NCBI GenBank assembly: GCA_016934935.1
Contig: JAFGRW010000054.1
Location: 81,900 to 145,899 of the forward strand
Reading direction: 5' to 3'
DNA from: Spirochaetota bacterium
GTDB taxonomy: Bacteria; Spirochaetota; UBA4802; JAFGJZ01
DNA length: 64,000 bases
Of this stretch, positions 1 through 64,000 are shown piece by piece (within the stretch, counting starts at the first letter, position 1; each line of letters starts with the position of its first letter). Both the position numbers and the translations under genes were made by a program. The notes beneath the pieces were generated by a model, which saw only the letters and a program-made list of their open reading frames with translations, was not told the origin of the DNA and did not search any database.

Positions 1-2
1 CA

Positions 3-158
3 ACACAGATTTCTGCATGGATTGACGCTTACGAAAAAAAACCTTATTGTCGAAAGATTGTCTATGTCAGCAAGGAAGTTTCAAAAAAACTTAAAGATTA
101 TAATTATAAAATATTTAACCGTAAAGAAATTGACACTCTTAATAGAATAAAACCATAA
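3..158 (+). CDS. C-terminal fragment of a CDS entering from the left edge (TQISAWIDAYEKKPYCRKIVYVSKEVSKKLKDYNYKIFNRKEIDTLNRIKP*)
   Basis: Open frame from window start to TAA at 156-158, followed by a hairpin; product unknown. Confidence 0.55.
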   Translation, partial: TQISAWIDAYEKKPYCRKIVYVSKEVSKKLKDYNYKIFNRKEIDTLNRIKP

Positions 159-169
159 ATAAAGTATTA

Positions 170-200
170 ACCGCCCTATAATTTTCAGGGCGGTGGTTAT
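170..200. terminator. Bidirectional terminator-like hairpin (accgccct-N9-agggcggt)
   Basis: 8-bp perfect inverted repeat between convergent genes. Confidence 0.6.
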
Positions 201-206
201 TCAGTA

Positions 207-3200
207 TTATTGATGAGTAAGAAATACTGCTATTACACCAGTACCGCTTTCCAAGCTGTCCAGCGCTTTACCTATAACCGAACCAACTTTCTCGAAAGAA
301 TCGATTGTTCCTTTCATTGCGCATCCGGGTGTGTCAGATGTAACTAAAAGATCACCCGGTGCAATGGGCTGTGTCCTCGCATCAACCTTGCACATAACTT
401 TGCCGGCAAGAGCGATTGGGTAAAGTTTTGTCTCTTTACCAGAGTTGTTTATAGAGAGTGCGGGTTTCCCGGCAATTATTCCGATAACTGTGCGATCATA
501 AGCCTTATGTGTGCGCTTTAAAAGGCTTGCCCCCTTTTCTGAAGCTATTACAACATCTCCATGCGAGATAAAATCATCGTTTTCAAGTTCAAACATCTCT
601 ACAATATTTGTTGTGGCATCGTTATCTTTGTCATTGTCAATATGAATTACACCATGGAAATGGGATTCTCCTTTAACCTGAAGGGCTTTGCCGTTTCCAA
701 CCATTTTAAGAGATGGATCAATATCATCAATGGATGCGTATCCGTCTACAAGAAGAGAATAGTCGTGTTCGCTAATAAAGACTCCTCCCGGTGCGTTTCT
801 TGATATTCCAAGAACGCCTGCTCCACGAGGGTTTTTTTCATGTCCGGTAGCTTGGCCTCTAATGCCTACAAAATCAGAATGTCCCACAACGCCGTAACCT
901 GAAAATTCATTTTTTTTACTTTTAGAAGGTAGAGCCACTCCGGATACGCCTATGGCTCCTGCTTCCGAAGAGGCGTTTTTTCCGTAAATTATCACTGAAT
1001 TGTCAGATGGCGGGGTTAAGCCTCCGAACACTTCTGCCTTTTCTCCTGAAATTGAGAGAGTACCGCTATGTTCGTTATAGTTGTGATTCTTTTGCGCATA
1101 GTTATGTTCATGATTAAGGGGTTCACGAGCATCGCTTAATCTAGGGTCAGAACTTTGAACCGCAAATTGGGCACGTGATTCGCCATGCTTCGCGAAGCGT
1201 ACGATACCTTTCTCATCTTCGCTGCCGTCATGAAGTCGGGAATCATTTGATTGCACAACAGCACCTTCTGTTGATTCTCCGTCTTTGGCAAGCCTTACTA
1301 TGCCTGCGGTTACTGTTCCGGCGGGTTGTATTCTCTGATCGTCACTCTGAACAGCTTTCAAGGGCGATATCTCACCGTTGTGAGCAAACTGGACAATACC
1401 TTTTTGTTCTTCCGAACCGTCTCTTAGACGGTGGTCGTTTGATTGAACACATTTAAAGGGTGAGTTTTCGCCGTTTTTTGCAAGTTGCACAATTCCCGGA
1501 TAATCTTCTGACGATTTTCGTAAGCGGTCATCATTGCTTTGTACAGCTTTTAGTGGAGATGATTCGCCGTTTTCTGAAAATTGAACTATACCTGTTGTTT
1601 TAGTAGTTGCGTCTTTTAACCGGCGATCATCACTCTGTACAACTCTCTCGGCTGCAATTTCGCCATCCTCGGCCATTTCAACAATGCCCTTATATGTCGT
1701 TGTAGCGTTACGTAATCTTTTGTCGTTGCTCTGTACAACTTTTGACTCAGCAACTTCTCCATCTTCCGCGAGTTCTACAATGCCTTCCGCGACGGTAGTT
1801 GCGCTTTTGAGCCGCTTGTCATTTCCTTGAACGGCTGCAAGGGGTGATTCTTCGCCGTCTTCTGCAAGCCGGACTATACCTTTGTAACTTGTTGAGGCAT
1901 CACGTAAGCGATCATCGTTTGATTGTACGACAGCTCCAGCCTTTATTTCGTTGTTTTCAGCCAGTTCCACGATTCCACGGCTTTCAGTTGAAGCATTCTT
2001 TAAACGTTTATCATTACCTTGAACAGCGGTTAATGGAGAGTCTTCTCCGTCTTCGGCCAGTTCAACAATTCCTTTTGATTTTGTCGTAGCATTTTTAAGG
2101 CGTCGATCATTTGCTTGTACAGCTTTCCCTTCAGCTTCTTCGCCGTCAGCAGAAAATGCAACGATACCCTTTGAAATCTCAGATGCGTCACGCAAACGGC
2201 TGTCATTAGCCTGAACAACAGAGCTGCCTTCGGATTCTCCGTTTTTGGCAAGCCTGACAATACCAAAAGCTGATTCAGTAGCATTTTTAAGGCGAGAGTC
2301 GTTACCACGAACCACTCCAAGCTCAGAGTATGCTCCATCGGGACAAAGTTTTACAATGCCAGAGCTTTTTTCACTCGCATCTTTAAGACGAGGATCTGAT
2401 GCCTGTACTACTGTTCCGGGTTTTATCTCATAATCATATGCCAATTGAACAATGCCTGCTGAAAGCTCCGTAGCAGGTTTTAGTCGTGAATCTGATGCCA
2501 GTATGGCTGTATTTGGAGTTGCTTGCCCGTCTTCTGCGAACTGGACTATCCCTTTGAAGAAGGTTGTTGCATCGCGCAGACGGCGGTCACTGGCTCGAAT
2601 TGCAGCATCACGGCTATCCTCTCCGTCCTTGGCAAAACGAACAAGGCCGGGCTGAAAAACAGAGGCGTACGATGGACCCTCGCTGAATGTATGTGAGTGA
2701 TTAAGCCCTTCGGGCAGAGCATGTATCTCTATATCATGAATAGAGATGAAAAAATTACCTTTTTTAAGTTCGACAGGTGATATCTCGAAACGCAGGTATC
2801 TGGCAGGTATCGAATTAAAATTCCATAAAAAGAGTTTATCACTGTCCGGAAAAAAATGGCGCTGATCAATAACAGCACTCCAAATTCTTTTATCAGCGCT
2901 TACCTCTACAATAAGCTGGCTTGGGCAAGTTGCCAGGTCGGCAGAGGGTTTAAGACCTATTGCGGTAACCGGAGAAACTGTATTAAGGTCAACTACCATC
3001 TCAAGTCGTTCAGGTTTGGTGCAACTTGCACTGAATGGGCTATCTGATCCATCAAAAAGATTGGCCAGCGAGTTTTCTTTTTGATAAGTATCATTTACTT
3101 CGACTGTTGTGATACCACTAATCCCGGCTGTTATATTTTTGATAACAGGAACTTCTCCTGCCGAGTCGTTATAATGAATAAAAAGCTTGATATATCTAAA

Positions 3201-3527
3201 AGTCTTTAGAGGAAAATGCAAGGTATAGTTTTCATCGTTAAGAATAAATCCGTTTTCCGTTTGTAAAATTTGCCAGGCATCATTATCAGAACTTATTTCG
3301 ATGCGAAAATTTTGGGGAAAATTCTCTTGAGCCGATATTTCGATAAAATTTGCATTAACCTCGCATGAAAAATCAAGTATCACAAAATCGAAAGAGCTGT
3401 TACCTTTTCGAGGTTTCCAGACTCCGCTTTCTGAAACCAGGTTTGTAGCGCAATTGGGAGCACTTTCGGAAGATACAGATAAAAGAGCCGCCGGATAGAC
3501 TGATCTGTGGGCAATATTAATAGGCAT
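207..3527 (-). CDS. Large repeat protein: N-terminal F5/8 type C (discoidin)-like region, 16 x 32-aa phage tail-fibre-like repeats, C-terminal tail-spike/fibre-like domain
   Basis: 1106-aa ORF with RBS-like ggag upstream; repeat consensus GIV(Q/R/E)(L/F)AEDGE-x6-VQSNDxRL(K/R)xAT; C-term GDLLVTSDTPGCAMKG...GSVIGKAL. Confidence 0.8.
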   Translation of the reverse strand: MPINIAHRSVYPAALLSVSSESAPNCATNLVSESGVWKPRKGNSSFDFVILDFSCEVNANFIEISAQENFPQNFRIEISSDNDAWQILQTENGFILNDENYTLHFPLKTFRYIKLFIHYNDSAGEVPVIKNITAGISGITTVEVNDTYQKENSLANLFDGSDSPFSASCTKPERLEMVVDLNTVSPVTAIGLKPSADLATCPSQLIVEVSADKRIWSAVIDQRHFFPDSDKLFLWNFNSIPARYLRFEISPVELKKGNFFISIHDIEIHALPEGLNHSHTFSEGPSYASVFQPGLVRFAKDGEDSRDAAIRASDRRLRDATTFFKGIVQFAEDGQATPNTAILASDSRLKPATELSAGIVQLAYDYEIKPGTVVQASDPRLKDASEKSSGIVKLCPDGAYSELGVVRGNDSRLKNATESAFGIVRLAKNGESEGSSVVQANDSRLRDASEISKGIVAFSADGEEAEGKAVQANDRRLKNATTKSKGIVELAEDGEDSPLTAVQGNDKRLKNASTESRGIVELAENNEIKAGAVVQSNDDRLRDASTSYKGIVRLAEDGEESPLAAVQGNDKRLKSATTVAEGIVELAEDGEVAESKVVQSNDKRLRNATTTYKGIVEMAEDGEIAAERVVQSDDRRLKDATTKTTGIVQFSENGESSPLKAVQSNDDRLRKSSEDYPGIVQLAKNGENSPFKCVQSNDHRLRDGSEEQKGIVQFAHNGEISPLKAVQSDDQRIQPAGTVTAGIVRLAKDGESTEGAVVQSNDSRLHDGSEDEKGIVRFAKHGESRAQFAVQSSDPRLSDAREPLNHEHNYAQKNHNYNEHSGTLSISGEKAEVFGGLTPPSDNSVIIYGKNASSEAGAIGVSGVALPSKSKKNEFSGYGVVGHSDFVGIRGQATGHEKNPRGAGVLGISRNAPGGVFISEHDYSLLVDGYASIDDIDPSLKMVGNGKALQVKGESHFHGVIHIDNDKDNDATTNIVEMFELENDDFISHGDVVIASEKGASLLKRTHKAYDRTVIGIIAGKPALSINNSGKETKLYPIALAGKVMCKVDARTQPIAPGDLLVTSDTPGCAMKGTIDSFEKVGSVIGKALDSLESGTGVIAVFLTHQ
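1113..2648 (-). repeat. 16 tandem coding repeats of 96 bp (32 aa each)
   Basis: All 16 units read from the translation are exactly 32 aa, without indels. Confidence 0.9.
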
Positions 3528-3765
3528 TAGGATACTCCTGATATTGATATATAGTCGGGCGTTTTATGGCTGCTGGTCATAAACGGGTTGCAGGCTAATA
3601 AACATCCAATGTCTAATTATGATAAAAAAAACAATTGTCAAATGTTTTATTTAGACCTTAGAGTGACAACAACTATTTAACAGCTGGTTCTAATAAAGGA
3701 ATATCAAAAAAAGTGATTTTTCTTGTGAAATGAATGCCAGATAATGTGGTTTTGGAGACCGATTT

Positions 3766-4713
3766 GTGAATATAATGGAAGAAAAAACCCCAAAAGGGTA
3801 CATTTTGAAGATAAACAAGTTGAAAATGAATTTTCTGGTTTTTGACAGACTTGGAAGTACCGTATACGCCGATTCCGAACAGATAGAGAGCATACATAAG
3901 ATTCCTCATATCGTTTTTTATGGTTCAGGTTTTATTCTTAAACGCCGCATTGTAGGTGAGTATAATCTCTTAAAAGTTTCCCGAGGGAAGATACTTATCC
4001 CTTATTATGTAAAAAACAACAAAGATCTTCATTATCATCTTTTGCCTACTAACGAGCAGTCAGACATGATCCCGGTCAAGGTAATAAAAATTGAGAAGCC
4101 ACTGGAATTTATAAGATATATTGAATCAGGAAATAAACCGGATTATGTAATAATAGAAGAGAATATAGATGAAACCGATCAAGCAGTACTTTATGATCGT
4201 TACGCGCAGGGTAATTTTATAAGGATCGATATCGAAAGGGCTGATCTTGTATCAAGAGAAAATTATGAAAATGTTGATGAAGATTACCATAGTGTAAATC
4301 TTAATATGATGTCTGGAAACCCGGTCTTCTTATCCATAATACATATCCAAAATTTCAATTTATCAGGAGTAAGGCAGCTTCTTCTCGATTTTGATCTGGA
4401 TGAAGAACAGATTTCGTACATGATCGCATATATGACAATACAAATTAATAACAGTTCTTTTCCATCACCGGAAAAAAACATGGAAAAGATGCTTCAGCTT
4501 CGAAAGGAGATGAACTTCTATCAATTTCTGCTGATTCATGATAAGGAGAATTGTTCTGAATTAATTGATGAGATAACAGATAGCACTACGTTAAACTCTT
4601 TTCTAACACTGTTGGCAAAAGTTTCTTCAATGACCGATGATGAAAGTAATCTTGATATGGTCGATATCCAGAATATGCTTTATGAGAAAAAGGAGGCACT
4701 TGCTGGTGTTTAG
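3766..4713 (+). CDS. Hypothetical protein (315 aa)
   Basis: Long ORF; GTG start at 3766 or ATG at 3775; overlaps the next gene start. Confidence 0.65.
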   Translation: MNIMEEKTPKGYILKINKLKMNFLVFDRLGSTVYADSEQIESIHKIPHIVFYGSGFILKRRIVGEYNLLKVSRGKILIPYYVKNNKDLHYHLLPTNEQSDMIPVKVIKIEKPLEFIRYIESGNKPDYVIIEENIDETDQAVLYDRYAQGNFIRIDIERADLVSRENYENVDEDYHSVNLNMMSGNPVFLSIIHIQNFNLSGVRQLLLDFDLDEEQISYMIAYMTIQINNSSFPSPEKNMEKMLQLRKEMNFYQFLLIHDKENCSELIDEITDSTTLNSFLTLLAKVSSMTDDESNLDMVDIQNMLYEKKEALAGV

Positions 4714-5713
4714 ATTTAAGGGTATATTTGCTTTTCTTTTACTTTTCATAACTTTTAACAGCTACTCTGAAAGTCGCTGGTACTCTGTAATATTCACGAC
4801 CCCGGGAAATAGTGAAAATGAGCGCTCAGTCGTAGAATATTTTTGCAAAATAATCAATAGTTCAAAGCGGAATATAGATGCCGCTTTTTTTAAGATAGAT
4901 TCGCCCGATGTAATAGAGGCATTTATTGGTCAAGCTGCCAAAGGAGTCAGGGTTCGAATTGTGACTGATGACGGGCAGACGTCTTCTAAAACAATAGATC
5001 ATCTCAAAGCAAATGGTGTATCTGTCGAGTCCGATGGAAGAAGTTCTTTTATGCATAACAAGTTTATGATTATTGATTCGACCTATGTCTGGACAGGATC
5101 GTTAAATGTCACAAATAATGGTTTTTCTAAAAATAATAATAACTCCATATTTATTAAATCCAGCGATCTTGCTAAAATATATAGTTATGAATTCAGAGAA
5201 ATGTATGAATACGGAGTTTATCAAAACCGCAAAGAACAGGAATTTTTTAAACTTCCTGAAAATCGATATTATGTGAAAATAGGGGATACTGATGTAAACT
5301 GTTATTTCTCTCCGGATAACGATATTGAGCGTATATTATTGAAACGCATACTTAAAGCAAAAAAATCAGTGGTTTTTATGGCTTTTTCGTTTACAAGCGA
5401 AGCCATTGGTGACGCTCTTGTCGCTGTGCACAAAAAAGGGATAAAAGTTTCCGGTATTTTTGAAAAAAGAGGCACAGGAAGCAAGTATTCAGAGTATTCA
5501 AAATTGCATTTAGCCGGCATACGTGTTATAAAGGATTCTAATCCGGCAGTTATGCACCACAAGGTAATAATTATTGATGGCGAAACGGTTATTACTGGCT
5601 CGTATAACTTTTCAAAAAATGCTGCCAAACGCAATGATGAAAATGTTATCATTATAAAAAACAGACAAATAGCGGAAGAGTATCTGAAAGAATTTATCAG
5701 ACTGTATAAATAG
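4706..5713 (+). CDS. Secreted phospholipase D-like (PLD nuclease family) protein with signal peptide
   Basis: Two HKD-type motifs (HNKFMIIDSTYVWTGSLN; HHKVIIIDGETVITGSYN); AGGAGG at 4691 favours GTG 4706 over the longer ORF. Confidence 0.8.
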   Translation: MFRFKGIFAFLLLFITFNSYSESRWYSVIFTTPGNSENERSVVEYFCKIINSSKRNIDAAFFKIDSPDVIEAFIGQAAKGVRVRIVTDDGQTSSKTIDHLKANGVSVESDGRSSFMHNKFMIIDSTYVWTGSLNVTNNGFSKNNNNSIFIKSSDLAKIYSYEFREMYEYGVYQNRKEQEFFKLPENRYYVKIGDTDVNCYFSPDNDIERILLKRILKAKKSVVFMAFSFTSEAIGDALVAVHKKGIKVSGIFEKRGTGSKYSEYSKLHLAGIRVIKDSNPAVMHHKVIIIDGETVITGSYNFSKNAAKRNDENVIIIKNRQIAEEYLKEFIRLYK

Positions 5714-5762
5714 TTCAGTTTTACAGGCAATTAGTGCACTCTTTACTGAATTGGAGAATAAA

Positions 5763-6602
5763 ATGGGTGATTTTGCAATTAGTGATATCGAGACTTTAAT
5801 TAAACTCGCGATTGATGAGGATATTCGAACAGGCGATGTTACAGGCACTGCTGTATTTAAACAGGATGAGATATCTGAGGCTTATATAGTATCTAAAGAT
5901 GACGGAATATTTTGCGGAGGATTTATTCCCGGTTATGTTTATGGCTATCTGGACAAATCAATAAACTGTCGAACTTTTTTTGAAGATGGGAGTCAGATAA
6001 AGAAAGGGGATGTTGTTATGGAGTTTGATGGTCCGACTATACAACTACTTTCCGGTGAAAGAATTGTTTTAAATTTTATGCAGAGAATGTGTGGAATTGC
6101 CACTGAAACAAATAGGGTAGTATCTCAACTTGAAGAAAGCAGTGTCAAGATACTTGACACTCGCAAGACTCTTCCCGGTTTTCGTTTGCTTGACAAGTAT
6201 TCTGTAAAAACGGGTGGGGGTACTAATCATAGAATGGGACTGTTTGATATGGTAATGATCAAGGATAACCATATCAAATCTGCCGGGTCAATAACAGAAG
6301 CTGTTGCTCTTGTGCGAAAACGCTGGAATAGCTTTTATAAGATTGAGGTCGAAACAACTACTCTAGACGAGGTGAGGGAAGCGGTACAAAGTGGTGCCGA
6401 CATAATAATGCTTGATAACATGAATCGCGAAATGATGCAAGAAGCTATAAAAATCATCATGAAAAAAGCTGAAGTCGAAATAAGCGGAAATATGAGCGCT
6501 GAAAAAATTACGCAACTGAAAGATCTTGATGTTGACTATATATCAATTGGGGCACTGACCCATTCCGTTAAGGCTTTTGACCTTTCTATGAAATTTCGAT
6601 AA
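5763..6602 (+). CDS. nadC: Nicotinate-nucleotide pyrophosphorylase (quinolinate phosphoribosyltransferase)
   Basis: LDTRKTLPGFRLLDKYSVKTGGGTNHRMGLFDMVMIKDNHI; GGAG before ATG 5763. Confidence 0.93.
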   Translation: MGDFAISDIETLIKLAIDEDIRTGDVTGTAVFKQDEISEAYIVSKDDGIFCGGFIPGYVYGYLDKSINCRTFFEDGSQIKKGDVVMEFDGPTIQLLSGERIVLNFMQRMCGIATETNRVVSQLEESSVKILDTRKTLPGFRLLDKYSVKTGGGTNHRMGLFDMVMIKDNHIKSAGSITEAVALVRKRWNSFYKIEVETTTLDEVREAVQSGADIIMLDNMNREMMQEAIKIIMKKAEVEISGNMSAEKITQLKDLDVDYISIGALTHSVKAFDLSMKFR

Positions 6603-6617
6603 GCAATACTTTGTTTA

Positions 6618-6640
6618 TCAGCCGCCATAGGCGGCTGAAT
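6618..6640. terminator. Bidirectional terminator-like hairpin cagccgcc-ata-ggcggctg
   Basis: Perfect 8-bp stem between convergent genes. Confidence 0.65.
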
Positions 6641-6641
6641 A

Positions 6642-7079
6642 TTATTTTGCAATAATCCCGATATTCATTATTCCGTTTTCTTCCAATTCTTCCTGGTACT
6701 TTGTAAGAAGCAGGGTTTCCCGGTCATGAATCTCATTAGGTGACATCTTCTCAAGCTGACTTTCTCCAAATTCGGCAACAAGATCTCGCTGTGCCAGTCT
6801 GATAGGTAATTCCTGCCAGAAACATTCATCATCATAATCCGAAACATAATCCATTATTTCAGACTCATAATCTGCCGTCAGATTATAACTATCGTCTTTA
6901 TCTTTAGTAACATTTTGAATGAAATCGTGGTCTTTTGCAAGAGACAATATATCATTTTTGACTTTGGTTATATCCTTGTCCCAATCCTCCGGCATCAATA
7001 TACCGTTAATCATATATTCTCCCAGGTAAACAAGTTGTGCTAAAATTTCGTACTCTTTTTCTGTGCATTCTATCTTCAT
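6642..7079 (-). CDS. Hypothetical acidic protein
   Basis: ORF; internal ATG 7079 (MKIECTEKEYEILAQLVYLGEYM) is the likely start. Confidence 0.65.
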   Translation of the reverse strand: MKIECTEKEYEILAQLVYLGEYMINGILMPEDWDKDITKVKNDILSLAKDHDFIQNVTKDKDDSYNLTADYESEIMDYVSDYDDECFWQELPIRLAQRDLVAEFGESQLEKMSPNEIHDRETLLLTKYQEELEENGIMNIGIIAK

Positions 7080-7227
7080 GCCTGTCTCCGTTAATGTGTT
7101 TAATTTATATGGACAAATATATTGCAAACTTTATTAATTTACTTTTTTGAGCCTGCGAGAAAAAGTATCACAGAAAGCCAATAAAATCGCTGGTCTCAGA
7201 TTATGACCTCTGATAATGTTTACAGAA

Positions 7228-10200
7228 TTATTGCATGATAATAGCTATTGCTCTTTTAGTCCATTTTGAAATATCTTGCTCAATAAGATAAAAACATGGT
7301 AAAAGTATAAGAACAAGAATCGTTGAAAAAAACAACCCCCAGGATAGAGATATGGCAGTTGGTAAAATAAATTGATCTTTACCTCCTATACCATAGGCTG
7401 TAGGCAATAGTCCTGCAAAAGTTGTTGCAGTTGTTAAAATTATTGGTCTAAGTCTGGTTGTCGATCCGCAAATAACAATTTCTTTAAGGGACTTTTTGTC
7501 ATTACTTTTTTTTAACTGATTAATGTAATCAACCATAATAAGTGAATCATTTACAACAACTCCGGATAGACCTATCGCTCCCATTAAACCCATGAAAGAC
7601 ATGGGCATTCCGTGTATATTAAACGCGAAAATAACACCAAGCATTCCAAACGGAATAGCAACAATTACAATAAACGGTTGCGATAAAGAACGGAAAAGAA
7701 ATACAAGAAGAACAAAAATCGCTGTTACTGCTACAATCATTGTGCTCTTAAGCGAGCTTAGAGCTTCGTTGCTTAATTCAGCTGCGCCTCCCAGGTTGAT
7801 TCTTATGCCATGGTATTTCTTTGGGATATCCTTGTATTTTTCAGAAAGCAAAGTGTAAATTTCGTTAGCAGTAATCTTTTGTGTATCAAATTCGGCCCAG
7901 ATGGTCGCTGTTCGTTTGCCATTATATCTTTTAATTTGAGTTACTGCTTCTTTCTCATCAACTGTAATCATTGATGATATATTGTACAAGTTACGAGTGC
8001 TGGCCTGAACCATCAGTTTGTCAAGGGTCGATACTCTGTTGCGGTAATTATCATCAAGAACCAGTCGATATGGTATATCCCCCTCTGGAGATTTCAGATA
8101 TGTTACTATGTGGCCTTCAAAGGCAACACGGATTATTGTAGCCAGCTTAACTGGGCTTATTCCAAGCCGTGCCATCTCTTCATATCGGGGCTTTATCTGC
8201 ACCTGAGTTTTAGAACTACTGTCACTCCGGAAAACCTCGTTTGTTCCATTCATCATTTTCAGGTCTTCTTCAATCATTGTAGCAATATTGTTTCTGTCAA
8301 TGTCGTTATTACCGCTGATTTCTATTTCAACATTATTTCCAATTACTGGTCCCCCGTCAGATGTTCCAAAATTCATGTTTTCGAATATGTCCTTATCAAA
8401 TTTATCGCGTAAAGTCTCTATAATTGATTTGGTTTTTACATCTCTTCCACTTTCGGGTGTTAAAAAGAGTATCAGTGTGAATTTCTCAGGATTGCTGGAT
8501 GTACCGTTTATGGAAACATATGACGACACTGTTTTTTTATTATAGGTTGTTTCGATAAACTTTTCTATTTCGTATAATTTTTCAGAGGTATAACTGACAG
8601 AACGATTATCTTTTGTCTCACCCTTAATTGTTAATCTGTTTGCTTCGACAGATGGAAACATTTCGAATTTCATATTTTGTAAAAGATAAAGACCGGCAAA
8701 CAGAATAACAAAGAGACCTAGAAGTGCAATATATCTGAAATGAAGAACATGAGTCAAAAATCGGCCGTAAATATTCCTAAGAGCAATAACATAATGCCGC
8801 TCTTCAATTCTGGTCTGTTCCTTGTAAAAGAAAGCAAATAGTGTACCAAATAGTGCAATACCGACTACTGAGGCAATAAATCCGATAAATAACGATTGTC
8901 CTGCTAGTTGTGATGCAAAATATCCTGTTGCTGCACCAATAGTGCAACCAAGAAGTATACGCTGTACAGTGGTGAGGTGGTGAGAGATATGTGATGGAAG
9001 AATAAAAAGAGATTCAAGAAGCGAACCTGTAAGAAGAAGAGAGATTACAAGTGGGACCTCTTTTACGTATGATCCTATAACTCCTTCCATAAAAAAAAGA
9101 GGAACAAAAGCTACAAGGGTTGTTAGAATAGTTGTTAAAACTGCAAATCCAACTTCAAGTACAGCTTTAACAGTACTGTCGGCTCCTGTCCCGTTAAGTA
9201 TTCTATGTCTGTGAATATTTTCCGAAATAACTATTGCGTCATCTACAATCATTCCGAGAACGATGATCATAGCAAGTAAAGAAACCGAGTTGACCGTAGT
9301 ACCACTTGCCTTTAAAAAGATCATTCCAAAACATATGGAAAAAGGAATTCCCAGTACTGTCCACAATGCGTTTTTGAAATTCAGAAAAAGAAAGAGCATA
9401 AGAGCTACAAGCAATAATCCACCAAGAGCATTATTTTTTACTATGCTTAAACGTGACTTTGTCTGTTCGGAATTGTCCAGAAGTACAGTTATTCCAACCC
9501 GTTCGGTTCCAATTTCTTTTCGATAATCATTGATGACTTTTCGAACTGCTTCAACAGAGGTAATTATGTCAGCTTTTTCTTTTTTGTAAATTGCCATCGC
9601 AAATCCATTATGCCCATTAAAACGTATAACAGAGTCTATATCAGCAAATGTATCCTCAACTTTAGCAACATCTGAAAGTTTAATCATGTCTCCTTCTAAA
9701 TTACTACGAAGAATAACATCATTAATGTCATATGGTTTTTCAAATTGCGAGAGAGTAATTAAACTTTTTTCCGAATCAGTTTCTTTAACTGACCCGGCAG
9801 ATATCTGAATATTGTTTGTTCGAATTGCTTCGGTTATAGAATTAAAGGTTATATACAGATTATTTAGTTTATCAAGATCTGCTTTAATATGAATTTCACG
9901 ATCTCTGTCACCCCAGGCCTCAACTTCAGAAATATGGGGTAACTCTTCAATCCTTTCTTTTAAATCCTCATATCTCTTTTTCAATTCAGAGTAATCAGCC
10001 TCTTTTGAATAGATACCAATTTGCATAAGGTCCATATATTTGGAGCCCCACTCATGTATCTTTGGAGCATCGGTCATCTCTTCAGGGAAGTCTGTAATGG
10101 TATCTATTTCACGTCTTATATTATCGCGTATTTCGGCATAGTCTTCATCATTTTCAAAAAACACAGTTAATTGGCAATAATTTTCGTAAGACGTTGAGGT

Positions 10201-10443
10201 ATAGCTTTTTATTCCGGAAATGTTTTCAATTTTTTCTTCAATTTTCATTGCAACATTCAGTTCGACATCAGAAGGTGATGCTCCCGGGTATACCGCGCTG
10301 ATTGAGCATCCCGGCTCTTCTACAGGAGGATAACCTTCTTTCTGAATAGCCTGATACATCGTAAAACCTGACAGCAGTACAAATATCGTTATTACGTTTA
10401 CAATAAGAGGATTAGCGATGAAGTATTCGATAATTTTTTTCAT
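7228..10443 (-). CDS. RND-family efflux permease (AcrB/HAE1-like), without adjacent adaptor or outer-membrane genes
   Basis: 1071 aa; IVLGMIVDDAIVISENIHRH, GAIGLSGVVVNDSLIMVDYINQ and other RND TM motifs. Confidence 0.92.
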   Translation of the reverse strand: MKKIIEYFIANPLIVNVITIFVLLSGFTMYQAIQKEGYPPVEEPGCSISAVYPGASPSDVELNVAMKIEEKIENISGIKSYTSTSYENYCQLTVFFENDEDYAEIRDNIRREIDTITDFPEEMTDAPKIHEWGSKYMDLMQIGIYSKEADYSELKKRYEDLKERIEELPHISEVEAWGDRDREIHIKADLDKLNNLYITFNSITEAIRTNNIQISAGSVKETDSEKSLITLSQFEKPYDINDVILRSNLEGDMIKLSDVAKVEDTFADIDSVIRFNGHNGFAMAIYKKEKADIITSVEAVRKVINDYRKEIGTERVGITVLLDNSEQTKSRLSIVKNNALGGLLLVALMLFLFLNFKNALWTVLGIPFSICFGMIFLKASGTTVNSVSLLAMIIVLGMIVDDAIVISENIHRHRILNGTGADSTVKAVLEVGFAVLTTILTTLVAFVPLFFMEGVIGSYVKEVPLVISLLLTGSLLESLFILPSHISHHLTTVQRILLGCTIGAATGYFASQLAGQSLFIGFIASVVGIALFGTLFAFFYKEQTRIEERHYVIALRNIYGRFLTHVLHFRYIALLGLFVILFAGLYLLQNMKFEMFPSVEANRLTIKGETKDNRSVSYTSEKLYEIEKFIETTYNKKTVSSYVSINGTSSNPEKFTLILFLTPESGRDVKTKSIIETLRDKFDKDIFENMNFGTSDGGPVIGNNVEIEISGNNDIDRNNIATMIEEDLKMMNGTNEVFRSDSSSKTQVQIKPRYEEMARLGISPVKLATIIRVAFEGHIVTYLKSPEGDIPYRLVLDDNYRNRVSTLDKLMVQASTRNLYNISSMITVDEKEAVTQIKRYNGKRTATIWAEFDTQKITANEIYTLLSEKYKDIPKKYHGIRINLGGAAELSNEALSSLKSTMIVAVTAIFVLLVFLFRSLSQPFIVIVAIPFGMLGVIFAFNIHGMPMSFMGLMGAIGLSGVVVNDSLIMVDYINQLKKSNDKKSLKEIVICGSTTRLRPIILTTATTFAGLLPTAYGIGGKDQFILPTAISLSWGLFFSTILVLILLPCFYLIEQDISKWTKRAIAIIMQ

Positions 10444-10583
10444 CTGAAAACCTGAACGTGAAATAGAAGATTTAAATTGTATTTAATAAAACAAAATAAC
10501 TGGTGATAGCGCCCTGTTTGTGTAAAAAAAATGGTAAAATATTCTTATCAGAGACAGTATATCTATACAATATTGAAAAATAT

Positions 10584-11300
10584 TCAGCTAAGAGAAGCCT
10601 TCAAGAATCTATCCCAGAGATCGTTGATGATTTTTTTATCAAGATCGTTTTTGAAGCCCCGAAAGTCAGGTTTAAGACTTTTTTTCTTTGTGTTGTATAT
10701 GTCTACAATGCCTAGCCGATCTTTCCCTGATCCGATTTCGACTCTTGAATACATACCATTATATGTGCCTGAATAATAGGCATCAATATCTTCGCTATTA
10801 AGGAATTCGGCAAAATTGATGCCTGTTTTTCCGGCCTGGTCAAGTAAAACATTAGTGCTGATTTCTACTGGATCTTTTTTTGCCAAAACTTCGTTATTTG
10901 CTAATCCGCATCCTGCTTTTGCAAGCCGGTCTGCCTCATCATTCATTGGATCACCTGAGTGGGCTTTTACCTTTACCCATTTGATTTTTATCTCTGACTT
11001 AACAAGCAGGTCGTGATAGGTTTGAGTCAGCGCGGTTTTGCGCTTCCACTCTCCGGTTGCCCAACTTTGAACACCCTGATAATCAAAATAGATTTCACAC
11101 TCATTTACGCCATTATTCGAACACCATTTGAGTGCTTGCAAAACGGCTTCAACTTCACCTGCTACCTGGCGATGGCGTAGACTTTGAGGGTCTGTAACAG
11201 CACCGGAAATTTCTTCCATAATCGTGCCGTTATCCGAGATAACAGCTCCAAAACCGCATTTTCCATTAATAAATGAACCATCGGTGTATATCTTGATCAT
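10584..11300 (-). CDS. Ribonuclease HI domain protein with ~100-aa C-terminal extension
   Basis: MIKIYTDGSF, GEVEAVLQAL, YFDYQGVQ, MNDEADRLAK: all four RNase HI acidic motifs present. Confidence 0.85.
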   Translation of the reverse strand: MIKIYTDGSFINGKCGFGAVISDNGTIMEEISGAVTDPQSLRHRQVAGEVEAVLQALKWCSNNGVNECEIYFDYQGVQSWATGEWKRKTALTQTYHDLLVKSEIKIKWVKVKAHSGDPMNDEADRLAKAGCGLANNEVLAKKDPVEISTNVLLDQAGKTGINFAEFLNSEDIDAYYSGTYNGMYSRVEIGSGKDRLGIVDIYNTKKKSLKPDFRGFKNDLDKKIINDLWDRFLKASLS

Positions 11301-11303
11301 AAA

Positions 11304-12284
11304 TTAACCTTTTAACGAAGCAACAAAATCGATTATCTGATTGGTCTTCTTTTCTGCGGTATCTTTGTAGTCGCCAATATAACCTGATGCGGTATTAAAC
11401 TCATTTATAAAGCCAGCCCGATCATTATTTTCTACTACCTCCATAAGCTCACGGCATGACTGAATATATTTTTTTAAAATCGGAACCGTTTCAGGGTTAA
11501 AAAGTTCAATATCAGCATAAAGTTCAGGATTTTGATTAAGTATTCGACTGGCAAAATCATTACGAATACGGTAAACGGGAGAGGAGTATTCGTTAAAAAT
11601 TTCAGATGGCATTTCAGTTTTCATTAGTGTTTTTATCAATGTAATTGAGGTAAAATGCATAAGCCCCTGAACAACCGACATTATTCTGTCGTGCTCTTCT
11701 GGTGTTGATATCTTGACAACGGCATTTTCTTTGTCAAAAAGATATTTTAGCAAAGTTAGCCACTTATCACCGCGAGAAGGTGTTAATACGATAACCTGTT
11801 TTTCAAAACTTGAAACAGAAGGTCCGAAAACTGGATGGCAGCCGATAACCTCACATTTTGAATTATCGAGCATGCATTTTACCTCTCTTTTCTTTAGAGA
11901 GGTAAGATCCATAAGTAGACCATCCTCTTTTACCAAGGGGGCTACTTTTTTTATCGTTTCCAGTGTCGAAGCTATCGGCACAGTAATAATGACAATATCG
12001 TTTCTTGAGGCGCACTCTTCAATTCCAAGGCTGGTTGATCTTGAAGCGGCTTCACATCTAATCCCGTTGCGTTCAAAAAAATTGGCAAAAAGTTTGCCCA
12101 TACCACCGGTACCGCCTATTATTCCTACGCTTATATCTTTTGTCTGTTTAAAAAAGTTTGGCATTTTCTTATCCTGGTTTATTATATACGAAGTAAAAAC
12201 AGGCGCATCTATAATCCGTCCGAGCGGATTATTTTCCTGATGCAACCTTGAGATCATAAGACTTTTATAAAGCTCTTCTTTCAA
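11304..12284 (-). CDS. tyrA: Prephenate dehydrogenase (with chorismate-mutase-like N-terminus)
   Basis: GIIGGTGGMGKLFANFF Rossmann motif; GCHPVFGPS; HDRIMSVVQGLMHF. Confidence 0.85.
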   Translation of the reverse strand: MKEELYKSLMISRLHQENNPLGRIIDAPVFTSYIINQDKKMPNFFKQTKDISVGIIGGTGGMGKLFANFFERNGIRCEAASRSTSLGIEECASRNDIVIITVPIASTLETIKKVAPLVKEDGLLMDLTSLKKREVKCMLDNSKCEVIGCHPVFGPSVSSFEKQVIVLTPSRGDKWLTLLKYLFDKENAVVKISTPEEHDRIMSVVQGLMHFTSITLIKTLMKTEMPSEIFNEYSSPVYRIRNDFASRILNQNPELYADIELFNPETVPILKKYIQSCRELMEVVENNDRAGFINEFNTASGYIGDYKDTAEKKTNQIIDFVASLKG

Positions 12285-12410
12285 GAAAAATAATTGATTT
12301 ATTAATGCCTTTTTTATACCGATAGTAACATAAAGGGATCAGTGATCCCGAAAAATGTACCGGTAATGTAATATTTGCTGGATAAACCTTCAAAACTAAA
12401 CGGAGTTGCC

Positions 12411-13169
12411 ATGTTTCAGCCCTATTTTGCCCGACTTGAAAAGCATTTAATAAAAATATACCAAACAGGTGATAAGAAAAGTGTAAAGAAGACCGCTAAG
12501 TCTTCTAAAACAGCAGTAAAAAAAAGTACAGAGAAGAGTCTTGTAAAAACCACCAAGGGTGGTGGAGATTACGAGGATCTCATCAAAGCGGTTAACGGAA
12601 TGCTGCCCGAGGGTAACATCATAACACGTAGCAAGATATGTGATTCTACAGGTATATCTGTAGATACGGCCGATTTTATAGTTTCTGAGAAACGCTTTAA
12701 AGGTATGGAGCTTATTTTTTCTGAAGAAATGCCTGTTGAACTTGTTCGTGGCTCGTATAGCATTTGTCAAAAAGTTAACAGAAAACAGTTAGTTGAAACA
12801 TTAATTAATGTCGCTAATTGCAAAAAAGTAGGGCAGTACGAAAAAAAGAACGAGCCGCCTTTTCACGCTTCATTTGTTATTGCCTTTGACTCTACATATC
12901 AGATGGATGAACTGAAGAAAGCGGTTAAGGAAATATATCACGAAAATAGCGTTGATCCCCGTTTCGAAATGGATCTCATGATTGTTCTTGGTAAAGGTAT
13001 TGTGATAAAGGACTGGAGTAAAAAAGGAAACTACATAGCGCTTGATACAAAGGAGGACAGCCTTATGTGGTTCTACATAATCATGAATGAGTATTTGTCC
13101 CTTGCGACCAGTCAGGATTTCGATTTGCGTAATTATATTCGCAATCCAAAAGTGTACGATGAATTTTAA
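12411..13169 (+). CDS. Hypothetical protein, Lys-rich N-terminal linker, C-terminal domain possibly DUF6602-like
   Basis: ATG 12411 with upstream GGAG; C-term EMDLMIVLGKGIVIKDWSKKGNYIALDTKEDSLMWFYIIM. Confidence 0.6.
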   Translation: MFQPYFARLEKHLIKIYQTGDKKSVKKTAKSSKTAVKKSTEKSLVKTTKGGGDYEDLIKAVNGMLPEGNIITRSKICDSTGISVDTADFIVSEKRFKGMELIFSEEMPVELVRGSYSICQKVNRKQLVETLINVANCKKVGQYEKKNEPPFHASFVIAFDSTYQMDELKKAVKEIYHENSVDPRFEMDLMIVLGKGIVIKDWSKKGNYIALDTKEDSLMWFYIIMNEYLSLATSQDFDLRNYIRNPKVYDEF

Positions 13170-13397
13170 TATTAAAGAGTTTCTTAAAAATTCCGACCGT
13201 GCCGGCTTTTGCTGATTTCTATTTTAGCAATTATTCGATAATATGTCGCATAATGATCAGTTTGGAATTTTTTTATCTTATGAGACAGCGCTTTATGTTG
13301 AGGGTTTAAATAGTTATTGACATATCTATGTTCGCGTTTATTATTTAGAGTTAATGTTGAATTTTGTCGAAGTGTATTAGTTAGCTCTGATTATAAG

Positions 13398-13514
13398 TTA
13401 TGGTAATCAATAATAATTAATTATTTAACAAGGAACTTGCGAAAAATTCCTTTATATACGGGATTTATATGCCATAGCCGTTCCAGAAATGGTAATTTTT
13501 CGAAGTTCCCTTAT
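13398..13514 (-). repeat. Copy of dispersed structured repeat family (minus orientation)
   Basis: Reverse complement GGGAACTTCGAAAAATTACCATTTCTGGAACGGCTATGGC...AAAGGAATTTTTCGCAAGTTCCTTGTT...GATTACC matches copies at 52.2, 54.0 and 63.5 kb. Confidence 0.75.
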
Positions 13515-13619
13515 TATATTGTTTCTGTGTTCTTTGCAAGGTCAATAAGGTGTTATGCAATTGTAATAGCAGTTTTTTTGTGTTTGAAGTTTATCTTTAA
13601 TTATATGTTGAGGCATGGT

Positions 13620-14801
13620 ATGAAAGTCAAAGTTTTATCTTTATTTTTATCTTTTTTAATACTCCCGGTTCTGTTTTTATCGTGTTCTTCCGATGATGTC
13701 GAGCCACAGAAAGAGTTACGCGCAAATCAGGATATTATCCTGGTTCTTGATACTTCTCTTTCGATGATTGGAAAGGCCAAAGGTGCTAGAGATATCTTCC
13801 CGCAAGTTAAGGAGCGGACAGCTCGTTTTATTGATACCGTGTCTACCGGTGATACTTTCACTTTTATAACATTTGACACTGAACCCCGGGTTTACCCAAC
13901 CATTAAGGTTAAAAATGAGAGCGATTTGAATGTTATTAAGAGTTTTGTATCTCAAGTTGAAGCCAAGGGGCAGTGGACCTTTACGATGGAGATGTTCCGT
14001 GATGTACTTAAGAAAGCTGATGAAATAAGGCGTTTGAATCTGCTTGAAAAGTCAAAGGCCGAAGAGGAAGGCGTTGAGTTCAATGAAAGAAAACAGATTG
14101 TTATAATATTGAGTGATGCGCTTGATGATCCTCCTCCTTCGCAAAAGAGTGAGAGATTAAGTGTCAAGGATGTGGCAAGTGAGCATACCGGAGAGGATTG
14201 GTTTGTTTATTTTGTAAGCCTTGGTCAATTGACAGATAATGAGAAGCTACAGGCGTTACAAGAGGAGCTTGCCGCAGGTACATCATCGACTGTCGCAGTT
14301 ATTGATGGATCTTCTGATGTCGATACAAGCGTTTCGGAAATAGAAGCAGATGTGAAATCTCAGGAATCCAGTATATCAGGAAGCAGTCGACCGGTTTACA
14401 AGGCAGCATGGTTCTATTTGATATTAATCTTTCTTGTTATACTGGCTATTGGAATAATATACGCAATACATTCTTCAAGAATCAAACTGTCAGGCATGCT
14501 TGAGTACAGAAACAAAGTTGTTTTGGGATCAAAATTTCAGAAGATTAATCTTGAGCGCTATGATGCGCGCAGGATTACCATCGGAAAAGACAGTCTCTGT
14601 GAATTACGTCTTGCTGATTTCGAATCTCATCTTCCGGTGTGTCTGGAGGCAGCTCTTGTTAAAGGTGAATTGTTTGTCTTTGTCAATACAGACAGGGGGA
14701 TTAAGGTTCAGATCACTGAAGGAAAGGGGGATCCGTATCTGAGTGATGGAGCTGTTTTTGAGGCTGGAGGTTACTTATTCAGATATGTAACCCGCAAATA
14801 G
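13620..14801 (+). CDS. Lipoprotein with von Willebrand factor A domain, one TM helix and FHA-like C-terminus
   Basis: Lipobox VLFLSCSSDD from ATG 13620; DIILVLDTSLSMIGKAKG; C-term RRITIGKDSLCELRLADFESHLPVCLEA. Confidence 0.8.
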   Translation: MKVKVLSLFLSFLILPVLFLSCSSDDVEPQKELRANQDIILVLDTSLSMIGKAKGARDIFPQVKERTARFIDTVSTGDTFTFITFDTEPRVYPTIKVKNESDLNVIKSFVSQVEAKGQWTFTMEMFRDVLKKADEIRRLNLLEKSKAEEEGVEFNERKQIVIILSDALDDPPPSQKSERLSVKDVASEHTGEDWFVYFVSLGQLTDNEKLQALQEELAAGTSSTVAVIDGSSDVDTSVSEIEADVKSQESSISGSSRPVYKAAWFYLILIFLVILAIGIIYAIHSSRIKLSGMLEYRNKVVLGSKFQKINLERYDARRITIGKDSLCELRLADFESHLPVCLEAALVKGELFVFVNTDRGIKVQITEGKGDPYLSDGAVFEAGGYLFRYVTRK

Positions 14802-14959
14802 GAGCATGTGCGGGTTGTCAAATAATTTTCAGGACAAAATTGATTAATAGCTTGACAATTAGCTGTTATAAATTAAATTCTATGCGAATGCGCTGTATCT
14901 AAATAGTTAAATGATATTATAGTTGTATCGTTGTTCGAAAAAAATAAGGAGGATTATAC

Positions 14960-16903
14960 ATGTCGATTACAAATTTTCCGCAGAGTCCTAATAAAGTTCA
15001 CCCGGAGATACCTAATGCGGTCGGCTCTCGTAACTCGTTGGCTCAGGAAGGGCGTGACAAGATTAATGAGGCGATTACTATACTTGACGAAACTACCGAC
15101 AAGGTTATGAACCATATAGAACATAAGCTTCCGGAAGAAGTTCTTGTTAAGATGGATATCACCGGTGGTATCCGTGAGAAGCTTTATAATTACATTAACC
15201 AGACATATGTGAACATGTTTAACCGTTACACTGTAACAATGGAAGATGAGTTCATTAAAAAAGTTCGTGATTTCGTAGACCGTGAAGAGTCAAAGGGGCT
15301 GGCTCGTTATACTCCAAGAGAGATGACCGAGTTGCTTGATAAGATAGGTGGCGCGGACAAGTTTAATACAGGTGAAGTTGAGAAGTCAATGATCAACATG
15401 TATGGTCACCTTCAGGGACATATTCAGCGCGGTATGAACGATCTTGAGAATGAGACTAACGCTATTCTTCGCCAAAAGACAGATGTTGGAGCTTTTATCC
15501 GTGGCGAGAATGCATATGCGATTCTTAAGTGTGTTATTAAAGATAACGAAATGAGACCAAAGTATGTTAATGACGTTAAACTGTCTCTGAACATACTTGA
15601 TTCCGAGCTGATATCTCCGATCTATCATTATCAGGTTACTGTAGAGACTCTTTTGAAAGATGCTATACAGAAACATGTTCAGGATTTGATTGATCGTCAG
15701 ATTGATGATCTTAAAGAAGAACTTGTTGATCAGGGCCATTCAGAAATGACCGGGTCGGAAATAATGTTTGAGAAGATCAAGCGTGTCGAAAACTTCACTG
15801 ATGATGAAATGGAAGACGAAAAGTCTAAGCGTTATACTATTCTTGCAAAGAAATTCCTTGATAAGATTGAGGGTTTGCGAGCGGAGATAGATATTGAGGA
15901 TTATGACCCGCTTAATATTCGTGAAAATATCAAGTTCGTTATTGATGAAGAGAATATACGAAACCGCGGTTACAATACAACAATCAATGCTATCACATCG
16001 ATTCTTGATACATCCAAGTTGGGTTATCAGGTTTGTGATAACATGAAAAATGCCCGTGTCTGCTTTATCAAAGAGTACGAGGAACTTGACAAGACTGTTC
16101 TTCCTGATGAGCGATATGATATTAAACTTTGTTATATGGATCAGAATCAGATACGTGAAGCTTGTAAAGAATTTGATCGTCAGATGGATGCTTTCACTCG
16201 CGAGATTCAACTTTTAACAGATGTTGCGGATGCTCATTACCAATCTACCAAGCGTTTTAGAGCTCTTAAGGATTTTGATGATCTTTCAAAACGTCTAATG
16301 AGCCGTGAATGGTTAAGAAGACGTGAAGCTGAGCGTCAGGATCCAGCTTATGTTCACCCTGATGATATCGGTATGCTTTATTGCGAAAACTCTTTTGTAG
16401 AAAAGAATAATAGAACATATGAAGATCGTATTAAATATCTGAAAAACAAGCTTAGACATTTGCGTGAGCATTTAAATAAGATTCATGGTTATCAGAACCC
16501 TGTTGAGCGAGTTATTCTTGATGAAAAAATTCTTTTTGTTACTAAAAAGTTTAACGAGTTCACATATGAGGTTAACCCTCATCATATACAGCCAGGTCTG
16601 ATACTTGACCTTAATGTCACAACAATTAAGCGTAAGCAGTTTATGCTTAAGAATATGGCAAATGTGCTGAATGAGTTTCTTTATGGTGTATCTAAAGGAT
16701 TCCAGGATGCTGCGTTTGCACAGTTCAAAAGACGCAGATCAACTATTCGTACGGATATTGATCAGTCATTTGTTACAGAAGAAGATACAGATAGTATTTT
16801 TCAGATGGCATATGGTGCTGCGGCTGATGCGGCTTCTGATGTCGCTGGAACAGCGGATCTTACACCTAAAAAAGGAAGAGGTTCCGGACTTAAGGAACTT
16901 TAA
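14960..16903 (+). CDS. cfpA: Spirochaetal cytoplasmic filament protein CfpA
   Basis: Recognised by resemblance to treponemal CfpA (MSITNFPQSPNKVHPEIPNAVGSRNSLAQEGR..., 647 aa coiled-coil-rich, strong RBS aaggagg) and by a nearby PPDK-family gene. Confidence 0.75.
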   Translation: MSITNFPQSPNKVHPEIPNAVGSRNSLAQEGRDKINEAITILDETTDKVMNHIEHKLPEEVLVKMDITGGIREKLYNYINQTYVNMFNRYTVTMEDEFIKKVRDFVDREESKGLARYTPREMTELLDKIGGADKFNTGEVEKSMINMYGHLQGHIQRGMNDLENETNAILRQKTDVGAFIRGENAYAILKCVIKDNEMRPKYVNDVKLSLNILDSELISPIYHYQVTVETLLKDAIQKHVQDLIDRQIDDLKEELVDQGHSEMTGSEIMFEKIKRVENFTDDEMEDEKSKRYTILAKKFLDKIEGLRAEIDIEDYDPLNIRENIKFVIDEENIRNRGYNTTINAITSILDTSKLGYQVCDNMKNARVCFIKEYEELDKTVLPDERYDIKLCYMDQNQIREACKEFDRQMDAFTREIQLLTDVADAHYQSTKRFRALKDFDDLSKRLMSREWLRRREAERQDPAYVHPDDIGMLYCENSFVEKNNRTYEDRIKYLKNKLRHLREHLNKIHGYQNPVERVILDEKILFVTKKFNEFTYEVNPHHIQPGLILDLNVTTIKRKQFMLKNMANVLNEFLYGVSKGFQDAAFAQFKRRRSTIRTDIDQSFVTEEDTDSIFQMAYGAAADAASDVAGTADLTPKKGRGSGLKEL

Positions 16904-16928
16904 AAGGCAAACAATAAAAAACAATAAA

Positions 16929-16955
16929 AAGGAGTGCGTGAGCACTCCTTTTTTT
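16929..16955 (+). terminator. Rho-independent terminator after cfpA
   Basis: aaggagtgc-gtga-gcactcctttttttt. Confidence 0.9.
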
Positions 16956-17125
16956 ATTCGTTCAAAGACAGATGTAATTTGTTTCGAAATGTATGAAAAA
17001 AACAGGTTAAGGCAATTAATACTGCTTATATTTAAATTTCATATATCTGTTAACAAAATACTTGCAAAAAATAATCTATTATGAAAAAGTTAAACAGCAT
17101 CTAAATATTTGGGGGAGAATTTATT

Positions 17126-18058
17126 ATGTTAAATTCAACATATTTTGCGCTTGGCTCAAAGAATTCCTTTAATCTTGCTCTGCGACATTTTTACAAGGTT
17201 AATGATTTGATTGATGATATTGAATCTCATCAAAATATTGCAGATTTAATAAATGTCCAACTTGATGAAGAAGAGATTCAAATGGATCAGGTTTTACCTG
17301 TTATAGGTTCAATTATCAGAGATAAGTACCAATATACCTATCATTCCTTTGATATTCCTGTTTCAATAAATGATTTTGCCAAGATAACAGATGAGACTTC
17401 GAAATGGACTGCTTTGGATGTGGTAATGGTGTACTATAATCCTAATGGGCAGATTTATGTGATTAATCCAAAAAATGAGGATGCTTGGGAAAGAGTTCGC
17501 GAACTTGCTTGTGATCATCTTGTTGTAATATACGCAAAATACTTGAAAGGTGATGGGGATTCAAAAATTGAAAAAGAAGCAATAACAGCAATTGAAGAGA
17601 TGATTGCCGGAAAAGATGTTTATATCAATAAAGATTTTGTGGATGCGTCTGTTGCACCACGAAGAGCTGCTAAACCCAGCAAACCTGCTCCGCAGGCTGT
17701 TGCCGGAGCACCTAAACCTACAGGAAAACGTCGGGCTACTCCAAAATATTCTGTGCAGGTTACAAATGAGCTATTTCATAATGGTAATGTTGAGGCATGG
17801 AAAAAAATCATACAGAGTTTTAATGCTAAGCATCCTGACCTGGAAGTTATTATTTTTTATGAGGGTGAGTTGATTAATGATATTAATGCTCTTTTTAAGT
17901 GGGGTAAAGTTAAACACCATGGATTAATCATGTTCCAGGTTGTTGGTGAAAATATTCGAAATGTTTCAAAACTTCAAAAGTATCTATTTGAGGGTGCGAG
18001 CCAACGTTTTGAACAGTTTCTTAAAGGTCAGGTTGGTCAGGTCTTAAATCTTTTTTAA
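17126..18058 (+). CDS. Hypothetical protein (two domains joined by a Pro/Ala/Lys linker), probably spirochaetal
   Basis: 310-aa ORF with gggggag RBS; C-term YSVQVTNELFHNGNVEAWKKIIQSF. Confidence 0.75.
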   Translation: MLNSTYFALGSKNSFNLALRHFYKVNDLIDDIESHQNIADLINVQLDEEEIQMDQVLPVIGSIIRDKYQYTYHSFDIPVSINDFAKITDETSKWTALDVVMVYYNPNGQIYVINPKNEDAWERVRELACDHLVVIYAKYLKGDGDSKIEKEAITAIEEMIAGKDVYINKDFVDASVAPRRAAKPSKPAPQAVAGAPKPTGKRRATPKYSVQVTNELFHNGNVEAWKKIIQSFNAKHPDLEVIIFYEGELINDINALFKWGKVKHHGLIMFQVVGENIRNVSKLQKYLFEGASQRFEQFLKGQVGQVLNLF

Positions 18059-18110
18059 AATTATTTATTGTTATTTAGTCCGGGGTTCCCGGTTATTTTT
18101 GGAGGAGTAG

Positions 18111-20714
18111 ATGAATAAAAGTGTAATTTTCTTTAATAAAAGCATTACCCCAGTGGATGAAGAGGTAAGGGAAAAATTGGGTATACGTGGACGACGTGCA
18201 GTCGATTTGGCAAATGTTGGTCTTCCTATTGTACCTGGTTTTATTATAGACTCTGAGCTAACAAAAAAGCTTCCTGAAGTGAACATTAAACAGATAATCA
18301 AAACGAATGTCGGTTTAATCGAAAAAGAGATGAAAAAAGTATATGGTGATCCTTCAAATCCTCTGTTGCTGAAAGTGGTTTTAAGTTCTGATCTAAATGT
18401 CCCATATTTTCCTTCGTTTCATAATATCGGCTTAAACGATGACACTGTGAAAGGGTTTGCTTCACAGACGAGTGATGAGAAGTTTGCATTTGGAGAATAT
18501 GCATATATGTTAAGAGGTCTGGGAACAAAACTTTGTGATGCCGATGGAGCTATTTTTTCAGCATCCAAGAAAGACAGCGGAAAGTTTGACGCACAAAATG
18601 CTTTAAAGGCAATAGATGCAGATAAAAAACATATAGATTGTCTGTTAGACGGTGATATATATGATCAACTTATATCTATTTTGAAAAGGTCTTCAGAAAA
18701 ATTCTGTGATTCTGATATTGATGTAGATAATTCCATGTCTATAATGGTACAGGCTATGGTTTATGGAAATCTTGGTGAAAATTCCTATTCGGGAAGTTAC
18801 TATACTCGTGACATTATAAACGGAGATAGTGCTATATCAGGATCATTTTTGCAAAATGAATTTGACATCTTTAACAAAAAACCCAAAGAAATTTCCAAAA
18901 TTGGCAAGGAGTACTACAACCGCCTACAGGAAATTGGAAATAAAATAGAAGAGCAGTTTAAAGAGATCAGATCCATTAAATTCACTATTGAAGAGGGAAA
19001 CCTTTGGCTTATTGAGCAACGTGAGGTTGATGAAAATTCAACTCAGTCTCATCTGTTAATGCTGCTTGATCTTCAAAAACGTGACATAATTGATAAAGAT
19101 TATCTGGTTAAGCATATACAGCCAGCGCAGCTTAATGAACTTTTACACCCGATTATTGATAATTCTTCTGTTAAAACAATAAAAAAAATACAGGGTGGTA
19201 TTTCGGGATCTACCGGAGCATGTATCGGAAGAGTGTTTTTTTCAACCGAAAAGTTATTGGAAGAACACAAACGCGCGATAATGCATGGTAAAGAGACAAA
19301 CTTTATTTTATGTATGGAAGCCACATATGCTGAAGATGTTAAAGCTATCGAGGTTGCGAAAGGGGTAATCTCGACAGAAGGAGGTTACTCTTCTCATGCA
19401 CCGGTTGTTGCCCGTTCTTTGGGAAAAGTTGCCATGGTTCAACCAAATATGAAAATCCGGGAGAAAAGTTTTACCATTGGAAATGTTACCGTAAACGAGG
19501 GAGCTTATGTATCGTTAAACGTTCCCTATTATGAAGAACCAACCATATTTTTTGGTAAGGCGGGTCTTATTGAACCTGATTTTGAAAAAAATGGATTACT
19601 TGAGCTTGTTAATATTCTTCAAGAGTATATAGATGATTTTGATGTCAGGGCAAATGCTGATCAGCCGCGTGAGGCCAAGTTGTCCCGTAATTTTCAGGCA
19701 CAGGGTATTGGGCTTTGCCGCACCGAGCACATGTTCTTTAATGAAAAAAGAATAATGAAATTCCGTGAAATGATTTTAGCAGGATCAGAATCAGACAGGC
19801 GAAAGGTTTTGAAACAGTTGCAGCCCATGCAGCGTTCTGATTTCTATGAATTGTTTAAGATAATGGAGGGGTTCCCCGTAACAATTCGCCTGCTGGATGC
19901 TCCTTTACATGAATTTCTTCCTCGTACTGATGACTCAATGAAAGAGTTTATCAAATATATGCAGACCAAAAACAAGAGTTTAAAAGCATCAGAAATACAA
20001 GCTACGTGCGCTGATCTTTCAGAGATGAATCCGATGTTAGGTCATAGAGGATGCCGTGTAGCGATTACTTACCCCGAAATATATGAAATGCAGTGCAGAG
20101 CTATTTTTGAAGCAGTCTGTATGCTTAAAAAAGAGGGTATAGAGGCTGTTCCTGAAATAATGATACCAGTTGTAATGACTGAAACTGAGTTGAAATTCGT
20201 AAAAAATGGTAAGAAAATTGAAGGTACAACAGTTAAGGGTATCCGGGACATAAGAAATGAAGTTTTAGAGGAGTATGGAGTCGACGAGATAAAATATAGT
20301 GTTGGTTCAATGATTGAGCTTCCTGCGGCGGCCTTTCGAGCAGGAAAAATTGCGCAGTACGCCGAATTTTTCAGTTTTGGAACAAATGATTTGACACAAA
20401 CTACGTATGGCCTATCCCGTGACGATGTTAACTCTTTCTTTCCAAGTTATACTCTTTACGACCTTGTAAAAAACAACCCTTTTCAGGTGCTTGGTGATGA
20501 GGTAAAAGAGATAATTGGAGTAGCTACTCAGAGAGGGCGTTTAACCAGACCTAATTTAAAGTTGGGTTTATGCGGTGAACATGGTGCTGATCCTGAAAAC
20601 ATTGAGTTTTGCAAGCGAATCGGTTTGAATTATGTTTCTACATCTCCATATTCGATTCCTTTGGCAAAACTCGCAATTGCACAGCTTAATTTGACGGAAA
20701 GAGAAGAAGAATAA
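18111..20714 (+). CDS. Pyruvate phosphate dikinase / PEP-utilising enzyme family protein, divergent N-terminal domain
   Basis: Phosphohistidine motif STEGGYSSHAPVVARSLG; PEP-domain GIGLCRTEHMFF, FSFGTNDLTQTTYG, LGLCGEHGADP. Confidence 0.88.
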   Translation: MNKSVIFFNKSITPVDEEVREKLGIRGRRAVDLANVGLPIVPGFIIDSELTKKLPEVNIKQIIKTNVGLIEKEMKKVYGDPSNPLLLKVVLSSDLNVPYFPSFHNIGLNDDTVKGFASQTSDEKFAFGEYAYMLRGLGTKLCDADGAIFSASKKDSGKFDAQNALKAIDADKKHIDCLLDGDIYDQLISILKRSSEKFCDSDIDVDNSMSIMVQAMVYGNLGENSYSGSYYTRDIINGDSAISGSFLQNEFDIFNKKPKEISKIGKEYYNRLQEIGNKIEEQFKEIRSIKFTIEEGNLWLIEQREVDENSTQSHLLMLLDLQKRDIIDKDYLVKHIQPAQLNELLHPIIDNSSVKTIKKIQGGISGSTGACIGRVFFSTEKLLEEHKRAIMHGKETNFILCMEATYAEDVKAIEVAKGVISTEGGYSSHAPVVARSLGKVAMVQPNMKIREKSFTIGNVTVNEGAYVSLNVPYYEEPTIFFGKAGLIEPDFEKNGLLELVNILQEYIDDFDVRANADQPREAKLSRNFQAQGIGLCRTEHMFFNEKRIMKFREMILAGSESDRRKVLKQLQPMQRSDFYELFKIMEGFPVTIRLLDAPLHEFLPRTDDSMKEFIKYMQTKNKSLKASEIQATCADLSEMNPMLGHRGCRVAITYPEIYEMQCRAIFEAVCMLKKEGIEAVPEIMIPVVMTETELKFVKNGKKIEGTTVKGIRDIRNEVLEEYGVDEIKYSVGSMIELPAAAFRAGKIAQYAEFFSFGTNDLTQTTYGLSRDDVNSFFPSYTLYDLVKNNPFQVLGDEVKEIIGVATQRGRLTRPNLKLGLCGEHGADPENIEFCKRIGLNYVSTSPYSIPLAKLAIAQLNLTEREEE

Positions 20715-20734
20715 TTTATCGGAGGAATGATTTG

Positions 20735-20932
20735 ATGGCTGAGATAACCAAAGATATGACTTTCGGTGATCTGCTTCAGCAGAAACCTGAAGCTGCCGAA
20801 ATTCTGGCGTCTTATGGTCTTCATTGTATCGGTTGTCACATTGCAGTATTTGAGACAATTGAGCAAGGAGCCAAAGCGCATGGCTTAAGTGATGAACAGA
20901 TCACTGAAATGATGGAAAAGATAATTGCATAA
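20735..20932 (+). CDS. DUF1858-type small redox-disulfide protein
   Basis: FGDLLQQKPEAAEILASYGLHCIGCHIAVFETIEQGAKAHGL. Confidence 0.85.
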   Translation: MAEITKDMTFGDLLQQKPEAAEILASYGLHCIGCHIAVFETIEQGAKAHGLSDEQITEMMEKIIA

Positions 20933-20933
20933 T

Positions 20934-20966
20934 AAAAAAGCCGGTTCTTACGAACCGGCTTTTTTA
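20934..20966. terminator. Strong intrinsic terminator
   Basis: aaaaaagccggttc-ttac-gaaccggctttttta. Confidence 0.92.
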
Positions 20967-20967
20967 T

Positions 20968-21049
20968 TGGTGAGGGAAGGATTCGAACCTTCGAAGGCGA
21001 CGCCGACAGATTTACAGTCTGTTCCCTTTGGCCACTCGGGAACCTCACC
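20968..21049 (-). tRNA. tRNA-Tyr (GTA)
   Basis: Reverse complement ggtgagg...actGTAaat...ggttcgaatcc...cctcacca; class II variable arm; CCA not encoded. Confidence 0.95.
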
Positions 21050-21059
21050 GTTTTCAATG

Positions 21060-21132
21060 AGCTGGTGAGAGGACTTGAACCCCCAACCTATTGATTACAA
21101 ATCAATTGCTCTACCAGTTGAGCTACACCAGC
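21060..21132 (-). tRNA. tRNA-Thr (TGT)
   Basis: Reverse complement gctggtgtagctcaactggtagagcaattgattTGTaatcaataggttgggggttcaagtcctctcaccagc. Confidence 0.95.
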
Positions 21133-21371
21133 ATTCATTGATATCACATATTTAATGTGAGCTCTAAAGTGTCAAGAAAAATCCGTATAAACAATAAAAA
21201 TTATTGGTAACCTTGAACAAAGTAATTAACCAGAATTATTGTCATTACTGTCTTTTGATTATGAATAAAATATATAACTGCTATTTAGAACTGGAAGTTT
21301 TCAAGGTTTACAGTTGGTAAATGTGTTTGACACCACAAAAAATATGCTGAGAAGTGGTATAAGCTTAATAA

Positions 21372-22730
21372 ATGGTAAACTTATTTATGAAAATAAAAAC
21401 AATATTGTTCTTAATATTATATCCAGCTATTATTTATTCACAAGTATCTGATAACGCAAAACTCACATTGGATAGCTGTATACAAATCGCTATGCAAAAC
21501 CATCGTGATTTGAGAGTTATTGAAGAAGAAGATGTAATATCTTATGCAGATTACAGGATTTCAAATGCTCAAAGATTGCCTTCGCTAAGTTTGGGCATTA
21601 CAACGAAAGAGATTAAGGATGAAGGCCTTGATTCAGGAGAGTTGCCGATTCCCGGTAAAGATTCCAAGTATGGCGTTGTTGCAGGTTTAACTTTTACTTA
21701 TGATATATATAAGCCTGGCAGGTCTGAAAGTATCAGAATTTCCCAAAAAAATATGGAAAAAAATGCTATAGAAAATAATGTCAAAAAAAATGGAATAAAA
21801 CTATCTGTAAAAAAAGCTTATTATAATTATATTCTGGCTTATGAGTCCAATCGTCTTATGGATTTATCATTTAAACGTTATTCACGTATTTTACGAAAGA
21901 TAACAATAGAATCGCAGGCGGGGCTTGTTGGCCCTGTTCAGATGAGCGATTGGCAGATAAAGATGTCTTCAGTTGAGCTGGATTATGAGGATTCTGTTCA
22001 GAACCTTGAAAGTGCCAGAACCGATCTGTTTTTAGCGATGGGGCTTGAAGTAGACAATAAGACCTCGATAGAAGTGGCCTTATTAGATTCTGTGCCGGAA
22101 TTAATAATTAATGAAAATCAATTAGTGCGCTATGCCCAGGATCATTCACCGTCAATAAAAATGGCTAATATAGCTACAGAGGTTGCCCGCAATAGTTATC
22201 TCATTTCTCGTTCAAAGCGGTATCCTAGTATAACACTGTTTAGTACATTAGGATATGAAAATTCAGAATTTTTAAACTCGGAGATGGGAGTAGTTGAGCG
22301 TACTACCGATACGGATAATTGGTCACCTTCCTGGACTGGTGGAGTTCGCGCGAGTATGCCTATTTATACAGGTGGATCGTTACCGGCGTCTATTGATAAG
22401 GCTGAGTCTGGTTATAAAAAAACTCAGTATTCAAAAACCTCAACAGAGCTTGACGTAAAAATGTCGGTTAAAAAACTTTTCAGTCGGCTTGTTTTCCTTA
22501 AAAAACAGATTAAAATTTCGAAAGCTGGCGTCATTAATGCACAAACAAATTTACGTATTAATGAACGAAGTTATGAAAGTGGTTTAGTTGGGCAGGATGC
22601 TATAAGTGATGCCTCAGAAAATCTTTATGCTGCTGAAATATCTCTTTTAAAAAATAAGATTGATTTTATGATTTCGTTAACTGAATTATCTAATATTGTT
22701 GGTATTCATGAGGAGTTGATATGTCGGTAA
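21372..22730 (+). CDS. TolC-like outer membrane efflux protein
   Basis: 452 aa, signal peptide, two coiled-coil OMF repeats (LDSCIQIAMQNHRDL...; YESGLVGQDAISDASENLYAAE). Confidence 0.85.
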   Translation: MVNLFMKIKTILFLILYPAIIYSQVSDNAKLTLDSCIQIAMQNHRDLRVIEEEDVISYADYRISNAQRLPSLSLGITTKEIKDEGLDSGELPIPGKDSKYGVVAGLTFTYDIYKPGRSESIRISQKNMEKNAIENNVKKNGIKLSVKKAYYNYILAYESNRLMDLSFKRYSRILRKITIESQAGLVGPVQMSDWQIKMSSVELDYEDSVQNLESARTDLFLAMGLEVDNKTSIEVALLDSVPELIINENQLVRYAQDHSPSIKMANIATEVARNSYLISRSKRYPSITLFSTLGYENSEFLNSEMGVVERTTDTDNWSPSWTGGVRASMPIYTGGSLPASIDKAESGYKKTQYSKTSTELDVKMSVKKLFSRLVFLKKQIKISKAGVINAQTNLRINERSYESGLVGQDAISDASENLYAAEISLLKNKIDFMISLTELSNIVGIHEELICR

Positions 22731-23824
22731 GGTCCATTTTGCTAAATAAAAAAGTACTGGTTTTGATTGCTTTAGTATTAATAGCGGTTGTTGTTGCATC
22801 CGCATATAAATCTTGTTCTGAAGAAAAAGGTGTCAGTTACCGGTTTGCTCCAGTTGAGTTGGGTGATGTTCAAAGAACTGTAAATGTTAATGGCTCTCTT
22901 GAGCTTTTTAGTGTGGATCTTATACGAAGTGAGGTTGAAGGGCAGGTTTCCAAAATACATAAAGATTATAATGAGTATGTTGTTGCAGGCGATCTGCTTC
23001 TGGAAATCTTTTCAGAGTCAATAGTTGAATCTTATGAGCAGTATGTTGATACATATCGTTTCGCAAGGATAGATTTGCAAAATTCAAGAGATCTTTTTTT
23101 AACGAAGAAAAAATTATTTGAAGAGGAGTTGATATCTTCTTCTGAATATGAAAATTCAAGATTATCTTATCAGAAAGAAATATCGAGTTTTAAGCGTGTA
23201 GAAAAAACATATCTTGAAAAAAAAGAGCTGTTGGATAGCAGAATGGTAAGAGCAGTTAATGCAGGCTTAATAATTGATTGTCCCATAAAGGTGGGGGATG
23301 ATGTTGCTACAGGAACACTCTTATACAGGATAGCCCCTACAATGGAAAAAATGATTTTAACTATAAACATTGATGAAAGTGACGTCGGAATCGTAAAAAA
23401 AGGGCAAAAGGTTACATTCACAGTTAGTGCCTATCCTGAAGACATCTTTCACGGAGAAATTGATCAGGTTACAATGAACCCTACAACAATAGACAGTATT
23501 GTTACATACCAGACAACTGCAATTGTTAATAATAAAAATAACAGCCTTAAGCCTGGTATGACTGCCGCGGCTACAATACATGTAGCAAGTGCAAAAAATG
23601 TCTTACGGGTTCCAAATCAGGCTTTTATGGTTACTCCTCAGGAGATTGAGACAAAACCGGGAGAAAAAGTTCTTTGGAAAAAGATAAGTTCTGCGGTTGA
23701 TCAAATGCCCGTTACGCCTGTTCATATCAAGACTGGAATTGCCGGTGATACCTATACCGAGATAATCACTGATAAAATCAAAAAGGGTGATGAAATTTTA
23801 ACAGGAATATCGATTGAGAGATAG
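22721..23824 (+). CDS. HlyD/MFP-family periplasmic adaptor
   Basis: N-terminal TM; VNGSLELFSVDLIRSEVEGQVSKIHKDYNEYV; overlaps OMF gene by 10 nt. Confidence 0.88.
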   Translation: MSVRSILLNKKVLVLIALVLIAVVVASAYKSCSEEKGVSYRFAPVELGDVQRTVNVNGSLELFSVDLIRSEVEGQVSKIHKDYNEYVVAGDLLLEIFSESIVESYEQYVDTYRFARIDLQNSRDLFLTKKKLFEEELISSSEYENSRLSYQKEISSFKRVEKTYLEKKELLDSRMVRAVNAGLIIDCPIKVGDDVATGTLLYRIAPTMEKMILTINIDESDVGIVKKGQKVTFTVSAYPEDIFHGEIDQVTMNPTTIDSIVTYQTTAIVNNKNNSLKPGMTAAATIHVASAKNVLRVPNQAFMVTPQEIETKPGEKVLWKKISSAVDQMPVTPVHIKTGIAGDTYTEIITDKIKKGDEILTGISIER

Positions 23825-23828
23825 TTTT

Positions 23829-24617
23829 ATGAATAAGGAATCTAAGAAAACTGTTAAAAAAAGTAAAAAGTCCTCAAAAAAACTTAAGAAGATAATTGAG
23901 ATTAAGAAATTATCGAAGGTTTATGATGTTACTGACGAGATAAAAGTTCATGCATTAAAAGATGTTGATGTTGACATTTATGAGTCTGAATTTATATCGA
24001 TTATGGGTCCTTCCGGATCCGGAAAATCAACCTTTATGAATGTTCTTGGTTTCCTTGATACCCAAACTTCAGGTGATTATATTCTTGATGGTTTTACCTC
24101 TCAGGAACTTACAGACGATAAGAAAGCTGAAATAAGGAATTTAAAAATAGGTTTTGTATTTCAGGGTTTTAATCTTCTTCCGAGAACGACCGCTTTGGAA
24201 AACGTTGAGATCCCTCTTTTTTATAGGGGTGGTTACAATATGAAACATGCACATCAAAAGGCTATGGAAATGTTGGATCTTGTTGGTTTAGCGGACCGAG
24301 CACATCATACACCTGCAGAGCTCTCAGGTGGTCAGCAGCAGCGTGTAGCTATCGCCCGCTCTCTTGTTAATGATCCAGCAATTATTCTTGCGGATGAGCC
24401 AACAGGTAACCTCGATACCAAAACAACGAATGATATTCTTACACTTTTTTCGGAATTAAATGAAAAGATAGGTATAACAATATTGATTGTTACTCACGAG
24501 CCGGATGTCGCTGATTTTACAAAAAGGAAAATTGTTTTTCGGGATGGTCAGGTTACCGAAGATGTTAGCATAAAAAAACGATCTCGTGCAGGATACAATC
24601 GAGAAATATATGTATAA
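23829..24617 (+). CDS. ABC transporter ATP-binding protein (MacB/LolD-like) with Lys-rich N-terminus
   Basis: Walker A GPSGSGKS, signature LSGGQQQRVAIARSL, Walker B IILADEPTGNLD. Confidence 0.92.
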   Translation: MNKESKKTVKKSKKSSKKLKKIIEIKKLSKVYDVTDEIKVHALKDVDVDIYESEFISIMGPSGSGKSTFMNVLGFLDTQTSGDYILDGFTSQELTDDKKAEIRNLKIGFVFQGFNLLPRTTALENVEIPLFYRGGYNMKHAHQKAMEMLDLVGLADRAHHTPAELSGGQQQRVAIARSLVNDPAIILADEPTGNLDTKTTNDILTLFSELNEKIGITILIVTHEPDVADFTKRKIVFRDGQVTEDVSIKKRSRAGYNREIYV

Positions 24618-24736
24618 TTTATGAGTTTTTGAGATTATTTTCATAAATTGTGCCAAAAACATAAAAATTTTATGTTCCATAAGAAAATTATGTCTTACTG
24701 TATAAAGCGTTTTTGCTTAAAGGGCCGATAATATAA

Positions 24737-25678
24737 ATGTCAGCAGTCACTGCAGTCAATTACGTTATCGCCAGGAGCATTACGTTGGAAGAGAACAAGG
24801 AAATTTTAAAATTCAAAAGGTTTTTAAAGGTTGAAAAAGGTCTGTCTCAGAACAGTATTTATTCTTATTCATATGATTTGAAAAAATTCAATGAATTTCT
24901 TCATAGTGCAAATAAATCCATTTTAAGTGCTGATAGTGAAGATGTTAAAAGGTTTCTTTCTTTTCAGCAACAAAAAAAGAATAACTCTTCACGGACACTT
25001 GCCCGATCTCTTGCTGCTATCCGTCAGTTTTATAATTTTATTTCTAGTACTGATCTTGATGTTTCAAATCCGACAATTAAGATTGAAACACCTCAAATAA
25101 GGAAGTCACTTCCAGATTTTCTTTCTGTTGAGGAAGTTGATGCGTTGTTTAACTCGATATCAGAAAGTGACTGTTACGAATTAAGAGACAAGACCATTTT
25201 TGAGTTATTATATTCATGCGGGTTGAGAATTTCAGAAGCCATTGAGCTGAAATTTTTTGATATAGACTTTGAGGATAAATTAATCAAAGTAACTGGAAAA
25301 GGTAATAAGGAACGTTTTGTGCCTGTAGGCGCTCGTGCGGTTCGTTTGATGAAACTTTATCTTGAAAGATCCAGGGAGATAATTCTTGGATCCAGAGAAA
25401 GTGAGTATCTCTTCATAAGCAAAAAAGGTTCAATGTTAAATCGAAAATCTGTCTGGAGATTATTGAAAGGCTATGTCTCTAGAACCAATATTAAAAAAAA
25501 TATTACACCGCATACACTTCGTCATTCTTTTGCAACACATCTAATAGAAAACGGTGCGGATCTTCGAGCAGTACAGGAGCTTCTTGGCCATATAGATATT
25601 TCAACTACTCAGATTTACACACATCTTGCTCAAAAGAAACTTCAAAAGATTCATGCAAAATATCATCCAAAGGGCTAA
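24737..25678 (+). CDS. Tyrosine recombinase XerC/XerD
   Basis: LLYSCGLRISEAIEL; HTLRHSFATHLIENGADLRAVQELLGH; TTQIYTHL. Confidence 0.93.
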   Translation: MSAVTAVNYVIARSITLEENKEILKFKRFLKVEKGLSQNSIYSYSYDLKKFNEFLHSANKSILSADSEDVKRFLSFQQQKKNNSSRTLARSLAAIRQFYNFISSTDLDVSNPTIKIETPQIRKSLPDFLSVEEVDALFNSISESDCYELRDKTIFELLYSCGLRISEAIELKFFDIDFEDKLIKVTGKGNKERFVPVGARAVRLMKLYLERSREIILGSRESEYLFISKKGSMLNRKSVWRLLKGYVSRTNIKKNITPHTLRHSFATHLIENGADLRAVQELLGHIDISTTQIYTHLAQKKLQKIHAKYHPKG

Positions 25679-25684
25679 TTGTTC

Positions 25685-26809
25685 ATGAGTTGCAAATTTG
25701 TTATAACTATTACAATCTTAATCCTTATTTCATCCTGTACTCCTTCGCAGCAATTTTTAGAACAGCGAGGTGAAGTAATATCAGATAAATCTTCATTTAT
25801 AAGAGTTTTGCTGCATAAATCTGATGCACCGGTGGTTGTTGGATCAGTTAAAAGAATAAAAGTGAAAAATTTGAAATCGGGGAAACTTCTTGTAGATGGC
25901 AAATCAAAAAAAATAAAGTTTTTCTCAGATAAGCTTAGTTCGCCTGTTGAAATTGAGTCGTGGGATGCTCCACTGATAGTTAATGGAAAACCGTATCGAG
26001 GAAAAATTGAACTTCATAACGTTACTGGTAAAATATATGTTATAAATGTTGTATCAATGGAGCATTATATCATGGGTGTTGTATCTGCTGAAATGTCGCC
26101 TAACTGGCATATTGAAGCGGTTAAAGCCCAAGCTGTTGCTGCTAGAACATATGCTTTTCACACCCTTTTAAATAAAAAAAGCGCTTCTATTTATGATCTT
26201 GATTCGACAACAAAATTTCAGGTTTATAAAGGTATGGAAGGTGAAACAACAAATAGCAATTTGGCGGTAAGTCAGACCGCGGGACAAATATTATCTTATA
26301 ATAATAAGCCAATACTAGCGCTTTTTCATTCTACTTGCGGAGGCAGAATTATAAACAACAAGTATGTTTGGGATGGAGAAGATTTGCCTTATCTTTCAGA
26401 TAAGGCCGTTCCTTATGGAAAGTCATCACCGCACTACAGATGGAAAACAGAATTAACACTTTATGAAATTAAAAAGGTTCTTGATTCACGATACAATAAT
26501 ATAGGTGCCGTGACGGGATTGTCTTTTAAAAAACATCAAGGACGAGTTGTAGAAGTAATAATTACTCATAAAAACGGACGAGCCAATGTATCTGGTAATG
26601 ATTTTAGAATGATGATTCCCGGTGGGAAAGTTAAAAGCCAGTTTTTTAATGCTTTTCGTACAAAAAACGGATTGCGTCTTGAAGGTCGTGGCTGGGGACA
26701 TGGTGTTGGAATGTGTCAATACAGTGCTAAAGAGATGGCTGAAGAGGGCAAGACTTATAAGAATATTTTAAGTTTTTTTTATAAAGATGTGCAATTTACC
26801 AAGTTTTAA
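25685..26809 (+). CDS. SpoIID/LytB-domain lipoprotein
   Basis: Lipobox ISSCTPS; EHYIMGVVSAEMSPNWHIEAVKAQAVAARTYA; GRGWGHGVGMCQYSAKEMA. Confidence 0.9.
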   Translation: MSCKFVITITILILISSCTPSQQFLEQRGEVISDKSSFIRVLLHKSDAPVVVGSVKRIKVKNLKSGKLLVDGKSKKIKFFSDKLSSPVEIESWDAPLIVNGKPYRGKIELHNVTGKIYVINVVSMEHYIMGVVSAEMSPNWHIEAVKAQAVAARTYAFHTLLNKKSASIYDLDSTTKFQVYKGMEGETTNSNLAVSQTAGQILSYNNKPILALFHSTCGGRIINNKYVWDGEDLPYLSDKAVPYGKSSPHYRWKTELTLYEIKKVLDSRYNNIGAVTGLSFKKHQGRVVEVIITHKNGRANVSGNDFRMMIPGGKVKSQFFNAFRTKNGLRLEGRGWGHGVGMCQYSAKEMAEEGKTYKNILSFFYKDVQFTKF

Positions 26810-26811
26810 TA

Positions 26812-27849
26812 GTGATCGAAATAGTGCAAAAACTGGAAGATTATAATTTTTATTTACCTGAAAACCTTATAGCGCAGAATCCTGCAGAAAATAGGGAAGA
26901 TTCAAGATTATTGGTGCTTAGCCGTTCTGAAAAAACAATTAATCACGATCATTTTCGAAATATTTATCAACACATTAATGCTGGTGATGTTTTAGTATTT
27001 AATGATGCGAAGGTTATTCCAGCACGTCTCTGTTTTAAAAGGAGTAGCGGTGCTGAGGTTGAGATTGTTTTGGCAAGAATGATTAATCGATCAGAATGGT
27101 ATGTGATAAGCAATCGAACAAAAAAGCTTAAACCAGGTGAAAAAATTCAGTCATTAGCTGAACCGGGTTTGAATCTTGAAATAGTTGAACGTAAAGAAGA
27201 TTTTCTTTATGTTAAAAGTTCAAGTCCTCTCACAGATGAGTTGCTTATGCGAGTAGGTTCTATTCCCCTGCCTCCATATATTCAACGTGAGGCATCGGCA
27301 AATGATATAAAACGGTATCAGACCATTTATGCTCGCAAAACAGGTGCTGTTGCCGCGCCAACCGCAGGTCTTCATTTTACTAAAGAAATTATGGATAAAC
27401 TTGAAAAAAAAGGAGTAATTCTCAAGTATTTAACTCTTTACGTCTCGTGGGGAACTTTCAGTCCGGTAAGATCAGACAATATATCTGAACATAAAATGCA
27501 CAGTGAATATTATGATTTGAGCAAGGATGTAACAACTGAAATAAACAAAGCCCGAGTGGAAAAAAGACGAGTTATCGCTGTGGGAACAACAGCGCTAAGA
27601 GTTCTTGAAAGTACTTTTGTAAATGGAGTGAATGTGCCTGGTAGTGGGGACACAGATATCTTTATATACCCACCCTATAAAATCAAATCCATTGATGCAC
27701 TTATTACAAATTTCCATACACCTAAATCCACACTATTAATGTTGGTATCAGCTTTTGCCGGATATGATGCAATTATGAATGCATATAAAGAGGCGGTTGA
27801 CAACAATTACCGTTTTTTTTCGTACGGAGACTCGATGCTAATATGCTGA
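26812..27849 (+). CDS. queA: S-adenosylmethionine:tRNA ribosyltransferase-isomerase
   Basis: YQTIYARKTGAVAAPTAGLHFT; LYVSWGTFSPVRSDNISEHKMHSE; NFHTPKSTLLMLVSAF. Confidence 0.95.
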   Translation: MIEIVQKLEDYNFYLPENLIAQNPAENREDSRLLVLSRSEKTINHDHFRNIYQHINAGDVLVFNDAKVIPARLCFKRSSGAEVEIVLARMINRSEWYVISNRTKKLKPGEKIQSLAEPGLNLEIVERKEDFLYVKSSSPLTDELLMRVGSIPLPPYIQREASANDIKRYQTIYARKTGAVAAPTAGLHFTKEIMDKLEKKGVILKYLTLYVSWGTFSPVRSDNISEHKMHSEYYDLSKDVTTEINKARVEKRRVIAVGTTALRVLESTFVNGVNVPGSGDTDIFIYPPYKIKSIDALITNFHTPKSTLLMLVSAFAGYDAIMNAYKEAVDNNYRFFSYGDSMLIC

Positions 27850-28254
27850 GCGCCAGTATTCTTATTATTATTTGTATTGGCTTGTGGTTTGACCTCAATT
27901 ATGAATGTTTTACCCCCCTCTTTATCTTTAAAAGTTAATGAACTAGAAATCAAGATTATCAGGTATTTTTGATAATTTGCTGAACATGCATGTTATTAGA
28001 ATACAGCTATTGAAGATTGTCTTTGTATGTTGCTCATATAAGAACAAAATGTCTTTAACAAAGAAGAAAATCCCGCAAGTAAAACGAAATTTAAATTTCA
28101 TAGAATCATAATATTTCATAAAAAGCTAGAATTATAAGTTATTAAACTAGTTAATAAATCTGTGTTATATTAGTTGTTTGACAATTAAGTTTAAAATTAG
28201 ATAAATAGAGCAGTACAAATTTTTTTAGTATAGTTTGTTAGGGAGGCAGATATT

Positions 28255-29046
28255 ATGCTGGTTAAGGATTTAATTGATTATATCAGAAAAAAGTTCCCTG
28301 AAGATATACAGGAATCGTATGATAATTCAGGCATACAGGTTTACAGGTCAGATGACAAGTTGACCGGCGTTCTTCTTGCGCTTGATATTCATGAAAAAGT
28401 GATAGATGATGCTTTAAGATTTGGATGTAATCTTATTATTACTCATCATCCGTTGTTTTTTAAATCTATTAAATCTGTTACGACTGAATCTTTTACTGGC
28501 AGGATAATCAACTCTTTAATAAAAAACAACATTTCCCACTATGCCATTCATACAAATCTTGACAAAGTTTACTGGAACAAACACGCACAGATGCTTGGCC
28601 TATTGAACATAGGTGTTATTGATCCGCATTTAAATACAGGTTATGGTTATGGTGCGTATGGAGAATTTCCTGATGAACCGTATATGGAAGATGTACTTCG
28701 ACTTGTAAAGAGAACTTTTGGTAATGAGTATTTGATTTATACAGGAGAACTTGACAGGAAAATCAAGTCTGTAGCGATAATGCCCGGCAGTGGTAGTTCG
28801 CTTGTTGAAAAGATGATCGAAGAAAAAGTCGATCTTTATATGTGCGGTGATATAAAGTACCATGACGCGTTTTCAGCCGAGGTAAATGGTTTAAACTTGA
28901 TTGACATCAGTCATTTTTCCAGTGAAATACATTATATGACCTTTTTGTCTGTCGATTTGCAAGATTACTTGACAAAAGCTTCTGTTGCAAACGGTATAAA
29001 ATTATTTACGTTGGCGAATAATCCATTGAAATGTTTCCAAGGGTGA
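28255..29046 (+). CDS. Nif3-like dinuclear metal centre protein
   Basis: CNLIITHHPLFFKSIKSV; HYAIHTNLDKV; DLYMCGDIKYHDA. Confidence 0.92.
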   Translation: MLVKDLIDYIRKKFPEDIQESYDNSGIQVYRSDDKLTGVLLALDIHEKVIDDALRFGCNLIITHHPLFFKSIKSVTTESFTGRIINSLIKNNISHYAIHTNLDKVYWNKHAQMLGLLNIGVIDPHLNTGYGYGAYGEFPDEPYMEDVLRLVKRTFGNEYLIYTGELDRKIKSVAIMPGSGSSLVEKMIEEKVDLYMCGDIKYHDAFSAEVNGLNLIDISHFSSEIHYMTFLSVDLQDYLTKASVANGIKLFTLANNPLKCFQG

Positions 29047-29052
29047 ATTTTA

Positions 29053-29754
29053 ATGAAAGAAAATATACGGCAGATGGAAGAGCTGCAGCGATATACTGAC
29101 GCAGTTATACGTGAAACAGGCGAGATTATATCAGCCAGAAAACGCATAGAAGAAATACAAAAAAATCAGCTTTATACTAAACAAAAATTTGATAAGCGCT
29201 TATCTGAATTAAAAAAATTGAAAAAAGAGACATCATCTTTGGAATTAATTCTGGAAGAAGCTGATGCTGCTGCAAGTAGGGTTAAAGACAAGATTAACAG
29301 CGCTCAAAACGAAAAAGAGTTGTCGGCGGGTTCTAATGAACTTGATAAAATTAATTCGGAAAAGGATATTATTGAAGAGCAGTTACTTGCAAATTTTGAT
29401 AAAATATCAGAAGAAGAGGAATTAATTAAAAAAGAAGAGATCATTTTTGAGAAAAATACAAATAGTGATAATTCTACTCTGAAAGAACTGAATGAAAGAA
29501 TAGACCGATTACAAACAATTAAAGAAGAAAACCAGAAGAAGTTCGAGGCCGGTCTTCTTTTACTTGAACCCAAATTACGATCTCGATTTGCTAAACTTTC
29601 TGAATCTAAAGATGGGAAAGCAATTGTCAAGATGGAAAATGGAGTTTGTATGGGGTGCAATAACACTGTACCTCCAAATGATCTTTCTGTCGTTAATTCC
29701 GGTGAATTATGTATATGTACAAATTGTGGAAAATATTTATATAGCGGTCGTTAG
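29053..29754 (+). CDS. Coiled-coil protein with C-terminal C4-type zinc ribbon
   Basis: Helical N-term; CMGCNNTVPPNDLSVVNSGELCICTNCGKYLY. Confidence 0.9.
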   Translation: MKENIRQMEELQRYTDAVIRETGEIISARKRIEEIQKNQLYTKQKFDKRLSELKKLKKETSSLELILEEADAAASRVKDKINSAQNEKELSAGSNELDKINSEKDIIEEQLLANFDKISEEEELIKKEEIIFEKNTNSDNSTLKELNERIDRLQTIKEENQKKFEAGLLLLEPKLRSRFAKLSESKDGKAIVKMENGVCMGCNNTVPPNDLSVVNSGELCICTNCGKYLYSGR

Positions 29755-29799
29755 TAAATAATAGTAATTGTGTTTTAATGTTAAAAAAGGATAAATCTT

Positions 29800-30450
29800 A
29801 TGATGCTTAGTATTGATAAAGTTCTTTCTCTTTTGGAAGATGGTAAAACAGTTCAAAAAATTGCGGAACTTGCCGATAGCTCGATCGAAGACGTAATATC
29901 ACTTATCAGGGAAGCAAGGAAAATTATTACCCAAAAAGATCCTCAAAAATCTAGAAAAAAAGTGAAATTCAAGAAAAAAATTGAACAAAATTCAGATTTA
30001 GGCGTTATAGACAATGAAGAGTTGGATATATTCAAGGGGGCTGATTTATCGGTCGTTCCATTAGAGAATATCTTAACATTTTATTGCGCAGTATCAGAGT
30101 CTAATGGAGCTGTTTCAGTCGCAATAATTATACAAGACAACGAGGGGCGTCGAGTGGGCAAGGTTCAGTACAGAGAAAACACAAAATCAAAACGGCTGGC
30201 CCTGTTGAAATCCTTGTTGAGATGTGAACAAATTGCTTCATATTTTAAATCTGTTAAAACCAGATTACGCTTTGATGATGAGTATCTTTATCGTCAAATA
30301 ACCGGGAAAAATACAGAAATAGAAAAAAAACTGATAAACTATGTTGGAGATATGAGAGTCCTTCTTGAGTCACGAAAAAATGAAATTCTTATTGAGTTGA
30401 TAGAATCTCATCAAAATGAAAAAGCGCATTTTTTAACGGAGAATCAATGA
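29800..30450 (+). CDS. Hypothetical protein (216 aa)
   Basis: ORF with aaaagga RBS; overlaps recJ-like start. Confidence 0.65.
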   Translation: MMLSIDKVLSLLEDGKTVQKIAELADSSIEDVISLIREARKIITQKDPQKSRKKVKFKKKIEQNSDLGVIDNEELDIFKGADLSVVPLENILTFYCAVSESNGAVSVAIIIQDNEGRRVGKVQYRENTKSKRLALLKSLLRCEQIASYFKSVKTRLRFDDEYLYRQITGKNTEIEKKLINYVGDMRVLLESRKNEILIELIESHQNEKAHFLTENQ

Positions 30451-32468
30451 AAGAAAACTGGTTGTTGAAACCGGTAGATTCCGAGCAAATAAAGTATTTG
30501 GCAGAAACAAGTCAGCTTGATTATGACCTTGTTGCCATTCTTATGAGACGCGGTTATACTGATTTAAATAGTATAATAGATTTGATGTATCCTTCCTATG
30601 CAGCTCTTCATTCTCCATTCTTAATGTTAAATATGTATCAAGCTGTAGATCTTCTTAGAAAAAGTACAGTTTCTGGAAAAAAAATTGGCATTTTTTCTGA
30701 TTCTGATCTTGATGGCCTGACTTCACTTTATATTGTTAAAAATCTGCTTGATAAACTAGGTATCGAAACTTTTTGTTATTATCCAAACCGGGAACATTCA
30801 GAATATGGACTAACAGATGAAGTTGCCGAAATTTTTATTAAGCAAAAAGTCGATCTGCTTATAACACTTGATTGCGGTATCAGAGATATCATTCCGATTT
30901 CAATTTTGCGCAAGTCGAATATTCCGGTTCTTGTTTGTGATCACCATGAGCCAGATACTGTTTTACCTGAAGCAGTCATAGTTAACCCCAAACTACATGA
31001 TTGCGCTTACCCGTTTAAGGAGCTTGCAGGTGTAGGAGTAGCATTTAAACTGTGTCAGGCTTTTTTACTTTCATTTTTGCCAATATATGGTAAAAGAACA
31101 GCTCTATTGTTTAAAAAGGATGATTGCTACGCAATGCATTTTTTTATGGACGGTATTGCTCTTGATGATGATAAAATAGAATTTTTTTATTTCCAGGAGA
31201 TACACCGCTATACTGGTAACGAAGATATTATTTGCTATTATGGAATTGATGAAAAAGAGATCGTAGAAATTGAAAGATATACCAATCACTCAATTACTAA
31301 TATTGTGAATCAGGCTTTTGGCGCAAATACGTTTTCAGCACTGTTTAAAAAATTGTTACTGATTTACAGGAATGATAAGAATCAGGTTGAAAAAGCCCTG
31401 GTTCATGTCTATCGGGAGTCAATCTTCATGATCCCGGCAAAAATTGGTGACTTTATCCGTGAAGTTATGCCGTATATTGCTATTGGAACAATTGCTGATG
31501 TTGTGCCTGTTAGAGATGAGAACAGGATTTTTACAGCTAAAGGTATTGATCAGTTTAATGATTGTGATAGCAGCACTTTAGTGCAGCTTAAAAATTTTTG
31601 CAAAACGCGTATAACGTCTAAAGTAATCGGTTGGCAGGTAGCACCACTATTAAACAGTCCTGGTCGATTTGGCAAAACGGCGTTGACAGCTGATTTTTTT
31701 CTAAAGCCGCAAAACAGTGTTGATATCCTGTGTACTATAAGTGAATTGAATGATTATAGAAAAAAATATGTAAAAGACCTGGTTGCGGGTGTAATATCTG
31801 AAAATCATGAGGTTTTTCTCGATTGCTCTGTTATTTATACAAGGTTTGATAAAATAGAAGAGGGGATAAGCGGACTTATAGCTTCAAGATTGGTAGATGA
31901 ATATGATAAACCGGCGGTAGTAGTTGTTCAAATAGACGACCATTATTGTAAGGGGTCGGGAAGAAGTCCGTTCAGCGGTTTTTATTCCTTATTTGAACCA
32001 CACAGCTCCATTTTTGAGCGCTTTGGAGGACATGATCAGGCATTAGGATTTACGATTTGTAATGAAAATTTGGCAAAATTCAAAACTCTTATCGAAGGTT
32101 TCAATTTTGGTGATAACTATGGAAAGAAAGAGATTGTGATCGATTTAGAGATAGACGTTTCGAATATAGACTATTCTTTTATAAAAAAAATCAGCAGTTT
32201 GGAACCTTTTGGTGCTGAAAACCAACCTCCAGTATTTCTTTCAAGAGGGGTGGTTTTTGAAGAGTTAAAAATATTTGGTAAAAAACAAGAACATGCCAAA
32301 TTATTTACTACCAACAAGTTTTTAGAAATTATTATATGGAATGGATCACAGAAAGCAGAAGAGTTATTTGGAGCAGGTGTGGCTGATATTGTGTATAGTC
32401 TGGAATTAAGTAATTATATGGGTTCACAAATAATAAGGATGAATATGATTGAGACGAAAATAAATTGA
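30447..32468 (+). CDS. RecJ-like single-stranded-DNA exonuclease (DHH family) with internal insertion
   Basis: FSDSDLDGLTS, LLITLDCGIRD, VLVCDHHEPD, AIGTIADVVPVRDENR, GRSPFSGF, FGGHDQALGFTI. Confidence 0.85.
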   Translation: MKENWLLKPVDSEQIKYLAETSQLDYDLVAILMRRGYTDLNSIIDLMYPSYAALHSPFLMLNMYQAVDLLRKSTVSGKKIGIFSDSDLDGLTSLYIVKNLLDKLGIETFCYYPNREHSEYGLTDEVAEIFIKQKVDLLITLDCGIRDIIPISILRKSNIPVLVCDHHEPDTVLPEAVIVNPKLHDCAYPFKELAGVGVAFKLCQAFLLSFLPIYGKRTALLFKKDDCYAMHFFMDGIALDDDKIEFFYFQEIHRYTGNEDIICYYGIDEKEIVEIERYTNHSITNIVNQAFGANTFSALFKKLLLIYRNDKNQVEKALVHVYRESIFMIPAKIGDFIREVMPYIAIGTIADVVPVRDENRIFTAKGIDQFNDCDSSTLVQLKNFCKTRITSKVIGWQVAPLLNSPGRFGKTALTADFFLKPQNSVDILCTISELNDYRKKYVKDLVAGVISENHEVFLDCSVIYTRFDKIEEGISGLIASRLVDEYDKPAVVVVQIDDHYCKGSGRSPFSGFYSLFEPHSSIFERFGGHDQALGFTICNENLAKFKTLIEGFNFGDNYGKKEIVIDLEIDVSNIDYSFIKKISSLEPFGAENQPPVFLSRGVVFEELKIFGKKQEHAKLFTTNKFLEIIIWNGSQKAEELFGAGVADIVYSLELSNYMGSQIIRMNMIETKIN

Positions 32469-32547
32469 CATTTTCACAATAATAACTATTTTCAACTTGT
32501 GGTTTATTTAATCAGTATAACCTCAATAATAAATGAAGGGGTCTTTA

Positions 32548-32847
32548 ATGGACATTAAAATAACAGAAAATGAGAGTTCAGTCCTGGTTAAGGTTTCCGG
32601 TGATATCGAAATGATGACTATCAAGGATTTTAAGGATCAGCTTTTATTATTAGGTAAGGATTCGGATAAAGACATTGAACTGGATATGGGTGATGTTAAC
32701 TATATCGATTCTTCTGGCGTTGGTGTTCTGATCAGTCTTTTAAAGCTTCAAAAGAAAAAAGATAAGTCTGTTACGATTACAGAAGTTAGCGATAAAGTGC
32801 TTAATGTTCTGAAACTTAGCTCGTTGGCAGATGTATTTGATTTATGA
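32548..32847 (+). CDS. STAS-domain anti-sigma factor antagonist
   Basis: IELDMGDVNYIDSSGVGVLISLLKL. Confidence 0.92.
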   Translation: MDIKITENESSVLVKVSGDIEMMTIKDFKDQLLLLGKDSDKDIELDMGDVNYIDSSGVGVLISLLKLQKKKDKSVTITEVSDKVLNVLKLSSLADVFDL

Positions 32848-33350
32848 TTCGATCTTTAAGATGCGGAACTGGTTTTGATGTTCATCGGTTTTGTCAAGAC
32901 CGGGATCTTGTTCTTGGAGGTGTGGTTGTTAAACACCCCCTTGGGTTGGCAGGGCATTCTGATGCGGATGTCCTGGTTCATGCCCTGATGGATGCTCTTC
33001 TTGGTGCTGCAGCTTTGCCGGATATAGGTAGCTTCTTTCCAGATAACGATGTAACATACCAAAATATCAGTAGTATTGTTTTATTGCAAAAAGTTAAATC
33101 CATTTTAAACGAAAGTGGTTTCGAGATTATCAATATTGATACCACAATTATATGCGAAAAGCCGAAGGTTGGTCCCTATATTGCTTTGATGAAAAAAAAA
33201 ATTGGAAATGCTCTTGAAGTGAGTGAAGATCTTGTTGGAATCAAGGCAACTACAACAGAAAAACTGGGGTTTACTGGTCGTGAAGAGGGAATTGCCTGCC
33301 AGGCTGCGGTTCTTCTTTTTAAAAAAACCGAAAATAAAACAATTGACTGA
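32844..33350 (+). CDS. ispF: 2-C-methyl-D-erythritol 2,4-cyclodiphosphate synthase
   Basis: GTGFDVHRF; GHSDADVLVHALMDALLGAAALPDIGSFFPD; KATTTEKLGFTGREEGIACQA. Confidence 0.96.
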   Translation: MIRSLRCGTGFDVHRFCQDRDLVLGGVVVKHPLGLAGHSDADVLVHALMDALLGAAALPDIGSFFPDNDVTYQNISSIVLLQKVKSILNESGFEIINIDTTIICEKPKVGPYIALMKKKIGNALEVSEDLVGIKATTTEKLGFTGREEGIACQAAVLLFKKTENKTID

Positions 33351-33427
33351 TATCCTGCCTAATTTATTAACAATATAATGTACCTTTGTCTGGTATTTTT
33401 ACAATCATAGATAGGAAAGTGCAAAAA

Positions 33428-34642
33428 ATGATCAAGAATGATATTACATTGTTGAAACGGGGAACAGAAGAAATTTTACCCGAAGATGATTTTGATAAAA
33501 AAGTTAAAGAGTCGGAAGAAAAACAAAAGCCTCTTATAATCAAGGCCGGTTTTGATCCGACAGCGCCGGATATTCATCTTGGACATACTGTGCTAATACG
33601 TAAAATGAAGCATTTTCAGCAAATGGGTCATACAGTTGTCTTTTTAATAGGTGATTTTACTGGAATGATTGGTGATCCAACGGGTAAGTCTGAAACTCGA
33701 AAAAAATTAAGCAGAGAAGAGGTGTTGGAAAACGCCGAAACTTATAAAAAACAGGTTTTTAAGATACTTGACCCTGACAAGACCATTATAGAGTTTAACT
33801 CTAAATGGTGTTCAAAAATGGATTTTGCAAATGTCCTGGAGTTGACATCGCACTATAATGTCGCGAGAATGCTTGAGCGGGATGATTTTTCAAAAAGGTA
33901 TAAAACAGGAAAATCAATTTCAATAATTGAATTTATGTATCCTTTGGTTCAGGGGTATGATTCCGTTATGCTTAAAGCAGATGTCGAATTAGGTGGAACG
34001 GATCAGAAGTTTAATCTGTTAGTTGGGCGGGATTTGCAAAAAGAGTATGGTTGTTCACAGCAGTCGATAATGACTGTGCCGCTACTTGTCGGCCTTGATG
34101 GTGTTCAGAAAATGAGTAAATCTCTTGGTAACTATATTGGTATTGATGAAAAGCCTGCTGATATTTTCGGTAAAGTAATGTCAATTTCTGATGATCTAAT
34201 GTTTACCTATTTTAATCTGGTAACAGATGTTCCATATGAAGATATTGATGATATTAAAATGAAAATGCAGGATGGAGCAGTGCATCCCCGAGATGTTAAA
34301 GTTCGTTTAGCCAAAGATATTTGTGCGCAATTTTATGATGAAGCTGTAGCGGATGAAGCCGAGCAGCAATTTAACACTATTTTTGTAAAAAAAGATGTAC
34401 CTGATGATATTGAAAAGTATAAAATTGAAAACGACATATTGGAAGAGGGAAAAATCTGGATTATTAAGCTGCTAGTTATTGCCGGGCTGGCAAAATCAAA
34501 CGGCGAAGCCAGAAGATTGATACAAGGTGGAGGCGTTTATCTCGATGGAGAGACGATTTTAGACGCCGATTTTGAGCTTGTGCTTCCAAGCTCATCCATA
34601 ATAAAAGTAGGGAAAAGACGTTTTATTAAAATTGTTTGTTAA
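33428..34642 (+). CDS. tyrS: Tyrosyl-tRNA synthetase
   Basis: [40 protein letters not shown]-term S4-like. Confidence 0.95.
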
Positions 34643-34667
34643 AATGTGTAACTAACCGGAAAGGTAT

Positions 34668-35243
34668 ATGTCTGATTTAACAGAAGAAGAGATAATAGAC
34701 AGGGTAAAGAATGGTGAAACGGAACTCTTGGGTGTTTTAATTGAAAAATATCAGGATAGGGTTTTTCGTTACACATATTCAAACCTTGGTAACTACGATG
34801 ATGCTTTAGAGGCGACGCAGGATATATTTGTTAGTGTTTTCCGTTCTATCGCAAAATTCAGGGGAGAGTCCAAGTTTTCGACATGGCTTTATAGTATAAC
34901 TTCGAATTACTGTAAGAACTATAAAAGAAAACGCGGACGAATGAGTCTTGTTTCATTATTTCGATCCGATGATGAAGATTTTGGAGAACTTCCCATTGAG
35001 GATGAGAGAGAAGATCTTGAGAAACAGTTTGAACTTTCAAATGCAATGGATATAGCCAGAGAAGAGTTGGCAAAGTTGCCAGATGATTATAAAAATATTC
35101 TTTTGCTTCGAGAAATAGAAGAGATGTCCTATGAAGATATTTCGGAAGAACTGAATATATCGCTTTCGAATGTTAAAGTTCGGATACATAGAGGGCGTGC
35201 GATGCTTAAACAGCGTTTAATAGAAAGAGGTGTAGTCGAATGA
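34668..35243 (+). CDS. ECF-type RNA polymerase sigma factor
   Basis: ATQDIFVSVFRSIAKFRGESKFSTWLYSITSNYCKNY; LREIEEMSYEDISEELNISLSNVKVRIHRGRAMLK. Confidence 0.93.
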   Translation: MSDLTEEEIIDRVKNGETELLGVLIEKYQDRVFRYTYSNLGNYDDALEATQDIFVSVFRSIAKFRGESKFSTWLYSITSNYCKNYKRKRGRMSLVSLFRSDDEDFGELPIEDEREDLEKQFELSNAMDIAREELAKLPDDYKNILLLREIEEMSYEDISEELNISLSNVKVRIHRGRAMLKQRLIERGVVE

Positions 35244-35899
35244 GCGCAAAAAGATGTGTTGATGAAAAGATTTCTGATATTTATGATCTTTATGCAAGCG
35301 GTAACACTATTGATTGTTTAAAATCGTTATCATCATCTGAGTTGGCAGAATTTAAAAAATTAGAAAAGACTTTGAGTCTTGTGCATGGATTAAGGGCTGT
35401 TCATATTTCAAATAGAAATTATTTTACCACTAAAACTCTCAATTGCTGTAAACAAACAAATTTGCGATATGCAGGATTCGGTAAATATATCGCATCGAAG
35501 CCTTTTGTTTCGGGGGCTGTGGCCGCAGTTTTTGCTGTTGTTCTGACTGTCTCGTTGGTAACTTTAAATAGAGAAAATGATTCAGTGCCTTTTTCGGGAA
35601 CAACAGTTGCAAATGAGTTTAATATTAATTCTGAATATGAAAAAGATATTAATATCATCAAAAATGCTATTATTTCTCTTGGGGGACGAGTTGTTGATTC
35701 TAAAGATGGAATGCTAAAGGTTCAAGCTTCCATATCTGACTATATGGCAATAAAGAAAGAACTTACTCTTTCGGCGGAAGAGAAGGTTTTTTTAAATAAC
35801 AATAACCGATTAAGGTCAGTTGGTACAAATTCTGGCTATATTAGTTCTAAATATATCGAAGAAGTGATAACTTTTACTGTTTATCCCAAGAAAAAGTAA
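35240..35899 (+). CDS. Predicted single-TM protein co-transcribed with the ECF sigma factor; possible anti-sigma factor
   Basis: 4-nt overlap with sigma gene; central TM segment VSGAVAAVFAVVLTVSLVTL. Confidence 0.65.
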   Translation: MSAKRCVDEKISDIYDLYASGNTIDCLKSLSSSELAEFKKLEKTLSLVHGLRAVHISNRNYFTTKTLNCCKQTNLRYAGFGKYIASKPFVSGAVAAVFAVVLTVSLVTLNRENDSVPFSGTTVANEFNINSEYEKDINIIKNAIISLGGRVVDSKDGMLKVQASISDYMAIKKELTLSAEEKVFLNNNNRLRSVGTNSGYISSKYIEEVITFTVYPKKK

Positions 35900-35904
35900 T
35901 AATA

Positions 35905-36861
35905 TTACATATTGAAGGTTCTCTCTTCAGGATGGCGTTGTAAATAATCAAAGATGACTTTTCCCATTTCAGATACAGACTCCTTTTTTTTGATTGCAGA
36001 AAAAAGGTTATGACCAAAACGAAAATTATTACAAAAATATCCAAAGAATCTTAATGACCGCAATGTCTGAATTTTTGATGGTAAAAATTGATGTATCTTC
36101 TCTATGAAAATCTCGGTACATTCTGCCAAATCAATAATTAAGTTGTTTTTACCGTTAATTCTATTATCAATTTGACCAAATATCCATGGTTTAACCGCTG
36201 CTGCTCGTCCAATCATTATTTTATTATTAAAATCTCTTATTAAATCAACAGCCTCAGTTGTTTCAGATATATCTCCGTTATAAATTAGCTGAATAGGTGA
36301 TTGGTTTTTGATTTCAGTAAAGAGCTTTCTTGATGCCGTGTGCCTGAAGCCTTCGTGAGCATTTCTAGGGTGAAGCGTTACATAGTCAATACCGTAATCA
36401 TTAAAAAGTTTAAGATATTTTATGACAAATTCAGCTGAGCTCTCGGTAATACCAGCCCTCATTTTTACTGATACACGGCAGTCGCAACTGTCTCTAACTC
36501 CTTGAACAATTTTCGCAACATTATCATAATCTTTTAACAAATATGATCCGGCACCACGCTTTCTAATATCAGGAGCCGAACAGCCCATGTTTATATCTAT
36601 TGAATACGGGTTCTGTTTTAGAAGTTCTTTTGCAGCCCGGGCCATTATTTGCGCATTAGTCCCTAAAAGTTGGAAACCTACTGGATGATCGAAATCGTGA
36701 ATAATAGTTTTGCTCTGATTAAACTGTCCACCGTTAAGTAGGGCAGCTGAGCTTATCATTTCTGTATGCAGCATTACTTTTGAAGAAAATTTACGTATTA
36801 GATATCTTAGTGCAGGTGTAGTTATCTCGGCCAATGGGGCACAGAAAAGTTCGGGTATCAT
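35905..36861 (-). CDS. tRNA-dihydrouridine synthase family protein
   Basis: DINMGCSAPDIRKRGAGSYLLKD; VKMRAGI; LHPRNAHEGFRHTA; IGRAAAVKPWIF. Confidence 0.9.
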   Translation of the reverse strand: MIPELFCAPLAEITTPALRYLIRKFSSKVMLHTEMISSAALLNGGQFNQSKTIIHDFDHPVGFQLLGTNAQIMARAAKELLKQNPYSIDINMGCSAPDIRKRGAGSYLLKDYDNVAKIVQGVRDSCDCRVSVKMRAGITESSAEFVIKYLKLFNDYGIDYVTLHPRNAHEGFRHTASRKLFTEIKNQSPIQLIYNGDISETTEAVDLIRDFNNKIMIGRAAAVKPWIFGQIDNRINGKNNLIIDLAECTEIFIEKIHQFLPSKIQTLRSLRFFGYFCNNFRFGHNLFSAIKKKESVSEMGKVIFDYLQRHPEERTFNM

Positions 36862-37544
36862 TTATCCAGGATGAATTCTAATGGTTTGTTGTCAAGATTG
36901 ATTTTATACATATAAATCAACCCATTGTTATCACAATAAATTTCCATAACGAATAATGGTGATTTGTGATCAGTTCTTGTGAAAATTTGTATTTTATTGA
37001 CTGTGATATTTTCACCTGTATTCATTATTGTTAAATTTGGGGTTATAAGAACTTTCATTTTGAATAATTTTTTTGAATTACTAGAGGGGTCATAGATCGT
37101 ATATTCAGAATTTCTGTTATTAAACTTTGATATTACGGCATCTGAAACAATCTTGTTTGTGCCAAATATAAGATCTGGGTGAAGTCTTAATTTTAAATTG
37201 ATGTCCAGCCCTGTTACACTAATAATGTTGTCTGATACCCTGGCGTATATATATGAACGATTTATTTTTTTGTTATCAATAATAGTTGAATTTGATGAGA
37301 AACTAACAGGCGAATACTCTGTTGTTTCTTTGACTGTTTCGCTTGAAATAATTATCAAAGACTCAGAATTAAGTTTAAGTTTGGAGTTTGTCGTTATTAT
37401 GCCGTCTTTAAGGTTACGGGTAACAGTTGTTTTGCCAATTGGGTTGTTTTCTGAGTAAATAGTGTAATTCCATCTTCCATACTGAGATATACATAAAGCT
37501 TTGAATGGAGAAAATAATATAATAAATAAGATTAAAATTCTCAT
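36858..37544 (-). CDS. Exported hypothetical protein
   Basis: Signal peptide MRILILFIILFSPFKALC; overlaps both neighbours. Confidence 0.65.
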   Translation of the reverse strand: MRILILFIILFSPFKALCISQYGRWNYTIYSENNPIGKTTVTRNLKDGIITTNSKLKLNSESLIIISSETVKETTEYSPVSFSSNSTIIDNKKINRSYIYARVSDNIISVTGLDINLKLRLHPDLIFGTNKIVSDAVISKFNNRNSEYTIYDPSSNSKKLFKMKVLITPNLTIMNTGENITVNKIQIFTRTDHKSPLFVMEIYCDNNGLIYMYKINLDNKPLEFILDK

Positions 37545-38530
37545 TACAAAATGTCTTCGAGCCTATTTGTTTCTAATAGAGTTTTTTTAAATTTAATTTT
37601 TATCAGGGGTTTTGCTGTGTTTCCGCAAATAGACCCAATAGGAGTAATAGGGAAGGAATTATAAAATTTTTTATCTATTCTTTTTGTAGATATAAAAAAC
37701 AATCCGCAATAGTAATTACCATTAAGCAAGATTTTGATCATATCTTTATCATTATTGTCAAAATTGCTTATATTTGGGAAAAGGTCGTTCATATCAATTT
37801 CGCAAGCGTTATTTGACTGAATAATATCCTTCACTATTTTTATTAAAGAATAGCCGGCAGGTACGATATAATAGGGGTTATAGCCTTTAAAAATTATATC
37901 GTTCAGTTCCTGGTTTTCCAATCTGTTCAGCAAACATGACTTTGGAATACGTGAAAGGTTGCCAGTATCTGTTGATTTTACCTTAAAATCATCTGCAAAT
38001 ACGCTTCCTGTGTAATAAATGGTTGAATCTGAAACAGGGTTTAGGTTATTTAAAAAACAACTTTCTGCGGTTTCACCATATGCGGATAAGTTCAGGGATA
38101 TATGTTTTTTCCGGTTTTTCTGAAAAAAACCACCTGCTTGTAATAATCCCGCACTACTGGCAATTCTATTGATGATTCCGAAAATGGAAGAAACAGAATC
38201 TTCGGGTGTTTTTTCGGGAAAAGACAGAGTAGTAAAAATAAATCTTGGAATTGCATTTACGCTATTTAAATTAAAAATCAATAATGATAAATAATATTCT
38301 ATTAATGTTTTATATATTTGTTTGTCTTTTTTATACTCTGGCATTTGGCATATGTCAAGAGAAGTCGTTATGCCATATTTTTGATGAGAAATCAAAAAAT
38401 ATGATATATTTTTTTGGGTTACTTTTTTTAACTTTGTATCGGGAGAAATTCCGTAATAAGCCAAAGCAGTAAAAATATTTGTGAAATAGTTTTTATCCTT
38501 TGCAGCCACGATTAATCCTTTAACTGGCAA
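37544..38530 (-). CDS. Hypothetical protein (328 aa)
   Basis: Operon-like overlap with gltX. Confidence 0.65.
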   Translation of the reverse strand: MPVKGLIVAAKDKNYFTNIFTALAYYGISPDTKLKKVTQKNISYFLISHQKYGITTSLDICQMPEYKKDKQIYKTLIEYYLSLLIFNLNSVNAIPRFIFTTLSFPEKTPEDSVSSIFGIINRIASSAGLLQAGGFFQKNRKKHISLNLSAYGETAESCFLNNLNPVSDSTIYYTGSVFADDFKVKSTDTGNLSRIPKSCLLNRLENQELNDIIFKGYNPYYIVPAGYSLIKIVKDIIQSNNACEIDMNDLFPNISNFDNNDKDMIKILLNGNYYCGLFFISTKRIDKKFYNSFPITPIGSICGNTAKPLIKIKFKKTLLETNRLEDIL

Positions 38531-39948
38531 GCAGCAAGAATGCGTTTTTTACATTTATCATATCCGTAAAGCCGCATTGTTTCTGCAAGATCAGGCCCGT
38601 GAATTGATCCAGTAATTAATGCCCTGCATGGCATAAAAAGATTCTTTCCGGTAGCTCCAGTCATTTCTTTGACCAAATTTATATAATCTGAATGATAATT
38701 CTGTTCTGTTAATACAGAATCAAATAACTCTTTTGATGCAGCAATAATTTTAACTCCATTTTCGGATTTCAATAATTCTCTAACTTCGGATGAATAATCA
38801 ATTGTTTCTGAAAAAAAATGGGAAATTTGATCGTTGATATCCCCAAGCAGCTCGCAATAGGGTTTTAAAAAGGTAATGATTTCTATAATATGATTTTGAT
38901 CCATATTTTCTAACGAATACTCTTTCTCTAAATATGGGCGCATTTTGTTAAACAGTTCGTTGTTTTCAAGAGTGCGTATATAGTTACCGTTCATCCATTT
39001 CAATTTTTTAAAATCAAAAACGGCAGAACTGGCAGCAATTTTATTTAATTCAAATTGTTTAACAATTTCGTTTAAGGAAATGATTTCTTCTTCGTTTTCA
39101 GCAGCCCATCCAAGCATTGAGATATAATTAACAAGTGCTTCTGGCAAATAACCTTCTTCGCGATATATATTAACAGATGTGATGCCATGACGCTTGCTTA
39201 ATTTTTTCCGGTCATTCCCCATTACAAGAGGCATATGCGCGTAAAGTGGCAGTTCAAATTTAAGTGCTTTTGCAATCAGTATCTGTTTTGGTGTATTTGA
39301 AAGATGGTCCTCCCCTCTTACTACGTGTGAAATTTTCATCAGCGAATCGTCAATAACTACTATATAGTTGTAAACCGGTATTTGATCAGATCTAACTATG
39401 ATAAAGTCACCACCAATATTGGAACTGTTAAATGAGATATCACCTTTGATAATATCGTTGAAAGTTATATCAATATCTGAATCAACTTTGAATCGAACAG
39501 TTGGCTTTCGACCTTCATCAAGAAATGCCTGCTTTTGCTCTTTTGACAGATTGCGGCATTTTCCGTTATAAGTTTCGTTTCGGCCTGTTTTTTGAGCTTC
39601 TTCACGCATATTGTCGATCTCTTCCGGTGTGCAAAAGCAGTGGTAAGCCTTACCTTCATTTAGCAATTTTTCTGTATATTTTTGATAAATATCGAATCTT
39701 TCAGATTGTCGATACGGACCATAGTTGCCCCCAATATCGGGACCTTCTGTCCATTCGATTCCCAGCCATTTAAGGTCATTGATAATGGAATTTTCCGATT
39801 CAATACTGCTTCTTTCCATATCAGTGTCTTCGATTCGAAGTACAAAGTCGGCTTGATTCTTTAATGCTAAAAGGTTGTTGATTATAGCTGTACGTGCATT
39901 GCCAATATGTAAAAAACCTGTTGGACTTGGAGCAAAACGAAGTCTCAT
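38512..39948 (-). CDS. gltX: Glutamyl-tRNA synthetase
   Basis: MRLRFAPSPTGFLHIGNARTA; DRKKLSKRHG. Confidence 0.96.
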   Translation of the reverse strand: MRLRFAPSPTGFLHIGNARTAIINNLLALKNQADFVLRIEDTDMERSSIESENSIINDLKWLGIEWTEGPDIGGNYGPYRQSERFDIYQKYTEKLLNEGKAYHCFCTPEEIDNMREEAQKTGRNETYNGKCRNLSKEQKQAFLDEGRKPTVRFKVDSDIDITFNDIIKGDISFNSSNIGGDFIIVRSDQIPVYNYIVVIDDSLMKISHVVRGEDHLSNTPKQILIAKALKFELPLYAHMPLVMGNDRKKLSKRHGITSVNIYREEGYLPEALVNYISMLGWAAENEEEIISLNEIVKQFELNKIAASSAVFDFKKLKWMNGNYIRTLENNELFNKMRPYLEKEYSLENMDQNHIIEIITFLKPYCELLGDINDQISHFFSETIDYSSEVRELLKSENGVKIIAASKELFDSVLTEQNYHSDYINLVKEMTGATGKNLFMPCRALITGSIHGPDLAETMRLYGYDKCKKRILAACQLKD

Positions 39949-39963
39949 AGTAATCCTCGTAAG

Positions 39964-40200
39964 TTAGTATTCGTATAAATTGGTAGACATTTTGTTGTTA
40001 ACGATTTCACCGCTATCTTTTTTTATTTTTCTAACAAGTTTTTGTATCTTGTCTACCGTTTCATCTGTAAAGAGAACCTTTTTGCATCTTTCACATTGAT
40101 ACGCGGGAATATCTTCCAAAATAAATGTAAAATGGTCTTCTGATGTGCTATAGGAGCTTTTTCCGGGTATTAAAACTCCTCCGCAGTGGCTGCAATTCAC
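39964..40200 (-). CDS. YgiT-type (MqsA N-terminal-like) zinc-finger protein
   Basis: CSHCGG...YQCERCKKVLFTDETVDKIQ; GGAG before GTG at 40200. Confidence 0.75.
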   Translation of the reverse strand: MNCSHCGGVLIPGKSSYSTSEDHFTFILEDIPAYQCERCKKVLFTDETVDKIQKLVRKIKKDSGEIVNNKMSTNLYEY

Positions 40201-40487
40201 AATTGTTCTCCATAATAAGAAAATAGTTCCTTGTATATTTATCAAGGAATTTGCTGCAAAACATAATTTTATAAAATAAAACTTTGAAATAGTTCTATTT
40301 ATTGTAAATTTAAACAATTTTTAAGCCAGAATAGAGATATTTGATCTTCTTGTCACTCGAAAACGTACATAAATAACGATTTGAAGACAGTGTTACTTAT
40401 GGCTTTATTCAAGTAATTGTCCGCAAGTTTCTGTTATGGGTGATCAACATAGGCAACCTTATCAATAAATGTATTATTAAAAAATAC

Positions 40488-41867
40488 CTAAAAATAGATA
40501 TCACCTGCGAAATAAATAAAATCTTTTTTGTGATGGCGTCCCATAAGACCTTCGTCATCCGAAAATTTATGAAATATCCAGTATCCGGTTTTAATAACAT
40601 ACATATTTTCGGGCTTCAGACCCAATTCAAATTGTGAACCAAGATCGTTATCCTCCAGAGTATAAATAGAACAATTCATGATGTAGGCTTTTTTCTCGGC
40701 GAATTTTAACTGTATTTCACTTATAAACCGATTTCTATACTTTTTTTGATCCATTGTGTTTGAATGGTCAATTACAATATTTTGATTATATTCAAAATTT
40801 ATCAAAAAAGTATTTCCAGGCCAGTCTTTCACGATCTCGAAGCCGGTAGTGTAGTCAAGTAGAGGGGATTCCTCATATCCATTGCCGCCATCTGCAATGT
40901 CTGAAGCCATTTCTGAATCTTTAACAGCAAAAAATTTGCCTTTATTATAATATGCAAGCTCACCTTTGAGATTGATGTCCCAGATAAGGTTTGCCATAAA
41001 GTCCATTCCGCCCATGGTAACCTGTTTGTATTCGGCAGTTATCGCGGTTTGACCGGCATCATCTTTTAAAGTATAAGTAGGTGAATGATCATATCCGCGA
41101 TAATACATAAGGTGTCCCTGGAAAGTCTGCAGATGTAATCCGGCACGAGCCCCGTAAGAAGCCTGACTCAATGATGCTTCGGGTTGTTCTTCACCGTAAA
41201 AAGCTCCATCAAGAACTTCGACAGCATTAAAAAAGTTAGCACTATTTTCGTGCATAAAGGCTGAAGAAAACTCATTGTCAGCTTCAAAAACAGGATTGAT
41301 TAGACCGTCTACGGAGAAATAGCGTGAAAAGAAAAGTGTTGGATATATTGCGTAAATACCTTTTTTTCTTTTTATAGCATTATTCATAAGATGGAAAGAG
41401 TAATCTTGTGGATTAATAATGTCAACAGGATTGAAAAATTCCGTGTAACCCCATTTTGTGATGATTTTTCCCGCTCTGAGAGAAAAAGAGTCGAATACTG
41501 AAAGATGGAAATCCTGGTTAATAAAAGCTTCTCGAATGAAAATATCTTTCTGTTTTTTCTGATTTTCAGAATTAATGAAACTGCTATTAATCGAAGTATT
41601 CTCGGCATTATAGGCTGGACCAAATAGTGATCTTATTGCTGATGACCCCTGTGCGGTATCATAATCAGCCTGTATATCTACCACAACAGTTGTCTTGTTC
41701 ATTGCTTTTTGAAAAACTAGGTTTGAATTTATGGCATTTCGACAGAATTCTGAATCAGATGAATTGAATCCTGAATAAAATTCAAGCGAACCACGAAGTG
41801 GAACTTCGGCATGAAGAGTGAAAATGGTAAATAGAGCCAAAATAGCGAAGATGAGTAGTTTTTTCAT
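40488..41867 (-). CDS. Outer membrane beta-barrel protein (DUF1302/porin-like)
   Basis: Signal peptide; LRAGKIITKWGYTEFFNPVDIINPQDYSF; C-terminal aromatic residue. Confidence 0.7.
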   Translation of the reverse strand: MKKLLIFAILALFTIFTLHAEVPLRGSLEFYSGFNSSDSEFCRNAINSNLVFQKAMNKTTVVVDIQADYDTAQGSSAIRSLFGPAYNAENTSINSSFINSENQKKQKDIFIREAFINQDFHLSVFDSFSLRAGKIITKWGYTEFFNPVDIINPQDYSFHLMNNAIKRKKGIYAIYPTLFFSRYFSVDGLINPVFEADNEFSSAFMHENSANFFNAVEVLDGAFYGEEQPEASLSQASYGARAGLHLQTFQGHLMYYRGYDHSPTYTLKDDAGQTAITAEYKQVTMGGMDFMANLIWDINLKGELAYYNKGKFFAVKDSEMASDIADGGNGYEESPLLDYTTGFEIVKDWPGNTFLINFEYNQNIVIDHSNTMDQKKYRNRFISEIQLKFAEKKAYIMNCSIYTLEDNDLGSQFELGLKPENMYVIKTGYWIFHKFSDDEGLMGRHHKKDFIYFAGDIYF

Positions 41868-42337
41868 TGATTTAACCTTTTAAAAGCTGATATTAAGTAA
41901 AGAGTTAATCCTGTGACTATTTTCTTATTAAAAGATTGGTAACCGGTTAAATACTGAGAATTAACTGAATTTATGGATTGTTTTGTGTTTATATGCAGAA
42001 TACACAAACAATCGTCTCAGTTATGTGTAGTTGGTTACTCATAGTCATGGAATATACTCTTTTATTATCGGAAATAGACAAAAATAACTGTAGAATTGCT
42101 CTTGTCAAGATGCCTGTATGAATACATATAAACAATTAACACGGCTTTTCAATTTTTTATGTTAATTAGTAAATTGAAAAAAATACTGATTATTAGTTTA
42201 CATGAAAAATCAGGATAATAATCATAGTGGTTGCAATATTTGCTTAATTTTATTAGTCTTTTTATAAGTAATTTATCAACCAGGTTGCATCTGTTAATTC
42301 AGAATGGCTGGAATATAATATGTTTAGGAGGAGTTAG

Positions 42338-43432
42338 GTGAAGTTATCTGTTTTTATTCATGATTATTTAAACGGTACAGTTCTTGAGCCGGTTACTAAG
42401 CTTGAATTGCTTGGGTATAATATTTTTAATCTTTTGCTTTTTGCAGTTGTTTTTATCGCTCTATTTTTCTTTTTTACAATATTAAGAAAAATTATTCTTA
42501 TCAGAATTTCGGTAATATCCTCTAAGTCTGATTCTGTGTTTAGTAAAACAGTTGTGCAGATTATACGTGATATAAAATATCTTTTTTATGTAATATTAGC
42601 TCTCTACCTGTCTTCTCGAATGGTTGTGCTTGGTGAAAACTTTAACAATATAGTACGTATTTCGTTTGTTGTCATAATGATTTATGAGATAGTATTATTT
42701 GTACAAAATATTAGCATGTATGCTATTCAAAGCTATTGGGGGTCTGCTGACGCAGAAGAGAACGAAAATGCGACAGCTGTTAATGCTATCTCCTTGATTA
42801 CCAGAATCACTCTTTGGGTGGTTGGTGTAATAATTCTTTTGTCTAATCTCGGTATCGAGATATCCGCACTTGTTGCATCTCTTGGGGTTTCGTCTATAGC
42901 CATTGCATTTGCTTTGCAAAGTATTTTGGCTGATATTTTCAGTTCATTTTCCATATATTTCGATCAGCCCTTTAAAGTTGGTGATTTTATAATTGTTGGA
43001 ACCGATATGGGGGTTGTTAAAAAAATAGGGATTAAGACAACCAGGTTGCAAACATTGCAAGGGCAGCTGCTTGTAATTCCAAATCATGAGTTGACTAATA
43101 CCCGTATAAACAATTATAAACAGATGGAATCACGACGTGTCGTGTTTGAAGTGGGAGTTGTTTACGGTACTCCTGTGGAAAAATTAAGAAAGATTCCGCA
43201 ATTCATAAAGGACATTATAGATGCGCAGGATTTAACGGATTTTGATCGCTCACATTTTAGCGCGATTGGAAGTCATAGCCTTAATTTTGAAACGGTCTAT
43301 TATGTAAGAAGCAATGATTTCGCTATTTATCGTGATGTTCACCAAGCAATATGTTTGGGTATTTATGAAAAATTTGAAGCTGAGGGGCTGGATTTTGCTT
43401 TCCCAACTCAAACAATAATTATGGAGAAATAG
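42338..43432 (+). CDS. Mechanosensitive ion channel, MscS family
   Basis: GTG start with AGGAGG; LVASLGVSSIAIAFALQSILADIFSSFSIYFDQPFKVGDFI. Confidence 0.93.
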   Translation: MKLSVFIHDYLNGTVLEPVTKLELLGYNIFNLLLFAVVFIALFFFFTILRKIILIRISVISSKSDSVFSKTVVQIIRDIKYLFYVILALYLSSRMVVLGENFNNIVRISFVVIMIYEIVLFVQNISMYAIQSYWGSADAEENENATAVNAISLITRITLWVVGVIILLSNLGIEISALVASLGVSSIAIAFALQSILADIFSSFSIYFDQPFKVGDFIIVGTDMGVVKKIGIKTTRLQTLQGQLLVIPNHELTNTRINNYKQMESRRVVFEVGVVYGTPVEKLRKIPQFIKDIIDAQDLTDFDRSHFSAIGSHSLNFETVYYVRSNDFAIYRDVHQAICLGIYEKFEAEGLDFAFPTQTIIMEK

Positions 43433-43449
43433 AGAAATTTGTTATTATA

Positions 43450-43489
43450 CGGTGTCATCCACAATTTCATAGAATCAGGGATGACACCG
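43450..43489. terminator. Inverted repeat between convergent genes (cggtgtcatcc-N18-ggatgacaccg)
   Basis: Perfect 11-bp stem. Confidence 0.6.
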
Positions 43490-43505
43490 GGTATTTGCTT
43501 ATCAT

Positions 43506-44984
43506 TCAAAAAGGATTTTCGTCTTTGTACAGCATACCCGCGGGTCTGTTGAAATCTATCTCGTCTACACCAAGAAGCTTTGTAGCCGAAAAAAGAGCCT
43601 TGCCGGTGTGCCCAAATGCAACGCCAGCATGGTGCGGGAATTGCTTTGCAATTAATACATGTCTGTAGAATCGCCCCATCTCTTTTATCGCGAAAACGGC
43701 AATCGAACCAAAAGATTGCGGATCAATGTTTAGAATCTCCCCGTTTGCGACATATGCCCTGAGTTTGGTATCAGCTGTTGATTGCAGCCTGAAAATTGTA
43801 ACATCTCCGGGGCGGATGCTGCCTTCAAGTGTTCCTCGTGTGATATCCGGTTCTTTTCCCGGTTCTAGTAGTGAATGCATAATTTTCTGGAACTTTATTT
43901 CACAGTTTCCCATGCATTCCGAGGAGGTATTTCCGCAATGGAATCCCATGAAAAGATCGTTTATTGTGTAATCTTTAACAATTTTTTTGTTTGCATCAAA
44001 CATGTCAACAGGTACTGAATTGTTTATGTCAAGTAGTGTCGCGGGTGTCATTGTAGCACAGGTAATCATGTATTCGGTTACCGCTCCGTAAATATCGACT
44101 TCACATGCTACTGGAATGCCTCTTGTGGCAAGTCTGGAGTTTACGTAGCATGGAACAAAACCAAAATAACTTTCAAAAGCGGGCCAGCATTTATTAGCAA
44201 ATACTCCATATTTGCTTGCACCCAGATTATTGTTGTAAAAATCCATAAGAGCTACTTCATATTGAGCAAGTTTCTCTAGAAGATCGGGGTAGTTATTCCC
44301 CGTTTTTAGCTCTGATTCCATCTCTGATTTTATTGTTTTAATGCGTGGATCACCAGCTGCTTTATTATATATATCGTAAAGATCAAGCTCGGAATTTTCC
44401 ATGATTTCGATACCAAGATCAAAAAGGGCTTTTATCGGAGCATTGCATGCGTAAAAGTTGTGAGGTCTTGGGCCAAAAGAGAAAACTTTCAGATTAGAAA
44501 CACCCAGAATTACGCGTGCTACCGGATAAAACTCCTTGATCATATTAGCGATTTCTTGAGCTGTTCCAACGGGATATTCAGGGATGTATGGGCGAATTTG
44601 TCTTAGAGAAGCGCTTATGGAAGCGTTTAGCATACCGCAATATGCATCACCACGGCCGTCCAGAAGCCCTGAGGCGGCCTCTTCGGCAGCAGCGCAGAAC
44701 ATTACAGGGCCTTCAAACTTTTGTGCCAGTATGGAAAGAGGGCCTTCAGGGCCGAAATTACCCAAAAAAATTACAAGAGAATTAATTTTTAAATCTTTGG
44801 CCTCTTTTATCGCATTTAACGCATCTTCTTCGTTTTCGACAGTGGTTTTAAGTTCGATTAAGTCTATTCCTGAATCTTTACATGCTTTATATACATTTGA
44901 TCTTCTTTTTTGTGATAATTCAATCGGAAAACAGTCCCGACTGACGGCAATTATACCCATTTTTACTGTTGGAATGTTTTGCAT
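43506..44984 (-). CDS. L-fucose/L-arabinose isomerase family protein
   Basis: SLVIFLGNFGPEGPLSILAQKFEGPVMFCAAAEE; CEVDIYGAVTEYM; MGFHCGNTSSECMG. Confidence 0.8.
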   Translation of the reverse strand: MQNIPTVKMGIIAVSRDCFPIELSQKRRSNVYKACKDSGIDLIELKTTVENEEDALNAIKEAKDLKINSLVIFLGNFGPEGPLSILAQKFEGPVMFCAAAEEAASGLLDGRGDAYCGMLNASISASLRQIRPYIPEYPVGTAQEIANMIKEFYPVARVILGVSNLKVFSFGPRPHNFYACNAPIKALFDLGIEIMENSELDLYDIYNKAAGDPRIKTIKSEMESELKTGNNYPDLLEKLAQYEVALMDFYNNNLGASKYGVFANKCWPAFESYFGFVPCYVNSRLATRGIPVACEVDIYGAVTEYMITCATMTPATLLDINNSVPVDMFDANKKIVKDYTINDLFMGFHCGNTSSECMGNCEIKFQKIMHSLLEPGKEPDITRGTLEGSIRPGDVTIFRLQSTADTKLRAYVANGEILNIDPQSFGSIAVFAIKEMGRFYRHVLIAKQFPHHAGVAFGHTGKALFSATKLLGVDEIDFNRPAGMLYKDENPF

Positions 44985-45220
44985 TTTTTATCTCCTTGAT
45001 TCGAAATCGTGCAACTGTATAATAAAAGATTCTATAACTTGGATAAAAAAAGCAATAATAAATTTATATTATCCATGATCAATATTGAACAAATTAGCAT
45101 GTGAGCAAATTAGTCCGTGAACGGATATGAATAATAATATTAATTAAAGGAGAGTATAATTGTCCACAAAGAAAAGTAGAATCACTGTTTTTAGTGAAGA
45201 GAAAACAAAGTGAAGAACTT

Positions 45221-45294
45221 CGCGTCTAAGAGGATTCGAACCTCTGACCTTTCGATTCGTAGTCGAACGCTCTATCCAGCTGAGCTATAGACGC
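45221..45294 (-). tRNA. tRNA-Arg (ACG)
   Basis: Reverse complement gcgtctatagctcagctggatagagcgttcgactACGaatcgaaaggtcagaggttcgaatcctcttagacgc. Confidence 0.95.
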
Positions 45295-45295
45295 A

Positions 45296-45646
45296 TCATA
45301 TATTAAGACTATCTGCTAAATTGCTAAAATATGGTAAAAATATTTTTTTATTTAAACAAGTCAAAATAATTGCAATCAAAGAAAAAAACAGATAAGATGT
45401 TAACAAAATGTATTGCAAAGTACTTATTATAAAAAAAACAAAAATATAAGTAGATGGTGTAAAAAAATCAATAAATGTCAGTATAACAGATATTAAAATA
45501 ACAGAACATGATATTAAAAGAGATACTTTCGCATTTTTTTGATCTATTACAGAGCCTCTTTTCAAGTAAAGAGGAAAAAGCCAGCCAATAAACGGAAAAA
45601 AGGCTAAGGCAGAAAAAAGTTTTGCAACAGAAAAAAATGATGTCAT
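45296..45646 (-). CDS. Small multi-TM membrane protein
   Basis: ATG at 45646 (MTSFFSVAKLFSALAFFPF); upstream part of the longer ORF is tRNA antisense. Confidence 0.6.
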   Translation of the reverse strand: MTSFFSVAKLFSALAFFPFIGWLFPLYLKRGSVIDQKNAKVSLLISCSVILISVILTFIDFFTPSTYIFVFFIISTLQYILLTSYLFFSLIAIILTCLNKKIFLPYFSNLADSLNI

Positions 45647-45665
45647 TTCATAATCCGTTTTTATT

Positions 45666-45750
45666 CGGAGAGAGAGGGATTCGAACCCTCGGAACCTTTC
45701 AGTTCCACGATTTAGCAAACCGCTCCCTTCGGCCACTCGGGCATCTCTCC
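45666..45750 (-). tRNA. tRNA-Ser (GCT)
   Basis: Reverse complement ggagagatgcccgagtggccgaagggagcggtttGCTaaatcg...ggttcgaatccctctctctccg. Confidence 0.95.
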
Positions 45751-45759
45751 GTAAAAATT

Positions 45760-45842
45760 CGGAAGGTGAGAGATTCGAACTCTCGGAACTTGCGTTCAAC
45801 GGTTTTCAAGACCGTCACCATCGACCACTCGGACAACCTTCC
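45760..45842 (-). tRNA. tRNA-Ser (TGA)
   Basis: Reverse complement ggaaggttgtccgagtggtcgatggtgacggtctTGAaaaccg...gttcgaatctctcaccttccg. Confidence 0.95.
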
Positions 45843-45901
45843 GAAAGCGAATCTAATTATACCCGCATGCTTGTCAATAAAAAAAGGCAAAAAAAATATT
45901 T

Positions 45902-46600
45902 TTAAAGTGATCGTACAGCAGAAACACAGATACGTGACGTAATATCGGTTTTATAGGTTAGGTATCCAAAGAAAGAGAGCCATCGGATAATGCTGAAATC
46001 GAAAAATGAAAAAAACATAAGCTCATTTCGGTAGTTTAGATCTGTAGAAACCATATAATCGATCGCAATACTGTCTACAAAGAATGTTCTTTGTTTGCAA
46101 TTAATAATTTTTTTGATAGTTGATCGATTATTTTGCATGTGTGCAGCTATTGAGGGCATTGAAGGAAAAAATTGTGACCAAGAACATTTGTTCCAGAAAG
46201 AATCAAAAAGCGTACCGTTTAACGTCTCTTTATTAAAATCCTCAATGTGATATTGATTATTAATATATTTAATAACTCCGGATTGTTTAAGCATAATAAG
46301 CATTTGAAGAATATGGACTCTAAAAAAATCTTGTTCGATGCCCGAGTTATCAAAAAAATATTTTGAGTGTGACATAACAATATAATCAACAAAATCTTTA
46401 GATGTAGTCCCGTCTGCATTGCATGATGGATTGTGAGTTTTGATTTCGTCTATCAGCAAATATGCCATTTGGCAGGCTGTTGTGAGCTGTTTGTGGCCGT
46501 GTACGAGAGTATGATTGTTAAAAAATATATTTTTGCAGGATAATCTGTCCTCTTTGATAAATTGCAAACTTTTCTGTCGGTTGTATGGTTGTTGTTGCAT
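45902..46600 (-). CDS. Hypothetical protein (232 aa)
   Basis: ORF; no recognisable family. Confidence 0.6.
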   Translation of the reverse strand: MQQQPYNRQKSLQFIKEDRLSCKNIFFNNHTLVHGHKQLTTACQMAYLLIDEIKTHNPSCNADGTTSKDFVDYIVMSHSKYFFDNSGIEQDFFRVHILQMLIMLKQSGVIKYINNQYHIEDFNKETLNGTLFDSFWNKCSWSQFFPSMPSIAAHMQNNRSTIKKIINCKQRTFFVDSIAIDYMVSTDLNYRNELMFFSFFDFSIIRWLSFFGYLTYKTDITSRICVSAVRSL

Positions 46601-46642
46601 TAGGACAGGTTTCTCCTTAAAAAAAAGTCAGATTAATTGGAA

Positions 46643-46666
46643 CAACATCTCCAGTGGGAGATGTTG
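46643..46666. promoter_or_regulatory. Perfect inverted repeat caacatctcc-agtg-ggagatgttg in divergent intergenic region
   Basis: 10-bp perfect arms, no T-tract. Confidence 0.5.
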
Positions 46667-46770
46667 ATATAGGTTCTGTAAGCGATAAAACACATATCTA
46701 TTAAAATTAATTTAAAGTCAATAAGAAAAAAAAATTTTAAAAAAAATTCTTTTATTTAGTTATATATGAT

Positions 46771-47436
46771 ATGAAAGAAAAAAAAATTTATCCAATTCAA
46801 AAATGTAAAAACGGACATAATGTCCGGGACTTATCAGATGTTGAGCTATTATCGATAGCGATAGGCGCCGGTTGTAAGGGTGAATCTGTATATTCAATAG
46901 CATCACGTATATATTACGAGCTATCAGGGCTTAGAGGAATATATGGAGCAGGTGTACACAAGCTTTCTCAAATAAAAGGACTAGGAGAGATAAAATCGAT
47001 TCGTATTCTTTCGGCTCTTGAAATGGGACGTCGTATTGTATCAAGGGAGGTTGAGACTCAAGAGTTGAATAATCCGGAGCGTGTATGGAGAAATGTGCTT
47101 TCTGATATTACCGGGCTTGATCACGAAATATTTATAGTTATAGTTCTAAACAGTAAAAACAGGATACTTAAAAAAAGTATTGTCAGTTGTGGAACTGTAT
47201 CTGAAACAATCGTGCATCCCAGAGAAGTTTTTAGAGCTGCAATAAAAGAAAACGGGTCATCAATTATTATATGTCATAATCATCCGTCTGGTAATCTTGA
47301 GCCTTCTAAAAATGACATAAACATTACTGAGAGACTAGTTAAAGCATCCAAAATTATTGGAATTGATATTCTTGACCATCTTATTGTTACGGAAGAGAGC
47401 TATTGCAGTCTTCGTGAAACCGGTTATATCGATTAG
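46771..47436 (+). CDS. radC: RadC/JAB-domain DNA repair protein
   Basis: HPREVFRAAIKENGSSIIICHNHPSGNLEPSKNDINIT. Confidence 0.94.
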   Translation: MKEKKIYPIQKCKNGHNVRDLSDVELLSIAIGAGCKGESVYSIASRIYYELSGLRGIYGAGVHKLSQIKGLGEIKSIRILSALEMGRRIVSREVETQELNNPERVWRNVLSDITGLDHEIFIVIVLNSKNRILKKSIVSCGTVSETIVHPREVFRAAIKENGSSIIICHNHPSGNLEPSKNDINITERLVKASKIIGIDILDHLIVTEESYCSLRETGYID

Positions 47437-47499
47437 TATAACCGGTTCTATTGATTATAGTGGAGAACTAAAAATAAACAAACATATTAATTGAAAAGT

Positions 47500-48747
47500 T
47501 TAGTTGGAGTCAAAATCCAAAGTAGCGAAATAGTCATCCAGAGTTTCAGCTCTGCGAATAAGCTTTACGCGTTTATCTTTTTGCATTAGCAGCTCTGCTG
47601 AACGAAGTTTTCCGTTGTAATTAAAACCCATAGCGTGTCCATGAGCTCCTGTATCGTGTATTACAACAATATCGCCTGTTTGAATTCGTGGAAGAGGGCG
47701 TTCAATTGCAAATTTATCATTGTTTTCGCATAGTGATCCGGCAATATCATAAACGTGGTCCTTTGGCTCACCTTCGCGTCCCATAACGGTAATATGGTGG
47801 TATGCTCCGTATAGTGCAGGTCGCATCAGATTGGCCATACAAGCGTCAATACCAATGTAATTGCGGTATATCTCTTTCTTGTGTATTGCTCGTGTAACCA
47901 GGTAACCGTATGGCCCAGTAATCATTCTTCCGTTTTCCATAAAAAGTTTAACGGGATTCATGGAGTTGTCGGTGATAAATTTACGGAAAAGATCCTTGAT
48001 TGATGAGGCGATATGTTCAAGATTAACGATCTTGTCTTCAGGTTTATATGGTATGCCAATACCCCCGCCAATATTTATAAATTCAATATTAATATCCAAC
48101 TCATTCTTAAGTTCTACACATAGCTCAAGAAGCATTTTTGCAGTTTCAGCAAAATATACCTCGTTTAGCTCGTTAGATGCAATCATGGTGTGAAGACCAA
48201 AACGTTTAACTCCTTTTTGTTTAAGCAAACTATAGCCTTCAAAAAGCTGGTCTCTTGTAAAGCCGTATTTTGATTCCTCAGGAGAACCAATTATAGAGTT
48301 GCCGTCTCTTAGTGGTCCAGGGTTATATCTGAAGCAGATAAGTTCTGGCAGTGATGCATGTTCTTCAAGAAAAGAAATATGTGAGATATCGTCAAGATTT
48401 ATTATTGCTCCAAGTTCGATAGCGTGTCTATATTCAGAGGCAGGGGTATTGTTAGATGAGAACATAATTTCTTCGCCCACAATACCGGCTTTTTCCGCAA
48501 GAATCAACTCGGGCAGAGAGCTGCAATCTGCTCCAAGACCACATGATTTTAGAAGCGCAAGAATATGATTATTAGGAGTGGCTTTTACTGCAAAAAATTC
48601 TTTAAAACCGTAAAAAGAACCAAAAATTCTGTTCAATTTAATTGCATTGGTTTTTATAGCTTCGGCATCGTAAATATGAAAAGGAGTGGGGTGCTTTTTG
48701 ATTATTTCTTCAATTTCCTGTTTATTGAAAGGGAGTGTTTTACTCAT
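47500..48747 (-). CDS. lysA: Diaminopimelate decarboxylase-like PLP enzyme
   Basis: FFAVKATPN; INIGGGIGIPY; DIAGSLCENNDKFA; DTGAHGHAMGFNYNG. Confidence 0.85.
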   Translation of the reverse strand: MSKTLPFNKQEIEEIIKKHPTPFHIYDAEAIKTNAIKLNRIFGSFYGFKEFFAVKATPNNHILALLKSCGLGADCSSLPELILAEKAGIVGEEIMFSSNNTPASEYRHAIELGAIINLDDISHISFLEEHASLPELICFRYNPGPLRDGNSIIGSPEESKYGFTRDQLFEGYSLLKQKGVKRFGLHTMIASNELNEVYFAETAKMLLELCVELKNELDINIEFINIGGGIGIPYKPEDKIVNLEHIASSIKDLFRKFITDNSMNPVKLFMENGRMITGPYGYLVTRAIHKKEIYRNYIGIDACMANLMRPALYGAYHHITVMGREGEPKDHVYDIAGSLCENNDKFAIERPLPRIQTGDIVVIHDTGAHGHAMGFNYNGKLRSAELLMQKDKRVKLIRRAETLDDYFATLDFDSN

Positions 48748-48769
48748 TATTAATTTTCCTGTTGTTAAT

Positions 48770-49261
48770 TTATTGAAAGTTATTTTGTCCACTAATCATG
48801 AAAAAAACAGTAAGACCAAGAGCTCCAGTTACAATGGCCATATCTGCAATATTGAAGGCGGGCCACATAAAAAAATCTTCAAATCCTATGTAGATAAAGT
48901 CGACAACACCTGGTTTCCCGAGAGCACGATCCAGAATGTTCCCAATTGCTCCTGAAAAGACAAGACCCATTGAAAGGCTGAAAAGGGAATTTGAAAGGCG
49001 GTTGTGCACTGTTTCGATAATATAAAAAGCAAGAAGCACAAAAAAAACCACAATCGAAAGCATCAGAAAAATAAATTGATATCCTTGAGCAATACCAAAA
49101 ATACCACCTCGATTGTAAATTTTAATAATTTGGAAAAAACCACCCAAGAATTTTATCCGCTCGCCTTCAAGAAAATTCAGATCAACAAAATGCTTTGTGA
49201 TAAAATCTGCACAAAGTACAACCGCAAAAATTATCAACGCATAAACGTGATTTCTCATCAT
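48770..49261 (-). CDS. lspA: Signal peptidase II
   Basis: YNRGGIFGIAQG; GAIGNILDRALGKPGVVDFIYI; FNIADMAIVTGAL. Confidence 0.93.
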   Translation of the reverse strand: MMRNHVYALIIFAVVLCADFITKHFVDLNFLEGERIKFLGGFFQIIKIYNRGGIFGIAQGYQFIFLMLSIVVFFVLLAFYIIETVHNRLSNSLFSLSMGLVFSGAIGNILDRALGKPGVVDFIYIGFEDFFMWPAFNIADMAIVTGALGLTVFFMISGQNNFQ

Positions 49262-49298
49262 TTTTCTCCAAAGTACGGTTTATTCAAAACTATATCTC

Positions 49299-52097
49299 TT
49301 AACAGCTTTTAATTACAGCTGTACATCTTGAACAAAGTTCAGGATGTTCGGCGTCTTCTCCAATATTTTCAAAGTAGTTCCAACATCTGACACATTTTTT
49401 ACCATCAAATCTTTCAATTTTTATCTTACAGCTATCCATTTCGTAAAAGTTACTGTCTTTATCTTGAGCAAGAGTTATCTTTGCAACCTGCAGGAAGCCT
49501 TGCATATCTTCTGCTTTTGCGTGTGCAATATTCTTGTCGTCATCCGAGTTCATTACAATAGTAACTGATGCTTCTTGAGATTTGGAGATTATTTTTTCGT
49601 TACGTGCACGTTCCAGTGCTTTGAGAAGATCTTTTTTGACTCTCACAATGACACCGAAACTCTGCTCTATTCCGCTATTGTTATATTCTTCGGGTAATGA
49701 ATAGTAGTTTTGTGTATGAATGCTTCCTTCTTTACCGATAAAGTCCCATATCTCTTCGCTTGTAAAAGCTAAAACAGGAGCAGAAAGGGTAAGCAATGTT
49801 TTAAATATTTCGTTTATTGCTGTTTGGGTAGACCTTCGTTTCTTTGCATTACGTTGTTCGATGTAAAGAATATCTTTTGATACATCGAAATATAGTGATG
49901 ATAACTCAACAGCACAAAAGTTGAGTATGCGTCTGTATACAAGATGAAATTCAAATTTTTCGTAAGAATTTATCACTTGCTGTTGAAGTTGGTAGAGTTT
50001 GAACAAAATCCATTTATCCATATCAGCGAGTTCTTTGTAGGGTACTGTATCTTTTTCTTCATTGAAATCTGAAAGGTTTCCAATAAGAAATTTGAATGAG
50101 TTACGTATTTTCCTGTAAGAGTCGGCAACCTGTTTGAGCATGTCGTGACCTATTTTAAGATCATTACGATAATCTTCAGATGTCACCCAGAGTCTCAGTA
50201 TATCCGCGCCATATTTCTTAATAATATCTTCAGGCGGTATTACATTGCCCATTGATTTACTCATTGCTTTGCCGTTTTCATCCAGTATGAATCCATGGGT
50301 CAAAACGGTATCGTATGGAGCTCTTCCCTTTAAAGCAAGGGCAGGCCATAGAGATGATTGAAACCAGCCACGATGCTGATCACTTCCTTCAAGATAAAGG
50401 TCAGCTGGCCAACGTAATCCTTCACGGTAAGGGCTCTCTAAAACGGCAAAGTGTGAGACTCCTGAATCGAACCAAACATCAAGTATGTCGTTTTCTTTTA
50501 CAAAGGAGGTGCTTCCGCATTTACATTTTGTTCCTTCCGGTATTAGCTCGTTAATATCTTTGGTATACCATATATCGATACCTTCTGATTTGGCAAGTGA
50601 CGAAAAATGCATAAGTGATTCGGTAGAAGTCATGTTTGCTCCACATTCAGTGCAGGAAAATGAAGGTATTGGCACCCCCCACGAACGTTGGCGTGATAAA
50701 CACCAGTCAGGGCGCTGTTCTACCATTGAACGGAACCTGGATTCTCCCCATGAAGGAACCCAGTTTGTGTCTTGAACTACCTTGGAAGCTTTTTTTCTCA
50801 GATCATGAGTGTCTATTCCCAGAAACCACTGTTCGGTTGCTCTAAAGATCAGAGGTTTTTTACAACGCCAGCAGTGAGGGTATGAGTGTTCTATCTGATT
50901 CTGCTCTATAAGTGTATTGTTGCCCTTGATTATTTCGATAACCTTGTCATTTGCATCCCAGACAAGAACACCTTTCATATCGGAATACTCATCAGTGAAT
51001 CGCCCTTGGTGGTCTACAGGACAGAAAACGTCCAGTCCGTGTTGTATGCCAATATGATAGTCTTCCGCGCCATGTCCCGGCGCAGTGTGAACAATACCAG
51101 TACCCTGTTCAAGAGTAACATGATGCCCAAAGATAACTTTCGATTCGCGTTTTATAAAAGGGTGGTGTACAACAAGTTTTTCTATTTGAGATCTGCTGAT
51201 ACTGAAAGATTCAGAATGTTTTTTGCCCGTAACAGATTCAAATTGTTCAATTAATCCATCGGCCAGTAAAAGAAACTCCTCTTTAAACTTGTAAAGTGAA
51301 TATGGGAAGTCAGGATGAAAACATACGGCAAGGTTCGCCGGTAAAGTCCATGGTGTAGTTGTCCATATAACTACATGGCACTTATCAGAGTTAACTCCTT
51401 CTATGCCGATGCTGGAAGCATCAATTGCAAATTTAACGAAGATGGATTTGGAAGTGTGCATCTCATATTCTACTTCCGCCTCGGCAAGAGCGGTTTCGCA
51501 GCTTGGGCACCAGTAGATTGGTTTTTTTCCTTTAAAGATATAGCCCTGTTCAAAAAGTTCAGCAAATTTCTGTGTTATTGTTGCTTCGTAATCTTTGGTC
51601 ATTGTCTTGTATGGATTTTTATAATCTGCAAAAACACCAAGTCTTTTGAATTCGTCCCGCTGGATGTTAATAAATTCGGTTGCGTAATCACGGCAAAGAT
51701 TACGGATTGCAATCTTTTCCATATCGCGGGCTTTATCTCCTAATTTTTGTGTTACCTTGAGTTCGATAGGAAGACCATGGCAATCCCAACCGGGAATATA
51801 GGGAGTTTTGAACCCCATCATGGTTTTGTGTTTGATTATTACGTCCTTTAATATTTTATTGAGGGCGTGCCCCATATGAATGTGTCCGTTTGCATAAGGA
51901 GGGCCATCGTGCAGAATGAAGAGCTTGTTGTCGGATCGTTCAGAAAGAATTTTGTTATAAATATCGGCTTTCGCCCATTTTTTTAATATTTCCGGTTCAC
52001 GTTGAGGCAGGTTCGCGCGCATCGGAAAGTCGGTTTCGGGTAAATTTACGGTTTTTGAATAATCCATATGAGCCTCACATTCTGTTAAAGTTTGCAT
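49299..52097 (-). CDS. ileS: Isoleucyl-tRNA synthetase (ATG at 52067 also possible)
   Basis: PPYANGHIHMGHALNKILKD; KAMSKSMGN; C-terminal zinc finger CVRCWNYF...CSRC. Confidence 0.96.
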   Translation of the reverse strand: MQTLTECEAHMDYSKTVNLPETDFPMRANLPQREPEILKKWAKADIYNKILSERSDNKLFILHDGPPYANGHIHMGHALNKILKDVIIKHKTMMGFKTPYIPGWDCHGLPIELKVTQKLGDKARDMEKIAIRNLCRDYATEFINIQRDEFKRLGVFADYKNPYKTMTKDYEATITQKFAELFEQGYIFKGKKPIYWCPSCETALAEAEVEYEMHTSKSIFVKFAIDASSIGIEGVNSDKCHVVIWTTTPWTLPANLAVCFHPDFPYSLYKFKEEFLLLADGLIEQFESVTGKKHSESFSISRSQIEKLVVHHPFIKRESKVIFGHHVTLEQGTGIVHTAPGHGAEDYHIGIQHGLDVFCPVDHQGRFTDEYSDMKGVLVWDANDKVIEIIKGNNTLIEQNQIEHSYPHCWRCKKPLIFRATEQWFLGIDTHDLRKKASKVVQDTNWVPSWGESRFRSMVEQRPDWCLSRQRSWGVPIPSFSCTECGANMTSTESLMHFSSLAKSEGIDIWYTKDINELIPEGTKCKCGSTSFVKENDILDVWFDSGVSHFAVLESPYREGLRWPADLYLEGSDQHRGWFQSSLWPALALKGRAPYDTVLTHGFILDENGKAMSKSMGNVIPPEDIIKKYGADILRLWVTSEDYRNDLKIGHDMLKQVADSYRKIRNSFKFLIGNLSDFNEEKDTVPYKELADMDKWILFKLYQLQQQVINSYEKFEFHLVYRRILNFCAVELSSLYFDVSKDILYIEQRNAKKRRSTQTAINEIFKTLLTLSAPVLAFTSEEIWDFIGKEGSIHTQNYYSLPEEYNNSGIEQSFGVIVRVKKDLLKALERARNEKIISKSQEASVTIVMNSDDDKNIAHAKAEDMQGFLQVAKITLAQDKDSNFYEMDSCKIKIERFDGKKCVRCWNYFENIGEDAEHPELCSRCTAVIKSC

Positions 52098-52234
52098 TAA
52101 AAACTTTTCTACAGGTGTTATTTGTCAACCAGTTTTTATGAGTCGCCGTCATTGAAAATTTTTTCAGGTAGTAAATATATGAAGACTATTATTGCCTGTT
52201 TTTTCCTGTTTAGGTAAGAATGAAAGGATTTATA

Positions 52235-52309
52235 ATAGGGAACTTCGAAAAATTACTATGTTCCAGAGGGCAACCTAGTTGAAAAGTAAATTCTAGAGGT
52301 TGCCAATAG
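52235..52309 (+). repeat. Copy of dispersed structured repeat family (short form)
   Basis: ATAGGGAACTTCGAAAAATTACTATGTTCCAGAGGGCAAC...GAGGTTGCCAATAG; near-identical start to 63495 copy. Confidence 0.8.
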
Positions 52310-52368
52310 TTGAAATTGAATTATCAAGGCGACACGTATAAAGTGTCAGCATAAAAAGGAATTGATTA

Positions 52369-52890
52369 ATGAGAAAACTAAGACATGATGAAATAGTAGC
52401 ATTTCAGAAAATTCAGTCTGATAAAAATAGGCGATTTCCTGTTTCTGCTGTTTTGGAGAACATCCGCAGTTTGCATAATGTAGGTTCCATGTTCCGTACG
52501 GCTGATGGCGCAGGATTAAACAAACTTTATCTTTGCGGTTTTACTGGAGCTCCGCCTCGTCCTGAAATTGAGAAAAGTGCTTTGGGAAGCACTGATTATG
52601 TAAACTGGGAACGGCAAGAGGAGACATTAACTTTGATACGGCAACTTAAATCCATGGGTGAACAGATTGTTGTATTTGAACATTGTGAACAGGCGAAGAG
52701 TTATAATCGGATCGAGTACCGATACCCCTGTGTGCTTGTTTTCGGAAACGAAGTGAATGGAGTATCGTCTGAAGTATGCGCTTTGGCGGACGAGACTGTG
52801 CTTATTCCAATGTATGGCAGTAAACAGTCGCTTAATGTTTCAGTATCGTTTGGTATAGGAGTTTACAATGCTATCGCATCTTTGTCCTGA
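52369..52890 (+). CDS. TrmH-family RNA 2'-O-methyltransferase
   Basis: LENIRSLHNVGSMFRTADGAG; LVFGNEVNGVS; IPMYGSKQSLNVSVSFGI. Confidence 0.93.
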   Translation: MRKLRHDEIVAFQKIQSDKNRRFPVSAVLENIRSLHNVGSMFRTADGAGLNKLYLCGFTGAPPRPEIEKSALGSTDYVNWERQEETLTLIRQLKSMGEQIVVFEHCEQAKSYNRIEYRYPCVLVFGNEVNGVSSEVCALADETVLIPMYGSKQSLNVSVSFGIGVYNAIASLS

Positions 52891-53111
52891 TTTCTGGAGC
52901 GGCTATGCCGTTTAAAATATAATAAAAAATTTTTTCGTATTCCCCGTGGGGTTTTTAGCTTGTGCTAAAAGCTTATTGTTCTGATAAGAGCAACCTGCAA
53001 GGACAAGTCCCGCTGCTCACTCGTCCAGCACCACTTTGGAAACACAAAGTGGTGCTGGACTGCTCGCATATGCGCCTGGTTATAACGTTAATTATTAGAG
53101 ATTATCAATAG
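52891..53111 (+). repeat. Copy of dispersed repeat family, right portion, abutting trmH stop, with an additional 16-bp-stem hairpin
   Basis: TTTCTGGAGCGGCTATGCCGTTTAAA...TTGTTCTGATAAGAGCAACCTGCAAGGACAAG...GTTAATTATTAGAGATTATCAATAG. Confidence 0.75.
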
Positions 53112-53125
53112 ACAATTTACCGAAT

Positions 53126-54019
53126 TTAGAATCTTTTTGCACGTTGATGGCAATATGGATACTTGCCATTTTTTTCGTAATATCGTCTATGGTAATCTTC
53201 GGCAGGATAAAAATCTTTGGCAGGAAGTATACTGGTAATCGCGTCTATTCCATTGTTTCTTAATATATTAATTAAGGTTTCGGCAACGACTTTTTGTTTA
53301 TCATCAGTATAAAAAATTGCAGACATGTATTGCTCGCCAATGTCTGGCCCCTGACCATCTTTTTGTGAGGGGTCGTGTATCTCAAAAAAAAGCTCTGCAA
53401 GTTTATTGTAGCTGATTTTTGATGGGTCGTATATGATTTCGACTGCTTCAACATGCCCTGTTTTACCCGAACAAACCTCTTCGTAGGTGGGTTTATCTGT
53501 TTTGCCACCTGTGTATCCCGGCATTGTCGAAACAACACCTTCAATATTCAGGAAATGGTATTCAATGCCCCAAAAACAGCCACCTGCAAAGATCGCCCTC
53601 TCGTAATTCTTGCTGGAATCAGATGTTTTTCCTTTAGTTATTGCCAGATTGTTATCACTTATCTCTTTCAGTGGAATAAACTTCATGGATATTGAATTTA
53701 CACAATGCCTTACGTTTTTGCTGGTAAAGCCCTCCCCTTTAAAGATATGTCCAAGATGCCCACCGCAATTAGCACATACTATTTCAGTTCGCATGCCATC
53801 TTTGTCAGCAATTTCCTGGACTGCGCCTTCTATTTGATCGTCAAAGGAGGGCCAGCCACAGTCTGATTTGAATTTTGCCGTTGATTGGTATAATGGATTA
53901 TCACATTGTTTGCAAACATATATTCCTGGTTCATTAAGATATGTATATTCACCTGTAAACGGAGGCTCTGTTCCTTTTCCAATTATAACATACTTTTCAG
54001 CTTCGGTCAGTTTTTTCAT
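53126..54019 (-). CDS. msrBA: Bifunctional peptide methionine sulfoxide reductase MsrB-MsrA
   Basis: MsrB CGWPSFDDQI, RHCVNSIS; MsrA AIFAGGCFWGIEYHF, MPGYTGG; start refined to ATG 54019 because the ORF upstream is repeat sequence. Confidence 0.93.
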   Translation of the reverse strand: MKKLTEAEKYVIIGKGTEPPFTGEYTYLNEPGIYVCKQCDNPLYQSTAKFKSDCGWPSFDDQIEGAVQEIADKDGMRTEIVCANCGGHLGHIFKGEGFTSKNVRHCVNSISMKFIPLKEISDNNLAITKGKTSDSSKNYERAIFAGGCFWGIEYHFLNIEGVVSTMPGYTGGKTDKPTYEEVCSGKTGHVEAVEIIYDPSKISYNKLAELFFEIHDPSQKDGQGPDIGEQYMSAIFYTDDKQKVVAETLINILRNNGIDAITSILPAKDFYPAEDYHRRYYEKNGKYPYCHQRAKRF

Positions 54020-54029
54020 TTTGTACATC

Positions 54030-54080
54030 CCTTTAAGCGGCATAGCCGTTCCTAAAATGGTAATTTTAGAAGTTTCCTGT
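54030..54080 (-). repeat. Partial copy (left portion, minus orientation) of dispersed repeat family
   Basis: Reverse complement AGGAAACTTCTAAAATTACCATTTTAGGAACGGCTATGCCGCTTAAAGG. Confidence 0.7.
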
Positions 54081-54293
54081 TAGTACTTAGCCTGGTATTC
54101 TTTTGTGTGTAATACAGGGATTAAGTTACAAAAAGGCAATGGGGTAAAGGTGACAATTTATAATGAATAAACTGGAAAGGATTTAATATTACAAACAAAG
54201 TTTTAATGCTGAATATTGCGATATTAATTATAAAATTAAAAATATCAATGAATTACATGACGGGTTCTGTGATAAAGGAATATAATTTACAAA

Positions 54294-54854
54294 TTAAAAT
54301 ATCGCTGTTCCATCCTGTTTTATGTGAAATTCGGTTTTGCATCCCGGGCATATATAGTCGCCAGGACGATAAACCCTTACTAATGCACTGCATGTGGCAC
54401 ATTCTATTACAAGTGGAGAAGGGAAGTCCAGGATGTCTTGACTGTCTATATTAATTACAGGTTCCTCGGAACGAACAAGATCTTGGTCACGGTACGATGG
54501 AGCGGGTGATTGTTTGAAAAGAGATCCCTTGATTGCTTCAATCGCCTGATTCTTATCAGGATAAACCGCAATAAACTTGGCAATTTTTAATATTGAAAAA
54601 AGAGATGTTATTTCCCGGTTGATTCCGCATAAGACCAGAGTTCCTCCTTCCTTGTTCATTTTGCTACTCCATAAAAGCAGAAAACTGATTCCGTATGAGG
54701 TTACAAATGTCATCTGTTTGCAATCTAGTATTACTCTTTTCTTGCCGTTTGCAATCAGGGAATTGAGGTTTGCTTCCAGTGCTACGGCTGTTTCTCCATT
54801 TAGTTTCCCTTCTATATCAATTGTGATTATATGTTCATTGGTAATCGCGCTCAT
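54294..54854 (-). CDS. STAS-domain protein with C-terminal zinc-ribbon-like motif
   Basis: ILDCKQMTFVTSYGISFLLLWSSKMNKEGGTLVLCGI; CATCSALVRVYRPGDYICPGCKTEF. Confidence 0.82.
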   Translation of the reverse strand: MSAITNEHIITIDIEGKLNGETAVALEANLNSLIANGKKRVILDCKQMTFVTSYGISFLLLWSSKMNKEGGTLVLCGINREITSLFSILKIAKFIAVYPDKNQAIEAIKGSLFKQSPAPSYRDQDLVRSEEPVINIDSQDILDFPSPLVIECATCSALVRVYRPGDYICPGCKTEFHIKQDGTAIF

Positions 54855-54858
54855 GATA

Positions 54859-55734
54859 TCAGTTTCCTCTTTTTTTTATAGGTATTGCATCAAGAATTAC
54901 CGGTTCGACTCCGGACTGTAACGGTCGTACGTCTCTGCGAAAATTTGACTTATTCATGTCAGGAGCCGGGCTTAAATCCGGTTGCAAGGCTGATTCACAA
55001 ATAATGTTTGATGAATTTGTCTGTTTGCATCTTAATACTGTATAAAGCAAAACAGCAATTAACGAAGCAATAATCAGAGACATCGCGAAAATAATATATT
55101 TGATATTCGTTAATCGCGTAAGCTGGTTATTGATAAAGCTGTATAATGATTTTTTGGAGTAAATTATTGCAATGACACCTTCTCCATTGTCCGAGCTTAC
55201 GAATCTACGGCTGAATAATGTTCCGTTTTTGTCAATATCACTGATTATGTAATGCTTGAGTCTTTCAGTTTCCTTTTTATTAAAAGGAGGTTTGTAGTCA
55301 ATAATGTAATAGTCTGATTGAAAAGTCGAGTCAAGATTGATTGATACTGGTTGGAAAATAAGATCTATATTATATACAAATTCGTCTGTGGCAATATTTC
55401 CTGACAATCTTTCCATTTCTCCGAGTTTGGAGTGTCCGAGCAGAGTACCGTCTTTAAGAGCGATAATAATATTTTTGTCCTGGTTTTTTGACGGCACGAG
55501 CAGGGTGTCTGCTATTTTTTTTATATCATTGCTGGACTTATTGTTAATTGAGTTTAAAATATTATTAATTATTTTTTCATTGTCGGTTGCTGTTTTTCTT
55601 TCTTTTGATTCTATCGCAAGACGTAAAGAATTAAGAAAATTTAGTTCATATATTTTATAAACTGATAAGCCTCCTGTTAAGAAAATAAAAAGAAGGGTAG
55701 TTATTGCGATAAATAAAGATTTTGTTTTTTTCAT
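54859..55734 (-). CDS. Membrane protein with N-terminal TM, extracytoplasmic region and second TM (sensor-like)
   Basis: TM segments SLFIAITTLLFIFLTGGLSVY and YIIFAMSLIIASLIAVLLYTVL; directly upstream of STAS gene. Confidence 0.65.
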   Translation of the reverse strand: MKKTKSLFIAITTLLFIFLTGGLSVYKIYELNFLNSLRLAIESKERKTATDNEKIINNILNSINNKSSNDIKKIADTLLVPSKNQDKNIIIALKDGTLLGHSKLGEMERLSGNIATDEFVYNIDLIFQPVSINLDSTFQSDYYIIDYKPPFNKKETERLKHYIISDIDKNGTLFSRRFVSSDNGEGVIAIIYSKKSLYSFINNQLTRLTNIKYIIFAMSLIIASLIAVLLYTVLRCKQTNSSNIICESALQPDLSPAPDMNKSNFRRDVRPLQSGVEPVILDAIPIKKRGN

Positions 55735-55956
55735 GACTATTTCTTCTTTACTTGGATTACTGTATATACTGTTAATAGTATCGGACATTATAATTATTTA
55801 CACAAGAAAAGTTATAATATTTCCCTATTGCCGAAAATTAAAAAATTGATTGTTGCTTTATATTATCAGGCCGTTCTTTTTCAGAATATATTATTATTTT
55901 ACAGTTTCCTGCAACAAAAATAGTGAATAAATCAGTAACGAAAGTTAATTTGCAGT

Positions 55957-56484
55957 TTAAAGAATTGATCCAAATTTCTGAGGAACGGTATCAGTATTGA
56001 AATAGAGCTCAGAGTTCTCTCTGTCGTATCTTATACCAATAGTATTGAAGAAATGCCTTAATATGGTTATCGATGGAGAAAAAATACCTGGGTAAAATGA
56101 TCCAGCGGTTAAAAAGACTATACCTGATCTTTCCGGGTTTTTTTTAATTTTCTTCCAAAATAGAGGTTGTGTGCGGTCGATAAAAGCTTTCAGGTGAGAG
56201 GGAAGTGAACTGAAATATATGGGTGAGCTTATAAAAATATTTTTGCAATCTTCTAGAATTGGATAAAATTTCTGCATATCATCTTTTATTACGCATTTTC
56301 CAGAAGTGGCACACAAGCCGCAGCCATTACAGGGGGATATGCTGTATTGTGACAGATTACAGTGTATAATCTCCGGGATCTCTTTATTTACTAACGAATT
56401 AACATGGTTGTCCAGCAGTGATGAAGAAAACGATGATTCGGCCGGACTTCCATAAATTACTAAGATTTTATTGTTCAGATTCAT
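55957..56484 (-). CDS. NADPH-dependent FMN reductase / flavodoxin-fold protein
   Basis: [62 protein letters not shown]. Confidence 0.85.
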
Positions 56485-57478
56485 CTTTTATACGAGCAAA
56501 TATCATTCTTCCGGCAGTAGTCTGCAGAACAGAAGTAACCAGGACATCAACTTCTTCGTTCATATGACGGCGTCCGTTTTCAACTACTATCATTGTTCCG
56601 TCATCAAGGTAGCCTATTGCCTGATTTTGATCTTTGCCTTCCTTAATTAGTGCTACATGCATCTGTTCACCCGGCAAAACTATAGGCTTGAGAGAATTAG
56701 AGAGCTGGTTAATATTTAAAACGGAAACTCCGTGAAACTCGGCAACTTTGTTAAGGTTAAAATCGTTGGTAACAACCTTAGCTTTCATTACCTTGGCCAG
56801 TTTTACAAGTTTGGCATCAACTTCGTTGATATCGTAAAAATCCATATCAGAAATCTTGACTTTGATTGAGTGATCTTTTTGCATTTTATTTAAAATATCC
56901 AGCCCGCGTCGGCCTCGGTTGCGTTTGATGCTATCAGCAGAATCGGCAATCATTTGCAGTTCATTCAAAACAAAGTTTGGGATAACAAGGATGCCCTCAA
57001 GAAATCCTGTATCGCAGATATCAGCAATACGTCCGTCAATAATAACGCTTGTATCGAGGATTTTGTATGATATTGCACCATCATCTTCGCCTGATCCTGC
57101 GGGAATGATTTTGTCAAAGAAAGATATTTCTTCGTTATTTATTACAATAACCATCATTATGAAAAATCCGATTATGTGATACAGGATAGTTTTAACAAAA
57201 GGAATGAATGTAAAGTACTCTTCAAGGTTAAGCATTGAGAGACCGTTAATAACCAGCAAAGAGATTGAAAAACCGGTCAAAAGGCCGGTTATCGCAGAAA
57301 TTAAAGTTCTTGTACTACAAGTATGTGATACATACTCCATAAGTATCAGAAAGGGGATCGATAAGATAAATCCGGCAGAGCCTGCGATTATTGCATGTAT
57401 TGCGGATGATGAGATGAGAAAAAGGGCTGGAACAGCCGTACTAAGTACAATGAACAATAAGCGTAAAAAAAGTATCAT
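56468..57478 (-). CDS. PIN/TRAM-domain membrane protein (YacL-like)
   Basis: Four N-terminal TMs; [50 protein letters not shown]-terminal TRAM-like. Confidence 0.92.
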
Positions 57479-57701
57479 AGAATTGCTCCTGATTAAATAA
57501 ATAGGTATAGTCAAATATTCTAAATTTCTTGGAAGTGACCGGAATTTTGATCAAAGCAAAAACATCGGTAATCTATTAGTGTCAGATTACCTGATATTTT
57601 GCAATTATAAAAATTATAAGTAGAAGAAAGTTGGTGGTGTAGAAATAATCAGGCAGCTTTATGAGTTAACAGTATAAAGGTTCAATGATTCAGGACGGTT
57701 T

Positions 57702-58184
57702 TTAACTGTCTGACAGTGCTTCTGAAACCAGATCACCCGCTTCTTCTATGTCTACATTTTTTGTTAATGCAACTTCGTGCATAACCAGATTATAGGCGTT
57801 TTCATATAGTTTACGTTCCATGATGGAAAGTTCTTTCTCGCGCCCTCTACGAAAAAGATCACGGGCGACTTCAGCTACCTGAAATATTGAACCGCTTTTT
57901 ACTTTTTCAATATTGTTTTGGTATCGTAATTTCCAATCGTTTTCTTTTATTGTCTCACCCGAGCTTAGATGGGATAGGGCTTTTTTTATCTCTGATTTGG
58001 AAATAATTTTGCGTAAACCAACCTCTTCAGCCTTATCTACAGGAATCATCACCTTCATTCCGCTATTTATTATCTGTATGATATAGTATTTCGTAGTTTG
58101 ACCTAACACTTCCTTATCTTCTATTTCATCTATAAGACCCACCCCGTGCATGGGGTATACAACCTTTTCGCCTTTTTTGAACAT
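57702..58184 (-). CDS. CarD-family transcriptional regulator
   Basis: [48 protein letters not shown]. Confidence 0.93.
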
Positions 58185-58362
58185 TCAGTTCTCCCTCTGA
58201 TAAACGGTATAAAAAAATTTAAGCGGGTAATAATGTAGCATTTTTGATTGAAATCCCGTTTGGTTAGCCATTATAAAAAAAATGGGTTAAAAAATCAAGA
58301 TATTCATTGATGTTCATGCAATTAATTGATCAAAATGTATAATACAATGAATTATCTAAAAT

Positions 58363-60651
58363 CTATTCCTTGTAATCATCAAAAATTGATTCCATTTTTA
58401 CTCTTGCTCCACCACCGGAACCATGCGTTCCCTTTATGTAGTAAAGCTCTCCGTTACGGTATACATTTTCCGGAGGGCCATCGAAAACAGGTTTAGGCAT
58501 GCCGTTATAGACATCTTTCATGTATCTCGCCCAGATTGGAGCGGCAACAACTCCTCCTGCCTGGTGTTTCCCTAGAGACAAAAATGGTTTATCATACCCC
58601 ATCCATATTACAGTTACAATATCTGGAGTGAAACCGCAAAACCAGGCATCGGTCCAGTTGGAGGTTGTTCCCGTTTTCCCCGCAGCTGGAAGTGTAAATC
58701 TCTCTTCTTCGCGAATTTTTTTTCTAGCTGTTCCTTTATCAATAACTCCACGCATAAGATCGGTCATTACGAAAGCCACATCTTCAGAAACAACTTGCAT
58801 CTGATTGTTGCGTTCTTTTATTGCCAGAAGATCGCCAATTTCCCTTTCAATGTTTGCTATTTCGTTACCGTCTTTATCCAGAACCAGCCTGATACCGTGT
58901 GGTATTACATCGCGCCCCTTGTTGGCATAAATGGCGTATGCCCCTGCCATTTCAAACGGGGTTAACTCGGAAGTTCCAAGAGACATCGTTGGGTTAGAGT
59001 TAAACCTGAAGGGAGGTACTTTTAAAATTCTTGATGAAAACTCAGTTATTTTTTCCGGGCCAACCATATCATAGATTCGTACGGCAATAATGTTTATTGA
59101 TTGAGCCAGTGCATGTTTAATGTTTACGAGACCTGAGTAGGTGCCGCCATAATTACCAGGAGCCCATGTAGTGCCGTGAGAGTCGATGTTTACGAGAGGC
59201 GCATCTGATATTGTAGTCCCGCTGGTTATAATATGGGAATCGATACCGGCACCATAGACAAAGGGCTTAAAGGAAGAACCTGGTTGTCTACGGGCAGAAA
59301 CTGCTCTGTTAAGCTGATTATCCACATTAAAATCAGATCCCCCAACCATTGCGGATATGTAACCGGTGGAGGGCTCGATTGATACTAGAGCACCTTCAAC
59401 CTGCAGGTTAGTTACAACTCCTAAAGCTGTTGTACTCCTGAAGTTTTCTATAACTTCCTGATTTATTCGTGAATCGGTAAGCAGAGACAAAAGATCGGCT
59501 GCATCTGCAACTTCATCAAGTATAGCACGTCTGGTTCGTGATTCTATGTCGTGTTTAATAACAACTCCAGGAAGGCTGAAAATCATTCTCAGTAGTCCGT
59601 ATGTGCCGAATAGTCCTCGGTCGACGGATCCACGGGTGTAGGCGTTTAATGAGTCAGAAAGCCTGGTTTGTTCTTTTAGACCCTTTTTCATATGGTATTC
59701 TGCGGATCGCTGTCTTCGAAGATCAAGAGTCGTATAGACAATAAGTCCGTCATTGTAAACGGCATCTCTGCCAAAACGGTTTTCGAGAACTTGCCGGATA
59801 AAGGCTGTGAAGTGGGGAGCCTTATCGGTATTTTTTGTATAGGCGGTTTTTGTAGGGAATTCTGTTTTCAGAGAATCAATAAAATCGGGCCAGAACTCCT
59901 TGTAAATTGTATCGGCCTGTTCTCTGGTAAGATAGCCTTCCTGTACCATCCGGTTCAGGATATCACGGTTCTTTTCATACGCATTTCGCGGATTCATTAA
60001 AGGGGAGTATCGGCCAGGTGCTGAAGGGAGAGCCGCGATTACGGATGATTCAGCGGCGGTGAGGTATTTCACCTCTTTATCAAAAAATAGTCGGGCAGTT
60101 GTGGCGACACCATAGCATCCATGTCCGAGATAAATCTGATTAAAATACATTTCAAGAATTTCTTCTTTTGAAAATTTTCTTTCGATTTGAAGAGCAAGTA
60201 TAGCTTCAAGGGCCTTGCGGCCGTATGTCTTTTCACTCTCGGTAAACAACCGCTTTGCCAACTGCTGGGTTATAGTGGAACCACCCTGTACAATTTCCCC
60301 GGCTTGAATGTTTTTGATCATCGCGCGAATGATTGCACCAAAGTTGATTCCAAAATGGTTATAAAAAGCCTGGTCTTCGGTAGCCAGAAGGGCGTTAATC
60401 AGTGTTTGCGGTATCTCGTCAAAACCAACGAGTTCCCGTTTTTCCATAAACAGTTCGGCGATTAATTCTCCGTTAACATCGTAAAGCCGTGTTGGCACAG
60501 AAAGCTGAAACTGTTTGATATTACTTATGCCGGTGAAATTTTTAATTTCAGACATAATATATCCGAAAATAAGAGCGCCTATAATAGAACCCAGCATTAA
60601 TAATGATATGATACATTTTCCGAAAATTGTGGTAGAACTTTCTTTTTCCAT
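58363..60651 (-). CDS. Class A penicillin-binding protein (PBP1A-like)
   Basis: TEDQAFYNHFGINF; GGSTITQQLAKRLF; RQPGSSFKPFVYGA; GKTGTTSNWTDAWFCGFTP. Confidence 0.95.
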   Translation of the reverse strand: MEKESSTTIFGKCIISLLMLGSIIGALIFGYIMSEIKNFTGISNIKQFQLSVPTRLYDVNGELIAELFMEKRELVGFDEIPQTLINALLATEDQAFYNHFGINFGAIIRAMIKNIQAGEIVQGGSTITQQLAKRLFTESEKTYGRKALEAILALQIERKFSKEEILEMYFNQIYLGHGCYGVATTARLFFDKEVKYLTAAESSVIAALPSAPGRYSPLMNPRNAYEKNRDILNRMVQEGYLTREQADTIYKEFWPDFIDSLKTEFPTKTAYTKNTDKAPHFTAFIRQVLENRFGRDAVYNDGLIVYTTLDLRRQRSAEYHMKKGLKEQTRLSDSLNAYTRGSVDRGLFGTYGLLRMIFSLPGVVIKHDIESRTRRAILDEVADAADLLSLLTDSRINQEVIENFRSTTALGVVTNLQVEGALVSIEPSTGYISAMVGGSDFNVDNQLNRAVSARRQPGSSFKPFVYGAGIDSHIITSGTTISDAPLVNIDSHGTTWAPGNYGGTYSGLVNIKHALAQSINIIAVRIYDMVGPEKITEFSSRILKVPPFRFNSNPTMSLGTSELTPFEMAGAYAIYANKGRDVIPHGIRLVLDKDGNEIANIEREIGDLLAIKERNNQMQVVSEDVAFVMTDLMRGVIDKGTARKKIREEERFTLPAAGKTGTTSNWTDAWFCGFTPDIVTVIWMGYDKPFLSLGKHQAGGVVAAPIWARYMKDVYNGMPKPVFDGPPENVYRNGELYYIKGTHGSGGGARVKMESIFDDYKE

Positions 60652-60689
60652 TTTATTAGTAATCCGTGTTAAATTTCTTTTTATTAAAA

Positions 60690-60893
60690 TTATCTTTTTA
60701 TCATTTCACTAAGTTTCGCGATTGAGTATATGATTGCTGCAACGACTAGCGCGAAAATAAGCACAGTAATTATAATGCTTAAGAGCCATCCAGTTATTTT
60801 CAATAGAAGTGGAAGAATATAGCGAATTGCAATTATTATGGTTGCAAGTACGCCAATTGCATAAAAAAATTGGGTTAATGGTCCTTTCTTCAT
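60690..60893 (-). CDS. Small two-TM membrane protein
   Basis: Short hydrophobic ORF upstream of PBP gene. Confidence 0.45.
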   Translation of the reverse strand: MKKGPLTQFFYAIGVLATIIIAIRYILPLLLKITGWLLSIIITVLIFALVVAAIIYSIAKLSEMIKR

Positions 60894-61183
60894 AATTCCC
60901 CACAGGTTTTATAGAATAATGTTTTATGAGATATAGACATTATTCGAAAAAATCCGGTTTATAGTATAAAATTTCTCTTAATATATAAAATACCTAATTT
61001 TAAAGAATAATTTGTTAGATATCTGTCAATAATAATACAGGATTAGCCATTATCATGACATTTTGATACATTGTTTGGTTGATTATGGCTCAATTCGCGA
61101 TTTCCTGAGGGCTTATTCGAGAATAATAAACCTTTTGGAGATTTGGTTTTCCAGTTCTTTCAAACCATTTTGTCTATTCCCTA

Positions 61184-62314
61184 TTATTCTGCAGGCTTAG
61201 AGGTTGTTTCAACAAAAAAATTCATTCGCCTGCCGTTTCTCCATATACTTATTTTAACTTTGTCTCCCGGATTGGAATCTTCGATAATTTTAACGAAATC
61301 GTCTATTGTTGATATTTTTTTCCCATTTACAGAGTAAATTATATCAAGTGGACGTATACCGGCAATATGCGCAGGCCCTCCTTGCTGTACCTGCGCTACG
61401 ATAATTCCAAATGAGTGACTCCAGCCAAGCTTGGAAGCATACTCCTTTTCTATTGGAGTGAGAGCAATGCCTACAAATCCTTTCTGAACGTATTTTTTAT
61501 CTTTCAGCTCTATCATAAGCTCTTTAATGCTATTCACGGGTATGGCAAAACCGATTCCCATATATCCACCGGATTTTGAATAGATTAACCTGTTGATTCC
61601 GATGACTTCTCCATGAATATTTATGAGTGGGCCACCTGAGTTGCCTGGATTGATGGCGGCGTCAGTCTGAATGAAAGAGGAGTTATCACTCATGTCTATG
61701 TTTTTGCGTCCAGTTGCACTTACAACCCCAACTGTAAAAGATTTTGAGAGACCGAAAGGGTTTCCGATTGCGATTGCCCAATCTCCGACCAGAACAGTGT
61801 CAGAATCACCAAAAAATACAGGATTAAGAGGCTCTTTGGGTTCTATTTTTAGAATCGTTATATCTTTTTCAATACTGAATCCTCTTACTTCAGCTTCGTA
61901 TGTATCATTTTCAATAATAACAGTGATTTTTTCAACCACTCTGTTCTGGGGAGCGATTACGTGAAAGTTTGTACATATAAAACCGTCTTCTGAAATAATA
62001 AAACCTGAGCCAAGACCTGTCTGTTTTTGAATACGTGGTATTCCGAACAATTCATAGAATGGGTGACTGGGGAGTGTTACATGGTCTTCAGTTGAAATAA
62101 ATACAATTCTGTTCTCGTAAAGATTGTAAATCTTTTGAAATGACTTTTGAATATCCCATGCTTTTCGTATTTCAGAGTCATTACGTAACGGCGATTTGCG
62201 GTCTAAACCGATTAATCCATTTTCCGGATCCGGTTCTTTGCAGGAGAAGTATATAACCGCCGCAATCAATAGTATCAGTGCAACAGGTATTGCAATAAGC
62301 TTACGCTTCATCAT
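61184..62314 (-). CDS. HtrA/DegP-type serine protease with PDZ domain
   Basis: GSGFIISEDGFICTNFHVI; ITILKIEP; NPGNSGGPLINIHGEVIGIN; PDZ GPAHIAGIRPLDIIYSVNGK. Confidence 0.94.
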   Translation of the reverse strand: MMKRKLIAIPVALILLIAAVIYFSCKEPDPENGLIGLDRKSPLRNDSEIRKAWDIQKSFQKIYNLYENRIVFISTEDHVTLPSHPFYELFGIPRIQKQTGLGSGFIISEDGFICTNFHVIAPQNRVVEKITVIIENDTYEAEVRGFSIEKDITILKIEPKEPLNPVFFGDSDTVLVGDWAIAIGNPFGLSKSFTVGVVSATGRKNIDMSDNSSFIQTDAAINPGNSGGPLINIHGEVIGINRLIYSKSGGYMGIGFAIPVNSIKELMIELKDKKYVQKGFVGIALTPIEKEYASKLGWSHSFGIIVAQVQQGGPAHIAGIRPLDIIYSVNGKKISTIDDFVKIIEDSNPGDKVKISIWRNGRRMNFFVETTSKPAE

Positions 62315-62384
62315 TATCCCTTGTTTTTAATTGTCTTGGTACAGTTGGAATTGGCTAATATTATAGCCAAACATAATCAGAACT

Positions 62385-63044
62385 TTAAAGTCTGATTATG
62401 TTTTTTGATGATATTAGGGCGTTTGAAAGTTTCTGTACAAAGCGGTCATAAGAAATTGCTGATGCTCTTTTATGCATAACTTTACAGTCAATTTGTGAGT
62501 AACCGTTTGATTTTAGATCCTCTCCGACAGCAAGAATATGGGAGTCAAGGTAGGAGAAGAGCGTTCTCTCCAAAGGATTGGTGCTTGTATCTGTTGTGAT
62601 ATTTATTATCTTCCCTTTGCCCTGTGCAACCATCAATTCTAGAAAATATTTAACTGTAAGAACTGTGTTTGTTACATAAAAATTGATTATTTCCTCAATG
62701 GAGTCCTTGTCACTGTTTAAAAGGGGCATACTGCCTTCTTCAAAATTTTCAAATTCGGGTTTGAAGCTTATTATCAAATAGTCGGGAGTATCGCCGTTTT
62801 TTAAAATTCTTGTAAGATTTTTTATGTATTTCTCAGTGTCGTTAAATTGAACATAATGGGCATACGACGTAGCTCGCATATTTCCGAGTTCGCGATCAAT
62901 ACTCGTAATAGCCTCTTTCTTATTGCTTATAAAAATGGATTTACAACGTTGCAGCGCAAAAAAACGCGAAATGTGTTTGAAATATTCATAATTGTTTCCA
63001 AGATAGTACACATTTTTATTGATTAAGTGGTCGATAGTTTTCAT
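62385..63044 (-). CDS. Hypothetical protein, possibly degenerate Rossmann/SDR-like fold
   Basis: 219 aa; GKGKIINITTDTSTNPLERTLFSYLDSHILAVGEDLKSNG resembles an SDR core without a clear TGxxxGxG. Confidence 0.55.
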   Translation of the reverse strand: MKTIDHLINKNVYYLGNNYEYFKHISRFFALQRCKSIFISNKKEAITSIDRELGNMRATSYAHYVQFNDTEKYIKNLTRILKNGDTPDYLIISFKPEFENFEEGSMPLLNSDKDSIEEIINFYVTNTVLTVKYFLELMVAQGKGKIINITTDTSTNPLERTLFSYLDSHILAVGEDLKSNGYSQIDCKVMHKRASAISYDRFVQKLSNALISSKNIIRL

Positions 63045-63075
63045 TTTTTAAGAACTCTCCAATTTTATCATTTTA

Positions 63076-63279
63076 CTAATCCGCGAACGCACCATATTCA
63101 GATTTGCGAGCATGCAGTCTCTCTTTGGTTATCTGGTCGCGAAATATATAGTAGTAGTTGTTTGAATTATCCGCGTTTATCTGATTTATGTTGACTCGGT
63201 TTTCATATGACTTATTTGAACAGCTGTAAATCAAAAAACAGAGCGGGATAAATAACATAATTTTGAAAATAATTTTCAT
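63076..63279 (-). CDS. Small putative lipoprotein
   Basis: MKIIFKIMLFIPLCFLIYSCSNKS lipobox. Confidence 0.5.
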   Translation of the reverse strand: MKIIFKIMLFIPLCFLIYSCSNKSYENRVNINQINADNSNNYYYIFRDQITKERLHARKSEYGAFAD

Positions 63280-63494
63280 GATTTTAGTATAAAAATCAAT
63301 AATGAATTATCAAGGATTTTTTATTTATATTTTTGGTAATTTATAAAAAGTGTGCTCTCCGGGTTTCAAAGCTATACTTTATGAGTTGTTTCTGTTTTTT
63401 TGACAGAAAACCATGACTGCTTTTTTTATTGCTTTTTATATTATTGTCGTTTAGTTCTTGATAAAAACAGTAATAATGACCTTATTGGGTTTAA

Positions 63495-63655
63495 CAATAG
63501 GGAACTTCGAAAAATTACAATGTACCAGAGGGCAGCATGGTTTAAGCGCCTATTCTAAAGGAATTTTTCGTGTTACCCGTGGGATTGTTCTGATAAGAAC
63601 AACCTGCAAGGGCAAGTTCCTTGTTGGAAAGTTAATAATTAGAAGTTACCAATAG
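63495..63655 (+). repeat. Longest apparently intact copy of dispersed structured repeat family
   Basis: CAATAGGGAACTTCGAAAAATTACAATGTACCAGAGGGCAGC...TTGTTCTGATAAGAACAACCTGCAAGGGCAAGTTCCTTGTT...TTAATAATTAGAAGTTACCAATAG. Confidence 0.8.
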
Positions 63656-63671
63656 TAATCAGGGGTAAGCA

Positions 63672-64000
63672 ATGAAAGTTGTTCATGTCTTAAAACGTAT
63701 TGAAACGATCGATCAGGACATCAAAGAATTGAAGAAACTGGAAAAATCGATCGCATCAAATAAATCTTTTTCAACGCCTATTTTTATCTCGATTGAGCAG
63801 CAGATTAACCTTTTGCTGGACGAACGAATAAAACTCTTTGGTTTGGAGCTTGCTAATCCCCCTCAGTCTCTATTGGATGCTGTTGGAGAAGAAGAGGAAG
63901 AGTTCAAACCTCTATTAAATACTAAAACCACCAAGAAGAGTGCCAAAAAAAGCAGTAAAAAGTCTTCATCTGCGTCTAAAAAGAACAAACAGCATCCAAA
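63672..64000 (+). CDS. Hypothetical protein with Lys/Ser-rich C-terminal tail, truncated by window edge
   Basis: ATG 63672, open to window end: MKVVHVLKRIETIDQDIKELKKLEKS...TKTTKKSAKKSSKKSSSASKKNKQHP. Confidence 0.6.
   Translation, partial: MKVVHVLKRIETIDQDIKELKKLEKSIASNKSFSTPIFISIEQQINLLLDERIKLFGLELANPPQSLLDAVGEEEEEFKPLLNTKTTKKSAKKSSKKSSSASKKNKQHP

What the first reader, a model, noticed from the sequence alone, without database searches (positions are those of the whole stretch)
63495..63655. Dispersed structured MITE-like repeat family; longest copy
An intergenic ~160-bp unit begins CAATAG|GGAACTTCGAAAAATTAC and ends GTTACC|AATAG. Its ends are imperfect inverted repeats (GG-AACTTCgAAaaATTA versus GGTAACTTCTAAttATTA) and both sides carry AATAG, either a 5-bp target duplication or part of the repeat. 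An internal stem TTGTTCT-gata-AGAACAA is kept in the 52.9-kb copy as TTGTTCT-gata-AGAGCAA, so one A-U pair becomes G-U. Related copies lie at 13398-13514 (minus), 52235-52309, 52891-53111 and 54030-54080 (minus). No coding feature explains it, and five copies in 64 kb suggests many genome-wide.
Basis: seen in the sequence. Interest (0 to 1): 0.75.

Follow-up and report, generated by a model that had tools for sequence, protein, structure and literature searches.

The report
Modular IS5-type mini-transposon in spirochaetes
The repeat is one of about 140 copies of a small, gene-less jumping element in an uncultured spirochaete, probably moved by the enzyme of an IS5-type transposon and built from swappable hairpin modules, a new variety of a known kind of genomic parasite.

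Summary
The element at 63500-63650 belongs to a family with 143 left-end matches (control 5) in this 3.75-Mb Spirochaetota MAG and is also abundant in the one held genome of the same genus. It is a true MITE. It has imperfect terminal inverted repeats (GGGAACTTCGAAAAATTAC / GTTAATTTTTAGAGGTTGCC). Its target duplication is exactly 4 bp, not 5 (37/55 exact; shuffles mean 7.3, maximum 15). 64 of 66 complete copies are intergenic, and it is absent from the matching sites of the sister species. The right end matches, 19 of 20 bases, the end of a 1.26-kb IS5-family element in another genome of the order, which also has a 4-bp duplication; the same terminus recurs in 44 of 395 Spirochaetota genomes. 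No such transposase was found in the host MAG or its sister, so the partner there is inferred. What stands out is the interior: interchangeable hairpin modules giving about 21 architectures in 66 complete copies, similar in plan to pneumococcal BOX and Porphyromonas BrickBuilt. Some private copies carry perfectly symmetrised hairpins, pointing to template-switch mutation rather than selected RNA function. Verdict: new variant of a known kind, moderate interest.

The parts
63496..63499 (.). left copy of the 4-bp target site duplication, AATA
   Evidence: sequence; 4-bp register established over 55 copies
63500..63650 (+). complete MITE copy, architecture H-A (151 bp)
63500..63518 (+). left terminal inverted repeat GGGAACTTCGAAAAATTAC
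   Evidence: 143 genome matches against 5 control
63519..63550 (+). left loop module, H type
   Evidence: module scan
63562..63570 (+). first half of the inner arm that pairs with the left end (AATTTTTCG)
63571..63612 (+). optional cassette A, short form, inserted between the two halves of the inner arm; holds stem 63585-63591 / 63596-63602
63613..63620 (+). second half of the inner arm (CAAGTTCC)
63631..63650 (+). right terminal inverted repeat GTTAATAATTAGAAGTTACC
   Evidence: family consensus matches the IS end of L174
63651..63654 (.). right copy of the target site duplication, AATA
13402..13510 (-). complete 109-bp copy, P-type left loop, duplication ATAA
52238..52304 (+). short 67-bp copy without the inner arm, duplication AATA; absent from the matching site in G001
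52890..53106 (+). copy lacking its left end, with P loop, cassette A (long form) and cassette B
54029..54077 (-). left half of a copy, ending in the P loop

Best explanation
A non-autonomous DNA transposon (MITE) whose ends are recognised by an IS5-family DDE transposase (NCBIfam IS5_4 type), which moves it and leaves a 4-bp duplication in A/T-rich intergenic targets. The minimal element is a 67-109 bp hairpin-rich DNA. Its interior has diversified by gain, loss, exchange and tandem repetition of self-paired hairpin cassettes that sit as branches on a common trunk; template switching during replication is the likeliest way such hairpins arise and stay perfect. Shown: inverted repeats, 4-bp duplication, copy number, intergenic location, absence at matching sites, shared termini with a real IS5-family element in the order, modularity. 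Inferred: that this transposase, or a relative, mobilises the family in this genus; the chemical mode of movement (not tested); template switching as the source of modules.
For: 143 left-end matches against 5 control. 4-bp duplications 37/55 exact in G000 (shuffle mean 7.3, maximum 15) and 16/22 in G001 (mean 2.4, maximum 8), not 5 bp. Unlinked copies 97-99% identical to the consensus, most with matching flanks, imply fairly recent movement. Three window sites lack the element in G001, and G001 has its own degenerate copy where the window has none. L174 carries an intact 339-aa IS5_4 transposase (E 2.5e-76) between GGGAACCTCTAAAAATTAAC and its inverse, flanked by TTAA; this end matches the MITE right end at 19 of 20 bases. 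L165 holds a transposase C-terminus followed by the same right end. Terminus found in 44/395 Spirochaetota genomes, control near zero, up to 149 hits in one genome. Short 67-bp copies keep duplications, so most of the interior is dispensable for movement.
Against: No full-length IS5_4 transposase was found in the host MAG (89% complete) or the sister MAG (97%); repeated IS elements often drop out of MAGs, but the partner may be extinct there. The left end differs from the IS terminus at several positions. G001 is too diverged (about 72% identity in aligned blocks) to show base-exact empty sites.
Confidence: 0.9

Rival explanations
1. A structured non-coding or cis-regulatory RNA family that spread because of an RNA function (terminator, stabiliser, processing signal).
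For: Stems are kept with several compensatory pairs; predicted folds are more stable than shuffles (z -1.9 to -4.0); copies are intergenic.
Against: No strand preference between co-directional genes (12 against 11) and no enrichment between convergent genes (13 against 24 divergent). G-U against A-C single changes in the cassettes are 22 to 12, and even in the trunk. No Rfam match at gathering level. Perfectly symmetrised private copies suggest a mutational origin of the pairing.
Confidence: 0.07
2. The cassettes A and B are separate mobile elements that inserted into the MITE at hot spots (nesting).
For: Each cassette is a discrete insert at a constant junction.
Against: In the inspected genome-wide matches the cassettes lie inside MITE context, not free-standing; the junctions show no clear target duplication and cassette B has no inverted-repeat ends; B occurs as head-to-tail arrays of up to five units.
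Confidence: 0.08
3. REP/BIME-type palindromes spread by a tyrosine (RAYT) transposase.
For: High copy number, intergenic, palindromic.
Against: Terminal inverted repeats and a fixed 4-bp duplication are signs of a DDE transposase; the shared terminus belongs to an IS5-family element.
Confidence: 0.02
4. Chance similarity of A/T-rich spacers.
For: Intergenic DNA here is A/T-rich.
Against: 143 against 5 control matches; dozens of other copies at 72-94% identity with E-values down to 1.5e-38.
Confidence: 0.001

Closest known systems
BOX elements of Streptococcus pneumoniae and S. suis (PMC3049150)
   Same: Modular hairpin-rich MITE-like repeats with fixed ends and a variable number of tandem internal modules; alternative end modules in S. 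suis; inverted repeats and target duplications.
   Different: Different host phylum; here the ends are tied to IS5-family elements with a 4-bp duplication, and at least five kinds of internal module combine, one interrupting an arm of the trunk hairpin. Sequence relation to BOX was not tested.
BrickBuilt MITE of Porphyromonas gingivalis (PMC4596501)
   Same: MITE with inverted repeats close to those of IS5-family elements and an internal tandem array, intergenic.
   Different: BrickBuilt has a 23-bp minisatellite between fixed leader and tail, 19 copies, duplications of uneven length, ends GAGACCTTCGCA; here 44-65 bp hairpin cassettes, several module types, about 140 copies, a strict 4-bp duplication, ends GGGAACTTCG.
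IS5-family insertion sequences (NCBIfam NF033581, transpos_IS5_4) of Spirochaetota, such as L174
   Same: Terminal repeat GGGAACCTCTAAAAATTAAC and 4-bp duplication.
   Different: About 1.26 kb and codes for a transposase; the MITE shares only the ends.

Membership tests
MITE | terminal inverted repeats | tested here: met
   left GGGAACTTCGAAAAATTAC and right GTTAATTTTTAGAGGTTGCC, imperfect; pair counts L:R
MITE | target duplication of constant length | tested here: met
   4 bp, 37/55 and 16/22 exact against shuffles
MITE | short, no transposase gene | tested here: met
   67-302 bp (to 397 bp in G001)
MITE | high copy number, dispersed | tested here: met
   143 left-end matches on many contigs
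MITE | insertion differences between related genomes | tested here: met
   window loci lack it in G001; base-exact empty sites not obtainable
MITE mobilised by an IS5-family transposase | ends shared with an IS5-family element | tested here: met
   right end 19/20 to L174, transposase NF033581 E 2.5e-76
MITE mobilised by an IS5-family transposase | same duplication length as that element | tested here: met
   TTAA at L174; 4-bp duplications readable at several other spirochaete IS5 elements
MITE mobilised by an IS5-family transposase | transposase present in the same genome | tested here: inconclusive
   none found in G000 or G001, but both are incomplete MAGs
MITE mobilised by an IS5-family transposase | transposase acts on the element | not testable with these tools
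   needs an excision or transposition assay
BOX element | boxA and boxC end modules by sequence | not tested
   only the plan was compared, from PMC3049150
BrickBuilt | ends GAGACCTTCGCA / TGAAAGGTCTC and a 23-bp repeat | tested here: not met
   ends differ from those printed in PMC4596501; cassette unit is 44-65 bp
Rfam RNA family | match at gathering threshold | tested here: not met
   only one hit, far below threshold and outside the element

The most novel reading that the evidence does not exclude
The family is a natural record of how structured mobile DNA grows: replication template switching makes and perfects hairpin branches, transposition copies each new architecture around the genome, and recombination between copies shuffles the branches, so elaborate conserved folds with compensatory changes arise without selection on RNA.
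Probability: 0.35. Interest if true: 0.6.

Novelty: new variant of a known kind. Interest (0 to 1): 0.4.

Why it matters
It adds an abundant modular MITE to a phylum for which the keyword searches here showed no comparable report, and ties it to one IS5 sub-lineage whose terminus recurs in about a tenth of the sampled Spirochaetota genomes. It also warns that compensatory changes in a repeated hairpin are not proof of RNA function, because individual copies show whole arms rewritten to match the opposite arm. The many copies and two species make the birth and shuffling of BOX-like modules testable by comparison. It breaks assemblies too: by my count about 15 contig ends of this MAG lie in or near copies.

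Tried and rejected
5-bp duplication: rejected, the fifth base is at background. Reading the cassettes as independent elements: rejected. The tail GATTACATGATGG... shared by several contig ends looked like cargo but is the end of a chemotaxis-receptor-like gene on C55 joined at contig ends, probably an assembly artefact. The host MAG's own PF01609 proteins do not carry these ends. G-U against A-C bias as a test of RNA strand: inconclusive. Phage and plasmid collections: no match. The viral-contig scan failed twice, the machine gave no answer. Failed calls of wrong format or length: 13, 23, 55, 58, 81.

Full report
OBSERVATION. The element lies at 63500-63650 and is flanked by AATA at 63496-63499 and 63651-63654. 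A DNA search of the host genome (a Spirochaetota MAG, 3.75 Mb, 138 contigs) gave 59 matches. The 18-base left end gave 143 matches with up to 3 mismatches, against 5 for the reversed control. Targets are A/T-rich, AATA and ATAA being commonest.

HOST. The phylum is taken from the named relatives: the exact 19-base left end in the genome collection hit, apart from one contig, only the MAG 'Spirochaetes bacterium isolate GH29', which fits the one held genome of the same genus, G001. That G001 and GH29 are the same genome is an inference from contig counts and sequence, not a lookup.

ANATOMY. Consensus core, 109 bp: GGGAACTTCGAAAAATTAC, a loop module, AATTTTTCG-CAAGTTCC (an inner arm that pairs almost perfectly with the left end; 11 departures in 416 cells), a spacer, then GTTAATTTTTAGAGGTTGCC. 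The left loop is either H (CATGTTCCAGAGGGCAACATGG) or P (GGAACGGCTATGCCGTTTAAA). Cassette A (42 or 66 bp; the long form holds an extra stem GCTTTTA/TAAAAGC) sits between the two halves of the inner arm, so the trunk can still pair and A becomes a branch. Cassette B (about 65 bp in this species, 44 bp in the sister, with different apical stems) sits between the inner arm and the right end and occurs in one to five tandem units. Further modules C and D occur mainly in the sister species. A simple scan gives 21 architecture strings in 66 complete copies here and 21 in 31 in the sister; these strings depend on my mismatch limits and count degenerate copies too, so the exact number is soft. In the inspected matches cassettes A and B lie in MITE context, not free-standing.

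MOBILITY. 64 of 66 copies are intergenic although about 77% of the fetched loci is open reading frame, and the element shows no strand preference between co-directional genes (12 against 11). The region of the sister species that matches 44-64 kb of the window (L203, about 72% identity in aligned blocks) lacks the 63.5-kb and 52.2-kb copies, and also msrAB with the 52.9- and 54.0-kb fragments; it has its own degenerate copy where the window has none. The flanks are too diverged for base-exact empty sites.

PARTNER. PF01609 proteins of the host genome do not carry these ends. In G005 a transposase C-terminus is followed by GAATTTTTAGAGGTTCCC. Searching 395 genomes of the phylum with that fragment found L174 (G019, same order): an intact 339-aa protein, NCBIfam transpos_IS5_4 at E 2.5e-76, inside a 1.26-kb element with end GGGAACCTCTAAAAATTAAC and flanks TTAA. 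The MITE right end, read inward, is GGCAACCTCTAAAAATTAAC: 19 of 20 identical. Several other spirochaete IS5 elements with ends GGGNACCTCTAAAAA also show 4-bp duplications. The terminus GGNAACCTCTAAAAATTA (1 mismatch) occurs in 44 of 395 genomes, up to 149 times, control near zero; some of these are MITEs with other interiors, such as a 120-bp one in G015 flanked by ATAT. A direct search for IS5_4 found no full-length gene in the host or sister MAG.

STRUCTURE. Stems of A and B keep 95-96% of pairs, with compensatory changes above shuffles on most measures. This need not mean RNA function. Private copies exist in which one arm matches the other perfectly where the family consensus does not: B in L084 (24-bp perfect stem), A in L203 (19 bp), and a perfect 21-bp stem in module C of L154. 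Template switching during replication makes such changes and can create and maintain hairpins (PMC8794818). I take it as the likeliest source of the hairpins; that is inference.

COMPARISON. The plan resembles BOX of pneumococcus (PMC3049150) and BrickBuilt of Porphyromonas, itself linked to IS5 ends (PMC4596501). No report of this family turned up in the library searched, and Rfam has no match. The kind is known; the family, its host and its number of exchangeable modules are not described in what I could search.

Noticed in passing
window 52890-54077: The msrAB gene (53126-54043, minus) lies between two broken, inverted parts of the MITE, both ending at the palindromic P module; the gene and both parts are absent from the matching place in the sister genome. 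Suggests inversion or gene capture through MITE copies.
   Followed up: partly
L137 (JAFGPS010000035.1), 238 and 3181: A 3.3-kb contig filed under a Sedimentisphaerales MAG carries two copies of this spirochaete MITE, so it is probably a misbinned spirochaete contig.
   Followed up: no
window 207-3527 (-): An 1106-aa protein with many 32-aa repeats (GIVxLAxDGExxxxxAVQxNDxRLxDA), the 96-bp DNA periodicity; looks like a tail-fibre or surface repeat protein.
   Followed up: no
L116, L121, L126 (G015) and L104, L120 (G005): Other MITE families share the IS5 terminus but have different interiors, for example a 120-bp element with a long G/C-rich hairpin and duplication ATAT.
   Followed up: partly
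contig ends of G000 (for example L012, L013, L016, L028, L029, L043, L057, L066): About 15 contig ends lie in or near MITE copies, so the family breaks the assembly and the copy count is a lower bound.
   Followed up: no
L210, L219, L225 and L257: Contig ends join MITE cassette B to the end of a chemotaxis-receptor-like gene on C55; probably an assembly artefact.
   Followed up: partly
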